Positions 1 through 64,000 of a stretch of DNA of 64,000 nt are shown here, one piece after another. Origin of the DNA: Affinundibacterium baiyunense (GTDB lineage Bacteria > Pseudomonadota > Gammaproteobacteria > Burkholderiales > Burkholderiaceae_D); the NCBI RefSeq assembly GCF_018139645.1, contig NZ_JAGSPM010000005.1, positions 111,984 through 175,983 of the forward strand. The letters run 5' to 3'. The notes under the pieces were generated by a model that worked only from the letters and a program-made list of their open reading frames with translations, was not told the DNA's origin and made no database searches. Made by a program: the position numbers and the translations under genes. Positions within the stretch are counted from its first letter, which is position 1. Every line of letters starts with the position of its first letter.

Positions 1-180
1 TAATTGTTGCCATAGCTTTGTGGCGCGCGTATCTTTTTGGTGATCCGCACCGCCGCGCCAAATTTGCCCACCCGAAGCATGATTGTCGTCAATGATGTCG
101 ATTTGCGCACCCGATGCGAGGGCAGCAGCAGCGGCAGCTAAGCCTGCGGGGCCTGCACCGATAATGATGATTTTACTCAT
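1..180 (-). CDS. FAD/NAD(P)-binding oxidoreductase subunit, N-terminus only (cut by left edge)
   Basis: The reverse strand from 180 down encodes the first 60 residues of a flavoprotein. It opens with a beta strand and the dinucleotide-binding motif GAGPAGLAAAAA (about residues 8-19), followed by an acidic second strand end (DIIDDN) and SGGQIWRGG, typical of the FAD-binding subunit of heteromeric D-hydroxyproline or opine-type dehydrogenases (HcnB/LhpB-like). Its ATG overlaps the TGA of the upstream [2Fe-2S] gene by 4 bp (177-180), so the two are translationally coupled. The context (Fe-S subunit, DAO-type subunit, hydroxyproline epimerase) makes a D-hydroxyproline dehydrogenase alpha subunit the best reading. 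The catalytic part lies outside the window. Confidence 0.8.
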   Translation of the reverse strand, partial: MSKIIIIGAGPAGLAAAAAALASGAQIDIIDDNHASGGQIWRGGADHQKDTRATKLWQQL

Positions 181-461
181 GCGCATTCTCCCGTCAAAAT
201 TTGCATTTGATCAGTGCACATCGTTTGGCAGGCGAGTTGATGTGATGCGCCATTAATCGTCACACGGCATTCTTGGCACACACCCATGCCGCAGAATGCA
301 GTGCGCGGCATTCCTGTTACAGATAATCTGGTTTGTGGCTTGCCGCACTTTGCCAGTGCGGCGGCAACGCTGATACCGCTTTCCACTTGATGCATCTGAC
401 CATTAATGCTGATGGAGATTGAACTAGATGATGCTGGTGCAGAATTCATATCACTGCTCAT
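177..461 (-). CDS. (2Fe-2S)-binding subunit of D-hydroxyproline dehydrogenase-type complex
   Basis: A 94-residue ferredoxin-like protein. It has the plant-type [2Fe-2S] cysteine pattern CGMGVCQEC (about residues 57-65) and a fourth cysteine in LACQTMC near residues 77-81. Small HcnA-like subunits of this size pass electrons between the FAD subunits of heteromeric D-hydroxyproline, opine or cyanide-forming glycine dehydrogenases. It lies 57 bp downstream of the DAO-type subunit and overlaps the next flavoprotein gene by 4 bp. Assignment to D-hydroxyproline rather than another amine comes from the epimerase at the head of the operon and is an inference. Confidence 0.82.
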   Translation of the reverse strand: MSSDMNSAPASSSSISISINGQMHQVESGISVAAALAKCGKPQTRLSVTGMPRTAFCGMGVCQECRVTINGASHQLACQTMCTDQMQILTGECA

Positions 462-518
462 TTCTATGCTGATTTTGTAAGATTCTTTTTTTAAATGTAC
501 TTAGCTTGTGCGCCGCAC

Positions 519-1664
519 TCAATGCGGGTTTAGATCGCGTGAGGGCCAATAAGCTTCGACTGCGATCTTACTCGGTTGACGACAAATCTGATCGCATAAA
601 ATTTGCGCAGTGGCGAGTGAGGTGGTGATACCCAAGCCTTCATGACCCGTTGCCATCCATACGTGTTGACGGCTTGGATGTGGCCCAATATAAGGCAAGC
701 CATCAGGTGTCGCAGCACGAAAACCAGTCCATGCGCGAATGCCTTTTAGCTGTGCGAGTGCTGGCACATAAGTACAAGCTTGCGCTAACATTTTTCCTAA
801 AATCGCATGATCGATTTCTTTATGCGTCACATCAAACTGGCGGGATGAACCGATAAAAACTTGTCCAGTTGGACGTGGTTGCAGATTGAACGCGACTGAA
901 TCACCATCTGATGCATGTGCGCTTTTGATATAGCCAAGTTCTACCAACTGATGGCGTATGAATTTGGGATAACGGTCGGTGATAAGTAGATGGCCTTTTT
1001 TATAGCGTAGCGGCAGGTCATCAATTAGTTTTGTTGATGCTAAACCGTTGGCGACAACAATATGATTTGCTTGGATTTCGTTACCATCTGCGAGTTTGAC
1101 TGCTTGGTTCATGATGTCGACGACACTTGCTTTAATCCGCTCTGCGCCGTGTTCAAGTGCGATATTCAGTAATAGCTGCGCGCTTTTGGGTGGATAAACA
1201 AGTGCATCTTGATGCACTAATAAACCACCAGCTAAACCTGCACGTAGCTGTGGTTCACGTTCGGCTAGTTGACTAGCGCTGAGTAATTCGCAGCGCACAT
1301 CATGTGCTTGTAAGACCTGTAATTTAGCGCGTGCTGCTTCAACTTCTTCTTCATCTGCTGCAACCCAAATCGTACCGCACTCGCTGTATTCATGTTTGGC
1401 AGCCTCGTTTGGATGACGATGTACCAATTGTCGCCACAATTCTAATGAATAACGGCTCAGCGCCAACTCAGCAGGGTTATCATCCATCACCACTAAATGC
1501 CCCATGCCAGCGGCAGTCGTACCTCCACCAATCGTACTTGGCTCGATAATGCCAACACGCAAACCAGCCTGCGCTAAGCTAGCGGCACTGGCGCAACCGA
1601 TAATGCCGCCACCGATAATGAGTGCATCGTAGTTTGTCTTTGTTGTACGCTGTAAATCAGTCAT
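519..1664 (-). CDS. FAD-dependent D-amino-acid dehydrogenase (D-hydroxyproline dehydrogenase subunit, DAO family)
   Basis: A 381-residue protein of the D-amino-acid/glycine oxidase fold. The N-terminal Rossmann motif GGGIIG is followed by GGGTTAAGMGHL, where FAD contacts are usually made, and the C-terminal part has TGFRAATPDGLPYIGP and TGHEGLGITTSLATAQ, the conserved closing FAD segment. It should oxidise cis-4-hydroxy-D-proline, the product of the adjacent epimerase, to the pyrroline carboxylate. A GAAGAG Shine-Dalgarno lies 8 nt before the ATG. It is 32 bp downstream of the epimerase gene. An HcnC-like role with another D-amino acid cannot be excluded from sequence alone. Confidence 0.82.
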   Translation of the reverse strand: MTDLQRTTKTNYDALIIGGGIIGCASAASLAQAGLRVGIIEPSTIGGGTTAAGMGHLVVMDDNPAELALSRYSLELWRQLVHRHPNEAAKHEYSECGTIWVAADEEEVEAARAKLQVLQAHDVRCELLSASQLAEREPQLRAGLAGGLLVHQDALVYPPKSAQLLLNIALEHGAERIKASVVDIMNQAVKLADGNEIQANHIVVANGLASTKLIDDLPLRYKKGHLLITDRYPKFIRHQLVELGYIKSAHASDGDSVAFNLQPRPTGQVFIGSSRQFDVTHKEIDHAILGKMLAQACTYVPALAQLKGIRAWTGFRAATPDGLPYIGPHPSRQHVWMATGHEGLGITTSLATAQILCDQICRQPSKIAVEAYWPSRDLNPH

Positions 1665-1696
1665 TGAGGTACTCTTCGTTTTTCGCAGTTTGGTTT

Positions 1697-2662
1697 CTAG
1701 CGGATGCCATACACAAATGGATCATTGTCTTGCAAGATCAAGCTTGATTCTGCATTGACAAATGCTGTCCCACGTATGGTTGGATGGATTTTTCCGCTTT
1801 CGCTGTGTGCTCGAAAGCTAGCTTCAAATACGCTACCAATGATACTTTCTTGACGCCAGATTTCACCTGCCTTGAGTTTGCCATCGGCAGCTAGGCATGC
1901 GAGTTTGGCGCTGGTTCCTGTGCCACAAGGAGAGCGGTCGTACGCCTTGCCTGGGCAGAGCACGAAATTTTGACTGTCGTTTTCGCTCGCTGATGGTGGA
2001 CCGAATAGTTCAATGTGATCGATCTCTCCACCGTTATCACCTCGAATCCCTGCCGCATTTAAGGCTTCTCTCACGCGCCATGCAAAGCTGGTTAAGGCTT
2101 CGATGTTCGCTAAACGCATATCTTGACCATGATCTGCAATCAAGAAGAACCAGTTGCCACCCCAAGCGATATCGCCTGTGACTGGTCCATGATCTTCCAC
2201 CTCGATCGTGACCGCATGTTGTGCCCGATACGCAGCGACGTTATGGACACTCACACTGTGATCTGGATGTAATTCAACTTCGACCGCACCTACAGGCGTA
2301 TCGATTTTGTGGCGACCGATTTGCAAAACACCCTGGTACGCTAAGGTGGCAACTAGTCCTATCGTGCCATGACCACACATGCCGAGGTAGCCGACATTAT
2401 TAAAAAAGATTACGCCAACTGAGCAGCTTGGATCGTGCGGCTTACACAGTAGCGCACCAACTAAAACATCAGAGCCACGAGGTTCACAAACAACCGCGCT
2501 GCGAATGTGATCAAATTTTTCTTTAAATACGTTGACACGTTCTGATAGCGGACCATCGCCTAGATCTGGACCTCCATCAACGATTAGGCGCGTTGGCTCG
2601 CCTCCGGTATGAGAATCAATAATTTGAATTTTTGTCACTTGCTGATTGGCTTGGCTTAGCAT
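1697..2662 (-). CDS. 4-hydroxyproline 2-epimerase (proline racemase family)
   Basis: A 321-residue member of the proline racemase family. Both catalytic cysteines are present: Cys96 in MCGHGTIG and Cys246 in [11 protein letters not shown]. These act as the acid/base pair that inverts C2 of trans-4-hydroxy-L-proline to cis-4-hydroxy-D-proline. The N-terminal [11 protein letters not shown] motif is also typical. Two catalytic cysteines separate it from the Thr-containing trans-3-hydroxyproline dehydratases of the same family. It is the first gene of the operon; a GGAG ribosome site lies 8 nt before the ATG. The linked dehydrogenase subunits support hydroxyproline rather than proline as substrate. 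Confidence 0.88.
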
Positions 2663-3051
2663 GAATAAACTCCAGCTGAATATTGATTTAGATTTGATCT
2701 AGTGCGAAATTGAAAGTGTTATCGATAGCGAAATCGAGACCATATCGCAGTGTAGCGATCTTCTGCTCGACTTGTCTTGCTAATTTATGCTGGTTCAGAT
2801 GCCGATTTCGGCACAGTGAAATTGTTGTACTTGTATCTGTTGTCGTCATCGATTTAGTTTGGCGACGATGTCGCGGTATAGTCCATGCATACGCAAGTTA
2901 CTTCGCCTACGAGAGCGGGAACCTATTTGCTAATTTGCTTTCCAAATCGGCTCGTGAGTTCTAAAAATAAGCAGGAAAAGAAAATTGCTGCGCTTGATAT
3001 TTTCGCTGTCTTATTACCTACTATTTACTTTTACCAAAGAAAAGCATAGCC
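2663..3051. other. Divergent intergenic region between hydroxyproline operon and threonine aldolase
   Basis: 389 bp between divergent genes. An ORF of 84 codons on the plus strand (2710-2964) has no recognisable protein features and I treat it as chance. The stretch holds repeated TTGTAC/TTGTAT-like words around 2825-2840 but no clear operator or terminator. Promoters for both flanking genes should be here; I cannot define them with confidence. Confidence 0.5.
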
Positions 3052-4068
3052 ATGTCAAATTTGATTGATTTTAGAAGTGATACCGTAACGCGACCAACTG
3101 AAGCAATGCGTGCTGTGATGAGCCGTGCTGAGGTCGGTGATGACGTGTATGGCGACGATCCTAGTGTGAATGCCTTAGAGGCCAAGATGGCAGCGTTGAC
3201 AGGAATGGAATCCGCGATGCTAGTCGCAAGTGGTACACAAAGCAATTTAGTCGCCTTGTTGACGCATTGTGGGCGAGGTGATGAATATATTGTTGGCCAA
3301 AATTATCACACTTATTTGTATGAATCTGGCGGTGCTGCATCCTTAGGAAGTATTGTTCCGCAGCCAGTGCCTGTCGAGGCAGATGGCAGTTTAGATTTGC
3401 AAAAAGTTGCGGCGGTAATTAAACCGAATGACGTGCATTATGCAGTATCGAGTTTGCTCAGTTTAGAAAATACGCATTCTGGCAAAGTGATTTCAAATAA
3501 CTATTTGCAAGCCGCCATCGCGTTTGCTCATTCGCACGATATGGCCTGTCATTTGGATGGTGCGCGTGTATTTAATGCGGCGGTGGCACAGACTATTCCG
3601 GTGATCGATATCACGCAAGCTTTTGATACGGTGTCGGTTTGCTGCTCCAAAGGTTTAGGCGCACCGATAGGAAGTGTTTTGTGTGGTCCGCGCGATTTTA
3701 TTCATGAGGCGCGTCGTTGGCGCAAGATGGTGGGTGGTGGGATGCGACAAGCGGGAATTATCGCAGCCGCTATTGATTATGCGTTGGATCACCATGTTAA
3801 TCGTTTGGCAGATGACCATGCAAATGCACTGCAATTGCAGCATGCTTTGAGTCAAATCGCCGAACTCAGCGTGGAGGCTGCGCATACAAATATGTTGTAC
3901 ATCGAATTTGCCAGCAAAGAAATTGGCTTGTGTGCGGGTGATTATTTGCGCAGCAAAGGTATCATTATCTCTGCTGGGAAAAGAGTACGTTTGGTTACGC
4001 ATCTTGATATTAGTGCGGAAGATGTTGAACGCTTTGTGGCAGAACTTAAACAGTTCTTCCTACAATAA
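3052..4068 (+). CDS. ltaE: Low-specificity L-threonine aldolase
   Basis: A 338-residue PLP enzyme of fold type I that cleaves L-threonine and L-allo-threonine to glycine and acetaldehyde. It starts with IDFRSDTVTRPT, a hallmark of threonine aldolases. The cofactor lysine is Lys200 in SVCCSKGLGAPIGS, with HLDGAR (about 167-172) supplying the aspartate that contacts the pyridine nitrogen. Length matches the family. The gene stands alone, divergent from the hydroxyproline operon. Confidence 0.92.
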   Translation: MSNLIDFRSDTVTRPTEAMRAVMSRAEVGDDVYGDDPSVNALEAKMAALTGMESAMLVASGTQSNLVALLTHCGRGDEYIVGQNYHTYLYESGGAASLGSIVPQPVPVEADGSLDLQKVAAVIKPNDVHYAVSSLLSLENTHSGKVISNNYLQAAIAFAHSHDMACHLDGARVFNAAVAQTIPVIDITQAFDTVSVCCSKGLGAPIGSVLCGPRDFIHEARRWRKMVGGGMRQAGIIAAAIDYALDHHVNRLADDHANALQLQHALSQIAELSVEAAHTNMLYIEFASKEIGLCAGDYLRSKGIIISAGKRVRLVTHLDISAEDVERFVAELKQFFLQ

Positions 4069-4169
4069 AATTCAGTAATAGATTTTTGCAAGTAAGTAAT
4101 GCTCGGTGTTGATGCGGTGTCGATGATTAGGATGATTAAGCTAATCTGTGCATCAACACGAGGCGACGA

Positions 4170-5315
4170 TTAAACTGCCAGATCGACTTGCTGCAAGCTA
4201 CGTACTTGACCATCTTCTGTCAACCAAATACCCGACGAACGAATTTGTCCCTGAGTTTGATTATTTGCGTTGTTCAGCTCGAACGGGGTTGATGCATTTC
4301 CTAAAAATAGTGCACCAACATTGGCTTGTTTGAGCTTTTGTAATTGGTCTTTGCCTGCGCCATCTTTGGTCCAAACTTGAAGTTTGTCGAAGATCGTATC
4401 ATTTTCATCTATCCAATTATTTCCGTCGCTATCGTAAGCGGCGAGTTCTGCAAAGCCATTGCCGGTACCTGGGCCAAATAGTTCGCTACCGTCATTAATT
4501 TTGCCATCGCCATTTTTATCAAACGCTAAAAAGCCAGCTCCTTGGACAAATGAAATACTGTCTTTCTTGCCATCTGCATTCAGGTCAAATTCAAACTTTT
4601 GCGAGGTAAGTTGCGCGCTAGTACCAGAAAAATTTAAAGTTAAGGGGTCGATTTTTTTCGCATCACCTTGTCGAATTTGGGTACGGCTTTCTTCTTGATA
4701 ACTGCGGTTCAATTCAAAGCTAAGATTAAACTGAATTTGCTTGTTATCCGCAGTGGTAATTGTGCCGCTGGCTTGGAACTTGGTTTGTTCTGTCTCAGTG
4801 TAGCGATGCTGCACGTCGATCTCCACACCCCAGCCAGCATTTGGACGCGCGGGTGGTGTCTGCTGATTATTAGTCACAGCACCGTTGGATTGGCTGACTG
4901 CTTTTGCCACATCGCCATTCGATGGCGAATCTAGGTTTGCGGTTTTTAGGTGTTCGATTTTGCGTCCCGTCATTAGCTCGATTAAATACTTAATCACCAT
5001 CATGCGTGGATCGTTTTCTAACTCGTCTTCAATTTTATCGACGGCTTGACTTGCGTTGACTTCATTGGATTGTGCCTGCAATGCAGCGTCAGATAAACGT
5101 ACGGTATCGGCTTGTAATCGAGAGAAATTTTCTTGCAGGATATCGTTGCCTATGTTGGGCGCGTCAGTTTCGCTCAACTTTTGTAGCTTTGCTTCCATCG
5201 CTTCAAAATCGGGGCGCTTATTTCCTATCCAAGCCCGTGTGCGTTCTTGAGTTTCTGTCTTTTGCATAGATGCATAACTCGATTGCATCAGTATCTCGGA
5301 GCTAGCGATTTTCAT
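4170..5315 (-). CDS. EF-hand-like calcium-binding protein of unknown function
   Basis: I take the ATG at 5315 (381 residues, MKIASSEIL...) rather than the longer frame to 5393, because the extra 26 residues look random. There is no signal peptide or membrane segment. The N-terminal third is predicted helical and polar. Near residues 244-306 are three Asp/Asn-rich loops resembling EF-hands: DLNADGKKDS, FDKNGDGKINDG and YDSDGNNWIDEN. This loop arrangement followed by a short beta-rich tail (GIWLTEDGQV) recurs in uncharacterised proteobacterial proteins often labelled VCBS- or EF-hand-containing. Calcium binding is an inference from the loops; the cellular role is unknown. Confidence 0.7.
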   Translation of the reverse strand: MKIASSEILMQSSYASMQKTETQERTRAWIGNKRPDFEAMEAKLQKLSETDAPNIGNDILQENFSRLQADTVRLSDAALQAQSNEVNASQAVDKIEDELENDPRMMVIKYLIELMTGRKIEHLKTANLDSPSNGDVAKAVSQSNGAVTNNQQTPPARPNAGWGVEIDVQHRYTETEQTKFQASGTITTADNKQIQFNLSFELNRSYQEESRTQIRQGDAKKIDPLTLNFSGTSAQLTSQKFEFDLNADGKKDSISFVQGAGFLAFDKNGDGKINDGSELFGPGTGNGFAELAAYDSDGNNWIDENDTIFDKLQVWTKDGAGKDQLQKLKQANVGALFLGNASTPFELNNANNQTQGQIRSSGIWLTEDGQVRSLQQVDLAV

Positions 5316-5691
5316 TTTGAATCCCACAGAAAATTGAATGCGCGGTGCGGTGCTTTGTGCGTGATAGTTGCGTGCCAGATGTTCGAAGCGCACTGCAGTG
5401 GGTATCGGATGTTTTTTTCAAAGCTTGATTTCTTTGCTTATACAGAATCATCGTAAGACCTTGGACTAAACCGTGTTTTTTTATCTGATGACAGTGGCAG
5501 CAAGAAGCAAAAATCGTAGTTTGAAAAACGCAGGTACAGATTGGATTGTTGAAATGACAGGCATGTATAGTGATGCAAACACCAGCGCAAAATAAAAAAT
5601 GTACAGGGGGAGTTAAGTTGATCAAGCGAAGTAAGAGCTTGAGAGAAAGACATTTAAGGCGAAACTATTTAGAAGTTTCTGGTGAAATGAG
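5316..5691. other. Intergenic region upstream of the EF-hand-like gene and the TetR gene
   Basis: About 375 bp. Short overlapping reverse-strand ORFs (5302-5653) have cysteine-rich, low-complexity translations without family resemblance and are not believed. No hairpin with a T tract was found. It should contain the promoter of the minus-strand EF-hand-like gene; I could not pick one. Confidence 0.4.
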
Positions 5692-5720
5692 TTGACACTA
5701 GACGACTGGTCTAATATTAT
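5692..5720 (+). promoter_or_regulatory. TetR-gene promoter with NemR-type operator in the spacer
   Basis: TTGACA (5692-5697), 17 bp spacer, TATTAT (5715-5720). The operator TAGACGACTGGTCTA (5699-5713), an inverted repeat TAGAC-N5-GTCTA, fills the spacer, so a bound repressor would block RNA polymerase. The -10 ends 6 nt before the ATG of the regulator gene, so the transcript should begin at or next to the start codon. Confidence 0.8.
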
Positions 5721-5726
5721 TCACCC

Positions 5727-6344
5727 ATGCAAACATCTTCAATCCCATCATCTCATCAACAAAGCGCGCAGCAAGATACCCGTGAACGTATCTTGTCTAC
5801 TGGGCAAGCTTTGATTTTGGGTAAAGGCTTTTCTGCGTTGGGATTAAGTGAGATTTTGAGTGCTGCCGCAGTGCCAAAAGGCTCGTTCTATCATTACTTT
5901 CAGTCAAAAGAAGGTTTTGGGGTGGCGATGTTGGAGCGCTATTTTGCCGATTACCAAATTCGTACTAACCAGATTTTGTTGAATGAAGCGGTGCCAGCGC
6001 GTGAACGCTTGATCAATTACTTTGCGGTTTGGCAGCAGCAAGCTGAATCTTCGGCATGTCATAAGCTTTGTTTAGCGGTCAAACTCGCAGCGGAAGTCTC
6101 AGATTTATCCGAGGCGATGCGTCTTGCTTTAACAGCTGGCATGCAAGGGATTACGCAGAAAATTGCTGTGGTTTTGCAAGAAGTGCAGCGTGATGGGCAT
6201 GTATCTGCGGAAGTGAACACGGCTGAATTGGCAGAGTTTTTGTATGCGACTTGGGTCGGTGCTTCGCTACTAAGTAAGGTGCATTTGCAGATGCGACCTA
6301 TGGAAGTAGCGATGCAGCAGACTAAAAAGATTTTGGGTGTTTGA
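5727..6344 (+). CDS. TetR/AcrR family transcriptional regulator, NemR-like
   Basis: A 205-residue repressor. The N-terminal HTH (about residues 17-63) contains LSEILSAAAVPKGSFYHYFQSKEGF, the recognition region of TetR proteins. The C-terminal domain has CHKLCLAVKLAAEVSDLSEAMR, which resembles the NemR/TetR_C_16 group that senses electrophiles through cysteine chemistry. The gene carries the same operator upstream as the reductase 200 bp downstream, indicating autoregulation and control of that reductase. No Shine-Dalgarno is present before the ATG, consistent with a leaderless mRNA. The ligand (quinones, enals, bleach) is inferred from NemR. Confidence 0.87.
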   Translation: MQTSSIPSSHQQSAQQDTRERILSTGQALILGKGFSALGLSEILSAAAVPKGSFYHYFQSKEGFGVAMLERYFADYQIRTNQILLNEAVPARERLINYFAVWQQQAESSACHKLCLAVKLAAEVSDLSEAMRLALTAGMQGITQKIAVVLQEVQRDGHVSAEVNTAELAEFLYATWVGASLLSKVHLQMRPMEVAMQQTKKILGV

Positions 6345-6442
6345 AGAACCAATTGCAATTGGCATCAGTTTTGATAAATGGTTTAAGGCAGTTTGCGGTA
6401 ACGATGAAATAAAAGAATTGTTGTGGGCATTTGCCCATTTTT

Positions 6443-6472
6443 TTGAAATTGTTTATAGACGACCGGTCTAAT
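6443..6472 (+). promoter_or_regulatory. Promoter and NemR-type operator of the old-yellow-enzyme gene
   Basis: TTGAAA (6443-6448), 18 bp, TCTAAT (6467-6472), overlapped by TAGACGACCGGTCTA (6456-6470). The operator differs from the copy at 5699-5713 by one central base. The ATG of the controlled gene is at 6538, so this transcript has a normal leader with an AAGGAAAA ribosome site. Confidence 0.78.
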
Positions 6473-6537
6473 TTTTAAGCCTAGTTTTTGATTAAGACAA
6501 AGCTTTGGTACGCGATCGGTATTTTTAAGGAAAAAAG

Positions 6538-7641
6538 ATGTTAACGAAATTATTAAGCCCAGTAAAAGTTGGATCAATTGAACTTGCGAATCGTGTGATG
6601 ATGGCGCCATTAACGCGCTCTCGTGCCGGTCAGCCGGGTGATGTACCACGCGCTTTGAACGTCGAATATTATGCGCAACGTGCTAGTGCTGGTTTGATCG
6701 TGACAGAAGCGAGCCAAATTTCTCGTCAGGGCCAAGGTTATGCATGGACGCCAGGAATTTACACTGACGCGCAAGAAGCTGGCTGGAAGCAAGTTGTCGA
6801 TGCGGTGCATGCAAAAAATGGACGAATTTCTTTGCAGTTGTGGCATGTGGGTCGTATTTCTCATAATTTATTGCAAGAGAACGACGCAGCGCCAGTTTCT
6901 GCATCGGCGATCACCGCCGAAAATTCTCAGTGTTTTGTGATCCAAAAAGATGGCACGCCTGCGAATGTCCAAACTGCACAACCGCGCGCATTGGAATGGG
7001 CAGAAATGCCATCCATCATTGCGCAATATCGACAAGCTGCGCAGAGAGCAAAGCGAGCAGGTTTCGACTTTGTTGAGGTACATGCAGCCAACGGTTATTT
7101 GCTACAACAATTTTTAGCAACGAATAGTAATCAACGTACCGATGCTTACGGTGGCAGTATCGAGAATCGCGCCCGCTTAACTTTAGAAGCGGTTGATGCA
7201 GCGATTGCCGAGATGGGACCGGATCGGGTTGGTGTGCGTTTATCGCCAAACTTCATCGCACATGGCATCGCTGATACCGAAGCAGAAGCAAGTGCTTTGT
7301 ACCTGGCGGCTGAATTTACCAAACGTGGTATTGCCTATTTGCATATCGCTGAACCTGATTGGGCTGGCGGTGCTGAATTGTCACAAGAATTCCGTCAACA
7401 ATTACGTGCTGCGTTTCCTGCAACTTTGATTTGCTGCGGTGGTTATACTGATCAAGAAGCGGATGCTTTGATTCAAAGTGGTTTGGCGGATGCAGTCGCG
7501 TTTGGTCGTCCTTATATCGCCAATCCAGATTTGGTTGAGCGCTTTGCTGCTGGTGCCGCTTTGAACGAAGCTGATCGCAGCACATTCTATGGCGGTGAAG
7601 AAAAAGGATATACCGATTATCCACGTATGTCCGCAGCCTAA
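6538..7641 (+). CDS. nemA: Alkene reductase / N-ethylmaleimide reductase (old yellow enzyme family)
   Basis: A 367-residue FMN-dependent TIM-barrel reductase that uses NAD(P)H to reduce activated alkenes such as enals, maleimides and nitro compounds. Motifs: LLSPVKVGSIELANRVMMAPLTR at the start, LQLWHVGR (FMN-contacting strand), HAANGYLLQQFLATNSNQRTDAYGG with the conserved substrate-binding region, and GGYT near the C-terminus for phosphate binding. A NemR-type operator lies upstream and the regulator is the preceding gene, matching the classical nemRA arrangement. Confidence 0.92.
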   Translation: MLTKLLSPVKVGSIELANRVMMAPLTRSRAGQPGDVPRALNVEYYAQRASAGLIVTEASQISRQGQGYAWTPGIYTDAQEAGWKQVVDAVHAKNGRISLQLWHVGRISHNLLQENDAAPVSASAITAENSQCFVIQKDGTPANVQTAQPRALEWAEMPSIIAQYRQAAQRAKRAGFDFVEVHAANGYLLQQFLATNSNQRTDAYGGSIENRARLTLEAVDAAIAEMGPDRVGVRLSPNFIAHGIADTEAEASALYLAAEFTKRGIAYLHIAEPDWAGGAELSQEFRQQLRAAFPATLICCGGYTDQEADALIQSGLADAVAFGRPYIANPDLVERFAAGAALNEADRSTFYGGEEKGYTDYPRMSAA

Positions 7642-7695
7642 AATAGAAGTTCCGTCTAATGTTCTTCTAGTTCTTGTCGCGTGATTTGTGCCATG

Positions 7696-7717
7696 ATCAT
7701 GCTTGATCAAGCATGAT
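7696..7717. repeat. 22-bp perfect palindrome between nemA and GST genes
   Basis: The sequence centred on TTGATCAA reads identically on both strands over 22 bp (arms ATCATGCTTGA). There is no T tract after it, so it is not a normal terminator. It sits 64 bp before the GST start codon and could be an operator or an mRNA hairpin. Confidence 0.6.
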
Positions 7718-7780
7718 TTGATCATCTGAGTCCAAACTAATTTTGTTTGAAATTGCGCAAACTCTCTCGACAAGAACATC

Positions 7781-8413
7781 ATGGCTGTATTACAAATTTT
7801 AGGTAAAGCAAGCTCAATCAATGTACGCAAAGTCTTATGGACTTGTGCAGAAATTGGGCTTGAATTTGAGCTAACTGAATATGGGAGTGGCACAACAAAT
7901 TCTGTGACGACACCAGAATTTCTTGCTTTAAATCCGAACGCGATGGTGCCGGTGATTCAAGATGCGGGACAAGTGTTGTGGGAATCGAATACGATTTGTC
8001 GCTACTTAGCTGCGCGTCACGGCCGTACCGATTTGCTGCCACAAGATCCTTTGGGCAGAGCGCAGGTTGAAAAGTGGATGGATTGGCAGGCAACGGAATT
8101 AAACAATGCTTGGCGCTATGCTTTTATGGCTTCGGTTCGGCATAGTCCTGCACATAAAGATATCGCTGCGATTGAAAACAGTGTGCGCGAATGGAATCGT
8201 CACATGGAGATTGCTGATCGACAGCTACAAACAACCGGTGCATATTTATGTGGCGAACAATTTAGCTTGGCAGATATTGTGTTCGGCTTGTCGTTAAATC
8301 GCTGGCGGGCAACGCCGATTGCGCATGCAAATCTGCCTGCACTACAAACCTATTTTGATCGATTGTGCATACGTCCAGCTTTCTTAAGCTACGGCGCGAA
8401 TGGTATCGCTTAA
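7781..8413 (+). CDS. Glutathione S-transferase family protein
   Basis: A 210-residue protein with a thioredoxin-like N-terminal domain and an all-helical C-terminal domain. It contains the cis-proline segment AMVPVIQDAGQVLWESNTICRYLA (about 47-72), where the VP and the ES pair bind glutathione. C-terminal FSLADIVFGLSLNRW has the N-capping/hydrophobic staple of GSTs. The likely active-site Ser is in the KASSINVRK segment near residue 12. The gene follows the electrophile-responsive nemRA pair and may share a detoxification role, but has its own intergenic region. Substrate unknown. Confidence 0.88.
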   Translation: MAVLQILGKASSINVRKVLWTCAEIGLEFELTEYGSGTTNSVTTPEFLALNPNAMVPVIQDAGQVLWESNTICRYLAARHGRTDLLPQDPLGRAQVEKWMDWQATELNNAWRYAFMASVRHSPAHKDIAAIENSVREWNRHMEIADRQLQTTGAYLCGEQFSLADIVFGLSLNRWRATPIAHANLPALQTYFDRLCIRPAFLSYGANGIA

Positions 8414-8541
8414 AAATTACATGTAGGTTGCATAAACATTACTTTAACTTCTGTTAGCCATACCACTGACAAGTGCTGCGGTATTGACGATTATGCGGGA
8501 TAATCACGGCTCTTTTTTGTTTTTATAAAGCGCTTACGATT

Positions 8542-9195
8542 ATGACTTTCGCTACTTGGTTCTCGTTTTTCTGTGCTGCCTGTTTGATTGCAATTTCGCC
8601 CGGCTCTGGTGCGATTTTATCGATGTCGCATGGTCTGGCGTATGGTGTAAAGCGGGCTAGTGTGACGATCTTGGGTTTGCAGTTGGGCTTGTTATTGGTA
8701 TTGGTAATTGCGGGCGCTGGTGTTGGATCATTGTTGTTGGCTTCAGAGACCGCATTTGGCATCGTCAAAATTCTGGGCGCTTTGTACCTGATTTATTTAG
8801 GCGTGACGCAATTCTTTAGTAAACCTCCAATCGCTACTGAGCGTACAGATCAAGCTACCGACCGCACGCATGTGCCAGATTTTCATCGACGTGTGCTGAC
8901 GGGTTTTTTGACGAACGCTAGCAATCCCAAAGGTATTGTATTCATGGTGGCGGTATTGCCAAATTTTATTAATAGTCAAGCAGCTTTGATTCCGCAGCTA
9001 GCAATTTTGGCGGTGACCATGGTGGTGGTTGATACGACCGTAATGCATAGTTATGCACTGTTGGCTTCTTCATTGCAAAACTTGATGCGCGACGCCAAAG
9101 CGCAAGTACTGCAAAATCGTATTTTTGGTGCGGTACTGGTTTTGGTCGGCGCGAGCTTGTTTTTTGTGAAACGTGATGCTGCGGTGGCGGTTTGA
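8542..9195 (+). CDS. LysE/RhtB family translocator (amino-acid exporter)
   Basis: A 217-residue inner-membrane protein with about six hydrophobic segments. It begins with the LysE/RhtB signature ISPGSGAILSMSHGLAYG (residues 17-34) and continues with the second-helix pattern LGALYLIYLGVTQF. NASNPKGIVFMVAVLPNF (about 127-144) is the conserved third block. Family members export threonine, homoserine, leucine or similar metabolites; the substrate here cannot be inferred. Confidence 0.88.
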   Translation: MTFATWFSFFCAACLIAISPGSGAILSMSHGLAYGVKRASVTILGLQLGLLLVLVIAGAGVGSLLLASETAFGIVKILGALYLIYLGVTQFFSKPPIATERTDQATDRTHVPDFHRRVLTGFLTNASNPKGIVFMVAVLPNFINSQAALIPQLAILAVTMVVVDTTVMHSYALLASSLQNLMRDAKAQVLQNRIFGAVLVLVGASLFFVKRDAAVAV

Positions 9196-9366
9196 TCAGC
9201 ATCGTTAACGTTCATTTATAGCTCATCTTCAACCCTAACTCGATCACTTTTTGTTGCTGGTTTGTCGCAAGATTTCCACTATTGCGCAGGCATGCAATTC
9301 ACTCTTAAGAAAAACAGAAAATCTGGGATAATGATTGTTCATTGTTTCTTATGAATATCAATTTGC

Positions 9367-11430
9367 ATGCGTTTTGAATCGACCATCGAAGAACCCGAAC
9401 ACATTAGCGATGCTGCTTTAGCCAATCGCCGTTTGTTCAGTGGCATTGTGGTTTCTTTGTTGGTGCATGCCATCGTTTTATCTTTGCAATTTGGTATTCC
9501 TGGTTTGGACTTCCCTAGTTTAGAAGCACCATGGAAAGAAAAGCGTACAGCGATGGACGCTTTGCAAGTGCAAATCGCCAGTCCCGCGCCAAAGGTACTG
9601 CCAGTTCCACCAACGCCAGCGGTTACCAAGCCAGAGTTATTTAAATTACCAACACCGATCTTGCCAGCGCCAGTACCTAAGGCTGTAACCGACGCTATAA
9701 CCGATTCAAAGCCTAAGGCATCAGCGAAGCAAGAAACAAAGGGAATACAATTAATCGCACCATTGGTTCAAGCACCAACTCCGGTAGCTGAAGCGAAGCC
9801 GCAGAAAAAAAGTAAGTCAAAACCAAGCTCACCCCCACCACCGAGCGTTAAACGGGTACCGCCACCAGCGCAAGCACCGACTCGCATCATTGCGCAAGAT
9901 CTAGTTGTGCATGATGACTTTGTCGTGCCTTTGACGAGTGAAGAAGATTTGCTGCGACAAGCAGAAGACAAAAAAGAAGTGAAGCAGAAAATCGAGGCGA
10001 TTCCAGAAGATGCAATCATCGACAAAAATGCGGAATTAGAATTGCTCGCCGAGGAAAAACGACAAGAAGAAATCAAACAGAAAAAAATACAGCAAGAGAA
10101 AATTGCGCAAGATTCGATTGCGAAGGCGAGTGCTGAAAAAGCCAGAGCAGAACAAGACAGAGCTGAAAAAGCACGCTTACGCGCTGAACAAAAAATACAG
10201 GAAGAGTTAACCCAAAAGACCTTAGCTCAAGCAGCGGAAGAAAAACTCAAGGCGCAGATGGAGCAGCAAATGCAGCAACAAGCTGCGGAAATCAAGCGCC
10301 AACAAGCAGAACAACTTGCGCAGCAACGCTTGCTAGCACAACGTGAACAAGCGGCAGCAGAAGAAGCATTAAGAGAAGCAAAGCGACAAGAATTGTTGAC
10401 GCAAGAAACCTTAAAGCAAGAAGAACAGAGACGACAAGCAGAGCAAAAACGTTTGCGTCAACTCGCCTTGGAACAAGAACAGCAAAAGCAAGAAGCTTTG
10501 GCACAAGCGCAATTAAGGCAAAAGCAATTAGAAGAACAAGCTGAGCAAAGACGCGCATTAGAAATCGCTGAACGACAACGCCAGCAAGCAGAGGCTCAGC
10601 GTATTGAAGTACAACGCCAAGCACAAATTGCAGAACAAAAACTGGCTGAACAAAAAGCCTTAGAACAAAAAATACAAGAGCAGCGTTTGGCAGAACAACG
10701 CGCTGCTGAGCAAAAGGTATTGGAGCAGAGATTAGCTGAACAGAAATTGGCGGAACAACGCTTGGCTGAACAGCGATTAGGCGAGCAACGTGCGGCCGAA
10801 CAAAGAGCGCAGGCAGAAGCAGCCGCTCGCGCCAATGCAGAACGTGAAGCCGCTATCGCTGCGCGTCAAAACGCAGTTGGTAATAATCGTGATTTGCAGG
10901 GGCAGGGAAGAGGCGGCAATGGTATTGAGCAAACTGGAAAAGGTCTTGCCTATGGTACCGGGCAAGGTGATCTGGCATCACGTTTGCGCGAGCAAGCACG
11001 TAACTCCGATTTATTTAAATCGGCACCATCGAACGGCAAATTGCTTGATGAAAATCGTTCACGTCGTCGTAGTTTTTTGGGAGCGTATGACAAAGAAGTT
11101 CCTCTACGCATGTATGTCGATGGCTTAAAACAAAAACTTGAACGTAATGGTAATCTGATTCATGAACGACGTACCCTAAGTGATGTCGAGCATAATGTAT
11201 TGGTCAACATGGTGGTGCGCAGTGACGGTAGTATTGAAGAAGTAGTGATTGTGCGCAGCAGTGGTTTGAGATCGATAGATGAAAAAGCGCGTAACATCAT
11301 TATGACCAATGCACCATTTGCGGCATTTCCTCCTGGTTTGGCTGCAAAATATGACGTGATAGAAATTCAACGCGTTTGGAGTTTTGGCGATAAATTGCGG
11401 ATTTTGGAAAATCTTCCATCGGCGTTTTGA
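9367..11430 (+). CDS. Large TonB/TolA-like energy transducer with long Gln/Ala-rich coiled coil
   Basis: A 687-residue periplasm-spanning protein. One membrane helix lies at about residues 23-45 (IVVSLLVHAIVLSLQF). A proline-rich stretch follows (about 70-185: PVPPTPAV, SPPPPSVKRVPPP). Residues ~205-500 form a charged coiled coil dominated by AEQ(R/K)xL units. A Gly/Asn-rich hinge (about 505-530) leads to a C-terminal TonB-type domain with VNMVVRSDGSIEEVVIVRSSG and EIQRVWSF. The layout resembles TolA or TonB anchored inside and touching an outer-membrane partner. No exbB/exbD or tolQR neighbours are present, so its energising motor is unknown. Confidence 0.78.
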   Translation: MRFESTIEEPEHISDAALANRRLFSGIVVSLLVHAIVLSLQFGIPGLDFPSLEAPWKEKRTAMDALQVQIASPAPKVLPVPPTPAVTKPELFKLPTPILPAPVPKAVTDAITDSKPKASAKQETKGIQLIAPLVQAPTPVAEAKPQKKSKSKPSSPPPPSVKRVPPPAQAPTRIIAQDLVVHDDFVVPLTSEEDLLRQAEDKKEVKQKIEAIPEDAIIDKNAELELLAEEKRQEEIKQKKIQQEKIAQDSIAKASAEKARAEQDRAEKARLRAEQKIQEELTQKTLAQAAEEKLKAQMEQQMQQQAAEIKRQQAEQLAQQRLLAQREQAAAEEALREAKRQELLTQETLKQEEQRRQAEQKRLRQLALEQEQQKQEALAQAQLRQKQLEEQAEQRRALEIAERQRQQAEAQRIEVQRQAQIAEQKLAEQKALEQKIQEQRLAEQRAAEQKVLEQRLAEQKLAEQRLAEQRLGEQRAAEQRAQAEAAARANAEREAAIAARQNAVGNNRDLQGQGRGGNGIEQTGKGLAYGTGQGDLASRLREQARNSDLFKSAPSNGKLLDENRSRRRSFLGAYDKEVPLRMYVDGLKQKLERNGNLIHERRTLSDVEHNVLVNMVVRSDGSIEEVVIVRSSGLRSIDEKARNIIMTNAPFAAFPPGLAAKYDVIEIQRVWSFGDKLRILENLPSAF

Positions 11431-11548
11431 TGTTCGAAAAATTCATGAATAAGCTGCGTTTTTTTGCTATTAGTAAATCGAATTGATGCTAGCTGGATCA
11501 GGCTAGCTATAGTGAAGCTAGAGTAACCTAGACCATATTGAGTACCTT

Positions 11549-12454
11549 ATGCATATCTTAATTACAGGCGGAACTGGATTAATTGGCCGTCGCTTATGCG
11601 CGGCACTTTTAGCGCGTGGTGAACAAGTGACGGTATTGAGTCGTCGTCCACACTTGGTTGCAGAAATTTGTGGTGCTGCGGTGCGCACGATGCGCAGTCT
11701 CGACGAATGGATGCCAAGCATGCATTTTGATGCCATCATCAATTTGGCGGGTGAACCCATCATTGACGCGCGTTGGACCACCAAGCGACGTCAAATTTTG
11801 CTTGATAGTCGAGTTGGGCTCACCGAAAAATTAGTGGAAAAAATTCAGCAAGCCCAAGTTAAGCCGCGTGTTTTATTGAGTGGCTCGGCGATTGGTTTTT
11901 ATGGCACTGATGAGACGCAAAACTTCACAGAAGAAGCGGGCGCTGGACACGATTTTTCAGCTGATTTATGTATGCAATGGGAATTAGCAGCACAGGCTGC
12001 CCAGACATTTGGCGTGCGCGTGGTGCTACTGCGTACTGGTTTGGTACTCGATGAAACGGGCGGCGTATTGAAGAAAATGCTGCTGCCATTTCAACTGGGT
12101 TTAGGCAGCCAGCTAGGCAATGGACGACAATGGATGAGTTGGATACATAGCCAAGATTACCTACGTGCGGTGCTTCATTTGCTTGACGATGCCAGTGCGC
12201 AAGGCGCATTTAATTTGACAGCGCCAAACGCAGTGACCAATGCTGAATTTACTAAAGTCTTAGCCAAAACTTTGCATCGTCCAGCTTTGTTTGTTGCGCC
12301 GGCATTCGTATTACGATTGGCGATGGGCGAACGTTCTGATTTGCTTTTGGGTGGGCAAAGAGTGTTGCCACAGAGTTTGTTGAACCAACAATTTCAATTT
12401 GAGTTTGCTGATTTGGTTCCAGCCTTAGCAGACTTGTTGAAAGCTTCAAAGTAA
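11549..12454 (+). CDS. yfcH: TIGR01777-family NAD-dependent epimerase-like protein
   Basis: A 301-residue extended SDR protein. N-terminal ILITGGTGLIGRRL is the NAD-binding glycine motif; INLAGEPIIDARWTTKRRQ is the diagnostic segment of the YfcH/SulA-like TIGR01777 group, and SGSAIGFYGT replaces the usual catalytic Tyr-Lys region. A C-terminal DUF1731-like part (RVLPQSLLNQQFQFEFADL) completes the family pattern. Biochemical function is not established for the family. It precedes the DTW gene by only a few bases. Confidence 0.85.
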   Translation: MHILITGGTGLIGRRLCAALLARGEQVTVLSRRPHLVAEICGAAVRTMRSLDEWMPSMHFDAIINLAGEPIIDARWTTKRRQILLDSRVGLTEKLVEKIQQAQVKPRVLLSGSAIGFYGTDETQNFTEEAGAGHDFSADLCMQWELAAQAAQTFGVRVVLLRTGLVLDETGGVLKKMLLPFQLGLGSQLGNGRQWMSWIHSQDYLRAVLHLLDDASAQGAFNLTAPNAVTNAEFTKVLAKTLHRPALFVAPAFVLRLAMGERSDLLLGGQRVLPQSLLNQQFQFEFADLVPALADLLKASK

Positions 12455-12467
12455 AAGATTTTCACAC

Positions 12468-13187
12468 TTGAAAAAGCAAGAGCCACATAAGACAGGCGCG
12501 GCGAAGGCTGTAGCCGACCTAGCGGAAGTCGACGCGAATAACATAGAAGCAAATAGTATCGAAGCAAAGCGCCCAATTTGTTCAGTCTGTTTGCGACCCA
12601 TGCGTGCCTGTATTTGTGCTTGCGTAGAAGTCATCGCCTGCGCGACTGAGGTTTTGATTCTGCAGCATCCCGCCGAGCTTAAACATATCAAAGGAAGCGC
12701 GCGACTATTGCATATGTGTTTGCCACAAAGCGCGATTTGGGTAGGCGAGCAATTTGATGCTGAGCGATTGCAGCAACGCCTAGCGCAAGACAATAAAACC
12801 AATATCTTGTTGTATCCAGATAATACGATTGCGAGTGGAGTAACTGATTCGTTCAACCCGAAAAGCAATAAGGAAACTAGCTGTACTAAACCGATTCGCC
12901 TAATCGTGATCGACGCTAGTTGGCGTCAAAGTCGCCAGATGCTCGCGCAAAATCCTTTGCTGCAAAGCTTGCCACGTTATGCTTTACGCGATGTTCCCGC
13001 CTCGCGATATCAAATTCGTCGCGCTCATGCGCCCGATCAATTATCTAGCTTAGAAGCCTGTGCCTACGCATTGATGCAGTTAGAAAGTGCCAATGAAGAA
13101 TTGCGGCGATTATTGACTGCGTTTGATCGATTGAATCAAATGCAGCTGGAATTTGGCGTACATAATTTAGTTCGTACAAAAAAATAG
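12468..13187 (+). CDS. DTW domain protein (tRNA-uridine aminocarboxypropyltransferase family)
   Basis: A 239-residue protein if started at the TTG at 12468. A start this far upstream is needed because the zinc-type cysteine cluster (Cys38, Cys41, Cys48, Cys50 in CSVCLRPMRACIC) precedes the first internal ATG. The family motif region is LIVIDASWRQSRQM, with DASW in place of the eponymous DTW, followed by RYQIRRA and SSLEACAYALMQLE. Members transfer a 3-amino-3-carboxypropyl group from SAM to uridine in tRNA (acp3U; TapT in E. coli). The first 35 residues are an extra low-complexity segment. The gene starts 13 bp after yfcH and is probably cotranscribed. Confidence 0.82.
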   Translation: MKKQEPHKTGAAKAVADLAEVDANNIEANSIEAKRPICSVCLRPMRACICACVEVIACATEVLILQHPAELKHIKGSARLLHMCLPQSAIWVGEQFDAERLQQRLAQDNKTNILLYPDNTIASGVTDSFNPKSNKETSCTKPIRLIVIDASWRQSRQMLAQNPLLQSLPRYALRDVPASRYQIRRAHAPDQLSSLEACAYALMQLESANEELRRLLTAFDRLNQMQLEFGVHNLVRTKK

Positions 13188-13215
13188 CGCCAGATGCATC
13201 TACTGAATCTGGCGC
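13178..13215 (-). terminator. Intrinsic terminator of the OPT transporter gene
   Basis: Inverted repeat GCGCCAGAT (13187-13195) / ATCTGGCGC (13207-13215) with an A run at 13178-13184. Read on the minus strand the hairpin is followed by a T tract, fitting termination of the OPT gene that ends at 13251. Confidence 0.75.
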
Positions 13216-13250
13216 CTCGTTATTACTCGCTCGCTCGATGTACTAGTCGC

Positions 13251-15239
13251 TTACAGCGCCACATTGATAAGTGCATTACCAATACCGATTAAAGCAGAGC
13301 CGGCTAATAGTCCAGCTGCGACAGCTTGCATGCCATCAACCCAAACTTTATGGCCGAGACTTTCTTTGGGGCTGGTTTTATGTTTTCTTTCCATCAGCCA
13401 GAACACAAATGCACCTACCCACATTGTGAATACCGCTTCAGGTGGGAGTACGACACCCAAGCCTATCGAAATGGCAGAAATCGGGAACTTGCCTTTACTG
13501 ATGATGCTGGCGGTTTCAAATACCACCGCCGCGATTGCCGCCACGATAATCGAGATGATTGCGCTATGCGATAAATTGCTAAAACCATGTCCGATTAATT
13601 CGGCAACGCCTTTCCATTGCATTGCGGCAGGGAAGGCGAACTGATCGGACACAATTTTTGCCGTATCTCTGACGCCATTCGCATCGGCAGGTAAGAACAA
13701 TAAGAAGTAGACAGGGATACACGCCAAGGTGCCCGAGAAAATTCCTATCACATGGCCTAGCACTTGGTGTCGTGGTTTACCGCCAAGCATGTAGCCAGGT
13801 TTTATGTCAGACAATAAGCTGGCTGCACTAGAGGCGACTTCTGCCGACATCCCGGCTGGAATCAAGTTGGTAGCGGGATTACTCCGGTCCAAAGCACCCA
13901 TGGAGAATTGCGTGATTTTTGATAAACCACTGGTCGGAATCCATGAGGTCAAGGCCATAGAATTAATGCAGATCACTGTTAGCAGATAAACCAAAGCGAG
14001 GGAAATAAATGCGAACATCCACGGCACACCAAAGAAACTATGCGTAGCCCATACTCCTAATAAACTAAAGATAGGCACACCAATATACGAAATCCATAAA
14101 GGGACTTCGATATGTGCCAACACATCTTGGGAAGTATCTGGCTTGGCTTCCGGCTTGAATAGGCGAGACCAGCCTTTAAAAATTTCTGGCTTGGCGAATA
14201 AGCTGATTAAGGCGGCGACTACCATGATGATGATGCCCCACCACAAAGACCATTGATTCAAAATTTCGACGCGTGATAAGGGCACGATTTGTCCATCTAA
14301 ACCAACGCGCGGTGCGATCTCCCCGCGATTGATCATGATAGGGCCGAGAATCGCAAAATTGAGAATCGCGCCAATTAAGCAACTGGTCGCAACACGAATC
14401 CCCATTAGCGCACCTACACCCAACATTGCTGCATCGAGCGTTAATCGTAATCCTAAGGTGCGGAAATCGACACCTAAGATTTTCGGTATCCACAATTCAT
14501 ATTTCACCGCCGCCAAATAATAATAGGTGTCGAGGCGTTCTTTTAAGTGCCAAGGTTCTGTTAAGCCTGCCCATTGATCCATACGGAGGATCTTAAATTG
14601 GATCAGCCTCATCCAACCGTCACTCAAGATGACTTGTAAGGCAGCAGTCCACAAACCGACTTTTGCCAATAATTTGGCTTTGAACAAACCGCTCTGCGCA
14701 TCGCCGTTGTACAGCGTGTCGAGTACCACGCCACAAGCATTGCCTTCGGGGAAGGGGAGTTGATCTTCGTTGATAAAACGACGTTTGAGCGGGAAGGCGA
14801 GCAGAACACCCAAGATCGCAATAATCACCATCCAAATCAGCATTTGCCACCAGCTTGGAATGATCTTGGTAATCATCATGTAAGCAGGCAAACATGCGAC
14901 CAAGGGCATCGTCATATAGCCAGCAGAGGTCGCGATCGACTGGGTGCAATTGTTTTCAAGGATGGTGAAGTTATTGGCGAGTCCAATATTTTCTAAGGCT
15001 TTAAATAAACCAAAGGCCAAAATCACCGAGATCAGATTCACCCCAATCGAGATGCCAGTTTTTGCGCCGATATACAAGGCGGTTGCTGATAGGATGCCGC
15101 CAAGTAAAAAGCCAGTCAAACCAGAGCGCCAACTTAACTGCGCCATATCACCGCGATAGACATTATTCAGCCACCATTGATCTTTTTGGTGACGCGACCA
15201 AGATTTAACTTGCTCTTCATTAAGCTGTTGAATCGCCAC
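13251..15239 (-). CDS. OPT family oligopeptide transporter
   Basis: An integral membrane protein of about 662 residues with some 14-16 hydrophobic segments. It carries the OPT signatures FPEGNACGVVL (near 168) and NNFTILENNCTQSIATSAGYM, which are conserved in prokaryotic oligopeptide/metal-chelate importers. The track frame begins at a GTG at 15251, but the GTG at 15239 is preceded by GGAG at a 6-nt spacing, so I prefer it; the difference is four residues. It is monocistronic with its own terminator. Peptide import by proton coupling is the family role; the natural substrate is unknown. Confidence 0.9.
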   Translation of the reverse strand: MAIQQLNEEQVKSWSRHQKDQWWLNNVYRGDMAQLSWRSGLTGFLLGGILSATALYIGAKTGISIGVNLISVILAFGLFKALENIGLANNFTILENNCTQSIATSAGYMTMPLVACLPAYMMITKIIPSWWQMLIWMVIIAILGVLLAFPLKRRFINEDQLPFPEGNACGVVLDTLYNGDAQSGLFKAKLLAKVGLWTAALQVILSDGWMRLIQFKILRMDQWAGLTEPWHLKERLDTYYYLAAVKYELWIPKILGVDFRTLGLRLTLDAAMLGVGALMGIRVATSCLIGAILNFAILGPIMINRGEIAPRVGLDGQIVPLSRVEILNQWSLWWGIIIMVVAALISLFAKPEIFKGWSRLFKPEAKPDTSQDVLAHIEVPLWISYIGVPIFSLLGVWATHSFFGVPWMFAFISLALVYLLTVICINSMALTSWIPTSGLSKITQFSMGALDRSNPATNLIPAGMSAEVASSAASLLSDIKPGYMLGGKPRHQVLGHVIGIFSGTLACIPVYFLLFLPADANGVRDTAKIVSDQFAFPAAMQWKGVAELIGHGFSNLSHSAIISIIVAAIAAVVFETASIISKGKFPISAISIGLGVVLPPEAVFTMWVGAFVFWLMERKHKTSPKESLGHKVWVDGMQAVAAGLLAGSALIGIGNALINVAL

Positions 15240-15502
15240 TGGTATCTCCACGTTTTTATTGTTCGAGAAGTATCTAGGGCTGTTATTGTGCTGTCAAGAA
15301 ATTCAAGCAAGATTTTGGAAGATTCAAACAATTTTTGAATAACTTTAAAGCATTTAAAAAGCAACTCTAAAGCGAGTTAAGCGCAAACTTGAAAGCACAC
15401 TTGTACGATCTAACTAGTAGACAGCAGCATTCTTACTTCACATCCGTGCGCCAACCACGTCACCACCATGCTCATACGCAACCACTTATCGACGCGCCAA
15501 TA
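15240..15502. other. Intergenic region between OPT gene and groEL terminator
   Basis: About 260 bp, AT-rich near the OPT start. No ORF with family resemblance, no repeat and no clear operator were seen apart from the groEL terminator that follows. The promoter of the minus-strand OPT gene should lie at 15260-15350 but is not obvious. Confidence 0.4.
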
Positions 15503-15536
15503 AAAAAGCCTCGCTACCGAAGTAACGAGGCTTTTT
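15503..15536 (-). terminator. Intrinsic terminator of groESL
   Basis: A long hairpin with arms AAAAAGCCTCG(C/T)TAC, A tract on one side and T tract on the other, located 45 bp past the groEL stop codon. Both flanks are homopolymeric, so it could work in both directions; the obvious user is groEL on the minus strand. Confidence 0.85.
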
Positions 15537-15580
15537 ACAACAGAACGTAGAACGCGAGGTTCAGTTTCGGTTACGGCAAA

Positions 15581-17272
<1,692 letters not shown>

Positions 17273-17368
17273 TTAAATCCGCGCAAAAAAGAAGCGCAAA
17301 TTCGAATGTGTTTTTTGAATGGCTGAGTAAGCGTAGCGAGCGATTGAAGTTTGAATCGAGAAGCGCAA

Positions 17369-17384
17369 TCGTACGCAGGTACGA
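17369..17384 (-). other. Hairpin in the groES-groEL intercistronic gap
   Basis: TCGTAC-N4-GTACGA forms a 6-bp stem with a 4-nt loop inside the 208-bp untranslated gap between groES and groEL. No T tract follows. It could stabilise, process or partly attenuate the dicistronic mRNA. Confidence 0.4.
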
Positions 17385-17438
17385 TGAGCATCGCAGGTTC
17401 AAAATTCGGTCGCGCAGTAGCTTAATCAGGCGTTCACA

Positions 17439-17729
17439 TTATTTTTGGACGATTGCGAAAATATCTTCTTCGCGCATAACCAATACTTCATTGCCATCAA
17501 CTTTGACAGCTTGACCAGAATATTTACCGAACAATACGCGGTCGCCCACTTTGACTTCCAAAGCGCGCACAGTACCGTTGTCCAATACCTTGCCGTTACC
17601 TACAGCCAGTACTTCACCTTGATCTGGTTTCTCAGCTGCCGCGTCAGGCAAAACGATACCGGATGCTGTTTTTGTTTCTTGATCCAAACGTTTAACGATA
17701 ATGCGATCGTGCAGGGGACGAAGATTCAT
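17439..17729 (-). CDS. groS: Co-chaperonin GroES (Hsp10)
   Basis: A 96-residue GroES starting at ATG 17729 ([14 protein letters not shown]), preceded by a TAGGAG ribosome site; the in-frame extension upstream to 17855 is not coding. The mobile loop region is [21 protein letters not shown] (residues ~20-40), and the roof/core segment [19 protein letters not shown] is standard. It caps the GroEL ring. First gene of the heat-shock operon. Confidence 0.98.
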
Positions 17730-17938
17730 ACTAACTCCTAAAAAAATTACAAAAGTAAAATTACCAAAGTAAATAAAATTGCAAAATAAATGACTTAAAC
17801 CTATCCAGCTTTGCTCGACTAAGTACGTCCAGCGCACTAAGTAAGAACAGCGCAAATCTTTTCAAGTCTTATTTCGCTAAAAAATTCTTGCTAGAGAAAA
17901 TTGCAAACAAGTCGATCAGGGATACTGAATCTGCATTG

Positions 17939-17965
17939 TTAGCACTCTCTCTCGCTGAGTGCTAA
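17939..17965 (-). promoter_or_regulatory. CIRCE operator (HrcA binding site) of groESL
   Basis: TTAGCACTC-N9-GAGTGCTAA, a perfect match to the CIRCE inverted repeat bound by the heat-shock repressor HrcA. It lies directly downstream of the -10 element of the groESL promoter, about 210 bp before groES. The hrcA gene is not in the window. Confidence 0.95.
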
Positions 17966-17994
17966 TTATATGGGCGGGGGGGGGCTTTTTCAAG
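17965..17994 (-). promoter_or_regulatory. Sigma-32-type promoter of groESL with a G9 tract in the spacer
   Basis: On the minus strand CTTGAA (17989-17994) is followed after 14 nt by CCCATATAAT (17965-17974), close to the sigma-32 consensus CTTGAAA / CCCATnTA. The TATAAT inside it may also serve sigma-70. The spacer contains nine consecutive G:C pairs (17976-17984). Dual control by heat-shock sigma factor and HrcA is therefore likely. Confidence 0.85.
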
Positions 17995-18108
17995 GAAGAA
18001 AGTTGAAAATGGCGGTTTTATTTTAAAAATCATGGGCTTAGCTTAATTTTTTTGGAGCTGTGCGGGACTAAGCTGTACGCTAAAGGAGGCGTTTTTTTCG
18101 GCTTTGTC

Positions 18109-19083
18109 CTAGATTGTTAGGTTATCCATTGGACTCTTGACGCCAGCGCCTCCAATTTTTAAGACGTGGGTATAGATCATGGTCGTACTCACGTCTGCGT
18201 GACCCAAAAGCTCTTGGACTGTTCGAATATCGTAACCTGATTGAAGCAAATGTGTCGCAAATGAATGTCGTAGAGTATGGGGTGAGGCGGGTTTATGAAT
18301 CTGCGCAGCCTCCTTGGCTAGCTTAAAAGCGCGTTGAAACGTGCGGTCATAAAGATGATGGCGACGAATGACTTTGCTGCGTGGATCAACAGAGACAGTC
18401 GCTTGAGGAAATACCCAGTGCCACGCCCAAGTTTGCCCAGCAGATGGATATTTTCTTTCGAGCGCATAAGGCATTTCAACCCCAGACTGATTGTTTGCGC
18501 GGTCTTTTGTCCAGAGTGTCTTGGAATGAATTAGCTGTGCCTTTATGTGTTCGATTAAGCTTAGCGGCAACATTAAAGCGCGATCTTTGTTCCCTTTACC
18601 AGCTCTTACAATGATGGTTTTATGAAGGAAGTCGATGTCTTTCACTCGTAGTTGTAGCGCCTCATTGATACGCATGCCGGTGCCATATAGAAGTTGCGCT
18701 AATAAAAGGTGTTCGCCAGATAAACGAGAAAAGATCGCCCGAACTTCATCAACCGACAGCACGACAGGCAAGCGCCGTGCAGTCTTTGGTTGGCCGATCT
18801 CTTTTAGCCAAGGTAAATCGATACAAAGAACCACTTTATACATAAATAAAATGGCAGAGAGCGCTTGACGATGAGTGGAAGGGGACACTTGCTTATGGTT
18901 TGCTAAATAGCTCAGGAAGGCCTCGACTTCTGGTGCTCCCATCTCGGTTGGGTGGCGCAACTTGTGAAATCGGATGAAATAGCGGCACCAATACACATAG
19001 ACTTTCTCAGTGCGCAAGCTGTAATGCTTATAGCGAATTGCTTCCTTGACACGATCAAGAAGCTTGGTAGAATGCAGCTCCAT
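18109..19083 (-). CDS. intI: Integron integrase IntI (tyrosine recombinase)
   Basis: 324 residues from the ATG at 19083. The longer frame to a TTG at 19122 is unlikely because it would start inside the LexA box. Catalytic residues (ATG numbering): Arg138 in [10 protein letters not shown], Lys163 in AGKGNKDR, His269 and Arg272 in [15 protein letters not shown], His295 in [10 protein letters not shown], and Tyr304 in MIYTHV. The IntI-specific insert before box II is present (WHWVFPQ ... [19 protein letters not shown]), which separates it from XerC/D. The N-terminal SAM-like domain has [20 protein letters not shown]. It should recombine attC and attI sites and looks intact. Confidence 0.95.
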
Positions 19084-19112
19084 TGCAATGACGCTTTCTG
19101 TAGAAATTTTAA

Positions 19113-19132
19113 TACTGTACAAATATACAGTA
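19113..19132 (-). promoter_or_regulatory. LexA (SOS) box of the integron integrase gene
   Basis: TACTGTACAAATATACAGTA: CTGT-N8-ACAG with symmetric TA flanks, very close to the proteobacterial LexA consensus. It covers the -10 of the intI promoter and lies 30 bp before the intI ATG, so integrase expression should be induced by DNA damage, as known for several other integrons. Confidence 0.9.
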
Positions 19133-19156
19133 TAAATCTGGAAAGCTAATGTACAA
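19129..19156 (-). promoter_or_regulatory. intI promoter
   Basis: On the minus strand TTGTAC (19151-19156), a 16-bp spacer, and TATACT (19129-19134). The -10 overlaps the LexA box, giving a simple repression geometry. Confidence 0.65.
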
Positions 19157-19240
19157 AAGACTTTGTAGAGGATCTATGAAAAGTATTATGCGACAAGTTG
19201 CTTTTTCGCCCGTCATTTCGCCGTCTATATCTAGTTAGGC
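19157..19240 (+). other. attI recombination region
   Basis: The stretch between the intI promoter and the first cassette. It ends in the core site GTTAGGC (19234-19240), whose G^TT point is where cassette 1 begins. The exact left limit of attI and its integrase-binding direct repeats cannot be set by eye. A cassette promoter (Pc) should be here or in intI; I could not define one securely (TTTGTA...TATTAT near 19164-19190 is a weak candidate). Confidence 0.75.
19176..19238 (+). CDS. 20-codon ORF across attI, ending at the recombination junction
   Basis: ATG at 19176 (preceded by GAGGA at a short spacing) is followed by 19 sense codons and a TAG at 19236-19238 that lies inside the core site GTTAGGC. 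Cassette 1 starts 6 nt later with no ribosome site of its own. This copies the logic of ORF-11 in attI1 of class 1 integrons, a short translated ORF that feeds ribosomes into the first cassette. Because the stop codon is supplied by the TTAGGC of the inserted cassette, most cassettes with this core would close the ORF identically. Coding status is inferred. Confidence 0.5.
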   Translation: MKSIMRQVAFSPVISPSISS

Positions 19241-19244
19241 ATAT

Positions 19245-19688
19245 ATGGTCGCGGCCTTCACCAAAATCCCGGATGAGTCAGCTTGGTATGGATACGAAGC
19301 TGACCTTGACGTGAAGTACATGCATGGTCTGTTCTTCGGAAAGTCCATTGAGGAAGTCCAAAGGTTTTTCGGACAGGGCCACTCGATTGAGCGTATGGAT
19401 GAATTGATGTTCGCTCCCCGCCCGGTGTTTCAATATTACGTTCAGGCTTTTTCAACCTTTGTTTTGTCCGAAAAGGCGGCAGGAGATTCTGATTCTGCAA
19501 GTGCGTTTATTGATTTACTCTTGGTTCGAGAAGAACGAGATCCCGGTAGCGTTAAAGCAGTTCTAAAAACACTTTCCCCGTGCATCGACTTTGTTGCCAA
19601 CAACCAGGTGCATTTCGACGCCGATGAAGATATCTACGGAAATTTTCGAGAACGTTTGCAACCAATCCTGGAGCTGTCTAATGCCTAA
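19245..19688 (+). CDS. Integron cassette 1: uncharacterised protein
   Basis: A 147-residue soluble, acidic, mostly helical protein that I do not recognise. It has no signal peptide, cysteine motif or membrane helix. Features are FFGKSIEEVQRFFGQGHSIERMDEL and a C-terminal IYGNFRERLQPILELSN. The ATG is 5 bp after the cassette boundary and no Shine-Dalgarno is present, so translation may rely on the attI ORF ending just upstream. The stop codon overlaps attC1. As first cassette it should be the best expressed of the array. Confidence 0.75.
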   Translation: MVAAFTKIPDESAWYGYEADLDVKYMHGLFFGKSIEEVQRFFGQGHSIERMDELMFAPRPVFQYYVQAFSTFVLSEKAAGDSDSASAFIDLLLVREERDPGSVKAVLKTLSPCIDFVANNQVHFDADEDIYGNFRERLQPILELSNA

Positions 19689-19775
19689 CCCTTCGGTCAA
19701 GCGGGACTGCGGAACCGGCGTGGCTTCTCCGGGCAGTCGCTTTCGCGCCGCAGCCCCTTACCTCCAACGTTAGGC
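19683..19775 (+). other. attC1 (93 bp)
   Basis: Begins GCCTAAC (19683-19689) and ends GTTAGGC (19769-19775), which are complementary outer boxes. The next inner pair includes TCAAGCGGGACTG on the left and an imperfect partner on the right. Same sequence type as attC3 and attC6 at its left end. Confidence 0.92.
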
Positions 19776-19786
19776 ATCAACGAATT

Positions 19787-20353
19787 ATGGAATCAGTCGA
19801 GATCAGTCTGAAAAAAGGAAAGCTCACATTTCTGTGGTTGGCACTGATGGGCGGCATAATCTTCATGGGGTGGTGGTTCCTCACATCTGGACAAGAAGCG
19901 AACGTGTCGGGCTTGCGTTTGTTTCACATTGCAATGGGCACATTGCTACTTCTTATTGCAGCAACTATTTTACCTTTCGGTCTGAGGCTGGTGAGTAAGA
20001 CCCCTGGTTTAATTATCGACAAGAATGGTCTCACTGATCATTCGGCGACATGGCAGAATGGCTTTGTGGCTTGGTCTGACATAAAGGCAATAGAAGTTGC
20101 ACAACCAGAACAAACGGCCATGATGTTTATTGTTCTTTTTGATCCCGAGAAATACCTTCAATCCAGAACAAAAATTCGGCGGGTTCTCGCTAGCACGGGA
20201 GATAGGTTTGGATATCCGAGTGCTTTTGGAATCGTAGTCGGTAATCTGAATATCGAATTTGACGAGTTAGTAAAGGTGGTTGAACAGTATTGGGGCGATT
20301 ATCATCAACGTTCAAATGTCTCAAGAAATTCAACGGAAGAGGTTAGTGTCTAA
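19787..20353 (+). CDS. Integron cassette 2: STM3941-like membrane protein
   Basis: A 188-residue inner-membrane protein. Two hydrophobic helices at about residues 13-33 (FLWLALMGGIIFMGWWF) and 45-68 (LFHIAMGTLLLLIAATILPFGL) are followed by a PH-like cytoplasmic beta domain with GLIIDKNGLTDHSATWQNGFVAWSDIKAIEV. This matches the STM3941 family of small proteins, which is often found in integron cassettes and has no established function. No Shine-Dalgarno is visible. A second protein of similar topology is encoded at 29129-29641 outside the integron. Confidence 0.8.
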   Translation: MESVEISLKKGKLTFLWLALMGGIIFMGWWFLTSGQEANVSGLRLFHIAMGTLLLLIAATILPFGLRLVSKTPGLIIDKNGLTDHSATWQNGFVAWSDIKAIEVAQPEQTAMMFIVLFDPEKYLQSRTKIRRVLASTGDRFGYPSAFGIVVGNLNIEFDELVKVVEQYWGDYHQRSNVSRNSTEEVSV

Positions 20354-20415
20354 TTCTTGTTTTGTTCATGATAAGCAAACACTTACAGCAAGAAACTCAT
20401 ACGGGGAAAGTCGAT

Positions 20416-20538
20416 ACCTAACATGGCGCTCGACGCAGAAACTGCACATTTTGGCGTTTCAACGTTCAGCATTTTTTCAATCATCTGCTCTTCGATTACT
20501 GTGCGCTGTGCGCAGTTCCGATCAGCTCAGCGTTAGGC
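20416..20538 (+). other. attC2 (123 bp)
   Basis: Outer boxes ACCTAAC (20416-20422) and GTTAGGC (20532-20538). The interior contains ACTGCACA ... TGCGCAGT pairing and a long loop rich in TTC. It is clearly related to attC5, so cassettes 2 and 5 share an attC type. Confidence 0.9.
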
Positions 20539-20553
20539 CTCTCATTTTTCGAA

Positions 20554-20940
20554 ATGACATCGGACATGTACGACAAAAACATCTCGCCCGTGGGCTGGTA
20601 CGTGTGCTCATACTTGCTTCGCTTTGTAGAGTTGGCGTGGACTCACAGGGAAGACGCAGAAGCAAAATTTCTTTCCTGGGAAAACACGGTCTTGGTTAGA
20701 GCCAACTCAATCGAAGAGGCTTATGACAAAACCGTTGCCATTGCTAAGGAAGCCTCTCATCCCTACAAAGGCGGAGCTGAAGGGGTTGATGTGCAATGGG
20801 TCTTTGAAGGCATAACAGAAGTCCTGCCCATTTACGAAGAACTTGAGGACGGTGCAGAAATCATGTGGCGAGAACGAACACCCCGCAAGTTGAAAAATCT
20901 CCGCACACTCGTTCGCCAAAAGCATGAGTTTGCACAATAG
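20554..20940 (+). CDS. Integron cassette 3: DUF4288-like protein
   Basis: A 128-residue soluble protein. It contains GWYVCSYLLRFVE near the start and ENTVLVRANSIEEAYDKTVAIAKEA, then VQWVFEGITEVLPIYEELEDGAEI, the pattern of DUF4288 proteins (compact alpha/beta fold, no known activity). Start at the first ATG (20554); a second ATG four codons on is also possible. No ribosome site is evident. DUF4288 proteins are recurrent integron and accessory-genome cargo. Confidence 0.72.
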   Translation: MTSDMYDKNISPVGWYVCSYLLRFVELAWTHREDAEAKFLSWENTVLVRANSIEEAYDKTVAIAKEASHPYKGGAEGVDVQWVFEGITEVLPIYEELEDGAEIMWRERTPRKLKNLRTLVRQKHEFAQ

Positions 20941-20979
20941 GCTCATCATGCATTTGCAACACTGTGCCTTCGCACCCCA

Positions 20980-21097
20980 GCCTAACTGGGCGGTCAAGCG
21001 GACGCCAACACTGGCCATGGCTTCGCCATCTTCATGGCCAGTGTTGGTACCCTCCGCACCTTCGGTGCTCCGGCGCCGCTTACCTTGGGCGTTATGC
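20980..21097 (+). other. attC3 (118 bp)
   Basis: Outer boxes GCCTAAC (20980-20986) and GTTATGC (21091-21097). A strong internal hairpin is formed by CCAACACTGGCCATG and CATGGCCAGTGTTGG, which would make a long stable stem in the folded bottom strand recognised by IntI. Confidence 0.9.
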
Positions 21098-21112
21098 AAA
21101 TCAAGGGAAAGA

Positions 21113-21523
21113 ATGAATTACATTCAAGTAAAAGAGCAAGAAGCGCTACCTTTAATTGAGCATTTATATCCGTTTAAGTGCTTAGTCATAATTTCTGAAA
21201 ACGTTTCTCAAGCAAGACAAGAAGAAATAAGTATGTGGCTTGTGAAATCCGGTTGCGTAGTTATGTGCGCATGGGGTATCAGTTGTAGTTCATGGGATGA
21301 CTCCGTTGATTACGCCAGCATTGAAATGTTTAATTACAATCAACCACCGTCTGAGCGTTTCGTATTAACAACGTGGCATGAAAATGAACCGTTAGAAGAG
21401 GCTATGTTTTTTCTTAAACATACAATAAGCCACCCAGAACATGATCTTGAAAATGTTGTTTTGTTGCATATATCATCAAAAAACCAAAGCAATGAAATTA
21501 TTGCTGAATTTGAAAATGCATAA
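21113..21523 (+). CDS. Integron cassette 4: uncharacterised small protein
   Basis: 136 residues from ATG 21113, preceded by AAGGGA; the longer open frame reaching back to 20924 only reads through attC3. The protein is soluble and acidic with CLVIISENVSQARQEEISMWLVKSGCVVMCAWG, SSWDDSVDYASIEMF and RFVLTTWHENEPLEEAMFFLKH. This combination resembles a small uncharacterised family (possibly DUF7684-type) found in accessory genomes; I cannot give a function. Base composition is more AT-rich than cassettes 3 and 8. It is one of only two cassette genes with a clear ribosome site. Confidence 0.78.
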   Translation: MNYIQVKEQEALPLIEHLYPFKCLVIISENVSQARQEEISMWLVKSGCVVMCAWGISCSSWDDSVDYASIEMFNYNQPPSERFVLTTWHENEPLEEAMFFLKHTISHPEHDLENVVLLHISSKNQSNEIIAEFENA

Positions 21524-21648
21524 CAAATCGCTCAAGCATCGCCACTGCGTGGCTGGACAGTTTTTAAGTCGCGCTTTTGTGGTTTTGCTTCGCAAAAGTA
21601 TTCCACAAAAACACAACTTAAAAACTGCCGCTTAGCTCGGCGTTAAAT
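21518..21648 (+). other. attC4 (131 bp)
   Basis: Outer boxes GCATAAC (21518-21524) and GTTAAAT (21642-21648). The interior has a long arm pair CAGTTTTTAAGT / ACTTAAAAACTG and TTTTGTGG / CCACAAAA. Its outer 20 bp on each side match attC7. Confidence 0.9.
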
Positions 21649-21651
21649 TAC

Positions 21652-21963
21652 ATGCCAAAGAAACTATTGCGCAGTTGTCCAGAATGTTCGGGAGAACTGA
21701 TTTATATGGAACCACTTCGTAAGGTACCGTGGTTTATTGGAGAGATTTTTGGATGGGTTGGCGCAGGTCTTCTGGTATGTATAGTTTCCGCTTTAGGTGT
21801 TGGTGAGCATGGAATCGCGATCATTGCAGGGGCCGTCATTGGTGTGTTGTTATTTTTGAAGCTCGCAAGTGATACGAAAAATGATCCTGCAAAAGGATTG
21901 CTCTATTGCAGAGCGTGTAAAAGTTATTCAAGCGCAGACAAGCCTGAAAATCTGGAAAGCTAG
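21652..21963 (+). CDS. Integron cassette 5: zinc-ribbon membrane protein
   Basis: A 103-residue protein. An N-terminal CPEC pair (residues ~9-12) and a C-terminal CRAC pair (about 86-89) can form one zinc ribbon, while two hydrophobic helices between them (about 31-50 and 54-71) place it in the membrane with both cysteine pairs on the same side. Function unknown. It begins 4 bp after the attC4 boundary with no Shine-Dalgarno. Confidence 0.75.
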   Translation: MPKKLLRSCPECSGELIYMEPLRKVPWFIGEIFGWVGAGLLVCIVSALGVGEHGIAIIAGAVIGVLLFLKLASDTKNDPAKGLLYCRACKSYSSADKPENLES

Positions 21964-21981
21964 AAGTGAAAAAGCAATTTA

Positions 21982-22099
21982 ACCTAACGCTCATCTCGGA
22001 AACTGCACATAGTAATGTATCGACGTTCAACTTTTCATTTACCATTTGCTCTTCGGTTCTTGTGCTTCAAGCGCAGTTCCGGATAGCTCCACGTTAGAC
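21982..22099 (+). other. attC5 (118 bp)
   Basis: Outer boxes ACCTAAC (21982-21988) and GTTAGAC (22093-22099). The interior resembles attC2 (AACTGCACA..., CATTTGCTCTTCGGTT, GCGCAGTTCCGGATAGCTC). Confidence 0.9.
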
Positions 22100-22106
22100 G
22101 TTTCGT

Positions 22107-22529
22107 ATGAAGAGCCGCGACAGACCCACATCAGTTCCAGCAAACCCGGAAGCTTGGTCCGAAAAATCAAAGCAGTCCGTCGCGTACGAATTCAGGCGCG
22201 AGTACACCGACAAGCCGTACAAGTGCTGGCACTGCAAAGCTGAATGCGTGTTTACAGCACAAGATCAGCAATACACGTACGAGGTTAAAAAGGCGAGCAT
22301 CGATCAGCAACGATTGCTATGCGCAGCATGTTGGGCCGAGTCACATCGAATTCGCAACATGCTTTTAGAGTGCGAGAAAAAGTGGGCTGAGGGCAAAGCA
22401 AAGTTGCAAACAGACAAACCGTTTCTCACACACTGGTCAGAACTTCTCGTCGCTCTGGAGGCATATGTTCCGCACAAGCCAGATAAAGCCAAAAAGAACA
22501 TGCTGGCCAAGCTGCTCGCAAACGCCTAA
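22107..22529 (+). CDS. Integron cassette 6: zinc-ribbon (zf-trcl-like) protein
   Basis: A 140-residue soluble basic protein. KCWHCKAECVFTAQDQQYTYEV followed by LLCAACWAESH (about residues 39-78) gives a CxxC...CxxC zinc ribbon of the kind seen in the zf-trcl family, where the VFTAxxQxxY stretch is conserved. The C-terminal part is Lys-rich and helical (DKAKKNMLAKLLANA). Nucleic-acid or protein binding is plausible but not shown. The stop codon is inside attC6. Confidence 0.72.
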   Translation: MKSRDRPTSVPANPEAWSEKSKQSVAYEFRREYTDKPYKCWHCKAECVFTAQDQQYTYEVKKASIDQQRLLCAACWAESHRIRNMLLECEKKWAEGKAKLQTDKPFLTHWSELLVALEAYVPHKPDKAKKNMLAKLLANA

Positions 22530-22583
22530 CCCCTCATTCAACGGGACTGGCCTTCGGCCCGCCCGTTAATTCGAACGTTATAT
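22524..22583 (+). other. attC6 (60 bp)
   Basis: Outer boxes GCCTAAC (22524-22530) and GTTATAT (22577-22583). The site is short with a compact GGCC-TTC-GGCC hairpin in the centre. Left end matches attC1 and attC3 (TTCAACGGGACTG). Confidence 0.9.
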
Positions 22584-22598
22584 TTTCCGAGCAACCCC

Positions 22599-22967
22599 AT
22601 GACACCGAATGACATTGAAAGAATTGAAAAAGAAATTGGGCTTACTTTTCCAGCGTGTTATGTCGATGTGATTATTAGGTACCCCTCAGAATTATTGGAT
22701 TCTGATGCCCCTGATTTTGGGTTGCTTGATGACGCAGATGAAATCATAGAAGAAAATCGAGAAGTTAGAGAAAACGGTTACTTTGGTGAAGTGTGGCCTG
22801 AGCGCTATTTAATTATTGGTAAAAATGGTTGTGGTGATTATTATGTTATTACTCCAGACGCAAAGGAATTTTCTGTAGGCTTCTCTGATCATGAAAAAAT
22901 GGAATGCAACCTTTATGCAAATACCTTGGAAGAATTCATTATGAAGTATCTCAGTGAGCAAAAATAA
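22599..22967 (+). CDS. Integron cassette 7: SMI1/KNR4 family protein
   Basis: A 122-residue acidic soluble protein. It begins with DIERIEKEIGLTFPACYVDVIIRYP, the SMI1/KNR4 (SUKH) opening, and has WPERYLIIGKNGCGDYYVI and a C-terminal TLEEFIMKYLSEQ. SUKH proteins commonly act as immunity proteins against nuclease or other polymorphic toxins, but many are orphan. No toxin gene is adjacent, so a stand-alone immunity role is only a possibility. AT-rich. Confidence 0.85.
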   Translation: MTPNDIERIEKEIGLTFPACYVDVIIRYPSELLDSDAPDFGLLDDADEIIEENREVRENGYFGEVWPERYLIIGKNGCGDYYVITPDAKEFSVGFSDHEKMECNLYANTLEEFIMKYLSEQK

Positions 22968-22969
22968 AA

Positions 22970-23020
22970 ATATAACAAATCGCTCAAGCATCGCAACTGT
23001 CGCTTAGTTCGACGTTAAGC
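22970..23020 (+). other. attC7 (51 bp, shortened)
   Basis: Outer boxes ATATAAC (22970-22976) and GTTAAGC (23014-23020). The left half AACAAATCGCTCAAGCATCG is identical to attC4, and the right half GTCGCTTAGTTCGACGTTAA parallels it, but the central hairpin of attC4 is missing. This is near the lower size limit of attC sites. Confidence 0.85.
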
Positions 23021-23039
23021 CGCTCGGGGAGTCTTTCTT

Positions 23040-23675
23040 ATGCTGCATCCACACCGCTTCGCCATATATTTGCTTACAACGTTTTGCCCGTTCTTTGCTT
23101 TCGCTCAGGAAGCAAAGCTCGTGTCGCAACCCGCACTCACCAAGTCGGCGCTGCTGATCGTAGACGCCCAAGTCGGCGTTATGTCCTCTGTCTGGGAGTC
23201 GCAGCGCGTCGTTAATAATATCGAGAAACTTGTGAGCAAGGCCAGATCTGCCGGGGTACCCGTGATTTGGGTTCAGCACTCGGACAACGATGAACTGAAG
23301 TTCGGTTCTGCGAACTGGAAGCTCTTGCCAAACTTCGTGCCCACCTCGGAGGAGCTGATCATTCACAAGAAGTACAACTCATCCTTCGCAGGCACGGATC
23401 TGGAGAAGCGCTTGAGAGCATTGGGTGCATCAAGGCTGGTTCTTGCTGGAGCACTCACGAACTGGTGCATTCGGTCTACTGCATATGCCGCCCTTGAGCG
23501 TGGCTATCATTTGGTACTCGCCAGCGATGCCCATTCAACCGAGTCACTCAAACTGCCAGACGGAAAGACGGTCCCCGCCGAATCCATCGTGGCAGAGCTG
23601 AACTCGGTCTTCAGTTGGGTAAGTGCGCCGAGGGTTCGAACCGAAGTGGAACGAACCAACAATGTCAGGTTCTAG
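23040..23675 (+). CDS. Last array gene: exported cysteine hydrolase (isochorismatase-like)
   Basis: A 211-residue protein with an N-terminal signal peptide (cleavage after FAFA near residue 22), then an isochorismatase-like hydrolase domain. The catalytic triad is visible: Asp in LLIVDAQVG, Lys in IIHKKYNSSF, and the nucleophilic Cys in LTNWCIRSTA. A periplasmic location is unusual for this fold, since most members are cytoplasmic amidases. A GGGGAG ribosome site precedes the ATG. Its coding sequence is visibly more GC-rich than cassettes 4, 5 and 7. No attC was found after it, so it may be a degenerate terminal cassette or ordinary flanking DNA. Confidence 0.82.
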   Translation: MLHPHRFAIYLLTTFCPFFAFAQEAKLVSQPALTKSALLIVDAQVGVMSSVWESQRVVNNIEKLVSKARSAGVPVIWVQHSDNDELKFGSANWKLLPNFVPTSEELIIHKKYNSSFAGTDLEKRLRALGASRLVLAGALTNWCIRSTAYAALERGYHLVLASDAHSTESLKLPDGKTVPAESIVAELNSVFSWVSAPRVRTEVERTNNVRF

Positions 23676-24001
23676 CGCGTGTGGCTTAAACATTCTTATG
23701 TAGATTTCCCCCAAAAGTACAAGAAATTAATCAATAGATTTGGCGTGTAGAATAAGCCTGCAGTCGTATATCCGGCATCTAATGTGGAATCTATTGTGTT
23801 CCGTGCCGACATGGAATCTGCGTGATGATTGCGCCACTCGCTAGATTAAGAAACATCGGGCAGGCGTGAAGCTGCCGGAAGCGCAGTTTAAATATCATCG
23901 GCGTTCAATGATCTGGTTGCGTTACGTTGTGCCATGATGGGTGATTAATCTCTACGCAAAGGCTGGTGGGAAATCATGCTCTCAATTCCTAATTTGTTAA
24001 T
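23676..24001. other. Region between the integron array and the IS110 remnant
   Basis: 326 bp without a believable ORF. GGCTTAAAC just after the last stop codon looks like a damaged left attC box, but no complementary GTTRRRY partner with proper spacing was found. The short near-repeats ATGTGGAATCT and CATGGAATCT occur around 23780-23820. Nothing else is recognised. Confidence 0.4.
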
Positions 24002-24352
24002 TTAAGCTGGCACTGCATACGAAGTCCTTACTAATTTTTTATTCATGCGTTGTACGGTTCCATAGTCTTCACCATCACGCAGTGTCGCGTAGCAAATGCG
24101 GGCCAGTTTGTTGGCTAGTGCGCAGGCTGTTTTATTGTGGTTAGTTCGACCTTGCACTTTCAGTGCCCAGCTTCGTAGATCGTCTAGCAATCGATTAGTA
24201 CTAATGCTCGTAAGAGTAATGTGACGAATAATGAAAACACCAAAATGGTCATACCTAAAGGCGTGATTTAAAGCCATTCTGCGGTTGCCGCTCTCTGTAG
24301 TCAGCATCAATTTATTTTGGCTGCGTAGGTACATAGTTCGGGCAGCGAGCAA
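24002..24352 (-). pseudogene. IS110-family transposase, C-terminal remnant
   Basis: A 116-codon open fragment ending at 24002. RLLDDLRSWALKVQGRTNHNKTACALANKLARICYATLRDGEDY matches the end of IS110-type transposases (the W-x-L, HNKxxxALANKLARI block). Upstream the match is scrambled: SLLLAARTMYLRSQ looks like the expected preceding helix, but about 40 residues in between do not fit, and the DEDD catalytic domain is absent. No intact start or element ends are visible, so this is a dead remnant. Some IS1111/IS110 elements insert into attC sites, which makes its position beside an integron array notable. Confidence 0.72.
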
Positions 24353-24550
24353 AAGTGAATACGCGGTGGCACATGTTTAGCCGCGTACTTGCCTCAAATA
24401 GAAGCTTTGTGGCACATTGCTGCTTATGAATTTAAATTTTGCTAATCCTGTGATAACTTCAGAATGATCGGCATTTTGTTGGACTGCTCAATTATTTAGC
24501 TTCGCTAGGCGTAAAGTCACGTCATTTTGAGTAAGCAAGAGGGATGGAAA

Positions 24551-25138
24551 ATGAAACGAGTTTTAAACGTCGGAGGTAACAGTAAGGCAATACCGTTGCC
24601 TCCTCAGTATGCCGAGTTTGAGCATTTGTTACTAGATATCGACCCCAGAGGTTCGCCAGATATTGTGTGTGATGCACGTAAACTTTCAACTCTTGACGCA
24701 GGCCAATTTGATGGAGTTTATTGTTCGCATAATCTCGAGCATTACTATCGCCACGATGTGCAGAAGGTTCTATCGGGATTCTTACATGTTTTGAAGGATG
24801 GAGGGTTTGCACATATCCGTGTACCAGACATCTACGAAGTGATGCGCACCACTATAGAGCGGGGCCTAGATATTGATGACACACTCTACCACTCACCAGC
24901 TGGACCGATTATGGTACTCGACGTTCTGTATGGTTATAGCGTTGAAATTGAGCGAAGCGGTCAAGAATTTTTTGCCCATAAAACTGGTTTTACACAGAAA
25001 TCGCTATTGAATGCACTTCAGAAAGCAGGCTTTTCAAGAATATATAGCGTCGTGGGCAATCTTGAAATTAATGCGTTGGCATTTAAGGGGACTCCAGATC
25101 AAACTACGCTGACTCTTTTTGGAATTCCTCATGACTAA
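24551..25138 (+). CDS. Class I SAM-dependent methyltransferase
   Basis: 195 residues from ATG 24551, which has a GAGGGA site 7 nt upstream; the TTG-started frame at 24527 is less likely. It begins with RVLNVGGNSK, a variant glycine-rich motif I, followed by LLLDIDPRGSPDIVCDARKL (acidic end of strand 2) and FDGVYCSHNLEHY (motif IV region), then VLKDGGFAHIRVPD. This is the Methyltransf_11 pattern also found in glycan or small-molecule methylases. Substrate unknown. It precedes a PhyH-like gene by 80 bp. Confidence 0.78.
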   Translation: MKRVLNVGGNSKAIPLPPQYAEFEHLLLDIDPRGSPDIVCDARKLSTLDAGQFDGVYCSHNLEHYYRHDVQKVLSGFLHVLKDGGFAHIRVPDIYEVMRTTIERGLDIDDTLYHSPAGPIMVLDVLYGYSVEIERSGQEFFAHKTGFTQKSLLNALQKAGFSRIYSVVGNLEINALAFKGTPDQTTLTLFGIPHD

Positions 25139-25218
25139 AAACCTTTTAGGCATCTGCTTCAATGGAACTCGCTGCATGCAAGTTAGCGTCGTGCTCCGGC
25201 GCTAGTATTTAAATCAGT

Positions 25219-25893
25219 ATGCCTGCAGCACATTTTGCCGAGAACGGCTTCATCTTGCTTCAGAACGCTTTAACTAGGGAGCGGGTGGCAGAGCTTGTCG
25301 CCTGCTGTTCAGTCTCGCAAGAGGGTAAGGCGGGTGATCGTGAAGTGTTGGTTGATGAGTGGTGTAGGAGCTTGGCTACGCAACTGCGAAGCTTACTAGT
25401 GGCTCAGTCGCTTATACCAGAAGACTACGTTGCTATCCAATGCACTTTGTTCGAGAAGTCTGCCTCTAGAAACTGGCTGGTGGGCTTGCATCAGGACTTG
25501 AGTGTGCCAGTATTACCTGGGTGTGTGGATCTAAGTTGGTCGGGTTTCTCTCTCAAGGCCGGTGGCACGTTCGTGCATGCACCAGCAGCTTTGCTCGAAA
25601 AGCTCGTAGCCGTGCGAGTGCATCTTGATCGTTGTGAGGATGATGACGGGCCGCTTTGTGTTGTGCCTGGGTCGCATGGTTTGGGACGTTTGAACGTGGC
25701 CCAGTCGTTGAGCATTCGTGAACGTAATGGCTTGGTTCGATGTCTGGCGGATATTGGCGATGTGCTTGTGATGCGACCTACTCTACTGCATTCATCGTCG
25801 AAATCTCGAGGATCTAGCCGACGCAGAGTATTACACTTTTTATTTGCCCCCAAGTTTAATTCCGATGGTTTGATTTGGAATTTGGCGGTCTAA
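25219..25893 (+). CDS. Phytanoyl-CoA dioxygenase (PhyH) family protein
   Basis: A 224-residue Fe(II)/2-oxoglutarate oxygenase. The iron ligands are seen as His-x-Asp in GLHQDLSVPV (about residues 93-95) and the distal His in RPTLLHSSSKS (near 193), with the Arg-rich SRGSSRRRVLHF segment that binds 2-oxoglutarate. DGPLCVVPGSHGLGRL is the central family motif. PhyH enzymes hydroxylate diverse small molecules; no substrate can be named. It may act with the upstream methyltransferase. Confidence 0.82.
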   Translation: MPAAHFAENGFILLQNALTRERVAELVACCSVSQEGKAGDREVLVDEWCRSLATQLRSLLVAQSLIPEDYVAIQCTLFEKSASRNWLVGLHQDLSVPVLPGCVDLSWSGFSLKAGGTFVHAPAALLEKLVAVRVHLDRCEDDDGPLCVVPGSHGLGRLNVAQSLSIRERNGLVRCLADIGDVLVMRPTLLHSSSKSRGSSRRRVLHFLFAPKFNSDGLIWNLAV

Positions 25894-26167
25894 CTGGTCT
25901 AAGTTAAACACGTAATAAATCTAAGAAGTTAATTGAGGAAGGGTATGGATTCGTCTCACAGTTAGATAACTTGAGCTTAATGCGCAAGTTGTTACGTATA
26001 GGTTTTCTTCGAGGAATAACATTTTTACAGAAAGCTTGATTGTCACGTTATATGAAAAAATGAAATTTGTTGTACGGGATATTTTGAGAGCTTGTTAGAT
26101 AGTGATTGCAGCAAATTAGTGGACGTTTAAATTGTTGATTTGAGAGTTTCTAAATTTAGGATAAACG

Positions 26168-26713
26168 ATGAATGTGTTAGTGGTAATTGATATGCAAAAA
26201 GCTTTGTTTGAAACACCTCGCTTTAAGCAGGACTTGGTCATTTCAAATATTAATCAGTTGATAGATGCTACGCGCTCGTCGGGTGGCAAGGTAATTCATG
26301 TTCAACACAATGGTGATGCGGCGGAAGGTCTTGAAGAAGGTAGTGAGGGTTGGCAAATTCATGCGGATATAGCACAACAAGTGACAGATACTTTTGTACA
26401 TAAGACTTTATGTGATGCATTTTATAAAACTAATTTGTTGAATCAAATACTCGCGTTCGGTACTCAGCGTGTTATTTTTTGTGGAGCAGCTACCGATTTC
26501 TGTGTTGATACGACAGTACGATCTGCGGTGAGCAATCAGTTGCCAGTGATAGTTGCCGCAGATGCGCATACAACTGGCGACAGACCGCATTTGAAAGCTG
26601 ATGCTATTGTCGAGCACCACAATTGGGTTTGGACAAATCTGATTACTACTGAATCAGATATTGTCGTTGCCGATACCAAGACCATTATTGCGAACTATCT
26701 CAGTACTATCTAG
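26168..26713 (+). CDS. Cysteine hydrolase, isochorismatase family
   Basis: A 181-residue cytoplasmic hydrolase. Catalytic Asp is in VLVVIDMQKALFE (near residue 8), Lys in DTFVHKTLCDAFY, and the nucleophilic Cys in GAATDFCVDTTVRSAVS. Members hydrolyse amides such as N-carbamoylsarcosine, nicotinamide or peroxyureidoacrylate, or thiocarbamates. It is a single gene, AT-rich like its surroundings, with an AGGA site before the ATG. It belongs to the same superfamily as the last integron gene but differs in sequence and lacks a signal peptide. Confidence 0.85.
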   Translation: MNVLVVIDMQKALFETPRFKQDLVISNINQLIDATRSSGGKVIHVQHNGDAAEGLEEGSEGWQIHADIAQQVTDTFVHKTLCDAFYKTNLLNQILAFGTQRVIFCGAATDFCVDTTVRSAVSNQLPVIVAADAHTTGDRPHLKADAIVEHHNWVWTNLITTESDIVVADTKTIIANYLSTI

Positions 26714-26845
26714 TCTCATTCGTAGTAGATCAATATCGATTGATCTAGGTATTCATGATTTGCGTGACCATTAGGCATATTTATGACGAGATATTGTTTT
26801 AGTTTGATCGTTTGAATTGAATCACTTGACTAAAGGAGAACTCAT

Positions 26846-27349
26846 ATGCGCATGATTGTTTTGTGTACCGCTTGTGTTATCGCACTGTTTTCAAAAAATG
26901 TGGCGGCGCAAGTTGCAGGTATTCAGACCTCAGCAGCGTTGACGGAGGCGCATACGATTATTGGAATGCAGTACCTCGTTGTTGGGACTTTAGCCAAAGA
27001 GTGTCAGACCTTGTTGAATAAGCCGGAGTCGTATGTCAAAGAAACCCAAACCGCTTGGTTAGGACGAAATGCGAAATTTGTTGATGCTCTAACTAAGTAC
27101 CAAAATGCCTTGTTTGCCGAGATTGCGTCCAAGCGTGGCAACGATGGTTTGGAGAGTGAGAAAAAACATTACCGCGATATCGTAGTGGCGCAAGGGTCTG
27201 CGATAGTTCAACAATTTTTTTCAAAAGGCGACAAACTCGTTCAGTGCCAAAAAGCCGTTGATGGCTTTGCATCTGCTTATTTCGATATCACGCCGCAGTT
27301 TCCACTCTATGCCGAGGCAATGGCTTTGGTTCAAGCTACTTCGCGCTGA
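26846..27349 (+). CDS. Exported protein of unknown function
   Basis: A 167-residue protein with a signal peptide (cleavage about after VAAQ, residues 19-22). The mature part is predicted helical, with two cysteines (EC in LAKECQTLL and LVQCQKAV) that could form one disulfide. AAAGGAG lies 9 nt before the ATG. I do not recognise the family; it is probably periplasmic. Confidence 0.7.
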   Translation: MRMIVLCTACVIALFSKNVAAQVAGIQTSAALTEAHTIIGMQYLVVGTLAKECQTLLNKPESYVKETQTAWLGRNAKFVDALTKYQNALFAEIASKRGNDGLESEKKHYRDIVVAQGSAIVQQFFSKGDKLVQCQKAVDGFASAYFDITPQFPLYAEAMALVQATSR

Positions 27350-27567
27350 GTTGTCCATGCTAAGGCGCTTGGCTGTGCGTTCTCTGATTTTTATACAGCT
27401 GCACCTTGGTGTATCCGCACTGCGCTTAAATTGATTTATTGTTGCTTTAAACTAATGCTTATGTAGCGTATTATATTTATTAATTTGAATTTGTTTTTAG
27501 GTTCGATTATTGATTTATTCTTCGCTTAGTTGGTTTAAAAACGCAGTAGCCGTGATTGGGATCAGAG

Positions 27568-28548
27568 ATGAAAGCAGCAATGTACGAAAGATATGGCGCG
27601 CCAGAGGTAGTTCAGATTAGAGAAATTCCGCGGCCACAACCAAAGGTAAATGAAGTGTTGATTAAAGTGTTGGCGAGCACGGTGACTTCTGCTGATTGGC
27701 GCGTTCGTAGTCTGACTGTGCCGGCTGGATTTGGATGGATTATGCGTTTGGTGTTTGGTATAACAAAACCAAAGCAGCCTATCCTCGGTTCTGAGCTGGC
27801 CGGAGTGATTGAATCGGTTGGAAGTAATGTGAGCAATTTTAAAGTTGGCGAACATGTTTTTGCGTTTAGTGACGCAGCTTTGGGGTGTCATGCTGAGTAC
27901 AAGTGCATGGCACACACTGGATTGATTGCCTTGAAGCCGGTGAACTGTAGTTACGACGAGGCCGCTGCGCTCTCATTTGGTGGCACAACTGCTTTGGATT
28001 TCTTGCGACGTGCGAAGCTACAAGCAGGTGAAAAAGTTCTTGTGAATGGTGCGTCGGGCTGTGTTGGTACCGCAGTCGTACAATTGGCTAAACATTTTGG
28101 TGCGAATGTTACTGCGGTATGTAGCGGCGCAAATGTGGAATTGCTCAAATCGATAGGCGCGGATCATGTCATCGACTATACCCAACAAGATTTTACTAAT
28201 AATGCGCAGCGCTATGATGTGATTGTCGATACTGTAGGAACGGCTCCATACGCTCGCTGCAAGGATTCGCTCACTGACAATGGACGTTTGCTATTGGTGC
28301 TGGCTGGATTAACCGACATGCTCGGCGCTTCACTCGTTTCGCTGCGTAGTCGAAAAAAAGTTATCGCTGGACCAGTGACTTCCCGCGTGGAAGACTTGCG
28401 ATTTTTAGCCGAACTAGCAGAAGCAGGCAAATTCAAACCCGTGATTGATAGGCGCGTTCCATTTGAACAAATTGTCGAAGCACATCGTCATGTTGACTCT
28501 GGTCGTAAGCGAGGCAACCTTGTGCTGACTTTTTCACATAATCGATGA
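27568..28548 (+). CDS. Zinc-independent MDR alcohol dehydrogenase / quinone oxidoreductase
   Basis: 326 residues from ATG 27568; a TTG-initiated frame four codons upstream is less likely. This is a medium-chain dehydrogenase: GroES-like N-terminal domain (MKAAMYERYGAPEVVQIREIP, GSELAGVIESVG) and a Rossmann domain with NGASGCVGTAVVQLAKHFGANVTAV (NADPH-binding). The zinc-ligand cysteines and the structural zinc loop of alcohol dehydrogenases are missing, placing it with quinone or enoyl reductases. Monocistronic. Substrate unknown. Confidence 0.87.
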   Translation: MKAAMYERYGAPEVVQIREIPRPQPKVNEVLIKVLASTVTSADWRVRSLTVPAGFGWIMRLVFGITKPKQPILGSELAGVIESVGSNVSNFKVGEHVFAFSDAALGCHAEYKCMAHTGLIALKPVNCSYDEAAALSFGGTTALDFLRRAKLQAGEKVLVNGASGCVGTAVVQLAKHFGANVTAVCSGANVELLKSIGADHVIDYTQQDFTNNAQRYDVIVDTVGTAPYARCKDSLTDNGRLLLVLAGLTDMLGASLVSLRSRKKVIAGPVTSRVEDLRFLAELAEAGKFKPVIDRRVPFEQIVEAHRHVDSGRKRGNLVLTFSHNR

Positions 28549-28651
28549 AATATTAGCTGCTGTTGGATCGATTATTAGTTAATCTTTTCGCTAATTTTGA
28601 CGAACTTGATTGTGAGATCGCATATCAATTGCCTACTTGAGGAAACGCACT

Positions 28652-29050
28652 ATGAAAGCAAGTACATTGTCATCAAACTTTATCGTGCTTGATTCGACGT
28701 TGAGCGCTCATACGGTACCTGTGTCGCCGAGCCTCTATGCTGATTTGGATGCGAATTTTCAGAATTTTCGGTCTTGTGTTTTGGTAGCTGAATATTGCTT
28801 CGATGCTGATTGGCCTAGTTGGGAAATGCATCCTGTGGGTGATGAGATATTGCTGCTGCTGGCCGGTGCGGCAGAAATTCAGCTGATGCAAAACGGTGAG
28901 GTCGTATCTATTCAGTTTGATCAAGTTGGAACAACATTGATCGTGCCCAGAGCAACTTGGCATACTGCTAAAGTTAAAGAGACATGCCGCATCGTGTTTA
29001 TGACACCTGGCGAAGGAACAGAACATGCTGAGCAGCCGCCAACAGCATAA
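28652..29050 (+). CDS. Cupin domain protein
   Basis: 132 residues from ATG 28652, with GAGG nine bases upstream. The cupin motif 1 is partly kept in WEMHPVGDEILLLLAGAAEIQL (one His and one Glu), and motif 2 in VPRATWHTAKV (distal His). Such single-domain cupins bind a metal and may act as isomerases, dioxygenases or sensors (ChrR-like). No function can be assigned. Confidence 0.8.
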   Translation: MKASTLSSNFIVLDSTLSAHTVPVSPSLYADLDANFQNFRSCVLVAEYCFDADWPSWEMHPVGDEILLLLAGAAEIQLMQNGEVVSIQFDQVGTTLIVPRATWHTAKVKETCRIVFMTPGEGTEHAEQPPTA

Positions 29051-29128
29051 TCATTGAGCGACACTGAGCTTAAATCGCATTCAATGTTTTGCCAGCATTC
29101 ATGAAATTTCAGGAGATGGGCGTCAACA

Positions 29129-29641
29129 ATGCAAGAACCAGACCTTTTTTATTACGCACGTAGTCGACAGCAGCAAGCAAAGGTGGCGGCTATCAATGTG
29201 ATTTTTTTGCCGATGGTGCTTGGTGCGTTTTTATACTTGGTTCGAAGTAGTGAACAGTTCGAGCAAATACAAAACATCATTTTGATGGTGCTGATTGTCG
29301 CTGAAGTGTTATTGCTGTTGCTGATTGTGTGGTTGCTTCGTCATCCTGCAAGCTTTTTTATTCGATTGAATCAGAAAGAATTGACGACCTTTCATCCTAT
29401 GTTTAAAGAATGGACTTTTTCGGTTAATCCTTTAGAGATCATCGAAGTAAGGCAATCGACGGATAGTGAAGCAACGCTAAGTTCGATTCGTATCATTATG
29501 CGGGATGGAAGTAGCTATGCATTGAGTCCCAACTTTTCTTATGACAGAAAACAGTTGTACCAAGCCTTAGCTGATCTCAATCCCGCAATTATTTTTCCGA
29601 AACATTTCGCCGTATTTAGCGCCGATCGACATACAAATTAG
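29129..29641 (+). CDS. Small membrane protein with PH-like C-terminus
   Basis: A 170-residue protein with two membrane helices (about residues 22-42 and 50-72) and a C-terminal beta-rich domain (about 75-155: FFIRLNQKELTTFHPMFKEWTFSVNPLEIIEVRQ). The topology parallels the STM3941-like protein of integron cassette 2, though sequence similarity is low. AGGAG precedes the ATG. Function unknown. Confidence 0.7.
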   Translation: MQEPDLFYYARSRQQQAKVAAINVIFLPMVLGAFLYLVRSSEQFEQIQNIILMVLIVAEVLLLLLIVWLLRHPASFFIRLNQKELTTFHPMFKEWTFSVNPLEIIEVRQSTDSEATLSSIRIIMRDGSSYALSPNFSYDRKQLYQALADLNPAIIFPKHFAVFSADRHTN

Positions 29642-29671
29642 TCTAATCGCTAAAGTGATTGCTAAGTCGGA

Positions 29672-29935
29672 TTAGGCTGTCACCAAGAAGTCGATCACGA
29701 TCTCACCCGGTTCGCGTGAGATATACGCCATTTTAATTTTGTCACCAAAGTGGTCACCGATTTGATGCAATAGCGGGATTGGATCATGGTCATTGCAAAA
29801 GCGCATGGTTTCTCCCGGCATCAATGCAGAAAGTGCGCCAAAAATCGCAGCATGGCGAAAGCGTTTAGCAACGCCGCGTGCATCAAAAGCATAAGTTCCC
29901 GCATCGGCTAGCGGGCGTGCGCAATCGTGTGGCAT
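29672..29935 (-). CDS. DUF2249 domain protein
   Basis: An 87-residue soluble protein. YAFDARGVAKRFRHAAIFGALSALMPGETMRFCNDHDPIPLLHQI carries the DUF2249 hallmarks (DxRG, GExxxxxNDHDPxPL). DUF2249 proteins occur near hemerythrins, nitrogen-oxide metabolism and cytochrome clusters but have no defined activity. It is convergent with the upstream membrane-protein gene. Confidence 0.82.
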   Translation of the reverse strand: MPHDCARPLADAGTYAFDARGVAKRFRHAAIFGALSALMPGETMRFCNDHDPIPLLHQIGDHFGDKIKMAYISREPGEIVIDFLVTA

Positions 29936-30191
29936 AAGTGTCCTCTTTGCATGTTTAAAAATGGCTGTTTGGTTTTGAAATAAAGCTCAAGGTCAAGCTC
30001 AAACTCAAGCTCCGTTCGATAAGCCTACGTTGAAATTTTTAAATTGGCGAAAGGAATTAAAACATGCGATCAGTTATCTTGATGATGATCAGTTTTGCGG
30101 ATTGCTTTTGTGCTTGTAGGCTTGAGTCAGGTGGCGTTTTTTATTGATTGCTTATCTTGCTAAGATTGCGTAGGGTTCACGTATAACTGAT
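29936..30191. other. Intergenic region
   Basis: About 256 bp (330 bp counting the following terminator and spacer). It contains the direct repeat CTCAAG(G/C)TCAAG / CTCAAACTCAAG at 29986-30015 and no recognisable ORF. The promoter of the DUF2249 gene should be at the left end; none is clear. Confidence 0.35.
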
Positions 30192-30225
30192 AAAAAAAAC
30201 AGCTTATCTGATCTCGATAAGCTGT
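30192..30225 (-). terminator. Intrinsic terminator of the XRE/membrane protein operon
   Basis: ACAGCTTATC (30199-30208) / GATAAGCTGT (30216-30225) with a run of eight A on the plus strand before it, read as a T tract on the minus strand. It follows the XRE gene stop at 30266. Confidence 0.8.
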
Positions 30226-30265
30226 CATTTTATTTGTACTTTTTATGTCGTTATTTTAGGCAGGT

Positions 30266-30457
30266 TCAATCCTCAAAAAATATCTTCTCAATCGGTTTGC
30301 CAAATAATCGACTAATTGTGAATGCCAATGGCAAGCTCGGATCATAGCGGCCTGTTTCAATTGCATTGACGGTTTGGCGCGATACTTCTAGATGATCGGC
30401 GAGCGTTGCTTGGCTCCATTCTTTCTCGGTACGCAGTTCTTTTACGATGTTTCTCAT
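30266..30457 (-). CDS. Small XRE-family HTH regulator
   Basis: A 63-residue protein consisting only of a helix-turn-helix domain: LRTEKEWSQATLADHLEVSRQTVNAIETGRYDPSLPLAFTISRLF. This is the YozG-like type of tiny Cro/CI regulator that is usually paired with a small membrane protein. It overlaps the upstream gene by 4 bp (ATGA at 30454-30457), so the two are translationally coupled. It probably binds the GCTTTACA repeats upstream of the pair (inference). Confidence 0.9.
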   Translation of the reverse strand: MRNIVKELRTEKEWSQATLADHLEVSRQTVNAIETGRYDPSLPLAFTISRLFGKPIEKIFFED

Positions 30458-30870
30458 TGTTCGCGCTCCAAAATAAATTTGCGCACGAGGGTGATTAAGC
30501 CCCAGCTGCCCATAAACACGACATAGATCACAAAGCCGCTTAGTTTGGGATAGCCCATTCCTTCTAGAAAACCATAGCTAAAACTGAACACGGCAGTTAA
30601 GCCACCAGCTAGAGCTAGCGCTTCGAGTAGCCAAACGCGCATGTATTCGTCCATGCGTCGAAAATGACGAATGATGGCCCAGAACGCGCCAAGTGCTGGG
30701 AAGATAGGTGTCAATACGATGGCGGTACGTAACCAGCCGTTTTCCATAGGCTTGGCGATATAAATGGACGCGAACAATACAGCGGTGTAGAGCACGATGC
30801 TGATTCCTAGTTCGCTGCTATATTTTTTCGCGTCTTTTTTTTCTTTTTTGGAGTATTCATTGTTGAACAT
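30454..30870 (-). CDS. Four-helix membrane protein paired with XRE regulator
   Basis: A 138-residue inner-membrane protein. After a Lys-rich start (EYSKKEKKDAKKYSSE) come four hydrophobic segments, at about residues 21-39, 48-66, 79-100 and 110-131. The RRMDEYMRVWLLEALALA stretch between helices 2 and 3 is characteristic of membrane partners of small XRE regulators. Function unknown; such pairs may sense membrane or antimicrobial stress. First gene of a two-gene operon. Confidence 0.8.
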   Translation of the reverse strand: MFNNEYSKKEKKDAKKYSSELGISIVLYTAVLFASIYIAKPMENGWLRTAIVLTPIFPALGAFWAIIRHFRRMDEYMRVWLLEALALAGGLTAVFSFSYGFLEGMGYPKLSGFVIYVVFMGSWGLITLVRKFILEREQ

Positions 30871-31401
30871 AGATTTCCTTTGGCATTAAAAAATAAATGT
30901 AAAGTTGGCTTGACACAGCTTTGCATAAAAAAAGCAAGACGGTTTTTCGTCATGCTAATTAATGTGTTGTGCCAATCTCGCTTTACATGTTCAAAAACAT
31001 TGCTGTGTAAAGCTTAGTTGACATCATAAACGAATAAAAAAATATGTCAAGCATGCTTTACATTTTCTTGAGTAAATTTTCTCTTACTTGTCTTTAGGGG
31101 CTATACATTCTTGTGTGAGGCAATTTATTAAGAGTAAAGGAGCACAAGAGATGCGTTAGTCACGGTCAATAATCTATGCAAGCAGGATGGCACCGTAATT
31201 GCTTGATGTTCGAAGAACTTGTTTGCAGTGTTCAGAAATACGACGAAACCAAGAAATAGTTTCTGTATGAATTGACTTTACTAAATTGAAATAGCAAACT
31301 TTTGCGCTATTCATAAGTAAAAATGTTACGGCTCACTTCGGATGTAGATGCCTGAGATGAGTCTGTCGTTGTTTGAAATTTTTTAGGAAAGAGGGGAGAG
31401 C
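30871..31401. other. Divergent control region with four GCTTTACA repeats
   Basis: 530 bp between the XRE operon (minus) and the DyP operon (plus). It has TGTAAAG at 30898-30904, GCTTTACA at 30980-30987, TGTAAAGC at 31006-31013 and GCTTTACA at 31055-31062. The second and third copies form an inverted repeat. The plus-strand side (31100-31400) shows no clear promoter motif, but a GGGGAG ribosome site precedes the gene at 31402. Confidence 0.6.
31023..31050 (-). promoter_or_regulatory. Promoter of the XRE/membrane protein operon
   Basis: On the minus strand TTGACA (31045-31050), a 16-bp spacer, TATGAT (31023-31028). It lies between the third and fourth GCTTTACA words, so a protein bound to them would compete with RNA polymerase. 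The leader would be about 145 nt. Confidence 0.7.
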
Positions 31402-32136
31402 ATGTCGAATATTGCGGGCAAAGCGTATGCCATGAATGTGATTACACCGATACGGTGGTACACAGTTTGGCTGAATAAGTTGATTTTTTGGATAGCATTA
31501 AAGAAGCCCTCAACCCTGAAAGGCTTGATTACCTTATCTTTGATTCACTATGCGCGCTGGGTGATTATTGGAAGGAAGCAGTTTCCGCATCTCGATCCTA
31601 AACAGCCCCGAGAAGAATTAAATTATTCCTATATGCTGTTCTTTAGTAACTTTAACGGTAGCTGGGATCAGTATGTGGATTCATTCACCTTCGCTATTCC
31701 AGGTGGTTTGGATTTGTTTTGGAAGTGGAATATCCGTTATCCAAAGTCGGTTCCACTGACGCCATTTCATAACTATATTCGCTACAACCAAATTGAAACC
31801 ATTCACTACTACAACGCCTATCCATTAGCAGCATCCAACGATATCAAGAGTGCGAAGGCGGTGAAAGATGCATTAATCGCGTTTCAAAAGCAGCCCTTAG
31901 ATGCGAGTGATGAAGCGTTTATGAAGCGCTATAACGCTTTGGTGCGCGGCTTGCAGCATGACCTTGGCGAAATGCACCCAACCCCGATTATTAGTATGTC
32001 GGCGTATCAGGTGCAGCGTCGCCAACGCTGGCATGATGGCCGATTAAAACAAGAAATCGCAGAGCAAGCAATGCTAGATCGTGGCATGGAATTGGCGAAC
32101 TCTACCAATAGCAAAGGAGAGCAACATGGCAGGTAA
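31402..32136 (+). CDS. DyP-operon protein A, uncharacterised
   Basis: A 244-residue protein without signal peptide; one moderately hydrophobic stretch near residues 22-60 (WLNKLIFWIALK, LITLSLIHYARWVII) may touch the membrane. The start (NIAGKAYAMNVITPI) parallels protein B of the same operon (NVSGRAYALTILSPIK), and YMLFFSNFNGSWDQYVDSF parallels B's YLVFSCNFHGGENADLDGYL, so A and B look like diverged relatives. I do not recognise a named family. A GGGGAG site precedes the ATG. It overlaps protein B by 11 bp, and a DyP peroxidase follows. Confidence 0.78.
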   Translation: MSNIAGKAYAMNVITPIRWYTVWLNKLIFWIALKKPSTLKGLITLSLIHYARWVIIGRKQFPHLDPKQPREELNYSYMLFFSNFNGSWDQYVDSFTFAIPGGLDLFWKWNIRYPKSVPLTPFHNYIRYNQIETIHYYNAYPLAASNDIKSAKAVKDALIAFQKQPLDASDEAFMKRYNALVRGLQHDLGEMHPTPIISMSAYQVQRRQRWHDGRLKQEIAEQAMLDRGMELANSTNSKGEQHGR

Positions 32137-32827
32137 TGTTAGCGGTAGAGCTTATGCTTTGACCATCTTATCGCCGATCAAGGATGCCTACACAGCAGAT
32201 GAAATTGCCTATGCTGATGTGATCCGTGATCAGTTACAGCAATGGAATTTTGAACACAATAGTCCGATGGCGAAGGTGCCACAAACTTATCTATGTCGTT
32301 TCTTTGTGCTAGATGATGTTTATACCGAGTCTTTACCGACTGGTGGCGTATTGGATACATTGACCGATTTTTTGCCTGCTGTGCCCGATTCAGTGCGACG
32401 TAATACCTTGCCTAAAGAGGATCATTTAAAAAATCGGTACTTGGTGTTTTCTTGTAATTTTCATGGCGGCGAAAATGCCGATCTTGATGGCTATCTACGC
32501 GGAATGTGGCAAGCAATTAGTGCGCGTATTCAAGCGATTTGGCAATACTGTTACGGCTTTGATTCAGTGCATGATGCAGAGTCATTTATTCGTTACATGA
32601 AGAAATGCCAGTTGCCAGCTTCCTTGTTTTTTAATGGTTCGAATGATGAACCGCTAGAAGAACAATTAAAGGCGCTCTATCTCAAGCAAGAATTTGCTAA
32701 GTTCACCATTGAAAATCAAGGCTTAGATGCGGCGACGATCAAAATGAATTTGCAAGCGTTTATGCAGCGCGTTGCTCCGACCAATCTCGCCGCGCCGACT
32801 TGGTCCGCCGGTAAATACAGACTATAA
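32126..32827 (+). CDS. DyP-operon protein B, uncharacterised
   Basis: 233 residues from ATG 32126 (AAGGAGA site seven bases upstream), overlapping the end of protein A. Soluble, no signal peptide. Central YLVFSCNFHGGENADLDGYLRGMWQAISARIQAIWQYCYGF and CQLPASLFFNGS suggest an alpha/beta (perhaps ferredoxin-like) fold. The shared N-terminal and central motifs with protein A point to duplication. The gene is 12 bp upstream of the DyP peroxidase. Function unknown; a role in delivering substrate to, or membrane attachment of, the peroxidase is conceivable. Confidence 0.78.
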   Translation: MAGNVSGRAYALTILSPIKDAYTADEIAYADVIRDQLQQWNFEHNSPMAKVPQTYLCRFFVLDDVYTESLPTGGVLDTLTDFLPAVPDSVRRNTLPKEDHLKNRYLVFSCNFHGGENADLDGYLRGMWQAISARIQAIWQYCYGFDSVHDAESFIRYMKKCQLPASLFFNGSNDEPLEEQLKALYLKQEFAKFTIENQGLDAATIKMNLQAFMQRVAPTNLAAPTWSAGKYRL

Positions 32828-32839
32828 ATAGGTGATGCT

Positions 32840-34402
32840 GTGACTAAACAATTAGATTTAACTGACATACAGGGTAATGTGATTCGCGCATATGGGCGTT
32901 TTGGTTATCCTGTCGCGCGCTATGTTTTTTTGAATATTCGAGATTCTGATCTTGGTCGTGCTTTTGTTGCTGCCGTAAGCAAGCGTGTGACAACCGCAGT
33001 CGAGTGGGGTGATGGCGCAGGGCAAATTAAACAGCCGAATTGGACGGTGAATATCGCTTTTGCGTATCAAGGTTTAAAAGAGTTAGATTTACCACGTGCG
33101 TCCTTGATTGGCTTTTCGCGTGAATTCGTCGCTGGCATGAAAGATAGGCGTGATATTTTGGGAGACGATGGTGCTAGTTCTCCTGAACACTGGGACCCAA
33201 TTTGGGTTGGCAATCGCGAAACACGTGAACGCGATGTGCATATTTTTATTTCTTTAAATGCGCGACTTCCCGCGTTGCTTGAGGAGAGTTATCAATGGTT
33301 GTTGTCGGTAGTGGAGCAACATCAAGGTGGCGTGGTGATTTTAGGCGGACATCGTGCTGACGATGGGCAGCTGCTCGATTACCAAGACGTTAAAGTGGTC
33401 ATGGAAGATGGCAAGCCAACCTCGAAAGAACACTTTGGTTATACCGATGGTATTGGTGATCCAGTCTTTGAAGGAGCACCAAATTATGACTTGAATGTAG
33501 AAGGCCGTGGCAAGCAAATGGACGATGGCAGTTGGGCGCCATTGGCAACTGGTGAATTTTTGTTAGGTCATATTGATGAAGCACGTGAATATCCACCAGC
33601 ACCACAACCGATACTGTTATCACGCAATGGCACCTATATGGTTTATCGCAAATTGCATGAAAATGTCGCCACTTTTGATGCGTATTTAGAAGAACATGGG
33701 AAAAAATACCCAGGCGGTAAAGAGTTATTAGCTGCCAAATTTGTAGGACGTTGGCGTGATAACGGTGCGCCATTAGTTAAAGCTCCTGATGCAGAAAGTA
33801 AAGCAAAATTCGATATGGCATTGATGGGCGCAGATCAACAAGGTAAAGATAAATTGCTGAGTGACTTCACCTACGATGACGATATGAGTGGCGCGAAATG
33901 TCCATTCAGTGCGCACATACGTCGGATCAATCCTCGTGCTTCATTAGAGATGGTCAAAGGCGAAAAGCCCGGTAGTATGATCTTCAATAAAGATGCTTTC
34001 GATACGCCAGGTGCCCTAACTAACCGTCGTCGACTCTTGCGTCGTGGCTTGCCTTATGGACAGGTGAAGGATCGTAGTCGGGATGATGGTAATCATGGCA
34101 TTGTGATTATGATGCTGAACGCAGATATCGCTCGCCAATTCGAATTTGTGCAACAGCAATGGATCAACTACGGTAATGATTTTCAAGCGGGTAGCGATAA
34201 AGAAATTTTGCTAGGGAATCATAGTGCGGACGAACAATTTCCGAGTAAAGCGGTGCTGCAAGTAGATCCTGATAGCGATCAAGCTCCGTATTTCTTGAGT
34301 AAGATCCCGCGTTTGGTGGAAACCCGCGGCGGCGAGTATTTCTTCGTTCCGAGTATGACGGCGTTGAGAATGATTGCGATGGGAGTTATCGATCCTACCT
34401 AA
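32840..34402 (+). CDS. DyP-type haem peroxidase
   Basis: A 520-residue peroxidase starting at GTG 32840 with AGGTGA upstream. Distal GxxDG motif is GYTDG (200-204, catalytic Asp203) and the proximal haem ligand is His359 in CPFSAHIRRINPR. Both halves of the dimeric ferredoxin-like fold are recognisable; the long form resembles the larger DyP classes. There is no Tat signal, so the enzyme should be cytoplasmic. It oxidises dyes, phenols or unknown physiological substrates with H2O2. It is translationally close to two partner proteins and no encapsulin gene is present. Confidence 0.9.
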   Translation: MTKQLDLTDIQGNVIRAYGRFGYPVARYVFLNIRDSDLGRAFVAAVSKRVTTAVEWGDGAGQIKQPNWTVNIAFAYQGLKELDLPRASLIGFSREFVAGMKDRRDILGDDGASSPEHWDPIWVGNRETRERDVHIFISLNARLPALLEESYQWLLSVVEQHQGGVVILGGHRADDGQLLDYQDVKVVMEDGKPTSKEHFGYTDGIGDPVFEGAPNYDLNVEGRGKQMDDGSWAPLATGEFLLGHIDEAREYPPAPQPILLSRNGTYMVYRKLHENVATFDAYLEEHGKKYPGGKELLAAKFVGRWRDNGAPLVKAPDAESKAKFDMALMGADQQGKDKLLSDFTYDDDMSGAKCPFSAHIRRINPRASLEMVKGEKPGSMIFNKDAFDTPGALTNRRRLLRRGLPYGQVKDRSRDDGNHGIVIMMLNADIARQFEFVQQQWINYGNDFQAGSDKEILLGNHSADEQFPSKAVLQVDPDSDQAPYFLSKIPRLVETRGGEYFFVPSMTALRMIAMGVIDPT

Positions 34403-34434
34403 GCGCGGCTTTTTTGAAAATCGAGAGCTTGAAT

Positions 34435-34480
34435 AAAACAAGCGCAAGAAGCGAAAGGCTTTTTGCGCTTGTTTTGTTTT
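34435..34480 (+). terminator. Intrinsic terminator of the DyP operon
   Basis: Long imperfect hairpin with arms AAAACAAGCGCAA / TTGCGCTTGTTTT followed by GTTTT, 33 bp after the DyP stop codon. The A-rich left flank makes it potentially bidirectional, also serving the convergent gene at 34550-34894. Confidence 0.8.
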
Positions 34481-34549
34481 GATGAAGGTAGTTTTATTGA
34501 TTTCTTCGCTTCTTTCCATTTACTTATTTTGGCGTTTGCTTGAGCAAGT

Positions 34550-34894
34550 TCATTCAAACTCTTCCGCTAAATTTTTCCAGCCCTTGGTTTTTGCAAACTG
34601 GCAGAATTCTTCAGGTGCTTCTAATACGATCATTTTGCGTTCTTGTAAGCTGGGATCGGTCGCTTCAAAGTCCGGTCCAACATAGCCAATCTTGCGCAAT
34701 TGACTCAGAATTTGTTGTACCAGCGTTTTGTCTCTGTAGGTTCCCGCTTCCATTGGCGCGGCGAAGTCGACGAACACGTCGATAATCCCATAGCCTTCAT
34801 CGTAAATGCGAATGCCTTTGATGCTATGTTCTTTGCCAGTGGCGTCGGTTGCTTTGAAACTGCCGCAGATTTCGATGTCGGTATTGTTGCTCAT
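34550..34894 (-). CDS. Uncharacterised small acidic protein
   Basis: A 114-residue soluble protein of unknown family. The N-terminal half is beta-rich (DIEICGSFKATDATGKEHSIKGIRIY) and the C-terminal part (QILSQLRKIGYVGPDFEATDPSLQERKMIVLEAPEEFCQFAKTKGW) looks alpha/beta. No motif, signal peptide or membrane segment. It stands alone, convergent with the DyP operon. Confidence 0.65.
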   Translation of the reverse strand: MSNNTDIEICGSFKATDATGKEHSIKGIRIYDEGYGIIDVFVDFAAPMEAGTYRDKTLVQQILSQLRKIGYVGPDFEATDPSLQERKMIVLEAPEEFCQFAKTKGWKNLAEEFE

Positions 34895-35351
34895 GATGTA
34901 TTCCTATTCATTTCTATTGTAAGTATTTGGCATGATCGACTTTCTAGCCCAATTATAAATCACTGAATCTCAATGCAAATGACTCAGTCTTTGACGATAG
35001 TGTAGTGGTCTTTTTGACTGGGTGAGAACTCACACAATTTGTTGTATTGTGAAGCGATTTTTTGTTAACGTTGTTTGTCGATAGTTATTGTTGATTATCG
35101 CTATATCAATCGCTTGTGTTGTCATTCTAAAGCGAACAAAATTAGCAGGGGAACTTTTTCTTATATTTTCCTTCCAAAGCGCTGCTTGTTAAAAGCGTTT
35201 CAGAGCTTCTATAAGTCGCAAATTAGGTAGTAGTAGGTGCAACAAAGGGCGCAAGCTGTATTGCTGTGCGTGTTGTAAAAAGTGATCTTGCTCAATTGAT
35301 GATTCAATAGTGTCGATCAACATATAACAAAGATAATGGAATACCGAGACG
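34895..35351. other. Divergent intergenic region upstream of the S10 peptidase
   Basis: 457 bp, AT-rich. A minor inverted repeat CACAAT-N7-ATTGTG is at 35033-35051. No ORF with family resemblance (the reverse 124-codon frame at 35189-35563 is a shadow of the peptidase start). Promoters for both flanking genes are expected but not clear. Confidence 0.4.
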
Positions 35352-36917
35352 ATGAAAACTACAAAATTCTTATTGGCTAGCATGGCCTTTTGCGTTGCAA
35401 ATGCATACGCACAAGATAGCAATAGCGCTGCTAATCCAGCGAATGCTACAACAGCAGTTTCAGCAGCATCAGTAGATAAGTCAAAAGCTGCGGCGGTGAA
35501 TGAGCGTTTATTGCCTGCCGAATCAGCGGTGCATTCTACTGGGCAAGTCACAATCAAGGGCAAGCTGGTTCCTTACAAAGCCACTGCCGGTACGCAACCA
35601 GTGTGGGACAAAGACGGCAAAGTGATTGCTTCTTTGTTCTATACCTACTATCAACGTAGCGATGTGACAAACAAAGATAAACGCCCTTTGGTAATCTCGT
35701 TTAATGGTGGACCAGGTTCTGCTTCAGTGTGGATGCATGTTGCTTACACCGGTCCGAAAATGTTGAATATCGATGACGAAGGTTATCCAGTGCAACCGTA
35801 TGGCGTGCGCGATAATCCGCATTCGATTCTTGATGTTGCAGACATCGTGTATATCGATCCGGTTAATACGGGTTTCTCACGTATCTTAGACCCTAAAGCG
35901 GATCGGTCACAGTTTTTTGGTGTGAATGCTGATATTGCTTATCTGGCTGAATGGCTGAATACCTTTGTGTCACGTACCAGCCGTTGGAATTCACCAAAAT
36001 ATTTGATTGGTGAAAGCTATGGAACGACCCGCGTTTCTGGTTTGGCGAAAGAGCTGCAAAACAATCATTGGATGTATTTGAACGGAGTCATTTTGGTATC
36101 GCCAACTGGCTTGGGTATTAAGCGCGATGGTCCAGTGAAAGATGCTTTGAACTTGCCTTATTACACGGCGACTGCATGGCATCATAAAGTACTACCAGCA
36201 GATTTACAAAAACGTGATTTGAATGAGGTATTGGCGGAATCCGAAAACTTCACCTTAAATGAATTTATTCCTGCATTGTCGAAAGGTGGTTTCATCGATC
36301 CAGTGCAGCGCCAACACATAGCTGCCAAAGTTGCGCGATACGCTGGAGTATCTGAAACAGCGATCATGCAGCACAATTTAGCGATGCCTCCAGCCTATTT
36401 CTGGAAAGAATTATTACGCACGCGTGGCCAGACGATTGGTCGTTTAGATTCGCGCTACTTAGGGATTGATCGTATCGAAGCGGGTAGTGGGCCAGACTAC
36501 AATGCTGAGTTGACTTCATGGCTGCATTCTTTCACACCAGCGATTAATCACTATTTGCGCGACGTCTTAAAGTATAAGACCGACGTTAAGTACAATATGT
36601 TCGGCCCAGTGCGTCCATGGGATAACAGCAATGATAATACTGGTGAGGATTTGCGTTTAGCGATGGCAGAAAATCCCTACATGCGTTTGTTGGTGCAATC
36701 AGGCTACTATGATGGCGCGACTAATTATTTCGACGCTAAGTACACGATGTGGCAGATTGATCCTAGCGGCAAGATGAAAGATCGCATGGAGTTTAAAGGC
36801 TACCGTAGTGGTCACATGATGTATCTGCGTTCTGAGGATTTGGTGACATCGAATGAACACATCCGTGAGTTCATTAAGAAGGCGACACCAGCACCTGGAC
36901 AAGCGGCAAAGTATTGA
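35352..36917 (+). CDS. Secreted S10 family serine carboxypeptidase
   Basis: A 521-residue protein with a signal peptide (cleavage after NAYA, residue 20). Catalytic Ser222 is in LIGESYGTTR, Asp454 in QSGYYDGATNY and His488 in GYRSGHMMYL; oxyanion region FNGGPGSASVWMH (117-129) is classical for S10. The enzyme should trim C-terminal residues from peptides in the periplasm or outside the cell. Length is typical for bacterial S10 enzymes. Monocistronic, ending at a strong convergent terminator. Confidence 0.92.
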   Translation: MKTTKFLLASMAFCVANAYAQDSNSAANPANATTAVSAASVDKSKAAAVNERLLPAESAVHSTGQVTIKGKLVPYKATAGTQPVWDKDGKVIASLFYTYYQRSDVTNKDKRPLVISFNGGPGSASVWMHVAYTGPKMLNIDDEGYPVQPYGVRDNPHSILDVADIVYIDPVNTGFSRILDPKADRSQFFGVNADIAYLAEWLNTFVSRTSRWNSPKYLIGESYGTTRVSGLAKELQNNHWMYLNGVILVSPTGLGIKRDGPVKDALNLPYYTATAWHHKVLPADLQKRDLNEVLAESENFTLNEFIPALSKGGFIDPVQRQHIAAKVARYAGVSETAIMQHNLAMPPAYFWKELLRTRGQTIGRLDSRYLGIDRIEAGSGPDYNAELTSWLHSFTPAINHYLRDVLKYKTDVKYNMFGPVRPWDNSNDNTGEDLRLAMAENPYMRLLVQSGYYDGATNYFDAKYTMWQIDPSGKMKDRMEFKGYRSGHMMYLRSEDLVTSNEHIREFIKKATPAPGQAAKY

Positions 36918-37002
36918 GCATCTATTTCATTTTTGCGTGCTTCGCCTTTGGTGAATCAGACGTGTGATTTATAGGCATCAAGTCTGAATGATTTACATAT
37001 AA

Positions 37003-37037
37003 AAATAGGGAGTTCTGATAATCAGCACTCCCTATTT
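37003..37037. terminator. Bidirectional intrinsic terminator
   Basis: AAATAGGGAGT (37003-37013) / ACTCCCTATTT (37027-37037), a perfect 11-bp stem with a 13-nt loop between the convergent S10 peptidase and DUF6600 genes, flanked by A and T runs. Confidence 0.82.
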
Positions 37038-37064
37038 CCTTTATCAACTGCAATGCGGTTTTAA

Positions 37065-39347
37065 TTACTGTTCGTGTACTTCACGTCTAGATTCTTTTTT
37101 ATTCTCCGAAGTCTTTTCTCGTTCAGGGCGCTCAACTCGCATCACTGGCGCAGTTTCACGTCGTGGTTCAGCCATTCTAACTTCTTGTCTTGGCTGTGAA
37201 ATCTCGCGTGGCATTTCTCGTTGGATTGTCGCTTGTGGACGCTCTTGAGTACGTTCTTGCATGCGCTCGGGTGCCCGATCTGCTCGATCAATGCGACGCT
37301 CTATACGATCAGAGCGATCAAATCGATCCACTCGTTCAACATTGCGCTCATTGCTGATATTGACTGGTCGATTGACAGTCATTTCCGCATTCGACTGTGG
37401 CACTGGATTCACAGTGGGATTGCTGTTGACATCATTGCGATATTCTCGAATTGGATCGATGCGATTCATTCGTATTCTTTGGTTATTTCGTTCAGCAGAC
37501 ATTTCTTCTATCGTGCGAATACCCGAGGATGAATTATTCGGTGCTTGCGTTGCTATCGTCGCATTTTGTTGTGGCATTGATTCTGCTGAATTAAATCCAC
37601 GCGATTCGGTTTGTGTAGGGCGTTCAAATCGCTGTGCATTCACGCTGTTACGATCTGAAGCATTCAAGTTGCGTGACTGCGGTATCGTGTTTGTCGTTGC
37701 TAGGCTACTCTCTGTACGAATTTCAGGGCGACGCACTTCTGTTCTGTCTGCGCGCCCAAATCGATCATTATCAACAGCGCGATTGTCCGAACGATTATCG
37801 TCGTAACGATTGATTCTGCCTGCATCATTGATTTTGATTGGTTCACCGCGATTTGACCCAGAGATAGTTGGTCGGCTACGGAGCTGATCATTTTCTTGCC
37901 AGTTGCGAGGACGCGCATCGCCAAACCGATTGTTTTTCTCAGGCACTAAGTTCGGTCCATCAAGATTGACGCGTATATTCTTGGTGTCTGACGACCTAAG
38001 CGAAGAAGAAGCTGGAAATACATGGTCGCCACGTACGAAGGTTTGGGTCGGCACTGAGGTGATGGCGTTGTGTACATGTTGATTGCGATAGCGATCATTC
38101 CGATAAGCGTCATAGCCACGAGATGAGCGATTTATCACTGTAGTGTGATTGACAATCACTGTTTGATTCACATGTTGGATATAGCGTGAACTGCGTGTGT
38201 AATGCGGGTGATAAACTTCGCCAGGCCCAAGCGGGAACCACGATACTGATGGGCCATGACTATGGCGAGAGCTCAGATTGATTCCTGCACTTAAGCCTCC
38301 GCTACCGACGCCAACCCATGCGACTAGTGCTGGGGCGTAGACTGCGCGGTGATGCCGCTCATAGCGACCAGGTACCCAGCCCCAGCGTTTGCCGACATAG
38401 GCCCAACGACCATAGTGGTAAGGTGCAAAGCCCCAAGGCGCTCGATCTACCCAAGTCCAGCCCCAAGGTGCAACCCAAACCCATTTGCCATCACGGTAAG
38501 GTGCCCAGCCAACGGAAATGCCGCGTGGATACCAAATCGCGCCATATTCAACATGCGTATCCCATACGCCGTATTCATCTAATTGTTGGTAGCCAACCAT
38601 ATCGCGTGGCACGTAGCGGGCAGAAATCGAATTCTCCTCCGCACGATCACGATCGGCTGCCCATTGATCGAAACTATCGAATGGAGGAACTCGTGCAATC
38701 TGAGTGTGATTTAAGTTGGTGCCGGAGAAGCGGGTTTGTTCGCCCTCACGTAAGGTGATGATATCGCGATCACCTTGAGCGACTCCAATGCCACGTCGAA
38801 CCATCACGGTACTTGTATTGTCATCATTGACATTGATGCGGTATTCACCAGGTTCTTGAATAGAGAAACTGAGATTGGGCGTATTAATTTCAAAATTCTC
38901 TCGCTCTTGTAAGGCGCGCACACGTAATACTATGCTACCTTGCGACAATTGAATTTGCGTGTTTTCATCATTTAATGTGATGAAACTAATCCGGGTTCGT
39001 TCGTGCAAACGTAATGCATTCGCGCCCACCTGCAATTCGGCACGACCGCCGTCAGGAACCGAGACACTATCGCCAGTTGAAATAGGGCGATTGGCCAATA
39101 AAGGAACCCATTGGTTACTACCCGCATCAGCAAAGCTAATGTTGCCGAATGCGTAACCGACGCGTGCGACACGGCTGGGCGGTTCATAATTTTGATCCTC
39201 GGTGCCGTTTTGCACATTGTTTGGTGCGCTTGATTGCGGTGGCGGTGGCAGATTATTTTGCGCCTGCGCTGCACTGATTACAAACCAGGAACCGATGGCG
39301 AGGGCGGTGAGACTAGCGATTTTCTTGCGGTGTTGCAGTATATTCAT
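37065..39347 (-). CDS. FecR/DUF6600 exported protein with disordered Arg-rich C-terminus
   Basis: 760 residues from ATG 39347 (MNILQHRKK); the longer frame to 39446 adds no signal-peptide-like sequence. A signal peptide (cleavage after SAAQAQ, ~residue 29) is followed by a FecR-like beta domain (about 60-220: GDSVSVPDGGRAELQVGANALRLHERTRISF) and a DUF6600-type segment rich in Trp-Tyr-Pro (WYPRGISVGWAPYRDGKWVWVAPWGWTWVDRAPWGFAPYHYGRW). The last ~350 residues are low-complexity and rich in Asn, Arg, Asp, Glu (many RxDR and ER units). Probably periplasmic or cell-envelope attached; function unknown. Confidence 0.82.
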   Translation of the reverse strand: MNILQHRKKIASLTALAIGSWFVISAAQAQNNLPPPPQSSAPNNVQNGTEDQNYEPPSRVARVGYAFGNISFADAGSNQWVPLLANRPISTGDSVSVPDGGRAELQVGANALRLHERTRISFITLNDENTQIQLSQGSIVLRVRALQERENFEINTPNLSFSIQEPGEYRINVNDDNTSTVMVRRGIGVAQGDRDIITLREGEQTRFSGTNLNHTQIARVPPFDSFDQWAADRDRAEENSISARYVPRDMVGYQQLDEYGVWDTHVEYGAIWYPRGISVGWAPYRDGKWVWVAPWGWTWVDRAPWGFAPYHYGRWAYVGKRWGWVPGRYERHHRAVYAPALVAWVGVGSGGLSAGINLSSRHSHGPSVSWFPLGPGEVYHPHYTRSSRYIQHVNQTVIVNHTTVINRSSRGYDAYRNDRYRNQHVHNAITSVPTQTFVRGDHVFPASSSLRSSDTKNIRVNLDGPNLVPEKNNRFGDARPRNWQENDQLRSRPTISGSNRGEPIKINDAGRINRYDDNRSDNRAVDNDRFGRADRTEVRRPEIRTESSLATTNTIPQSRNLNASDRNSVNAQRFERPTQTESRGFNSAESMPQQNATIATQAPNNSSSGIRTIEEMSAERNNQRIRMNRIDPIREYRNDVNSNPTVNPVPQSNAEMTVNRPVNISNERNVERVDRFDRSDRIERRIDRADRAPERMQERTQERPQATIQREMPREISQPRQEVRMAEPRRETAPVMRVERPEREKTSENKKESRREVHEQ

Positions 39348-39816
39348 GATGTTTCTTTCGCACATTTGAATAGTTGAAAGTGTCAGTGTTACTACCTGTG
39401 TGCTCATAACGCAGTCGATGTGATTTTGGATGTCACAAAAATTCACAAAATGCCAAAATTTCTTTGTCTCGCTGTATTTTCAATGTATTACCTGAATTGT
39501 AAGCAAGTTTGTGCGCTGATTCGATCAACTTTACGCTTATTTACAATCGCGATTGTGGAGGTCACTTTATTTTTTTTAGATCTCTCGTTTCATACGTTTT
39601 TAGAAATGCTTCCGTCTCCTGTACGTGATTTGTTAAGCAAATGAGTCCACCTGTCCAAAATTAGGTTTGATGTAATCAAGCTATGGATATGCTGAAAAGA
39701 GACATCTTGTATCGCTTGCTTGATTTGAGATGTACACTTTTTTAACTTATCTAATTAAATTGGTAATTAAAACCAATAAGTAAGTTTCACATCAGGCGAA
39801 ATCCGGGGGGGATGAT
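39348..39816. other. Divergent intergenic region before the surface protein gene
   Basis: 469 bp. A plus-strand 74-codon ORF (39420-39644) has no family resemblance and no ribosome site; I do not believe it. The right end contains seven consecutive G at 39805-39811, overlapping the ribosome-binding region of the surface protein gene. Confidence 0.45.
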
Positions 39817-42552
39817 ATGCAAACGATAGAACTAATGTCATTGATGTTTTTGTTAGTGTATTGGCGAGTCAAGCAGCGTATTCGCGCCCACCATGTTTTG
39901 CTGCAAGTTATGCTGATCTTGATGGGTACTTCTAGCCTGGTTCAAGCGCAAACGACTCTAAACAGTGGTGCGACAGTAAATTTATCGATGGCGCAAGGGC
40001 AGGCATTCTCAGGTAACTTTGCTGGCACCGGAACGCAAGACAATGTTTATACCGTGGTTGGGGCGTTACCTCCGGGCATCTCAAGTTCGACGATTCCGAA
40101 GCCCCCGCCAGCAACATCAAATCATGAACTAGTGATTTCGGGGACGCCAAGTGCAACTGGCACTTACACGGTAACCGTGAATGTAAGTGCAACTTTTTTT
40201 TCTGCACCAATTGCTTACACCACCACGATCGTGATTACAGTAACGCCTCCCTCAGTTCCTGCACCAGTGGCAACGGATTCAACCCATACAGTCAGCAAAA
40301 ACAGCACGGGCAATAATCTGATACCTACAATTTCTGGAGATTTTAGTTCGATTTCGATAGCTAGTGCGCCCTCACATGGGACTGCAGTTGTTCGCGGTTC
40401 AAGCATCGTTTATACGCCAAATACTTCATACCTCGGTAGCGATTCTTTGCGTTATCAAGCTATTGGTCCAGGTGGAAGCTCCGCGTTAGTGACGATGTCG
40501 ATCAGTGTGACAGAAGCGACTCCCGTAATTGAAACAAGCAGCGTCCAAGTGACTGCTAACAGTACTACTGCCTTGATTACGCCGACCATCAGTGGCGGTG
40601 CAAGCGCGATCGATATTGCGACGCCTCCAAGTCGCGGCGTCGCGACGGTTGAGGGACTAGCTATTCGGTATGTGCCAGAGCCCGGATTTTATGGTGTTGA
40701 TCGTGTCGCCATCAGAGCAATTGGGCCAGGTGGAACATCTGCTCCGGTGATGATTACGATCAATGTAGAAGCGCTTGCTCCAGTATTAAGTCCTGCAAGC
40801 TTTGAAGTCGTTGCCAATAGTAGTGCCAATCTCATTATTCCAAAAACTGTCGGTATCGCAACAGCCATTAACATTAATACGCCGGCAAATCATGGAACTA
40901 CAATAATTCGAGGGACTGACATCTTGTACACGCCCAACGCGGGTTATGTTGGCGATGATACTGTGACAGCATCCGCAACTGGTCCAGGCGGAGTGTCGAA
41001 TGCAGTAAGTTTGGCAATTGTGGTGAGGCCTATTACTGGCGCATCAAACAACATCACAGTTCAAGCAAATAGTGCTAACAACGTTTTACCTGTTCTGTCA
41101 CTCTCAGGTGCGGTAGGGTTGAATTTGACTACGCCTGCGACACAAGGGACCGCTGTGGTGCAAGGGCTGGCATTGAATTACACACCGAAGCCAAACTTTG
41201 TTGGTTCGGATAGTGTGACTTATGCCGTTGTTGGTGCGAATGGTAGTTTTGCTTCTGCGACGATACAGATTTCGGTGGTCGCTGCAGCGCCGGTGTTCAA
41301 GGATGCGAGCTTGACGGTCGAGACTGGCCGTAGCGCTAGTATTGATTTGGCGAGTTTAATCTCAGGCCCGATGTTTAATGGTGTAAGTATTCGTTTGAAT
41401 AGTTCACCGACCCATGGCGTCGCTAGTATTAGTGGAACTGTGTTGACGTATAGTTCAACTGCTGGTTATGTTGGATTAGATAGCCTGCAACTAACCGCGA
41501 CAGCGATTGGTGGTACTTCGAATCCTGCACAATTATTGATCACCGTTGTTCCTCGTCCCGACCCTTCAAAAGATCCGGGCGTTATCGCGATGTTTGCCGC
41601 AAATACAGCGGCGGTTCGCCATTTTGAACAAACACAAATTGAACACTTTAATGGGCGCATGTTGAGTTTAGCGTCGCAATCAGCGAACGGAAAAAATACT
41701 GCAGGTCAGAATAATGTGACTGAATGCGGTCCAATCTCGTATTGGGTTTCTGGTTTAAATAGTGCGGGACGCTATCGCATGATGAATGGTTTGAAGTACT
41801 CGACTTTTGGATTGAGCGCGGGTGGCGATCGTTGTTTTGCAGGTGGACAAACGCATATTGGTTTTGGACTGGGTTACGCACGTGACCATAGCGAATCTGA
41901 GCGAGATCTTTCGTTTATGAAGGCAAGTGCCAATACCGCAGCAAGCTATTTGACGACGCAATTATTCCCGTCGATGCGTTTTTCTTTCATGATAGGTGTG
42001 AATCAAATTCAAGATCGTTTCGCTCGGTTTGATGTTCACGATAAAGCGCTTGCTTATGGCGAATGGAAAGGTACGCAAATGATTAGTTCTGGCGCGCTTA
42101 GTAGCGATGTGAGTTTTGGCAAAGTTCTCTTGATTCCATATTTGCGCCTCGATTTAACGAAACTTAAATTAGATCCATTTTCGGAATCTGGCGGTGGTGC
42201 TTATCTATTGCATTACCATAAACAGACAATGCAAAGCCAACGCAGTACGTTAGGATTCAATAGCGAGATCAAGCTTGCGACTTCTTGGGGGGAATTGATT
42301 CCACGCTTTAAGCTTGAATTGCAACGAGATTTTGCTAGACGCGATAGCTTGAAAATCAATTACGTCGACATGCCCGATGCCGTGTATTTAGTGCCGAATA
42401 ATGATTTAGATCGGCGAGTGGTATTGGTTTCGTTGGGTGCCGATATGATTTGGAAAAACGGCATCATGGCTATCTTTAACTTCAGTCATACCAATGCGAA
42501 TGAAAAGAATAAGTCGAATCGATTTAATCTACGATTCTCTTATCAATATTAG
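39817..42552 (+). CDS. Surface protein with Ig-like repeats and C-terminal autotransporter-like barrel
   Basis: A 911-residue exported protein. The signal sequence is long, with an extended N-terminal region (hydrophobic core LLQVMLILMGTSSLVQAQ, ~residues 28-45). A putative-Ig (He_PIG-like) domain (about 50-145) precedes five or six tandem beta repeats of ~85 residues, each with an (N/S)HG/RG-T-x-V-x-G ... Y(T)P ... G-x-DS/DT ... GPGG pattern. Residues ~640-911 form a beta-barrel-like region ending in Phe-Ser-Tyr-Gln-Tyr, an outer-membrane terminal signature. This suggests a type V adhesin with passenger domains kept on the surface. Its G7 tract at the ribosome site may vary expression. Confidence 0.8.
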   Translation: MQTIELMSLMFLLVYWRVKQRIRAHHVLLQVMLILMGTSSLVQAQTTLNSGATVNLSMAQGQAFSGNFAGTGTQDNVYTVVGALPPGISSSTIPKPPPATSNHELVISGTPSATGTYTVTVNVSATFFSAPIAYTTTIVITVTPPSVPAPVATDSTHTVSKNSTGNNLIPTISGDFSSISIASAPSHGTAVVRGSSIVYTPNTSYLGSDSLRYQAIGPGGSSALVTMSISVTEATPVIETSSVQVTANSTTALITPTISGGASAIDIATPPSRGVATVEGLAIRYVPEPGFYGVDRVAIRAIGPGGTSAPVMITINVEALAPVLSPASFEVVANSSANLIIPKTVGIATAININTPANHGTTIIRGTDILYTPNAGYVGDDTVTASATGPGGVSNAVSLAIVVRPITGASNNITVQANSANNVLPVLSLSGAVGLNLTTPATQGTAVVQGLALNYTPKPNFVGSDSVTYAVVGANGSFASATIQISVVAAAPVFKDASLTVETGRSASIDLASLISGPMFNGVSIRLNSSPTHGVASISGTVLTYSSTAGYVGLDSLQLTATAIGGTSNPAQLLITVVPRPDPSKDPGVIAMFAANTAAVRHFEQTQIEHFNGRMLSLASQSANGKNTAGQNNVTECGPISYWVSGLNSAGRYRMMNGLKYSTFGLSAGGDRCFAGGQTHIGFGLGYARDHSESERDLSFMKASANTAASYLTTQLFPSMRFSFMIGVNQIQDRFARFDVHDKALAYGEWKGTQMISSGALSSDVSFGKVLLIPYLRLDLTKLKLDPFSESGGGAYLLHYHKQTMQSQRSTLGFNSEIKLATSWGELIPRFKLELQRDFARRDSLKINYVDMPDAVYLVPNNDLDRRVVLVSLGADMIWKNGIMAIFNFSHTNANEKNKSNRFNLRFSYQY

Positions 42553-42636
42553 GTTTGCAAAAATAAAGATGCTGGCAGCGAGTAAGCAGAAGGCTAGTTC
42601 TTGATGCAGTTGAATGATTTTGGTATTGGGTAATGA

Positions 42637-42667
42637 CCGTGTGTGTTTAAATTTTGAACACACACGG
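42637..42667. repeat. Perfect 11-bp hairpin between convergent genes
   Basis: CCGTGTGTGTT (42637-42647) / AACACACACGG (42657-42667) with a 9-nt loop. No T tract on either side, so an ordinary intrinsic terminator is doubtful; it could still end or protect transcripts of the converging surface-protein and Hsp33 genes. Confidence 0.5.
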
Positions 42668-42811
42668 ATGATTCCACATGAATGGTGACAAGGTAGTTTT
42701 GTAACTCAAGCAGGAACAAATGCACATTAAATTGCGCATTTAATAGCACATCATCTAGTGCGCCAACTAGTCGATCAAGTCGTGTTAAATGAATGCAGAT
42801 TGAATTTAAAC

Positions 42812-43738
42812 TTAATGTTTAATCGCATTCGGCGCAACGACACCATCGACTAAGGTATTAGTGGTAAATAATTGCGCACAATCTACTTGATCAAAACTGT
42901 AGTGCTTGCCACAGAAATCACAATTGATATCGAGTTGATTCAACTCTGCAATGGCTGAATTCACTTCCTCTTCACCCAACATCTTTAGCATGTCCCCCAC
43001 TTTTTCACGTGTGCAATTGCAATGAAATTGTGGATGTACAGGATCAAATACGCGTATCGTTTCTTCCCAAAACAAACGTGTCATCAAGGTGTTGACATCG
43101 GTACTGAGTAATTCCTCTTGTTTTAAGGTACTACCTAAAATGACTGCGCGATTCCATGCTTCGGTTTCATCTTCTACGCTGGATTCGGTACCACCAATTT
43201 TTGGCAATTTTTGCAGTAATAGCCCACGAGCCACTTGCGCATCTGCAGCTAACCACAGTTTGGTATCAAGCTGCTCTGAACGCATCATGTAGTTTTCTAT
43301 GATGGTGGCAACCGAGTCACCGTCTAGTGGAACTATCCCTTGATAAGCCTGTTGGCCTGGCAATTTGTCGTTCGGGTCTAAAGTAATAACAAAACGACCT
43401 TGTCCGTGACTGTGTACTAATTCTGCCAGCGTGGCGTTATCTGCAATTACCGCATCTGCTGCAAGTTTGGCGGTAGCGCGTAAACGTTGTGCTGAATCAC
43501 ACTCCACCACCAACAGTTTGATTGGCCCATCACCATGAATTTGCATGACCATCGTGCCGTTAAATTTGAGATTGGCACTGAGTAAGCTGGCTGCCGCCAG
43601 AAGTTCGCCCAAAATCACTTTTACGGGTTGCGGATAATTTTGATGTGACAAAATTTCTTGCCAAGTCTCAGAAAGTTCAACCAATTCGCCGCGTACACCG
43701 GCATGTTCAAACATAAATTTTTGCAGATTATCTTTCAC
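42812..43738 (-). CDS. hslO: Hsp33 redox-regulated chaperone
   Basis: 308 residues from the GTG at 43738 (VKDNLQKFMFEHAGVRGELVELS), chosen because AGGA lies 7 nt upstream and Hsp33 proteins begin this way; the frame to 43816 overlaps the upstream gene. The C-terminal redox switch is intact: CNC (in FHCNCTREKV) and CDFC, the CxC...CxxC zinc site that forms disulfides under oxidative plus heat stress and turns on holdase activity. It follows a gamma-carbonic anhydrase gene by 64 bp, a frequent pairing in betaproteobacteria. Confidence 0.95.
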   Translation of the reverse strand: MKDNLQKFMFEHAGVRGELVELSETWQEILSHQNYPQPVKVILGELLAAASLLSANLKFNGTMVMQIHGDGPIKLLVVECDSAQRLRATAKLAADAVIADNATLAELVHSHGQGRFVITLDPNDKLPGQQAYQGIVPLDGDSVATIIENYMMRSEQLDTKLWLAADAQVARGLLLQKLPKIGGTESSVEDETEAWNRAVILGSTLKQEELLSTDVNTLMTRLFWEETIRVFDPVHPQFHCNCTREKVGDMLKMLGEEEVNSAIAELNQLDINCDFCGKHYSFDQVDCAQLFTTNTLVDGVVAPNAIKH

Positions 43739-43802
43739 TGTTATTCCTAGAGTTGATTCAATTATCGTTGCTTGTTTTAATCGACGCTGATGGATCGTTT
43801 TT

Positions 43803-44333
43803 TTAACCGACATCAATGCGTTTTAATTGTGTTTTAAATTCTTGTGCACGACGTACATAGTTTTGCGTGTTGGCGTGCATTTTTGCGATTGCGGTGTCAT
43901 CGAGTGTGCGGATTACTTTTGCTGGTGAGCCAACGATCAGCGAATTATCGGGAAACTCTTTTCCTTCCGTGACCAATGCGCCTGCACCGACTAAGCAATT
44001 TTTTCCAATTTTCGCACCATTTAAAATCACTGCTTGGATACCAATCAAGCTGCCTTCGCCAATTGTGCATCCATGTAACATCGCTTGATGTCCAACTGTG
44101 ACGTTGTTTGCAATCGTTAATGGAAATCCTGGGTCTGTGTGTAATATGCAAGACTCTTGCAAATTGCTGTTGGCGCCAATGTGGATGCGCTCATTGTCAC
44201 CACGTATAACTGTGCCAAACCAGACACTCGCATTTGCCTCGATGGTAACTTTGCCTATGACTTGGGCACTGTCGGTGATGTAGGCACTAGCATCAATTTC
44301 AGGGGAAATGTCAGCTAACTGATAAATGGCCAT
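43803..44333 (-). CDS. Gamma-carbonic anhydrase family protein
   Basis: A 176-residue left-handed beta-helix protein (YrdA/PaaY/CaiE group). Hexapeptide repeats run from about residue 12 to 130. Zinc-type histidines are seen in ILHTDPG, VGHQAMLHGC, and the typical FGTVIRGDNERIHIG segment is present; the C-terminus is a helix. Some members hydrate CO2, others act as thioesterases or have no known activity. Upstream of hslO in the same direction. Confidence 0.92.
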   Translation of the reverse strand: MAIYQLADISPEIDASAYITDSAQVIGKVTIEANASVWFGTVIRGDNERIHIGANSNLQESCILHTDPGFPLTIANNVTVGHQAMLHGCTIGEGSLIGIQAVILNGAKIGKNCLVGAGALVTEGKEFPDNSLIVGSPAKVIRTLDDTAIAKMHANTQNYVRRAQEFKTQLKRIDVG

Positions 44334-44389
44334 GATTATTCCGTAAAATAGAGGGATTCCAAATTTAACGCCATTTTACCGCCCAACGC

Positions 44390-45241
44390 ATGAATTCGCC
44401 GACTCTCGCACCAAATTCCAATTCAACTTTAACAACAACGCTGCCGCTTGAATTACGTGAACAAGCCTTATTTTGGCTGGCCGAGCCTGATGCTCGCTTA
44501 AAGGCACAAGGCGTCACTGCAATGCGAGCGGCTTATTTGGATCGTCAACTCGCCTTAAATACCGAAGCAGACATGTCTTGCGCTTATCAAATTCCGGGGA
44601 GACCAGCGCGACCAGAGCTAGTGGCGCCTTTAGATGTGAAACGACGGGCAATGAATACGCCCGAAGGTCGCGCTAGTTTGATTCATGCATTGGCGCACAT
44701 TGAATTTAATGCAATCAATCTTGCACTTGATGCGGTCTGGCGTTTTCCGAATATGCCTGAAGCGTATTACCAAGATTGGCTACAAGTGGCACAAGAAGAG
44801 GCTTACCATTTTGGTCTACTTGCAGATCACTTAGTGACGATGGGCTATCAATATGGTGATTTTTCTGCGCATAATAGTTTGTGGGAGTTGGCGGAAAAAA
44901 CGCAGGGCGATGTATTAGCGAGAATGGCTTTAGTACCGAGAACCATGGAAGCGCGAGGATTAGATGCAACGCCAGCGCTGCGCGCAAAATTGGCACAAGC
45001 GAAAGATCAAGCCGCAGCAGAAATACTCGATATTATCTTGCGTGATGAAATCGGCCACGTAGCAATTGGTAATCGTTGGTTTGGCTTTCTTTGCGAGCAA
45101 CGGCAACTTGATCACATTACTTGCTTTGCTGAGTTGGCGTTGCAATTTAGAGCACCAGTATTGCGTGCGCCTTTCAATGTGGAGGCGCGATTGGCAGCGG
45201 GTTTTACCCCGGCAGAGTTAAGTGCGATGAAGATCGCATAA
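44390..45241 (+). CDS. DUF455 ferritin-like protein
   Basis: A 283-residue soluble helical protein. Metal-ligand style motifs HALAHIEFNAINLALDAVWRF (~residues 104-124), VAQEEAYHFGLLADHL (near 138-153) and RDEIGHVAIGNRWF (near 218-231) give the E...ExxH...E...ExxH arrangement of a di-iron four-helix bundle, matching DUF455 (MiaE-like). It may be a di-iron oxygenase; no substrate is known. Divergent from the gamma-carbonic anhydrase gene. Confidence 0.87.
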   Translation: MNSPTLAPNSNSTLTTTLPLELREQALFWLAEPDARLKAQGVTAMRAAYLDRQLALNTEADMSCAYQIPGRPARPELVAPLDVKRRAMNTPEGRASLIHALAHIEFNAINLALDAVWRFPNMPEAYYQDWLQVAQEEAYHFGLLADHLVTMGYQYGDFSAHNSLWELAEKTQGDVLARMALVPRTMEARGLDATPALRAKLAQAKDQAAAEILDIILRDEIGHVAIGNRWFGFLCEQRQLDHITCFAELALQFRAPVLRAPFNVEARLAAGFTPAELSAMKIA

Positions 45242-45289
45242 AAAATCGAAAAGATAAAAATCAAAACGATAAAATCAAAAGGGACGTTA

Positions 45290-46303
45290 ATGATGGGACA
45301 TCGTATTCAATGCTTATTTGATCGTTTCGGTCATTTTGGGCTTAGCGCAAAATCAAGCAAATACAGCAGCACAAAAAAAGCGTGGATGACAGGCTTGGTT
45401 TTGATGTTGGCGTTTTCGCAAACTGCATGCAGTCTTTTCGTTAAGCCCAAGCCTGTGCCAGTTGTCGAACATCGTGTACTAAAAAAGAAAATTGTCATGA
45501 CTGGTTTTGCGGTCAAAGTGCCATTGCAAGTGCAGGATTTAGATGATGTCGCACAAGGCATCCCGCGCGAGATGCTCAGTCGGCTTGAACGTACTGGCAA
45601 TTTCTTAACGCGTCAGTCTCAGGACTTGTTGTCGTTTGAGCTGAAACAAGATCCGCCATCTGCTCAGTTGGTCAAGCAAGTCGCTGCGGAAAATGATGCG
45701 CAATTTGTGATCGCTGGTGAAGTACGCAATGCCGGCATTCGTAGCGATAAAAAACTATTCGGTCTAATGGAAAATCGTAGCCGTCATATTGAAATTGAAT
45801 TCGCTATTTATGATGGTTTGACAGGCGCATTTTTGAGTCGTCATCATTTATATCGCCCTGCTGAAGATGATGCAAAAGTGGGGCGCGATAAACCTTTTGG
45901 TAGCGTCGCCTTCTATGCAACGAGTTTTGGTAAAGCGATTGATTCAGTGATAGAAGAATCGGTTGCTTGGATTAGAAAAGACTTGGCGGTATTTCCAACG
46001 ATGTCGCGCATTATTCAAGTCAATGGCAATCAAATCATGTTAGATGCCGGTGTGAATTCGAGTTTGATTGTAGGTGATGTTGGACTAGTGGTTTCTGATT
46101 ACGATCAGTTGCCGACCATAGGCCTCACCGCATTACAAGCACGCCCAAGCTACTACGGTATGGCACAGGCCAGTATGGGTAATGTCAAACTGAATCAAAC
46201 TCAATTGCAATTTGCGATAGGTGAATTACAAGATAGCGGTGATGCAAAGGCGGTCAAAGTGAAGGTGGGTGATTTTGTTCGCTTTGATGGAGCCAAGCCA
46301 TGA
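45290..46303 (+). CDS. FlgT-like envelope lipoprotein
   Basis: A 337-residue exported protein. After an unusually long positively charged N-region, a hydrophobic core (WMTGLVLMLAFS) leads to QTAC, a plausible lipobox with the acylated Cys near residue 46. The mature part has an assembly-type beta/alpha domain (KKKIVMTGFAVKVPLQVQDLDDVAQGIPREMLSRLERTGNFL) and a C-terminal segment IIQVNGNQIMLDAGVNSSLIVGDVGLVV that resembles the FlgT C-terminal domain. A flagellar basal-body role is possible, but no flagellar genes are nearby. Confidence 0.6.
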   Translation: MMGHRIQCLFDRFGHFGLSAKSSKYSSTKKAWMTGLVLMLAFSQTACSLFVKPKPVPVVEHRVLKKKIVMTGFAVKVPLQVQDLDDVAQGIPREMLSRLERTGNFLTRQSQDLLSFELKQDPPSAQLVKQVAAENDAQFVIAGEVRNAGIRSDKKLFGLMENRSRHIEIEFAIYDGLTGAFLSRHHLYRPAEDDAKVGRDKPFGSVAFYATSFGKAIDSVIEESVAWIRKDLAVFPTMSRIIQVNGNQIMLDAGVNSSLIVGDVGLVVSDYDQLPTIGLTALQARPSYYGMAQASMGNVKLNQTQLQFAIGELQDSGDAKAVKVKVGDFVRFDGAKP

Positions 46304-46333
46304 TGCGTTGATTTTTTATTTGTCGTCTTAATG

Positions 46334-46369
46334 AAAGCCTTGGAAGAGAAAATCTCCAAGGCTTTTTTT
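46334..46369 (+). terminator. Intrinsic terminator of the FlgT-like gene
   Basis: AAAGCCTTGGA (46334-46344) / TCCAAGGCTTT (46354-46364) followed by TTTTTTT. It lies 31 bp past the stop codon. Confidence 0.88.
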
Positions 46370-46399
46370 GTGTGATGCAGCATTTTCGTGATGATGGGT

Positions 46400-46421
46400 T
46401 ATAATAATCGAACGGTCGTAC
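46400..46421 (+). promoter_or_regulatory. TATAAT with adjacent TetR-like half-site pair
   Basis: TATAAT (46400-46405) is followed at 46409-46418 by CGAACGGTCG, an imperfect inverted repeat of the type bound by TetR-family regulators of lipid genes. No good -35 is seen. The alpha/beta hydrolase gene starts 25 bp downstream. Tentative. Confidence 0.35.
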
Positions 46422-46445
46422 TATTTTTGTTTAAAGGTTAATGAT

Positions 46446-47324
46446 ATGAAAGCCAGCCGTTCCGAATTTATCGCCCTGCGTGGATTGAATATGCACATTC
46501 GTCATTGGGGTAATCCCGACGCACCCAAATTATTTATGGTGCATGGTTGGATGGACGTCGCCGCTTCGTTTCAATTTGTGGTGGATTGCTTGGCGCAAGA
46601 CTGGCACTTGATAGCGCCAGATTGGCGAGGTTTCGGCTTGACCGAATATCCGAAAGTCGAAAGCTACTGGTTTCCTGATTATGTGGCGGATTTAGATGCG
46701 ATTTTGCTGCATTACTCTCCGGACCAAGCTGTCAATTTATTAGGGCATAGCATGGGCGGCAATATTGCCATGCTATATGCTGGTGTGCGCCCTGAGCGTA
46801 TTGCTAAGTTAATTAACTTAGAGGGTTTTGGTATGCCGATGACGCAGGCCAAGCAAGCGCCTGGTCGCTATCGTAAGTGGCTAGATGAATTGCGTGAAGT
46901 ACCAAGCTTGCGCCCGTACGCGAGTCTTGCCGAAGTCGCCGCAAGATTACAAAAAACTAATCCACGTTTGTCAGATGAGCGAGCAAGTTTCTTAGCGCAG
47001 CATTGGTCTAAAGAGAATGCGCAGGGCTTATGGGAATTACTGGCAGATCCTGCACATAAAAATTCTAGCCCCTTGCTGTATCACGTTGATGAAGTCTTGG
47101 AGTGCTGGCAGAACATTTCGGCGCCAGTGTTGTGGGTCGAGGCAAATGATACGGATATCTGGCGTATGATCGGTTCTAAGCAAGAAGCGCGCGTGGAAAT
47201 TGATCGACGCATGCAATTCATTCCGCAATTGCAGACCAAGATCGTGATGGATGCAGGACATATGTTGCATCATGACCAACCCGAAGTATTGGCGCAGATG
47301 ATAGAAGAGTTTTTGGCGCAGTAA
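46446..47324 (+). CDS. Alpha/beta hydrolase
   Basis: A 292-residue soluble serine hydrolase. Oxyanion motif MVHGWMDVAASF near residue 32, nucleophile elbow LLGHSMGGNIAM (Ser about residue 100), Asp in VLWVEANDTD region, and catalytic His in MDAGHMLHHDQPE near the C-terminus. Family esterases, lipases or haloalkane-type enzymes share this core; substrate unknown. The adjacent TetR-like box hints at lipid-related control. Confidence 0.88.
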   Translation: MKASRSEFIALRGLNMHIRHWGNPDAPKLFMVHGWMDVAASFQFVVDCLAQDWHLIAPDWRGFGLTEYPKVESYWFPDYVADLDAILLHYSPDQAVNLLGHSMGGNIAMLYAGVRPERIAKLINLEGFGMPMTQAKQAPGRYRKWLDELREVPSLRPYASLAEVAARLQKTNPRLSDERASFLAQHWSKENAQGLWELLADPAHKNSSPLLYHVDEVLECWQNISAPVLWVEANDTDIWRMIGSKQEARVEIDRRMQFIPQLQTKIVMDAGHMLHHDQPEVLAQMIEEFLAQ

Positions 47325-47411
47325 ATTGGCGCGATGGCGTAACGACGATTCGATTTCTGAAGCTGCCGAGATTGGTGAGGAATCTCTTTATAAATTGTAA
47401 ATTAAACATTA

Positions 47412-47449
47412 AAAGCCTGTAAGACATCAAGGTCTTGCAGGTTTTTTTT
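47412..47449 (+). terminator. Intrinsic terminator of the alpha/beta hydrolase gene
   Basis: CCTGTAAGAC (47416-47425) / GTCTTGCAGG (47432-47441), ten pairs including one G-U, followed by eight T. Confidence 0.88.
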
Positions 47450-47580
47450 CGCCTAATGTTCTTATCGCGTATAAAAATATCGAGTACAGCAAAATACTTC
47501 GCGATAATTTGGGAACTTTTGCTTATCTCAAACGGAATAGTAGTATGAACGCAGCTTAACCAAGAATAAATCCTTCACGA

Positions 47581-48183
47581 ATGAGCGACTTGTTACCGGA
47601 TATTGAACTAGTTCGACGAATGCGCAATGGCGATCAAGCGGCTTTTGTTGCCTTATATCGTCGTCATCAGGCAGCTTTGTATCGTTATGCTGTATTGCGT
47701 TGTGGTTCTGCGCAAGTAGCGGCAGATGTGGTGCAAGAAGTGTTTGTCGGCTTAATGAGCAATCAATATCACTACGATGGATTAAAAGGACACTTGCTGT
47801 ATTTTCTGTTTGGTGTCGCGCGCAATCTTGCAATGAAGTTTGATGAGGTTACTCAACATCGTTTTCAAAATCTTGAATCGGTATCGACATTGTCTGATTC
47901 TGAGTCGGATGACATGGATGAATCGATGGAAGTAATGAGCGAAGAAGCAAATCCATTAGAACGATTGCTGCAATATCAAATGGCAGAGGATTTGCGTGTC
48001 GCGATCAATGATCTGTTACCGCATTATCGTGATGTTTTGATTCTCTATGAAATGCAAGAAATGTCGTATTTGGATATTGCGAATATTTGTCAGATCAATG
48101 TAGGCACGGTGCGATCTCGTTTGTCACGCGCACGTCAAGCTTTGGCTGAGCGCTTGCAAGCATATCGACGTGAGGCGGCTTAA
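47581..48183 (+). CDS. ECF-type RNA polymerase sigma factor
   Basis: A 200-residue sigma-70 family factor with only regions 2 and 4. Region 2: AAFVALYRRHQAALYRYAVLRCGS ... DVVQEVFVGLM ... HLLYFLFGVARNLAMKF. Region 4: LPHYRDVLILYEMQEMSYLDIANICQINVGTVRSRLSRARQAL, including the HTH. An acidic linker (SDSESDDMDESMEVMSEE) joins them. It heads a three-gene cluster with a membrane protein (putative anti-sigma) and an exported protein. A GGGAACTTT word at 47511-47519 could be an ECF -35 element for autoregulation. Confidence 0.9.
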   Translation: MSDLLPDIELVRRMRNGDQAAFVALYRRHQAALYRYAVLRCGSAQVAADVVQEVFVGLMSNQYHYDGLKGHLLYFLFGVARNLAMKFDEVTQHRFQNLESVSTLSDSESDDMDESMEVMSEEANPLERLLQYQMAEDLRVAINDLLPHYRDVLILYEMQEMSYLDIANICQINVGTVRSRLSRARQALAERLQAYRREAA

Positions 48184-48260
48184 GACCGATTGCCTTTTAT
48201 CAAGCCAGCACATAAGCAGAACAGATAAGCAGAACAGATTCAATACAAGAAAGAAATGAA

Positions 48261-48752
48261 ATGGTAGACCTCGATCAAGTGAATGCGCAGCTAAAACCTG
48301 CATTTACGGTACTTAAACAAGAAATGCATCACTTGCAGACTAGTCCGCAAGTAGAAGAAAACTTATTGAAAGCATTTCAGCAACAGTATCCAAAGCCAAG
48401 CTGGTGGCGCAAATACTTATCTGAGCCGTGGCAATGGAGTGGCGTGTTAGTGATGAGTTTGTTGGTGTGTTTGCTGGTGCTGAATAAGCCGACTGTTTTT
48501 GAAACTAGTCCTGGATTTGCCGCCGATGCAGATACGCTCTATGAAGACATCCCATTTATCGCGATTGAGAGTGGCGAGACGATTCTGCAGCAAGAAAGTA
48601 TGCGCATTGTGCGTGCAGAGGTTCCGCATACCGTATTGGCTTCTTTAGGCGTACCAGTCAATCCGCAAGCGGCGAGTGATACCACGAGAGCAGAGATGTT
48701 AGTGGGTGAGAACGATGAGTATTTGGCGGTTCGCTTTATTCCTAGCGAATAA
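48261..48752 (+). CDS. Single-pass membrane protein, putative anti-sigma factor
   Basis: A 163-residue protein. Cytoplasmic N-terminus of about 55 residues, one membrane helix near 58-77 (WSGVLVMSLLVCLLVLN), and a periplasmic domain of about 85 residues (FIAIESGETILQQESMRIVRAEVPHTVLASLGVPV). Topology and position immediately after an ECF sigma gene fit an anti-sigma factor, but there is no zinc (HxxxCxxC) motif, so the assignment is by context. Confidence 0.65.
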   Translation: MVDLDQVNAQLKPAFTVLKQEMHHLQTSPQVEENLLKAFQQQYPKPSWWRKYLSEPWQWSGVLVMSLLVCLLVLNKPTVFETSPGFAADADTLYEDIPFIAIESGETILQQESMRIVRAEVPHTVLASLGVPVNPQAASDTTRAEMLVGENDEYLAVRFIPSE

Positions 48753-48874
48753 TTTATGCGTAGAAGTGCAATAGAAATTAGAGCGATGAGCATTCATTAG
48801 CTCGCTTAAAAGTAGGTTTAGAGAGCGTTTGTAGAATGCTTGAACCACATTGAAAATATAAAGAAGGAGAAATT

Positions 48875-50107
48875 ATGTTGATCAGAACTAAATTCAAAAA
48901 GCCTTTGATGTTAGCGATGATGTCGGTCGCGATATTTGCGACACCCGTTTATGCGACTAAGCTCAATGTCACAGCAGATAAAATCGTCGCGTTTGAGTTT
49001 CATTTGAGTGACACGGATAGTTCACAGAATGAAAAAGCTGGGACAAAAGAAACCGACAAAAAGCAAGATAATCGACGTGAAATGATACGTAGCGAGGTAA
49101 TGATCAAGCAAGCGCCGCGTGCAGATTTGATATCGAACGTGCAGAGCATTCGTATCGGTGAAAAACTTGTAAAAAATGCGCCATATAGCGCGGAAGTGGT
49201 TACCGAAAACCAGCAGAAACTAGCAGATGGTAATCTGATTTTAAATAAGGTCACGATGCTTACTTACCGTGATTCGCAAGGACGCACGCGGGAAGAGATA
49301 CGCGATCCTAAAGGCGAAGTGAGAAGCATCATTATTCATGACCCTGAAAATGGACGTTTAATTCTGAATCCAAAATCGAAAACGGCGCTCAAGATGCTAC
49401 CAGTCGGGCAGTGGAAAGAGGGCGGTAAACAGTCGCTCAACATCGTCACAGAAAACATCACCAAGGCTGCCGATGGTAAAGATGTCATTGAATTGAAATT
49501 AGCAAGTGAAGGTGATAAACAAGGTGAGCGTCATGTAGTAATACGCCGTGCCGTGAAGTCAGCTGACGGTAAGGTAATTTCCGGTGATGTAGAGAAAAAT
49601 ATGACGATAGATGTGCGTGGTCCAGAAATGGGACGGAATATCGAAGTTCATACCGGAAGCGCAGTTTTTGACAGCAATTTCTCTCGTGTCTTTAGCGACG
49701 CAAAATGGTCGTCCAAGCGTCAAACCAAAGCATTAGGAAGTCGCGACTTTGACGGCATCAAAGCCGACGGCAAGTTAGCAAGCTATGAAATTCCTGCAGG
49801 TGAAATTGGTAATGCAAATCCGATTGTGGTGAGTGATGAAAATTGGGTTTCGCCAGATTTACAAATCACTGTGTACTCTAAACACAGTGATCCACGATCG
49901 GGTGATCGTATCTATCGCTTACAAAATGTAAAGCGCGACGAAGTTCCAGCATCCATGTTCACGGTACCTAGTGATTACAAGGTGACTGAATTCGGAAAAC
50001 AGATGGGCAAAGCGATGAAATTTGATTGGAGTGAGAAAGCAGACAAAGCGGACAAAGCTGAAAAGAGTCCAAAGATCGAACGAGAAATTCTGATCGAAAA
50101 GAAATAA
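48875..50107 (+). CDS. Exported protein of unknown function linked to the ECF sigma factor
   Basis: A 410-residue protein with a signal peptide (MLAMMSVAIFATPVYA, cleavage near residue 28). The mature part is beta-rich and charged; RDSQGRTREEIRDPKGEVRSIIIHDPENGRLILNPKSKTALKM recurs in uncharacterised periplasmic proteins. The last 25 residues are Lys/Glu-rich (EKADKADKAEKSPKIE). AGGAG precedes the ATG. It may be a target or sensor component of the sigma-factor pathway. Confidence 0.7.
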   Translation: MLIRTKFKKPLMLAMMSVAIFATPVYATKLNVTADKIVAFEFHLSDTDSSQNEKAGTKETDKKQDNRREMIRSEVMIKQAPRADLISNVQSIRIGEKLVKNAPYSAEVVTENQQKLADGNLILNKVTMLTYRDSQGRTREEIRDPKGEVRSIIIHDPENGRLILNPKSKTALKMLPVGQWKEGGKQSLNIVTENITKAADGKDVIELKLASEGDKQGERHVVIRRAVKSADGKVISGDVEKNMTIDVRGPEMGRNIEVHTGSAVFDSNFSRVFSDAKWSSKRQTKALGSRDFDGIKADGKLASYEIPAGEIGNANPIVVSDENWVSPDLQITVYSKHSDPRSGDRIYRLQNVKRDEVPASMFTVPSDYKVTEFGKQMGKAMKFDWSEKADKADKAEKSPKIEREILIEKK

Positions 50108-50182
50108 GCAATTGAACTCGATTATGAAATCAAAGATTTGAATTTGATTTTAGATCACATCGATTTTGCCTAGCCAAGGCAT

Positions 50183-50220
50183 ATAGCGAATCAATATCAT
50201 CATTGATTCGCTATTTTTTT
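50183..50220 (+). terminator. Intrinsic terminator of the ECF cluster
   Basis: ATAGCGAATCAA (50183-50194) / TTGATTCGCTAT (50203-50214), a perfect 12-bp stem with an 8-nt loop and a T tract, 76 bp after the last gene. Confidence 0.9.
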
Positions 50221-50389
50221 GGTGGGGGAGTGATTAAATACGCAATTCTTAATGAGAAGTATTTTAATTGCTAGATTTCAGCTGAACGATATTGATCCGA
50301 AGTTGAACGTGGTAGCAAGCCATTGAATTGTCGTATCAAAATACCATTGAGCTTTCAGTTTGTTGAAAAAGTGAAATAAGCGTAGTTTC

Positions 50390-50425
50390 AAGCGAATCGA
50401 TTTTGTGAATCGGTTCGCTTTTTTA
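50390..50425 (+). terminator. Second intrinsic terminator
   Basis: AAGCGAATCGATT (50390-50402) / AATCGGTTCGCTT (50408-50420) followed by TTTT. The stem shares AGCGAATC with the terminator 200 bp upstream, suggesting a duplicated hairpin. Confidence 0.8.
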
Positions 50426-50560
50426 TTTGAACTTTGATCGCGATAGGCTCGCTTGCGCTTTATCTAATTTACTTGAAATTTGTCTATGGGACTTCAGCAG
50501 AGCTAGAGCTGAAACTAGGTTAAACTCTTAACTTTGATAAACCACTTATCTATTTTTATC

Positions 50561-51808
50561 ATGAGCACAGCGAAGCCTTACGGATTTACCACCACCATTT
50601 TGCACAATGACCGTCAAAAAGAAATCGAACATGGTTCGCCACATAAGCCAATTCATAGCTCGGTGACTTATGGCTACAAAAATGCAAGGGAATTAGCCGA
50701 TGTATTTCAAGGCAAGCAAGCTGGTTATCGCTATGGACGTCAAGGCAACCCTACCGTCGCCGCATTGGAAGATAAGATTAGCAAAATGGAAGATGGCATT
50801 GCGAGTTTGTGTTTTGCCACGGGTATGGCGGCGATAGGCGCGGTTTTTCAGGGATTGCTGCGTCAGGGCGATCATATTATTTCTTCGCGGTTCTTGTTTG
50901 GAAACACTAATAGCGTTTGGCAAACTTGCGCGGAGCAAGGGATTCAACTGTCATTAGTCGATTCGACCAATGTTGCAGAAGTGGCTGCCGCGATTACGCC
51001 AGCAACCCGTATGGTGTTTGTCGAAACGATCGCTAATCCGCGTACGCAAATCGCCGACCTCAAACGTATCGGTGAGTTGTGTCAGCAACATGGCATTCTG
51101 TATGTGGTGGATAACACCATGACGTCTCCTTATTTGTTCCGCCCCAAAGCGGTCGGTGCTGGCTTGGTGGTGAATTCCTTAACTAAATCAATTGCGGGTC
51201 ATGGCAACGTATTAGGTGGTGCTTTGACGGATACTGGCTTGTTCGATTGGGCTAGTTATCCGCATATTGCTCCCAATTTCCGTAAGCTCGCTTCCGCCCA
51301 ACAAGGAATGGCGCAACTACGTGCTAAGGCCTTACGTGATTTTGGCGCATCCATTTCACCCGATGCGGCCCATCAAATTGCCGTTGGTGCCGAGACACTG
51401 GCACTACGTATGCAACGTGAAAGCGAAAATGCCTTGGAATTGGCGCGCTTGCTTCAGGCTGATCCGCGTGTGGCGGTAGTGCACTACCCAGGCTTGGAAT
51501 CACATCCTCAACATGCGCTCGCGAGCGAGTTGTTTCGTGCCTTTGGTGCTTTATTGAGTTTTGAGTTGAAGCCAGAAATTGATTGTTTTGATTATTTGAA
51601 TCACTTGAAACTAGCGATTAACGCCACACATCTGGGGGATACGCGTACCTTGGTGATCCCAGTTGCACATACGATTTTCTTTGAGATGGGACCGGAACGT
51701 CGTGCTGAAATGGGTATCGTCGATTCCTTAATTCGTGTCTCAGTTGGAATTGAAGATACGGAAGATTTATTGCAAGACTTTGCAAATGCTTTAAATCAGT
51801 TTGATTGA
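50561..51808 (+). CDS. Cystathionine gamma-synthase family PLP enzyme
   Basis: 415 residues from ATG 50561 (MSTAKPYGFTT); the upstream in-frame start at 50534 is less likely. Trans-sulfuration fold: YGRQGNPTVAALEDKI, SLCFATGMAAIGAVF, VVDNTMTSPYLFRPKAVGAGLVVNSLTKSIAGHGNVLGG, where the PLP lysine is in SLTKSIAGHGN (about residue 210). Such enzymes make or break cystathionine, homocysteine or methionine; the subgroup with this start is usually annotated only as cystathionine gamma-synthase family. Monocistronic. Confidence 0.9.
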   Translation: MSTAKPYGFTTTILHNDRQKEIEHGSPHKPIHSSVTYGYKNARELADVFQGKQAGYRYGRQGNPTVAALEDKISKMEDGIASLCFATGMAAIGAVFQGLLRQGDHIISSRFLFGNTNSVWQTCAEQGIQLSLVDSTNVAEVAAAITPATRMVFVETIANPRTQIADLKRIGELCQQHGILYVVDNTMTSPYLFRPKAVGAGLVVNSLTKSIAGHGNVLGGALTDTGLFDWASYPHIAPNFRKLASAQQGMAQLRAKALRDFGASISPDAAHQIAVGAETLALRMQRESENALELARLLQADPRVAVVHYPGLESHPQHALASELFRAFGALLSFELKPEIDCFDYLNHLKLAINATHLGDTRTLVIPVAHTIFFEMGPERRAEMGIVDSLIRVSVGIEDTEDLLQDFANALNQFD

Positions 51809-51982
51809 GTTTTTTGCTGCGATTGTGCTGCCATTTGCTTTGGCAAATTGCGGCATTTAGGAATACTGATTAAAGACTTGCATTGAACAATTGGACGTTT
51901 CAATTTGAGCTGTTGAAGTTTGCTCCGATTTTAATTTGCAGCTTGGTCGATATCGCTATTAGCATCAGTAATTATTGTATGG

Positions 51983-52001
51983 TTTGTACTTATTGTACAA
52001 A
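51983..52001. promoter_or_regulatory. TTTGTAC-N5-GTACAAA inverted repeat upstream of FtsX-like permease
   Basis: A perfect 7-bp inverted repeat, 50 bp before the permease start. A candidate promoter TTTGTA (51983-51988) / TACTAT (52005-52010), 16-bp spacing, overlaps it, so the repeat may be an operator. The regulator is unknown. Confidence 0.5.
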
Positions 52002-52051
52002 TCGTACTATCCGTAACACTTGTACTAGCAAATTCCTTAGATAGGAGCACC

Positions 52052-54562
52052 ATGTTTTCATTTATCTTGCCTATAGCAGTTCGCATGACGCAGCGCGATT
52101 GGCGTGCTGGTGAACTTCGATTTTTGTTGATAGCCTTAATGGTCGCGGTGGCTTCATTATCCTCAGTCGGATTTTTTGTCGATCGTATGCGCAGCGGCTT
52201 GGAGCGCGATGCCCATCAAGTATTAGGTGCGGATTTGTTAGTGGTATCGACGCAGGGCATACGCCCAGAATGGAAGCAGCTAGCGCAACAAAATGGATTG
52301 AAGACTGCCGAGACGGTGGTTTTTCCTAGCATGGCTTTGGCGGGTGAGGGTGATGCAGCGATGAGCAAGTTGGTTACGCTAAAGGCAGTGACAGATGGTT
52401 ACCCATTACGTGGCAAGTTAAAACTAGTTCAAGGCGAAAAGGAAGTTGCAGTTGATCATATTCCAGCGGTCGGCACCGCTTGGGTTGATCCTGCGTTGTT
52501 AGGAAGCTTGAAGATTGCAATTGGTAGCAAAATTAGTGTCGGTGAACAGCAATTTACCGTTACGCAAAGTATCGCTGCTGAGCCAGATCGCGGCGCTGGT
52601 TTTCTAGGGTTTTCACCACGTGTCATGATTTCCGAGAAGGATTTGGCGGCGACAAAATTAATCCAAGATGGTTCGCGCATCACGTATCGCTTATTACTTG
52701 CGGGCGAAAAGCAAGCCGTAGAAAACTTTCGTGTGACTTTAGATAAAAATCTGACCGAGCAAAATGTCAAAGGTGTACGCATTGAGACGATTACGAATGG
52801 CAATGAGCAATTGCGTACGACTCTAGATCGTGCGGAACAATTCTTATCGATGGTGAGTATGCTATCCGCTATGTTGGCAGCAGTCGCCGTGGCGATGGCA
52901 GCGCGCCGTTTTATGCTGCGACACATCGATGCGTGTGCGATGTTGCGTTGTTTGGGTTTGACTCAAAATCAAGTGACTAGCATGTATCTGTTAGAGTTTT
53001 TGATGCTCGGTATCGTCGGTAGTATTGCTGGTGTCTTGATTGGGTTTGCAAGTCATTTCCTATTATTGGAGTGGCTTGGTAGTTTGGTTTCAGTTGATTT
53101 GCCTGCTGCCAGTATGCTGCCTGCGTTGCAAGGGATTGCAGTCGGTATTTTGTTGCTAGTGGGATTCGCGATGCCCCCGATTTTGCAGTTACGCGACGTG
53201 CCACACAATCAAGTGATTCGTCGCGAGCAAGATGCGCCCAAGGCAATGAGTCTGGCGACCTATGCATTGGGTCTTGGTATTTTTATCGCTTTATTATTGT
53301 GGCAAACCGGCGATGTCAAAGTTGGGCTAATGGTGGCAGTCGGTTTTATCCTTGGTTTATTCCTGTTTTCTTTCATTGCTTGGTTGAGTATTTTTGTCTT
53401 GAAGCGTTTGCGCACGAGCTTTAATTTTGCCGCTTGGCGTTTTGCGATCACAGCTTTGCAACGTCGACCTGGGGCGACTGTAGTGCAAGTGGTTTCTTTG
53501 TCTTTAGGGTTGATGGCTCTGTTGTTGTTGACTGTGGTACGTGGTGATTTAATCTCTGCGTGGAAGCAATCAACTCCAGCAGATGCGCCGAATCATTTTG
53601 TGATTAATATTCAACCCGATCAAAAACAAGAAATCGCTCAGCGTGTCGAGAAGTTTGCAAAGCCCATGATTTATCCGATGATACGTGGGCGTTTGATTCA
53701 AATTAATGATCAAGTATTAAAACCGAATTCTTATCAAGATGAACGCGCTAACTCCTTGGTGGAGAGGGAATTTAATCTCTCGACCATGAGCGAATTACCA
53801 GCTTTAAATAAAGTGGTAGCAGGAGAATGGTATAAAGATGTTAGTGCGACAGAGCCAGAAGCTTCGGTTGAAGAGGGTTTGGCGAAGACTTTGAAGTTGA
53901 AGTTAGGCGATCAAATGGTGTTTGATATTGCTGGTCAAAAAGTATCTGCCAAGGTCACCAGTTTGCGTAAATTGGATTGGGGATCGATGCGCGTGAATTT
54001 CTTTGTGGTGATTAATCCCAAAGCAATGCAAGACATGCCGCAAACATTTATCACTGCATTTCGCGTACCTGATGAGCAAAAGCAATTCACCAATCAATTG
54101 ACATTAGATTTCCCGAATTTAACTGTGATGGATGTGGGCGCGATTTTGAAGCAATTACAAGACATCTTGGATCAAGTCATTACCGCCGTTGAGTTTTTGT
54201 TCTTATTCACGTTAGTGTCAGGCATTTTGGTTTTATACGCGGCGTTGGCTGGCTCGCAGGATATTCGTATGCGGGAAGCGGCGTTGCTACGTGCTTTGGG
54301 TGCAACGCGTAAGCAATTATCACAAGCGCAGTGGGTAGAGTTTTTATTGGTCGGCAGTTTGGCTGGGGCGCTTGCAGCATGTGGTGCTTTAGCGATCGGT
54401 TGGGTACTCGCCACCTTCGCATTTAAGTTTGCGTGGACTTTCTCGCCTGTAGTGATCGGCGCTGGTGTTGTTGTCGGTGCAGTTTGTGCATTGCTTGGCG
54501 GCTGGTTAGGCTTGCGTAATGTGTTGAGTCAACCGCCTCTGCTTTCTTTGAGAAATAGCTAG
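52052..54562 (+). CDS. FtsX-like ABC transporter permease (large, YbbP-type)
   Basis: An 836-residue inner-membrane protein with about ten hydrophobic segments. An N-terminal helix (FLLIALMVAVASLSSVGFF) precedes a large periplasmic domain, a FtsX core (about 265-390: MVSMLSAMLAAVAVAMAARRFMLRHIDACAMLRCLGLTQNQV), and a duplicated second FtsX core at the C-terminus (VEFLFLFTLVSGILVLYAALAGSQDIRMREAALLRALGATRKQL). This two-core layout is that of YbbP-like permeases that work with a YbbA-like ATPase, but no ATPase gene is adjacent. Confidence 0.88.
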   Translation: MFSFILPIAVRMTQRDWRAGELRFLLIALMVAVASLSSVGFFVDRMRSGLERDAHQVLGADLLVVSTQGIRPEWKQLAQQNGLKTAETVVFPSMALAGEGDAAMSKLVTLKAVTDGYPLRGKLKLVQGEKEVAVDHIPAVGTAWVDPALLGSLKIAIGSKISVGEQQFTVTQSIAAEPDRGAGFLGFSPRVMISEKDLAATKLIQDGSRITYRLLLAGEKQAVENFRVTLDKNLTEQNVKGVRIETITNGNEQLRTTLDRAEQFLSMVSMLSAMLAAVAVAMAARRFMLRHIDACAMLRCLGLTQNQVTSMYLLEFLMLGIVGSIAGVLIGFASHFLLLEWLGSLVSVDLPAASMLPALQGIAVGILLLVGFAMPPILQLRDVPHNQVIRREQDAPKAMSLATYALGLGIFIALLLWQTGDVKVGLMVAVGFILGLFLFSFIAWLSIFVLKRLRTSFNFAAWRFAITALQRRPGATVVQVVSLSLGLMALLLLTVVRGDLISAWKQSTPADAPNHFVINIQPDQKQEIAQRVEKFAKPMIYPMIRGRLIQINDQVLKPNSYQDERANSLVEREFNLSTMSELPALNKVVAGEWYKDVSATEPEASVEEGLAKTLKLKLGDQMVFDIAGQKVSAKVTSLRKLDWGSMRVNFFVVINPKAMQDMPQTFITAFRVPDEQKQFTNQLTLDFPNLTVMDVGAILKQLQDILDQVITAVEFLFLFTLVSGILVLYAALAGSQDIRMREAALLRALGATRKQLSQAQWVEFLLVGSLAGALAACGALAIGWVLATFAFKFAWTFSPVVIGAGVVVGAVCALLGGWLGLRNVLSQPPLLSLRNS

Positions 54563-54647
54563 CTTGTCGCAAAGTGGGAAATGCGCAAATAGACAATAAA
54601 AAGACAGTAAAAAGACAGTCAAAAATATTTAAAGAAGTTGAAAAATA

Positions 54648-55046
54648 ATGCAAGAACAAGAAGAGAAATCGAATCTATACGAATTGATAGGTGGTGCTGA
54701 AAAACTGCGCGAGATGGTCGATCGTTTCTATGATTTGATGCAACTAGAGGCGGAGTTTGCTGGTATCAATCAAATGCATCCGCAGCCAAATGATAGTTCG
54801 CGCGATAAGTTGTTTTGGTTCTTATCAGGCTGGATGGGTGGACCGAATTTGTATATCGAACAGTTTGGTCATCCACGTTTGCGCGCACGGCATTTGCCCT
54901 ACGCAATTGGTGTTGCTGAGCGCGATCAATGGCTGCGTTGTATGGCATGGGCGATGCAAGATGTAGGAATTGAGCAGGCCTTGCAGGAGCATTTAATGAA
55001 TTCGTTTTATCAGACCGCTGATTGGATGCGCAACACTCCAGGATAA
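54648..55046 (+). CDS. Group II truncated haemoglobin
   Basis: A 132-residue 2-on-2 globin. LYELIGGAEKLREMVDRFYDLM is the N-terminal segment, FGHPRLRARHLPYAIG contains the proximal His (HLPY) and WLRCMAWAMQDVGI the E-helix/G-helix region; the GGP in WMGGPNLY is characteristic of trHbII (trHbO). It binds O2 or NO at haem; a role in oxidative or nitrosative stress is likely. It follows the FtsX-like permease by 85 bp. Confidence 0.92.
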   Translation: MQEQEEKSNLYELIGGAEKLREMVDRFYDLMQLEAEFAGINQMHPQPNDSSRDKLFWFLSGWMGGPNLYIEQFGHPRLRARHLPYAIGVAERDQWLRCMAWAMQDVGIEQALQEHLMNSFYQTADWMRNTPG

Positions 55047-55130
55047 TGTCTTGAGCTATGGTTTGATTTTTCTTTACTCGACCGCCATACGAGCTCTCGA
55101 CCTTTTCATTGACACATAAGACAAAACTAC

Positions 55131-56597
55131 ATGAACACCATCGAAATCATCTTGAGCCTTGCAATCACCGTAGTCGTCGTTTTGCAGCTACTCATTTTAA
55201 TGCGCAAGCAGGGTAACAATCAGGATGCCCAAATGTTAGCTTTGCAAACGCAATTGCAACAAACGCAGAATCAACAGCAGCAGGCGCAAGAACGTAGCGA
55301 ACGGAGTTTGCGTGAACAAGTGCAATCGACAGCGCAAGCAACGCGACAAGAGTTAGGTGCAAATTTCACACAATTTCAGCAGACCGTCAGCGCGCAATTA
55401 ACCAGTGTCGCCACGCTGCAAAATAATCAGATAGATGCGTTTTCTCAGCAGTTAGTCAAACTCAATGAAAGCAACGCACAACAGTTAGAACAGATGCGTC
55501 AAGCACTCACCTTACAAGGCCAAAGCGCCCGCGAGGAATTGGGTTTGAGCTTGAAACACTTTGCCGATACGCTCAATCAAAGCTTAAGCAGCATGACTGA
55601 ATCGAATGCGCAACGAATGCTTGAGATTCGCGCGACCTTAGAACAAAAAATTCAGCAACTGCAAGCCGATAACGCCAGCAAGTTAGAAGAAATGCGCAAG
55701 ACCGTTGATGAAAAATTGCATGCAACTTTAGAGCAGCGTTTAGGCGAATCATTTAAGCAAGTGTCGGAACGCCTTGAGAAGGTGCATCAAGGTTTGGGTG
55801 AGATGCAACAACTGGCGATCGGTGTCGGCGACTTAAAACGTGTCCTCACCAATGTAAAAACGCGCGGCACTTGGGGCGAAGTTCAGTTAGAGATGGTGTT
55901 AGAGCAAATGCTGACACCCGATCAATACGCAAAGAATGTTGAGACGATCCCGAATAGCGGTGAACGAGTTGAATTTGCAATTAAGTTGCCGGGTAAAGAC
56001 GATGATCGCGCACCAGTTTGGATGCCAATCGATGCGAAATTTCCGAAAGAACAGTATGAGCGCCTATTGGATGCCGCGGAACGTGCAGATGCCGACGGTG
56101 TCGCGCAGGCAGGAAAAGAGTTGGAGCGTGTGATTCGCAATGAAGCAAAAACTATCGCAGAAAAATATTTGTCGCCGCCTTTAACGACCGATTTCGCTTT
56201 GCTGTTTTTGCCGACCGAAGGTTTGTATGCAGAAGTGATGCGTCGTCCTGGTTTAGCTGATGAATTGCAGCGAACTTATCGCGTATCGATTTCTGGCCCA
56301 TCAACTTTGTCGGCTTTGTTAAATAGCTTGCAAATGGGCTTTAGAACCTTGGTGTTGGAAAAACGTTCATCGGAAGTCTGGCAAGTGTTGGGTGCTGTTA
56401 AAACTGAGTTCGGTAAGTTTGGCGATGTTTTAGCTGCGACAAAAAATGCCTTGGTTAAAGCTGCCGACAATATTGATAAAGCAGAAGTACGCACGCGCCA
56501 AATGACACGTAAATTGAAGTTGGTTGAGGCACTGCCTACCGATACCGCACAGAGTTTGTTAGGAATCGAAGACAGTGGCGAGGATGGTGAAGCCTAA
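55131..56597 (+). CDS. rmuC: DNA recombination protein RmuC
   Basis: A 488-residue protein. One N-terminal membrane helix (IIEILSLAITVVVVLQLLIL) is followed by a long Gln/Ala-rich coiled coil (about 30-215) and the nuclease-like RmuC domain (about 225-470: RGTWGEVQLEMVLEQMLTPDQY, WMPIDAKFPKEQYERLLDAAE, DFALLFLPTEGLYAEVM). The E-x-QLE and DAKFP motifs resemble a PD-(D/E)XK core. RmuC limits DNA inversions at short inverted repeats and has been linked to anti-plasmid/phage defence. Confidence 0.94.
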   Translation: MNTIEIILSLAITVVVVLQLLILMRKQGNNQDAQMLALQTQLQQTQNQQQQAQERSERSLREQVQSTAQATRQELGANFTQFQQTVSAQLTSVATLQNNQIDAFSQQLVKLNESNAQQLEQMRQALTLQGQSAREELGLSLKHFADTLNQSLSSMTESNAQRMLEIRATLEQKIQQLQADNASKLEEMRKTVDEKLHATLEQRLGESFKQVSERLEKVHQGLGEMQQLAIGVGDLKRVLTNVKTRGTWGEVQLEMVLEQMLTPDQYAKNVETIPNSGERVEFAIKLPGKDDDRAPVWMPIDAKFPKEQYERLLDAAERADADGVAQAGKELERVIRNEAKTIAEKYLSPPLTTDFALLFLPTEGLYAEVMRRPGLADELQRTYRVSISGPSTLSALLNSLQMGFRTLVLEKRSSEVWQVLGAVKTEFGKFGDVLAATKNALVKAADNIDKAEVRTRQMTRKLKLVEALPTDTAQSLLGIEDSGEDGEA

Positions 56598-56609
56598 CAC
56601 TGGCATAGA

Positions 56610-57086
56610 TCAAGCCCACAATTGAGGCTTATTCACCATTAAATAAAATACGATGACCATTGCGATAAAGGCGGGATACCCTAAGTATTCCCAGTAACGT
56701 GCGTATTGCCAATAACGCGCAGATAAGCTTGCTCCTTGTTGATAAGCAGCTTCAGCCATGCCCTTCATTTGAATTTGCAACCAGACCACTGGCAGCCAAC
56801 ACGCTCCAGCTAATAGATACAGAGTGATACTCAGCATAATCCATGGCGTATCTAATTGCCATCCAGCCAAGTACATCATCGCGATACCGCTCAGCGGTTG
56901 AATGATGACGGCTGGTGTGGTGAAACACCAGTCTGCGATGACCACCAAGCGCGTTACTGTCGCAATTGCAGCGAGGTTGTTACTGCGATGTGTGAAGTAT
57001 AGGTAAAAGGCAGAACCAAACCCTGTGCCCACCAAGAGAACCGATGAAATGATATGCAGTGTTTTTAGTAGTAGATAGGTGTTCAT
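56610..57086 (-). CDS. DUF2269 family membrane protein
   Basis: A 158-residue protein with four hydrophobic helices (about 6-28, 51-70, 78-102 and 132-151). YLLLKTLHIISSVLLVGTGFGSAFYLYF and FTTPAVIIQPLSGIAMM are the DUF2269 blocks. Function unknown. Overlaps the upstream epimerase-DoxX gene by 4 bp. Confidence 0.87.
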   Translation of the reverse strand: MNTYLLLKTLHIISSVLLVGTGFGSAFYLYFTHRSNNLAAIATVTRLVVIADWCFTTPAVIIQPLSGIAMMYLAGWQLDTPWIMLSITLYLLAGACWLPVVWLQIQMKGMAEAAYQQGASLSARYWQYARYWEYLGYPAFIAMVIVFYLMVNKPQLWA

Positions 57087-58450
57087 TTTCTTTCTCCTGC
57101 AAGCAGCACGAATAGGATGGCAAGTATGGGAAGGTTTTTTAAAATTGGTCCAAATGGGTGAACCAAAAACTCAGGCAATGCAAGGCTGATGATCAGGGAG
57201 TACAGCAAGATCACGAGAATTTGGATTTGCCACAAACGTCGACTAGGATGAGTCAGTGTGATGATGCCGATGGCAAAATCTAGTCCACTCGCTGCGTACA
57301 AAATCGGTATGGTGTAGGCGTCGCTAATCCCCACTTGGGAAAGCAAAAGTGCGCTTTCTTGATGTGGGTAAATCCACAATGAAATGATGCCGGTTGCGAT
57401 CCACAACAAGGCGAGCACGAAGCGAAATAAGATGCTAGACCAAGTGGCGATTGCGGCTGCCGCCAAATGACTAGCTTCACTTTGGCGAAACCACGCGTTT
57501 GCTGCTTTCGGTGCATGCCCTAAATAGTCACTGAACTGTGCACAATCTGCCGTATTACCTTGTTCTAGCATGCGCAAGGTTTCGGGAGCGAATACTTTTT
57601 GTGGCAGGTATTGCGCAAGCACGGCGCCGATACGCATGATCGGCATAGGAATGGGCAAGAAGCAGCTTGATCCCAATCCCATCGATTGCCGATAATGCGC
57701 CAGCATCTGGCGATAAGACATAGCCGTTGGGCCGACCGCATGCATAATTTGGTGCGGTTTTGCTGAGTTGTTTTCTATTTGTGTTACCCATTTGCCTATG
57801 CAATGGCAAAGGTCATCGATATGTACGGGTTGTAGAGTTTGCTCACCTTTACCTGGCAAGCCAATCAAAGGCATGCTAGCGAGACTACGAAATAGTTGAC
57901 TACTGGCGCCATCGACTCCAACGATGAGAGAAGGACGCAAGATTAAATGCGGACAGGCGAGCTGGCTTAGAAATTGATCTGCATCGCGTTTCGTTTGCAA
58001 GTAAGGGCTAAGTGCTTCCGCGTTTGAACTTGCATAATGTTGCTCGTGATCGTCTGGACCCAAGGCAGAAATTTGCACGATACCTTTGACCACTGCATCA
58101 TTGGCGGCTTGAAATAGCGCGATTGGTGTATCGCGGTGGATCGCCTCAAAAGAGGCACTTTTATTGGAATTAAGAATGCCTACCGCATTGATTACGATAT
58201 CGATGTGGCCTGAGTTAGCATGGTGATCAATCGGTGTAGAAGGTGCTGCACTAGCCAAGGCCGCAAAGCGTTTTTCCCAGATACTGCCTGACGTGTCCTT
58301 ACTATAGTCAATCAATAGTTGATTATTTTGGCTACTAGCGACATCACTAAATTGATGTACGCCATCAATGATTTCATGTCCTGCTTCTAGTAGATATTGG
58401 CGTATATGCCGACCGACAAAGCCATGGGCGCCGCAGATGAGGATCTTCAT
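57083..58450 (-). CDS. SDR epimerase fused to a DoxX-like membrane domain
   Basis: A 455-residue fusion protein. N-terminal Rossmann domain with CGAHGFVGRHIRQYL, INAVGILN, and YLQTKRDADQFL, like complex-I-assembly/NDUFA9-type atypical SDRs that lack catalysis. The C-terminal 130 residues contain four hydrophobic helices (ILFRFVLALLWIATGIISLWIYP, ILYAASGLDFAIGIIT) of the DoxX type. Such SDR-DoxX fusions accompany DUF2269 and DCC proteins, as here. Function unknown; redox membrane chemistry is plausible. Confidence 0.85.
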   Translation of the reverse strand: MKILICGAHGFVGRHIRQYLLEAGHEIIDGVHQFSDVASSQNNQLLIDYSKDTSGSIWEKRFAALASAAPSTPIDHHANSGHIDIVINAVGILNSNKSASFEAIHRDTPIALFQAANDAVVKGIVQISALGPDDHEQHYASSNAEALSPYLQTKRDADQFLSQLACPHLILRPSLIVGVDGASSQLFRSLASMPLIGLPGKGEQTLQPVHIDDLCHCIGKWVTQIENNSAKPHQIMHAVGPTAMSYRQMLAHYRQSMGLGSSCFLPIPMPIMRIGAVLAQYLPQKVFAPETLRMLEQGNTADCAQFSDYLGHAPKAANAWFRQSEASHLAAAAIATWSSILFRFVLALLWIATGIISLWIYPHQESALLLSQVGISDAYTIPILYAASGLDFAIGIITLTHPSRRLWQIQILVILLYSLIISLALPEFLVHPFGPILKNLPILAILFVLLAGERK

Positions 58451-58489
58451 ACGAATTTTCTTTCAATCTGGATTCAATCGTCAATAAAT

Positions 58490-58969
58490 TCAGGTGTCAC
58501 TTTTTTCTGTGCGGTTTTTTAGCTCACATCGACCATCTTTGCATGTTTGGCTGTTTCTCAATGCTCGCTTGGCAGCACGATCGGCAGCAATTTTGAATAA
58601 CACGCCAGAAAAGCGGTTTGATAAACGATAACGATTGCGAGCAACGCGAATATAAGCCCAATCAAATAAAGGTTTGAGTAATGGAAAATTGGTCGGCGCC
58701 GTAATCCATCCCAAGCCAACTGCACCATAGGCTAAACGAAATACTTCAACTCCTTTCAATATGCTGCCATCGGCGCGCACTGCGTGAATGATTTCCATCA
58801 TTTCTTTCTTGTTGGCTTGATAGCTTGAATCATCAAAATCGTCTGCGGAAACGTCGATGAAGCGCAGTAGATCTTGCGTATCGCGGGCACGTAGATTGTC
58901 GATTTCTAACTTACACAGTGGGCATGATTCATCGTAGAGCAAGGTGAGTGGGTAGGTATTTGCTTGCAT
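58490..58969 (-). CDS. DCC-family thiol-disulfide oxidoreductase-like protein (DUF393)
   Basis: A 159-residue protein. TLLYDESCPLCKLEIDNLRARD gives the conserved D-x-x-C-P-x-C motif of DUF393/DCC. The middle segment (ADGSILKGVEVFRLAYGAVGLGWITAPTNFPLLKPLFDWAYIRVARNRYRLS) is the family's helical region. It may transfer thiols or electrons. First gene of the minus-strand cluster with SDR-DoxX and DUF2269. Confidence 0.88.
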   Translation of the reverse strand: MQANTYPLTLLYDESCPLCKLEIDNLRARDTQDLLRFIDVSADDFDDSSYQANKKEMMEIIHAVRADGSILKGVEVFRLAYGAVGLGWITAPTNFPLLKPLFDWAYIRVARNRYRLSNRFSGVLFKIAADRAAKRALRNSQTCKDGRCELKNRTEKSDT

Positions 58970-59081
58970 GATTTTTCCTTTGTTTGTGATGCTTGTTTAA
59001 GTTTGAGTTGAAATTAGGCTAGAGGCTTTGATGTCCACAAATTAACTAAGCTTTTCATTCGAGCATTCCTTTACTTCAGTT

Positions 59082-59101
59082 ATTTCTGTCTAAACAGAAA
59101 T
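59082..59101 (-). promoter_or_regulatory. Predicted operator of the DCC/SDR-DoxX/DUF2269 cluster
   Basis: ATTTCTGT-CTAA-ACAGAAAT, an 8-bp-arm inverted repeat about 113 bp upstream of the DCC gene. Its core TTTCTGTC matches the larger palindrome at the GbsR/MarR regulator promoter, so the same protein probably binds both. Confidence 0.75.
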
Positions 59102-59167
59102 TTATTTTCAAAAAAATGCGCATCAATGTGTTTTGACGCGCGTTTGTTTATGAATGCATTTACTCTG

Positions 59168-59698
59168 TTATTTTTCTTCACCACGTACAAATTGTTGTAC
59201 TTTTGCGCCCATTTTTAATAGCTTCATCAGGGTGCTGGGTTCCAGCCGCAACATTTCATCAGTCCAACTTGTTAGCGTCTTCATTAAGGCTAGCGTCTCA
59301 GCAATACGTGCTTTGCTGGCGCGGTCTTCTTGATCGATCTCTGGGCTGTCTAAACATGCTTGTAGTGTTGTGATGGTCGGGCTTAATTCGCGCTCTTTGC
59401 GCTCGCGTACTACGGTACGAAACAGTTCCCAGACATCGAGTGATGTTTCAAAATGCGCACGGCGGTCTCCCATTACATGGGCTACTTTGACCAATTTCCA
59501 ATTCTGTAATTCTTTAAGTGAATTCGACACATTCGAACGTGCGACACCTAGCGTATCGGCGATGTCTTCTGCAGTCAGTGGCGTACCAACAATATATAAA
59601 AGGGCGTGAATTTGGCTGACGGTGCGATTAACACCCCACATGGTGCCCATTTCGCCCCAGTGCAGAATAAATTTTTGTTTGACAGGTGTAAGTTCCAT
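59168..59698 (-). CDS. GbsR/MarR-type transcriptional regulator
   Basis: A 176-residue winged-helix regulator. FILHWGEMGTMWGVNRTVSQIHALLYIVGTPLTAEDIADTLGVARSNVSNSLKELQNWKLVKV is the GbsR signature, followed by GDRRAHFETSLDVWELFRTVVRERKERE. The C-terminal half is helical for dimerisation. It is divergent in regulatory logic from the downstream cluster but on the same strand, with matching palindromes at its own promoter and at the DCC gene promoter. The mRNA is predicted leaderless. Inducer unknown. Confidence 0.9.
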   Translation of the reverse strand: MELTPVKQKFILHWGEMGTMWGVNRTVSQIHALLYIVGTPLTAEDIADTLGVARSNVSNSLKELQNWKLVKVAHVMGDRRAHFETSLDVWELFRTVVRERKERELSPTITTLQACLDSPEIDQEDRASKARIAETLALMKTLTSWTDEMLRLEPSTLMKLLKMGAKVQQFVRGEEK

Positions 59699-59704
59699 GT
59701 AGGT

Positions 59705-59733
59705 AGTGTAGGCATTTCCTTAATTTCTGTCAA
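59705..59733 (-). promoter_or_regulatory. Promoter of the GbsR/MarR gene (leaderless geometry)
   Basis: On the minus strand TTGACA (59728-59733), a 17-bp spacer, TACACT (59705-59710), then six bases and the ATG at 59698. No ribosome site fits in between. Transcription should start at or next to the A of ATG. Confidence 0.8.
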
Positions 59734-59750
59734 GACAGAAATTAAGGAAA
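59715..59750. promoter_or_regulatory. 36-bp near-perfect palindromic operator at the GbsR/MarR promoter
   Basis: Arms of 17 bp (TTTCCTTAATTTCTGTC and its exact reverse complement) separated by AA. It covers the -35 and the spacer of the regulator's promoter, implying autorepression. Confidence 0.85.
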
Positions 59751-59842
59751 TATTCAATTGCATATAATTATTTTTCGATGGGGCTGCAAATCTACACTTC
59801 TATAGAGCAGTATTCGATCGTACAAACGAACTTCACTTGCAA

Positions 59843-60541
59843 TTATTTGCAATGATCTGTGGCGGCCTGATACGCGACGACGAACAAGGATAAGATGCTT
59901 CCACCTTGGCGTAAGCAGTCTGGCTTTGCTGCGCGATTTGCCGCTTGTTGGAATTGATCGTGTTTAGATGGCTTTGAATTTTCTAGAGTCGTACCGTTTT
60001 TTTCAGCCATCTTCTGAATATCTGATTTACTTGCTTCATAAGCACCTCTTACCCCAGCGCTGTCGAAACCGTATTTGGCGATGCCACTTTTATTGACTTG
60101 ATTAGTTGGACTCGTGATCTCGGAGCTATTACTGTTCTGTTCTGGGAAAGCGGTGATCAATTCACGTTCAGTTTTTTGTTCTTGCTTGATTTGAGGAGCG
60201 CCGACCACTACTTGGGTTTGTGTACTTTGTGGTGCAGTTTGTTCGCTTTGCTTACTTTGTTTGGTGATGGATCGAGTGGATGGGTGCTGATTTAGTGCTG
60301 TAGCATTTGTTGAAATTAGAGGTTTTTTCTCAAGCGTTGCAGTAACTGGCCGAATCAAGGTAAACATCATCGTAGTTGGCGTTGATGTATTGGTGTGGGT
60401 GATTTTTCGCAAGAAATCTTGATTTAGCTGACTAATGAAAAGTGTACAGACCATCAAGGCGACACTCGCAGAGAAAATTCGTTGCTTCAACGAGTGCTGA
60501 AAGCAATTAACATCCGACTGATGGCGCTGCAATGACAACAT
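59843..60541 (-). CDS. Single-pass membrane protein of unknown function
   Basis: A 232-residue protein. One hydrophobic helix near residues 23-43 (FSASVALMVCTLFISQL), then a long Gln/Ser/Thr-rich, disordered periplasmic segment (about 50-150), and a small C-terminal part with two cysteines (PDCLRQGGS, TDHCK). I do not recognise it. Isolated between the GbsR regulator and the GGDEF operon. Confidence 0.6.
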   Translation of the reverse strand: MLSLQRHQSDVNCFQHSLKQRIFSASVALMVCTLFISQLNQDFLRKITHTNTSTPTTMMFTLIRPVTATLEKKPLISTNATALNQHPSTRSITKQSKQSEQTAPQSTQTQVVVGAPQIKQEQKTERELITAFPEQNSNSSEITSPTNQVNKSGIAKYGFDSAGVRGAYEASKSDIQKMAEKNGTTLENSKPSKHDQFQQAANRAAKPDCLRQGGSILSLFVVAYQAATDHCK

Positions 60542-60743
60542 GAGGATGATCCATAGGCAAGCTGAAAGTCGCTAGAATAATGCGCTTGACATGATTTAGG
60601 CAATTAAATTGACAAACCAGCGGATAGGATCGTTGAGCAATACCTTGGGTATTAATAAGCGACGCTAGAGAATAGTTGCTTGTGTTTTTTATCGAAGGAA
60701 ATTGCGTTAGTAGCAAATACAGCCTAGAGAAATACGATATCGA

Positions 60744-62366
60744 TTAAGAAAAAACATGATATCGATTTTTGCCGGATTTCTTCGCGTAATACATTGCCTC
60801 GTCGGCTCGCTGTAAAACTTTCGCCATATCAAAGTTGCCCTGGTCGACCAAATTAATACCAATACTTGCGCCAATTTGAATCTGGATCGATTCGCCAAAT
60901 TCAATCGCTTGCGAAGCTTCGTGAATAATCTTAGTTGCGATGTGCTGAACTTTATCAATCGCATCAACTTCCTTCAAGATGACGACAAACTCGTCGCCAC
61001 CGGTGCGCGCGATAAAGTCGGATTTGCGAATAATCTTGCTCAGTAGCTGCGTGAAGTGTAGTAATACCTTGTCACCTATCTCGTGACCGTATCGATCATT
61101 GACCGCCTTAAAGCCATCTAGATCAATCATCAGCACATAAAAGCTGCTGATTAAACCAGCATGCATTTCAAACTGAATCTTAGCGATATTTTTTTCTAAG
61201 CCTAAACGATTAGCGACGTTGGTAAGGTGATCCGTCATCGCCAGTTGATTTGCCGATTCTTCTAGCATCTTGCGCTCGGTAATGTCATTGACCAAGCCTT
61301 GTAAGACTTTGTTTTCAACTGAGCTTAGCACTAAATTGATCCATTTTTTTTGCGGAGGGTTTCCTACTTCGAGTAAAAAATCTTCTGACGAAACTTGCTC
61401 ATCATGTGTCGCATTTTCTAGCATGCCTTGTAATCGTAGTGCATAGTCATTTAGGTTTTGAATTAAGCTAAATTTAATAGACTCAGCGGATGCGTCGTTA
61501 CTCATCGAAAATAAACGTCGATAGGCGGGATTCGAAGAGAGTACCTCGCCACTCGGGTTCAATAAAAAAATTCCGGTTTCCGAGTTTTCGAAAATAGCAC
61601 GAAATTTTTTCTCGCCAATTTGATGTTGTACCCGCAAATCACGTTCATCTTCCAAAAGATGGGATAGTTTAGAAAACAAAGTGTTGACATCGCGTACCAA
61701 TTGTCCGATTTCATCAGCTTCATTGCCGGGTGGAAGCGGTAGCGTGGTCTTCGCATCGGCCGATAAATGATGTAGACGATCAGAGATGGTTTTGATTGGG
61801 CGTGTGATTAAATACATGACGATGATAACGACTGCGCCAGCCATGATGAGGGTCTGTAGGATCAGTAAAAGCGCAATGAAGCGCGCCTTGGTGTTGATTT
61901 GTTCACGAATGAAACTGATGTTGGGTTTGATTTCTATTTGGCACACCGCCTCAGCAGGATTAAATGGCGAATAAACTTCTCTTTGTATGATCAAGTTTTC
62001 TTTTAGCTTATTGAGTAAGCGATTGCTTGATTGTGGCGATGCATTTTTGAATAAATCTACCAAGGTTTGTTTGTTCGAATAAATCTTTACGCTGGCGACA
62101 TCTTCATTATTTAACAAGCCTTGTGCGACTTCTTTTGCGAGATTGGTATCCGATAAATAGCAGGCGATACTCACGGTGTTTTCGACGGTGCTTAATAAGG
62201 TGCCCATACGATTTTTGGTGAGTTCTTGTTCAGTATTTGATTCCCATAAATAAGTAAAAGCAGCAAACATGCCTCCAACGCACAATGCAATAGACAGTAC
62301 TAGGGCGCTGCTACGATAAACGATGCTAGTACGTAGCAACTGTAGTAACTGGAGTAGTTTATGCAT
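60744..62366 (-). CDS. Membrane HAMP-PAS-GGDEF diguanylate cyclase
   Basis: A 540-residue signalling protein. N-terminal helix (SALVLSIALCVGGMFAAFTYLW, ~20-41), a periplasmic CHASE8-like sensor domain (about 45-165), a second helix (~167-190), HAMP (about 190-240: ITRPIKTISDRLHHLSADAKTT), a PAS domain (about 255-365) and a GGDEF domain with intact GGDEF in ARTGGDEFVVILKE (about residue 465). It should make cyclic di-GMP. It is the last gene of a minus-strand operon with a periplasmic-binding-like protein 27 bp upstream. Confidence 0.9.
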   Translation of the reverse strand: MHKLLQLLQLLRTSIVYRSSALVLSIALCVGGMFAAFTYLWESNTEQELTKNRMGTLLSTVENTVSIACYLSDTNLAKEVAQGLLNNEDVASVKIYSNKQTLVDLFKNASPQSSNRLLNKLKENLIIQREVYSPFNPAEAVCQIEIKPNISFIREQINTKARFIALLLILQTLIMAGAVVIIVMYLITRPIKTISDRLHHLSADAKTTLPLPPGNEADEIGQLVRDVNTLFSKLSHLLEDERDLRVQHQIGEKKFRAIFENSETGIFLLNPSGEVLSSNPAYRRLFSMSNDASAESIKFSLIQNLNDYALRLQGMLENATHDEQVSSEDFLLEVGNPPQKKWINLVLSSVENKVLQGLVNDITERKMLEESANQLAMTDHLTNVANRLGLEKNIAKIQFEMHAGLISSFYVLMIDLDGFKAVNDRYGHEIGDKVLLHFTQLLSKIIRKSDFIARTGGDEFVVILKEVDAIDKVQHIATKIIHEASQAIEFGESIQIQIGASIGINLVDQGNFDMAKVLQRADEAMYYAKKSGKNRYHVFS

Positions 62367-62393
62367 GAGTGACGATGCTTGTTTAGAAAATCA

Positions 62394-62855
62394 TTAGTTA
62401 CGGCTAGGGTCAAATACCACACGTACACGCTTATCAATTTTCTTTCTATCGACGTAGGCAATTGCGCCTTTGAGTCTACCAACCAATTCAACGGCTTGCT
62501 CTGCTGAGGCAACCTGGCGTGGTGGCGAACCTTGCCCTGAGAACATCAATCTTGCCCAGTAAGAGCTAATTTCAGATAACTCTTTATTTACCATGACGTT
62601 ATAGAAATTGGCTTTTTCCGTCAGTGGGTTTTCTAAGTCTAGTGGTTGCGCTGTGACTCCGGATGATAATTTTCGATTTCTACCCATGTACACATTAATC
62701 ACTTCATCTTTGCTCATTTTTTCAATGCCAGAATGTGGATTGGCGATCACGACGAAATCATTGCTTGCATGGTTTGCACTAGCTCCAGTACTAGTCCCGA
62801 TACTAGCCGTAGCAAGTACCAGCAAGATGATGCATAGAGATCGTTGTACTAACAT
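62394..62855 (-). CDS. Short periplasmic phosphate-binding-like protein (PBP superfamily)
   Basis: A 153-residue exported protein. A signal peptide (LCIILLVLATASIGTSTGASA) is followed by NPHSGIEKMSKDEVINVYMGRNRKL and SYWARLMFSGQGSPPRQVASAEQAVELVGRLKGAIAYVDRK, a half-size version of PstS-like substrate-binding domains. Such short PBP proteins are frequently found beside sensor GGDEF or histidine kinases, where they may deliver ligand to the sensor domain. Located between a porin-like gene (18 bp) and the GGDEF gene (27 bp). Confidence 0.85.
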   Translation of the reverse strand: MLVQRSLCIILLVLATASIGTSTGASANHASNDFVVIANPHSGIEKMSKDEVINVYMGRNRKLSSGVTAQPLDLENPLTEKANFYNVMVNKELSEISSYWARLMFSGQGSPPRQVASAEQAVELVGRLKGAIAYVDRKKIDKRVRVVFDPSRN

Positions 62856-62873
62856 AGTAGGACTATCGCTCTG

Positions 62874-64000
62874 CTAAAAAATGAAATTGTAACTAACGCC
62901 GATGATCGTTGCTTTGCCATTCCAATCGGCACTAGTATTTCTGACGATGAATGGACTACGATTATGAATTTTATCTATTTGTAGCCTGACATCGCTTTGT
63001 TGACTGACACTATATTTCCATCCTAACGAAATGGACTGCTGTTCATTGCGTGTTGATCTTAGATAGTTCTGTACGCGTGTTTCTAATTGCCCGATTAAAG
63101 GATTTGTGCCCACCGCTAGACCTGTGACTGGTGGCTCTGAATGCAAGGGGCGCACTTTGGCAATACTGAAATAAGGTGTCCAAGATTGGATGCGATATGC
63201 AATCGTTGCAAATGCTGCTACATTGGAATTGAAGCCTAATGTTTGCGATTTTAATCGTCCCAACATGAATTGAGCTTGCATCGGTCCTTCGTCATAAACG
63301 ATACCCGCAGATAGATACTGGATTTTCTTATCTTTAAACGATAGATGGTTTGCCAAAGCGTTTGCGGCAGGACCAAATTGCGCCAATGCAGGCGACTGCA
63401 ATGTGCTTAGTAAGCCCTGTAAGCTAGGAAACTCGCTATTAAACTTGAGTTCAGAATAACCTATGCGCGCTAACCAAGATGGAGATTGGTATTCGACGTG
63501 CGTTCCCCAAATATGTGAGCCATCGATAGAGAAAAATATATCTGGCGCGGCAGCCAGCATGCGTTCACGTGCATTGCCTGCATAGACTTTGAACTTAACT
63601 TGATTATTCTCATGTGCATACTGAAACACGGCATCCGCACCATCTATATAGCTGACGATAAGTTCCCCAAAATATTCGACTGGTGGCCTAATCCAGATGT
63701 ATGAATAAGCGACATTTCTTGAATCTGCTAGCGGGTAAACGTCAAATCCTAAACGACCGAATCGCAAGTCAATATCGTCTTGCGGACGATATTTGATGAA
63801 TCCCCAGGTGAGATCTGTTTGTAAATCTTTTTCCCCGCGATGTAGAACTGCTTGCACCGTAGTCTCTAGTTGATCGCTCCAACGCCCTGTTACCTGCAAT
63901 CCCGCCAGCGAATCTAGACCAAAATCGATTTGCTTGCGTTTACCCACACCATTTGATTGGAGTAGATCACGTACATAATCAAATTGGCGACTACTGTTAT
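62874..64000 (-). CDS. Outer-membrane porin-like protein (N-terminus beyond right edge)
   Basis: The open frame continues to the window edge, giving at least 375 residues; the GTG at 63947 lies inside it and is not the start. Alternating beta strands dominate (GLQVTGRWSDQLETTVQAVLH, WGFIKYRPQDDIDLRFGRLGFDVYP), and the protein ends in Tyr-Asn-Phe-Ile-Phe, the aromatic C-terminus recognised by BamA. It looks like a 16- to 18-stranded porin or OprO/P-like barrel. In an operon with the PBP-like protein and the diguanylate cyclase. Confidence 0.82.
   Translation of the reverse strand, partial: NSSRQFDYVRDLLQSNGVGKRKQIDFGLDSLAGLQVTGRWSDQLETTVQAVLHRGEKDLQTDLTWGFIKYRPQDDIDLRFGRLGFDVYPLADSRNVAYSYIWIRPPVEYFGELIVSYIDGADAVFQYAHENNQVKFKVYAGNARERMLAAAPDIFFSIDGSHIWGTHVEYQSPSWLARIGYSELKFNSEFPSLQGLLSTLQSPALAQFGPAANALANHLSFKDKKIQYLSAGIVYDEGPMQAQFMLGRLKSQTLGFNSNVAAFATIAYRIQSWTPYFSIAKVRPLHSEPPVTGLAVGTNPLIGQLETRVQNYLRSTRNEQQSISLGWKYSVSQQSDVRLQIDKIHNRSPFIVRNTSADWNGKATIIGVSYNFIF

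Follow-up and report, generated by a model that had tools for sequence, protein, structure and literature searches.

In the window, by which the whole analysed stretch of 64,000 nucleotides is meant, there lies an integron that consists of an integrase gene (intI), an attI site beside it and an array of cassettes with attC sites, the first four of which are convincing (Table 1). The intI product scores above the curated cut-offs set for two models of integron integrases, its residues 8-321 align with the solved integrase 2a3v, and it is 99.7-100% identical to the integrase of Undibacterium fentianense FT137W (L028), the genus being placed in Oxalobacteraceae, Betaproteobacteria (NCBI). In comparisons with three relatives the homology breaks off at 19236, 19242 and 19249, i.e., at the GTTAGGC core of 19234, and a close strain with 98.4% identity as far as the attI point has only short stretches in common beyond it, which implies that cassettes were exchanged. 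The differing arrays of close strains are observed directly, and through this array turnover they point, indirectly, to recombination activity of IntI. Since an automatic attC scan performed poorly (2 sites in the array, three false ones elsewhere in the window and none on contig C91 of the same genome), it was set aside and the attC sites were picked by eye; candidates 1-4 fold best, with z from -2.5 to -7.4 when compared with mononucleotide shuffles. Between 20554 and 22964 the cassettes encode, among others, proteins with DUF4288, DUF7684 and a treble-clef zinc domain, and a SUKH (SMI1/KNR4) protein. The final attC candidate is followed by the gene of an isochorismatase-type protein with a signal-like start (23040-23675), after which no attC was seen. 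The segment 23707-24463, behind the array, recurs three times, at 80-86% identity, in that part of the close strain L144 which holds its array; within this segment, the ORF at 24005-24352 has no Pfam match.

Table 1. Features of the integron in the window, with the LexA boxes found at other genes of the genome (positions of the latter relative to the gene).
Feature	Position	Strand	Basis or remark
intI, integron integrase, 324 aa, no internal stop	18109..19083	-	two integron-integrase models
Candidate cassette promoter Pc inside intI, TTGACA-16-TAGAAT	19046..19073	+	promoter scan
LexA box, 20-bp palindrome	19113..19132	.	motif, matrix and palindrome searches
Likely -10 of PintI, TATACT	19129..19134	-	read from the sequence; 4-bp overlap with the LexA box
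Possible -35 of PintI, TTGTAC, weak	19151..19156	-	read from the sequence; 16-bp spacing
attI recombination point, GTTAGGC	19234..19240	+	homology break against three relatives
Cassette array, seven attC candidates	19235..23020	+	by eye and folding
attC candidate 1	19683-19775	+	by eye, folded
attC candidate 2	20416-20538	+	by eye, folded
attC candidate 3	20980-21097	+	by eye, folded
attC candidate 4	21518-21648	+	by eye, folded
attC candidate 5	21982-22099	+	by eye, folded; z only -1.2
attC candidate 6	22524-22583	+	by eye, folded; weaker
attC candidate 7	22970-23020	+	by eye, folded; weaker
lexA box	31 bp upstream of likely lexA start		
recA box	111 bp upstream of recA		7/8 core bases
dinB box	14 bp upstream of dinB		exact full palindrome
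imuA box	3-12 bp upstream, depending on imuA start		7/8 core bases
recN box	103 bp upstream of recN		
recG box	44 bp upstream of recG		7/8 core bases

The promoter scan found one Pc-like promoter, inside intI, where 0.9 would be expected. Its 28 bases are kept to 28, 28, 26 and 26 in L029, L110, L030 and L112, respectively, loci in which third codon positions overall are only 39-65% identical; in six more distant loci of the same comparison the candidate is not retained. The synonymous positions of this promoter-like stretch are nearly frozen in four relatives. Class 1 and class 3 integrons are known to have their Pc inside intI (PMC5559693).

Upstream of intI the 20-mer TACTGTACAAATATACAGTA is present letter for letter, with 29 bp between it and the intI ATG (start at 19083, minus strand). 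The preliminary description had called it a match to the LexA consensus that overlaps the -10 of the intI promoter, and both statements hold: the copy is exact and contains CTGTN8ACAG, its score with a matrix of the genome's own SOS boxes is the best in the window, and it shares 4 bp with the likely minus-strand -10. The promoter elements were assigned by eye, PintI having received no call in the consensus promoter scan; the TATACT is retained in those Undibacterium relatives whose upstream regions were listed. The CTGTN8ACAG core occurs exactly once in the window, in this box, where 0.61 occurrences are expected by chance, so that the core alone cannot exclude chance and was dropped as significant by itself. 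The full palindrome TACTGTN8ACAGTA has its sole exact match in the window at intI, and 2 matches (1.30 expected) if up to two mismatches are allowed. The matrix, built from the lexA, recA, dinB, imuA and recN boxes with the intI box left out, gives the intI box 23.8, the top score in the window (the runner-up reaches 11.1, the five source boxes 22.9-26.1), and among 4,991,981 positions in shuffles of the window none reached this score.

The DNA-binding family of LexA has one match in the genome (4.27 Mb), named lexA. Its recognition stretch differs at 2 of 19 residues from that of the solved LexA structures, which we take to be those of the E. coli protein, and the Ala-Gly pair, presumably the cut site, is retained. 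The linker between the two domains is ~18 residues longer than in solved LexA (L001 1042-1773). A search for lexA in the genome and for its motif upstream of recA and lexA had been proposed as the check, and it turned out in favour of the idea: there is one LexA, with a DNA-binding domain like that of solved LexA, and boxes precede both genes, the one at recA with one core mismatch. Two of the marks of an SOS-regulon gene, a LexA box at the promoter and a compatible LexA in the same genome, are found for intI. The exact full palindrome occurs at four places in the genome, namely upstream of dinB, at intI, in L005, where it adjoins ORFs that look phage-like by eye, and in L002, where it lies inside a long ORF, flagellar-type as named by eye, and is probably due to chance. 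The L005 region (own contig C87:183776-186795) has two exact LexA cores near Rz-like, HicB-like and Arc-like ORFs (assigned by eye) and is possibly an SOS-linked prophage. When up to two mismatches are allowed, the full palindrome is not enriched (109 places against 164 for the reversed pattern, per strand), and taking all such places as the regulon was dropped, since the reversed control is commoner. The narrower CTGTATN6ACAG is enriched (6 and 6 against 1 and 2 for the control), and of its ten places in the genome at least two are inside long ORFs (L020, L021).

The box was followed in 110 loci with a relative of intI, made up of the best 80 of a genome contig search and 30 from a family search. 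Many of the best 80 are near-identical copies of class 1 type, and these many near-identical intI loci are, we assume, class 1 integrons. After L101 was left out for its short upstream stretch and identical 100-bp regions were merged, 59 distinct upstream regions remained, and the exact core was found near the same offset in 33 of them and at least 7/8 of its bases in 42; control windows inside intI gave 0/472 and 6/472, respectively. Not even a 7/8 core lies within 100 bp in 17 of the 59 relatives, and in three loci of the contig search (L044, L092, L096) an exact core lies farther upstream, between -156 and -175, which was not scored as a hit. The family set alone gives 16/30 exact cores and 22/30 with at least 7/8, its eight misses being L111 (68% identity) and seven loci at 54.5-59.5%. 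Among the matches listed, intI is found in 7 of 26 Undibacterium genomes, and one examined intI locus in each of the seven has the box, three times exact and four times with one mismatch. Both half-sites are kept in L029 and L030 despite changed flanks or a changed spacer. This conservation supports a function of the box.

Many copies of another attI-type platform are present in Undibacterium genomes; the platform of the window is of a different type and stands outside this set. Among the examined loci 30 distinct copies were collected, and 8 without a recognisable promoter arm were dropped, which left 22. At least a 7/8 core is found in 3/3 copies with intact intI, 2/3 with broken intI and 5/16 without intI (one of these 16 measures only 384 bases), and the exact core in 2/3, 1/3 and 0/16, respectively; for intact against no intI, Fisher p is 0.018 for the exact and 0.058 for the 7/8 core, the copies being related to one another. 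This trend suggests that the box is retained on account of intI. One member, L156, has a broken intI and still an exact box. Copies of an attI-like platform without intI include two of the genome itself, L140 (C83:34432) and L139 (C91:131823), and L204 (G218 C92), and some intI-less copies have a GTTATACC...GGTATAAC palindrome at the place where the LexA box would be expected.

Very probably, the 20-mer serves LexA as an operator at the promoter of a chromosomal integron integrase that is functional, and DNA damage would then induce intI and cassette recombination. In undamaged cells LexA would sit on the -10 and keep intI nearly silent, and the cassettes would meanwhile be transcribed from a promoter of their own within intI. 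Once DNA is damaged, RecA filaments would bring about the self-cleavage of LexA, intI would be transcribed, and IntI would then recombine cassettes at attI and attC. The SOS control that the preliminary description had put forward is well supported by the LexA of the genome, its own regulon motif and the conservation in relatives, from which we infer LexA binding, repression, induction and damage as the driver of shuffling.

It might be argued that the palindrome is a relic, i.e., descended from a LexA operator whose control over intI has been lost, as was reported for class 2 integrons, where the putative PintI2 box is not bound by LexA (PMC5559693); the exact box in front of the broken intI of L156 fits this as well. 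However, the SOS boxes of the genome bracket the window's box in score, intI is intact, and the half-sites in L029 and L030 have outlasted changes around and between them, which makes a relic improbable. It is highly improbable that the main effect of the box is on transcription of the cassettes, with LexA between Pc and attI blocking the Pc polymerase and damage raising cassette expression: the Pc candidate does read through the box toward attI, yet a box at the -10 of PintI is in the usual place of an operator. As to a palindrome that arose by chance or serves another regulator as its operator, the expected number of cores per window and the one exact 20-bp place inside a long ORF (L002) speak for such an origin, but matrix score, position and conservation taken together leave it barely credible.

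Beyond the window, a second array, its attC sites picked by eye, lies on contig C91 of the same genome at a platform that lacks intI. Its first cassette, of 301 bp (C91:121515-121815, minus strand; L141 9516-9816), carries CTGTATGTTTATACAG, and no ORF of more than 40 aa starts just behind this box. In a genus search 7 of 43 genomes match the cassette, G218 by a 26-bp attI piece only, and complete copies are found in L146, L148, L149, L150, L151 and L153, with five exact LexA cores and one of 7/8 (L151); a family search gave matches in 8 of 392 genomes, two of them of other genera. One of the latter, L170, has the hairpin of the cassette without an adjoining box, a 7/8 core being 27 bp further up, and in the other, L169, the hairpin stands beside an exact core with changed spacer, and a second exact core precedes an intI with stops (L169 10-135 and 304-323). 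L147 and L157 were excluded from the cassette and hairpin work, since an N marks an assembly join within each. The hairpin structure was derived from seven of the sequences, five of them alike, with L169 not used; L169 alone folds into the same main stem (z -5.8). Across eight sequences 94.8% of pair cells are kept and 10 of 36 pairs are changed on both sides, which exceeds all 500 shuffles (9 of 36 in the set of seven). Rfam gave no match at gathering scores for three loci. Two candidates were rejected: the second box before intI in G198 as a part of the platform, as the alignment of copies reveals an inserted cassette, and the 40-aa ORF of the inserted cassette as a conserved product, as it is shortened to 26 aa in L150 and to 29 aa in L151. 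Tentatively, SOS may act at two levels of the integron in Undibacterium and a related genus, where LexA would repress the integrase and also control a mobile ORF-less cassette, whose covarying hairpin would be an RNA made on damage or whose promoter would drive the cassettes behind it; this is a possibility rather than the expectation. Both parts occur in the present genome, as intI in the window and as the LexA-boxed C91 cassette at an intI-less attI platform. If confirmed, such a cassette would be an element that responds to damage and is itself mobile as a cassette, and it is a more novel lead than the intI box. It resembles the gene-less cassettes with promoter activity (PMC11014356; PMC6557892) in having regulatory features and no ORF of more than 40 aa right behind the box, and differs from those described there in its LexA box and covarying hairpin; the word LexA is absent from the text of PMC11014356 and, in PMC6557892, appears only about PintI and in the references.

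Cambray et al. (2011, PMC3108266) reported LexA sites in 624 of the 1,103 regions upstream of intI that they surveyed (56.6%); every one of these sites is of the beta/gamma type, and binding by LexA as well as derepression was demonstrated for Vibrio parahaemolyticus and for a plasmid integron. The authors regard loss of LexA control as the norm for chromosomal integrons of soil and freshwater, with retention where the host LexA fits, and the Undibacterium case agrees with such retention. That a LexA box at intI can nevertheless be dead follows from the unbound PintI2 box of class 2 integrons (PMC5559693). The notion that the finding extends SOS control to a new lineage has less weight than first stated: no paper on an Undibacterium integron appeared in the literature listings searched, but intI LexA sites of beta- and gammaproteobacteria had been surveyed in 2011 (PMC3108266). 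The intI LexA box of this freshwater bacterium is a solid but expected new instance of a known arrangement. With it, SOS control of cassette shuffling is extended to the betaproteobacterial genus Undibacterium, and the differing arrays of close strains would allow damage-driven shuffling to be tested outside pathogens. The locus is like Vibrio intIA in being a chromosomal integron with a beta/gamma-type LexA box overlapping the -10 (PMC3108266), and unlike it, since SOS control there was established by experiment (PMC3108266) and the present case is one of another genus, with about seven cassettes by eye. With class 1 intI1 it shares the position of the box right at the -10 (L042: TAGACTGTACAAAAAAACAGTC), a similar box offset (-52 in intI1 vs -47 here) and a Pc-like promoter inside intI. 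However, IntI is only ~68% identical to the near-identical copies of class 1 type, where a class 1 integrase would be nearly identical to the mobile one, megablast gave no plasmid match, and, unlike a class 1 integron, this one has another attI region and is chromosomal, beside groES/groEL-like ORFs.
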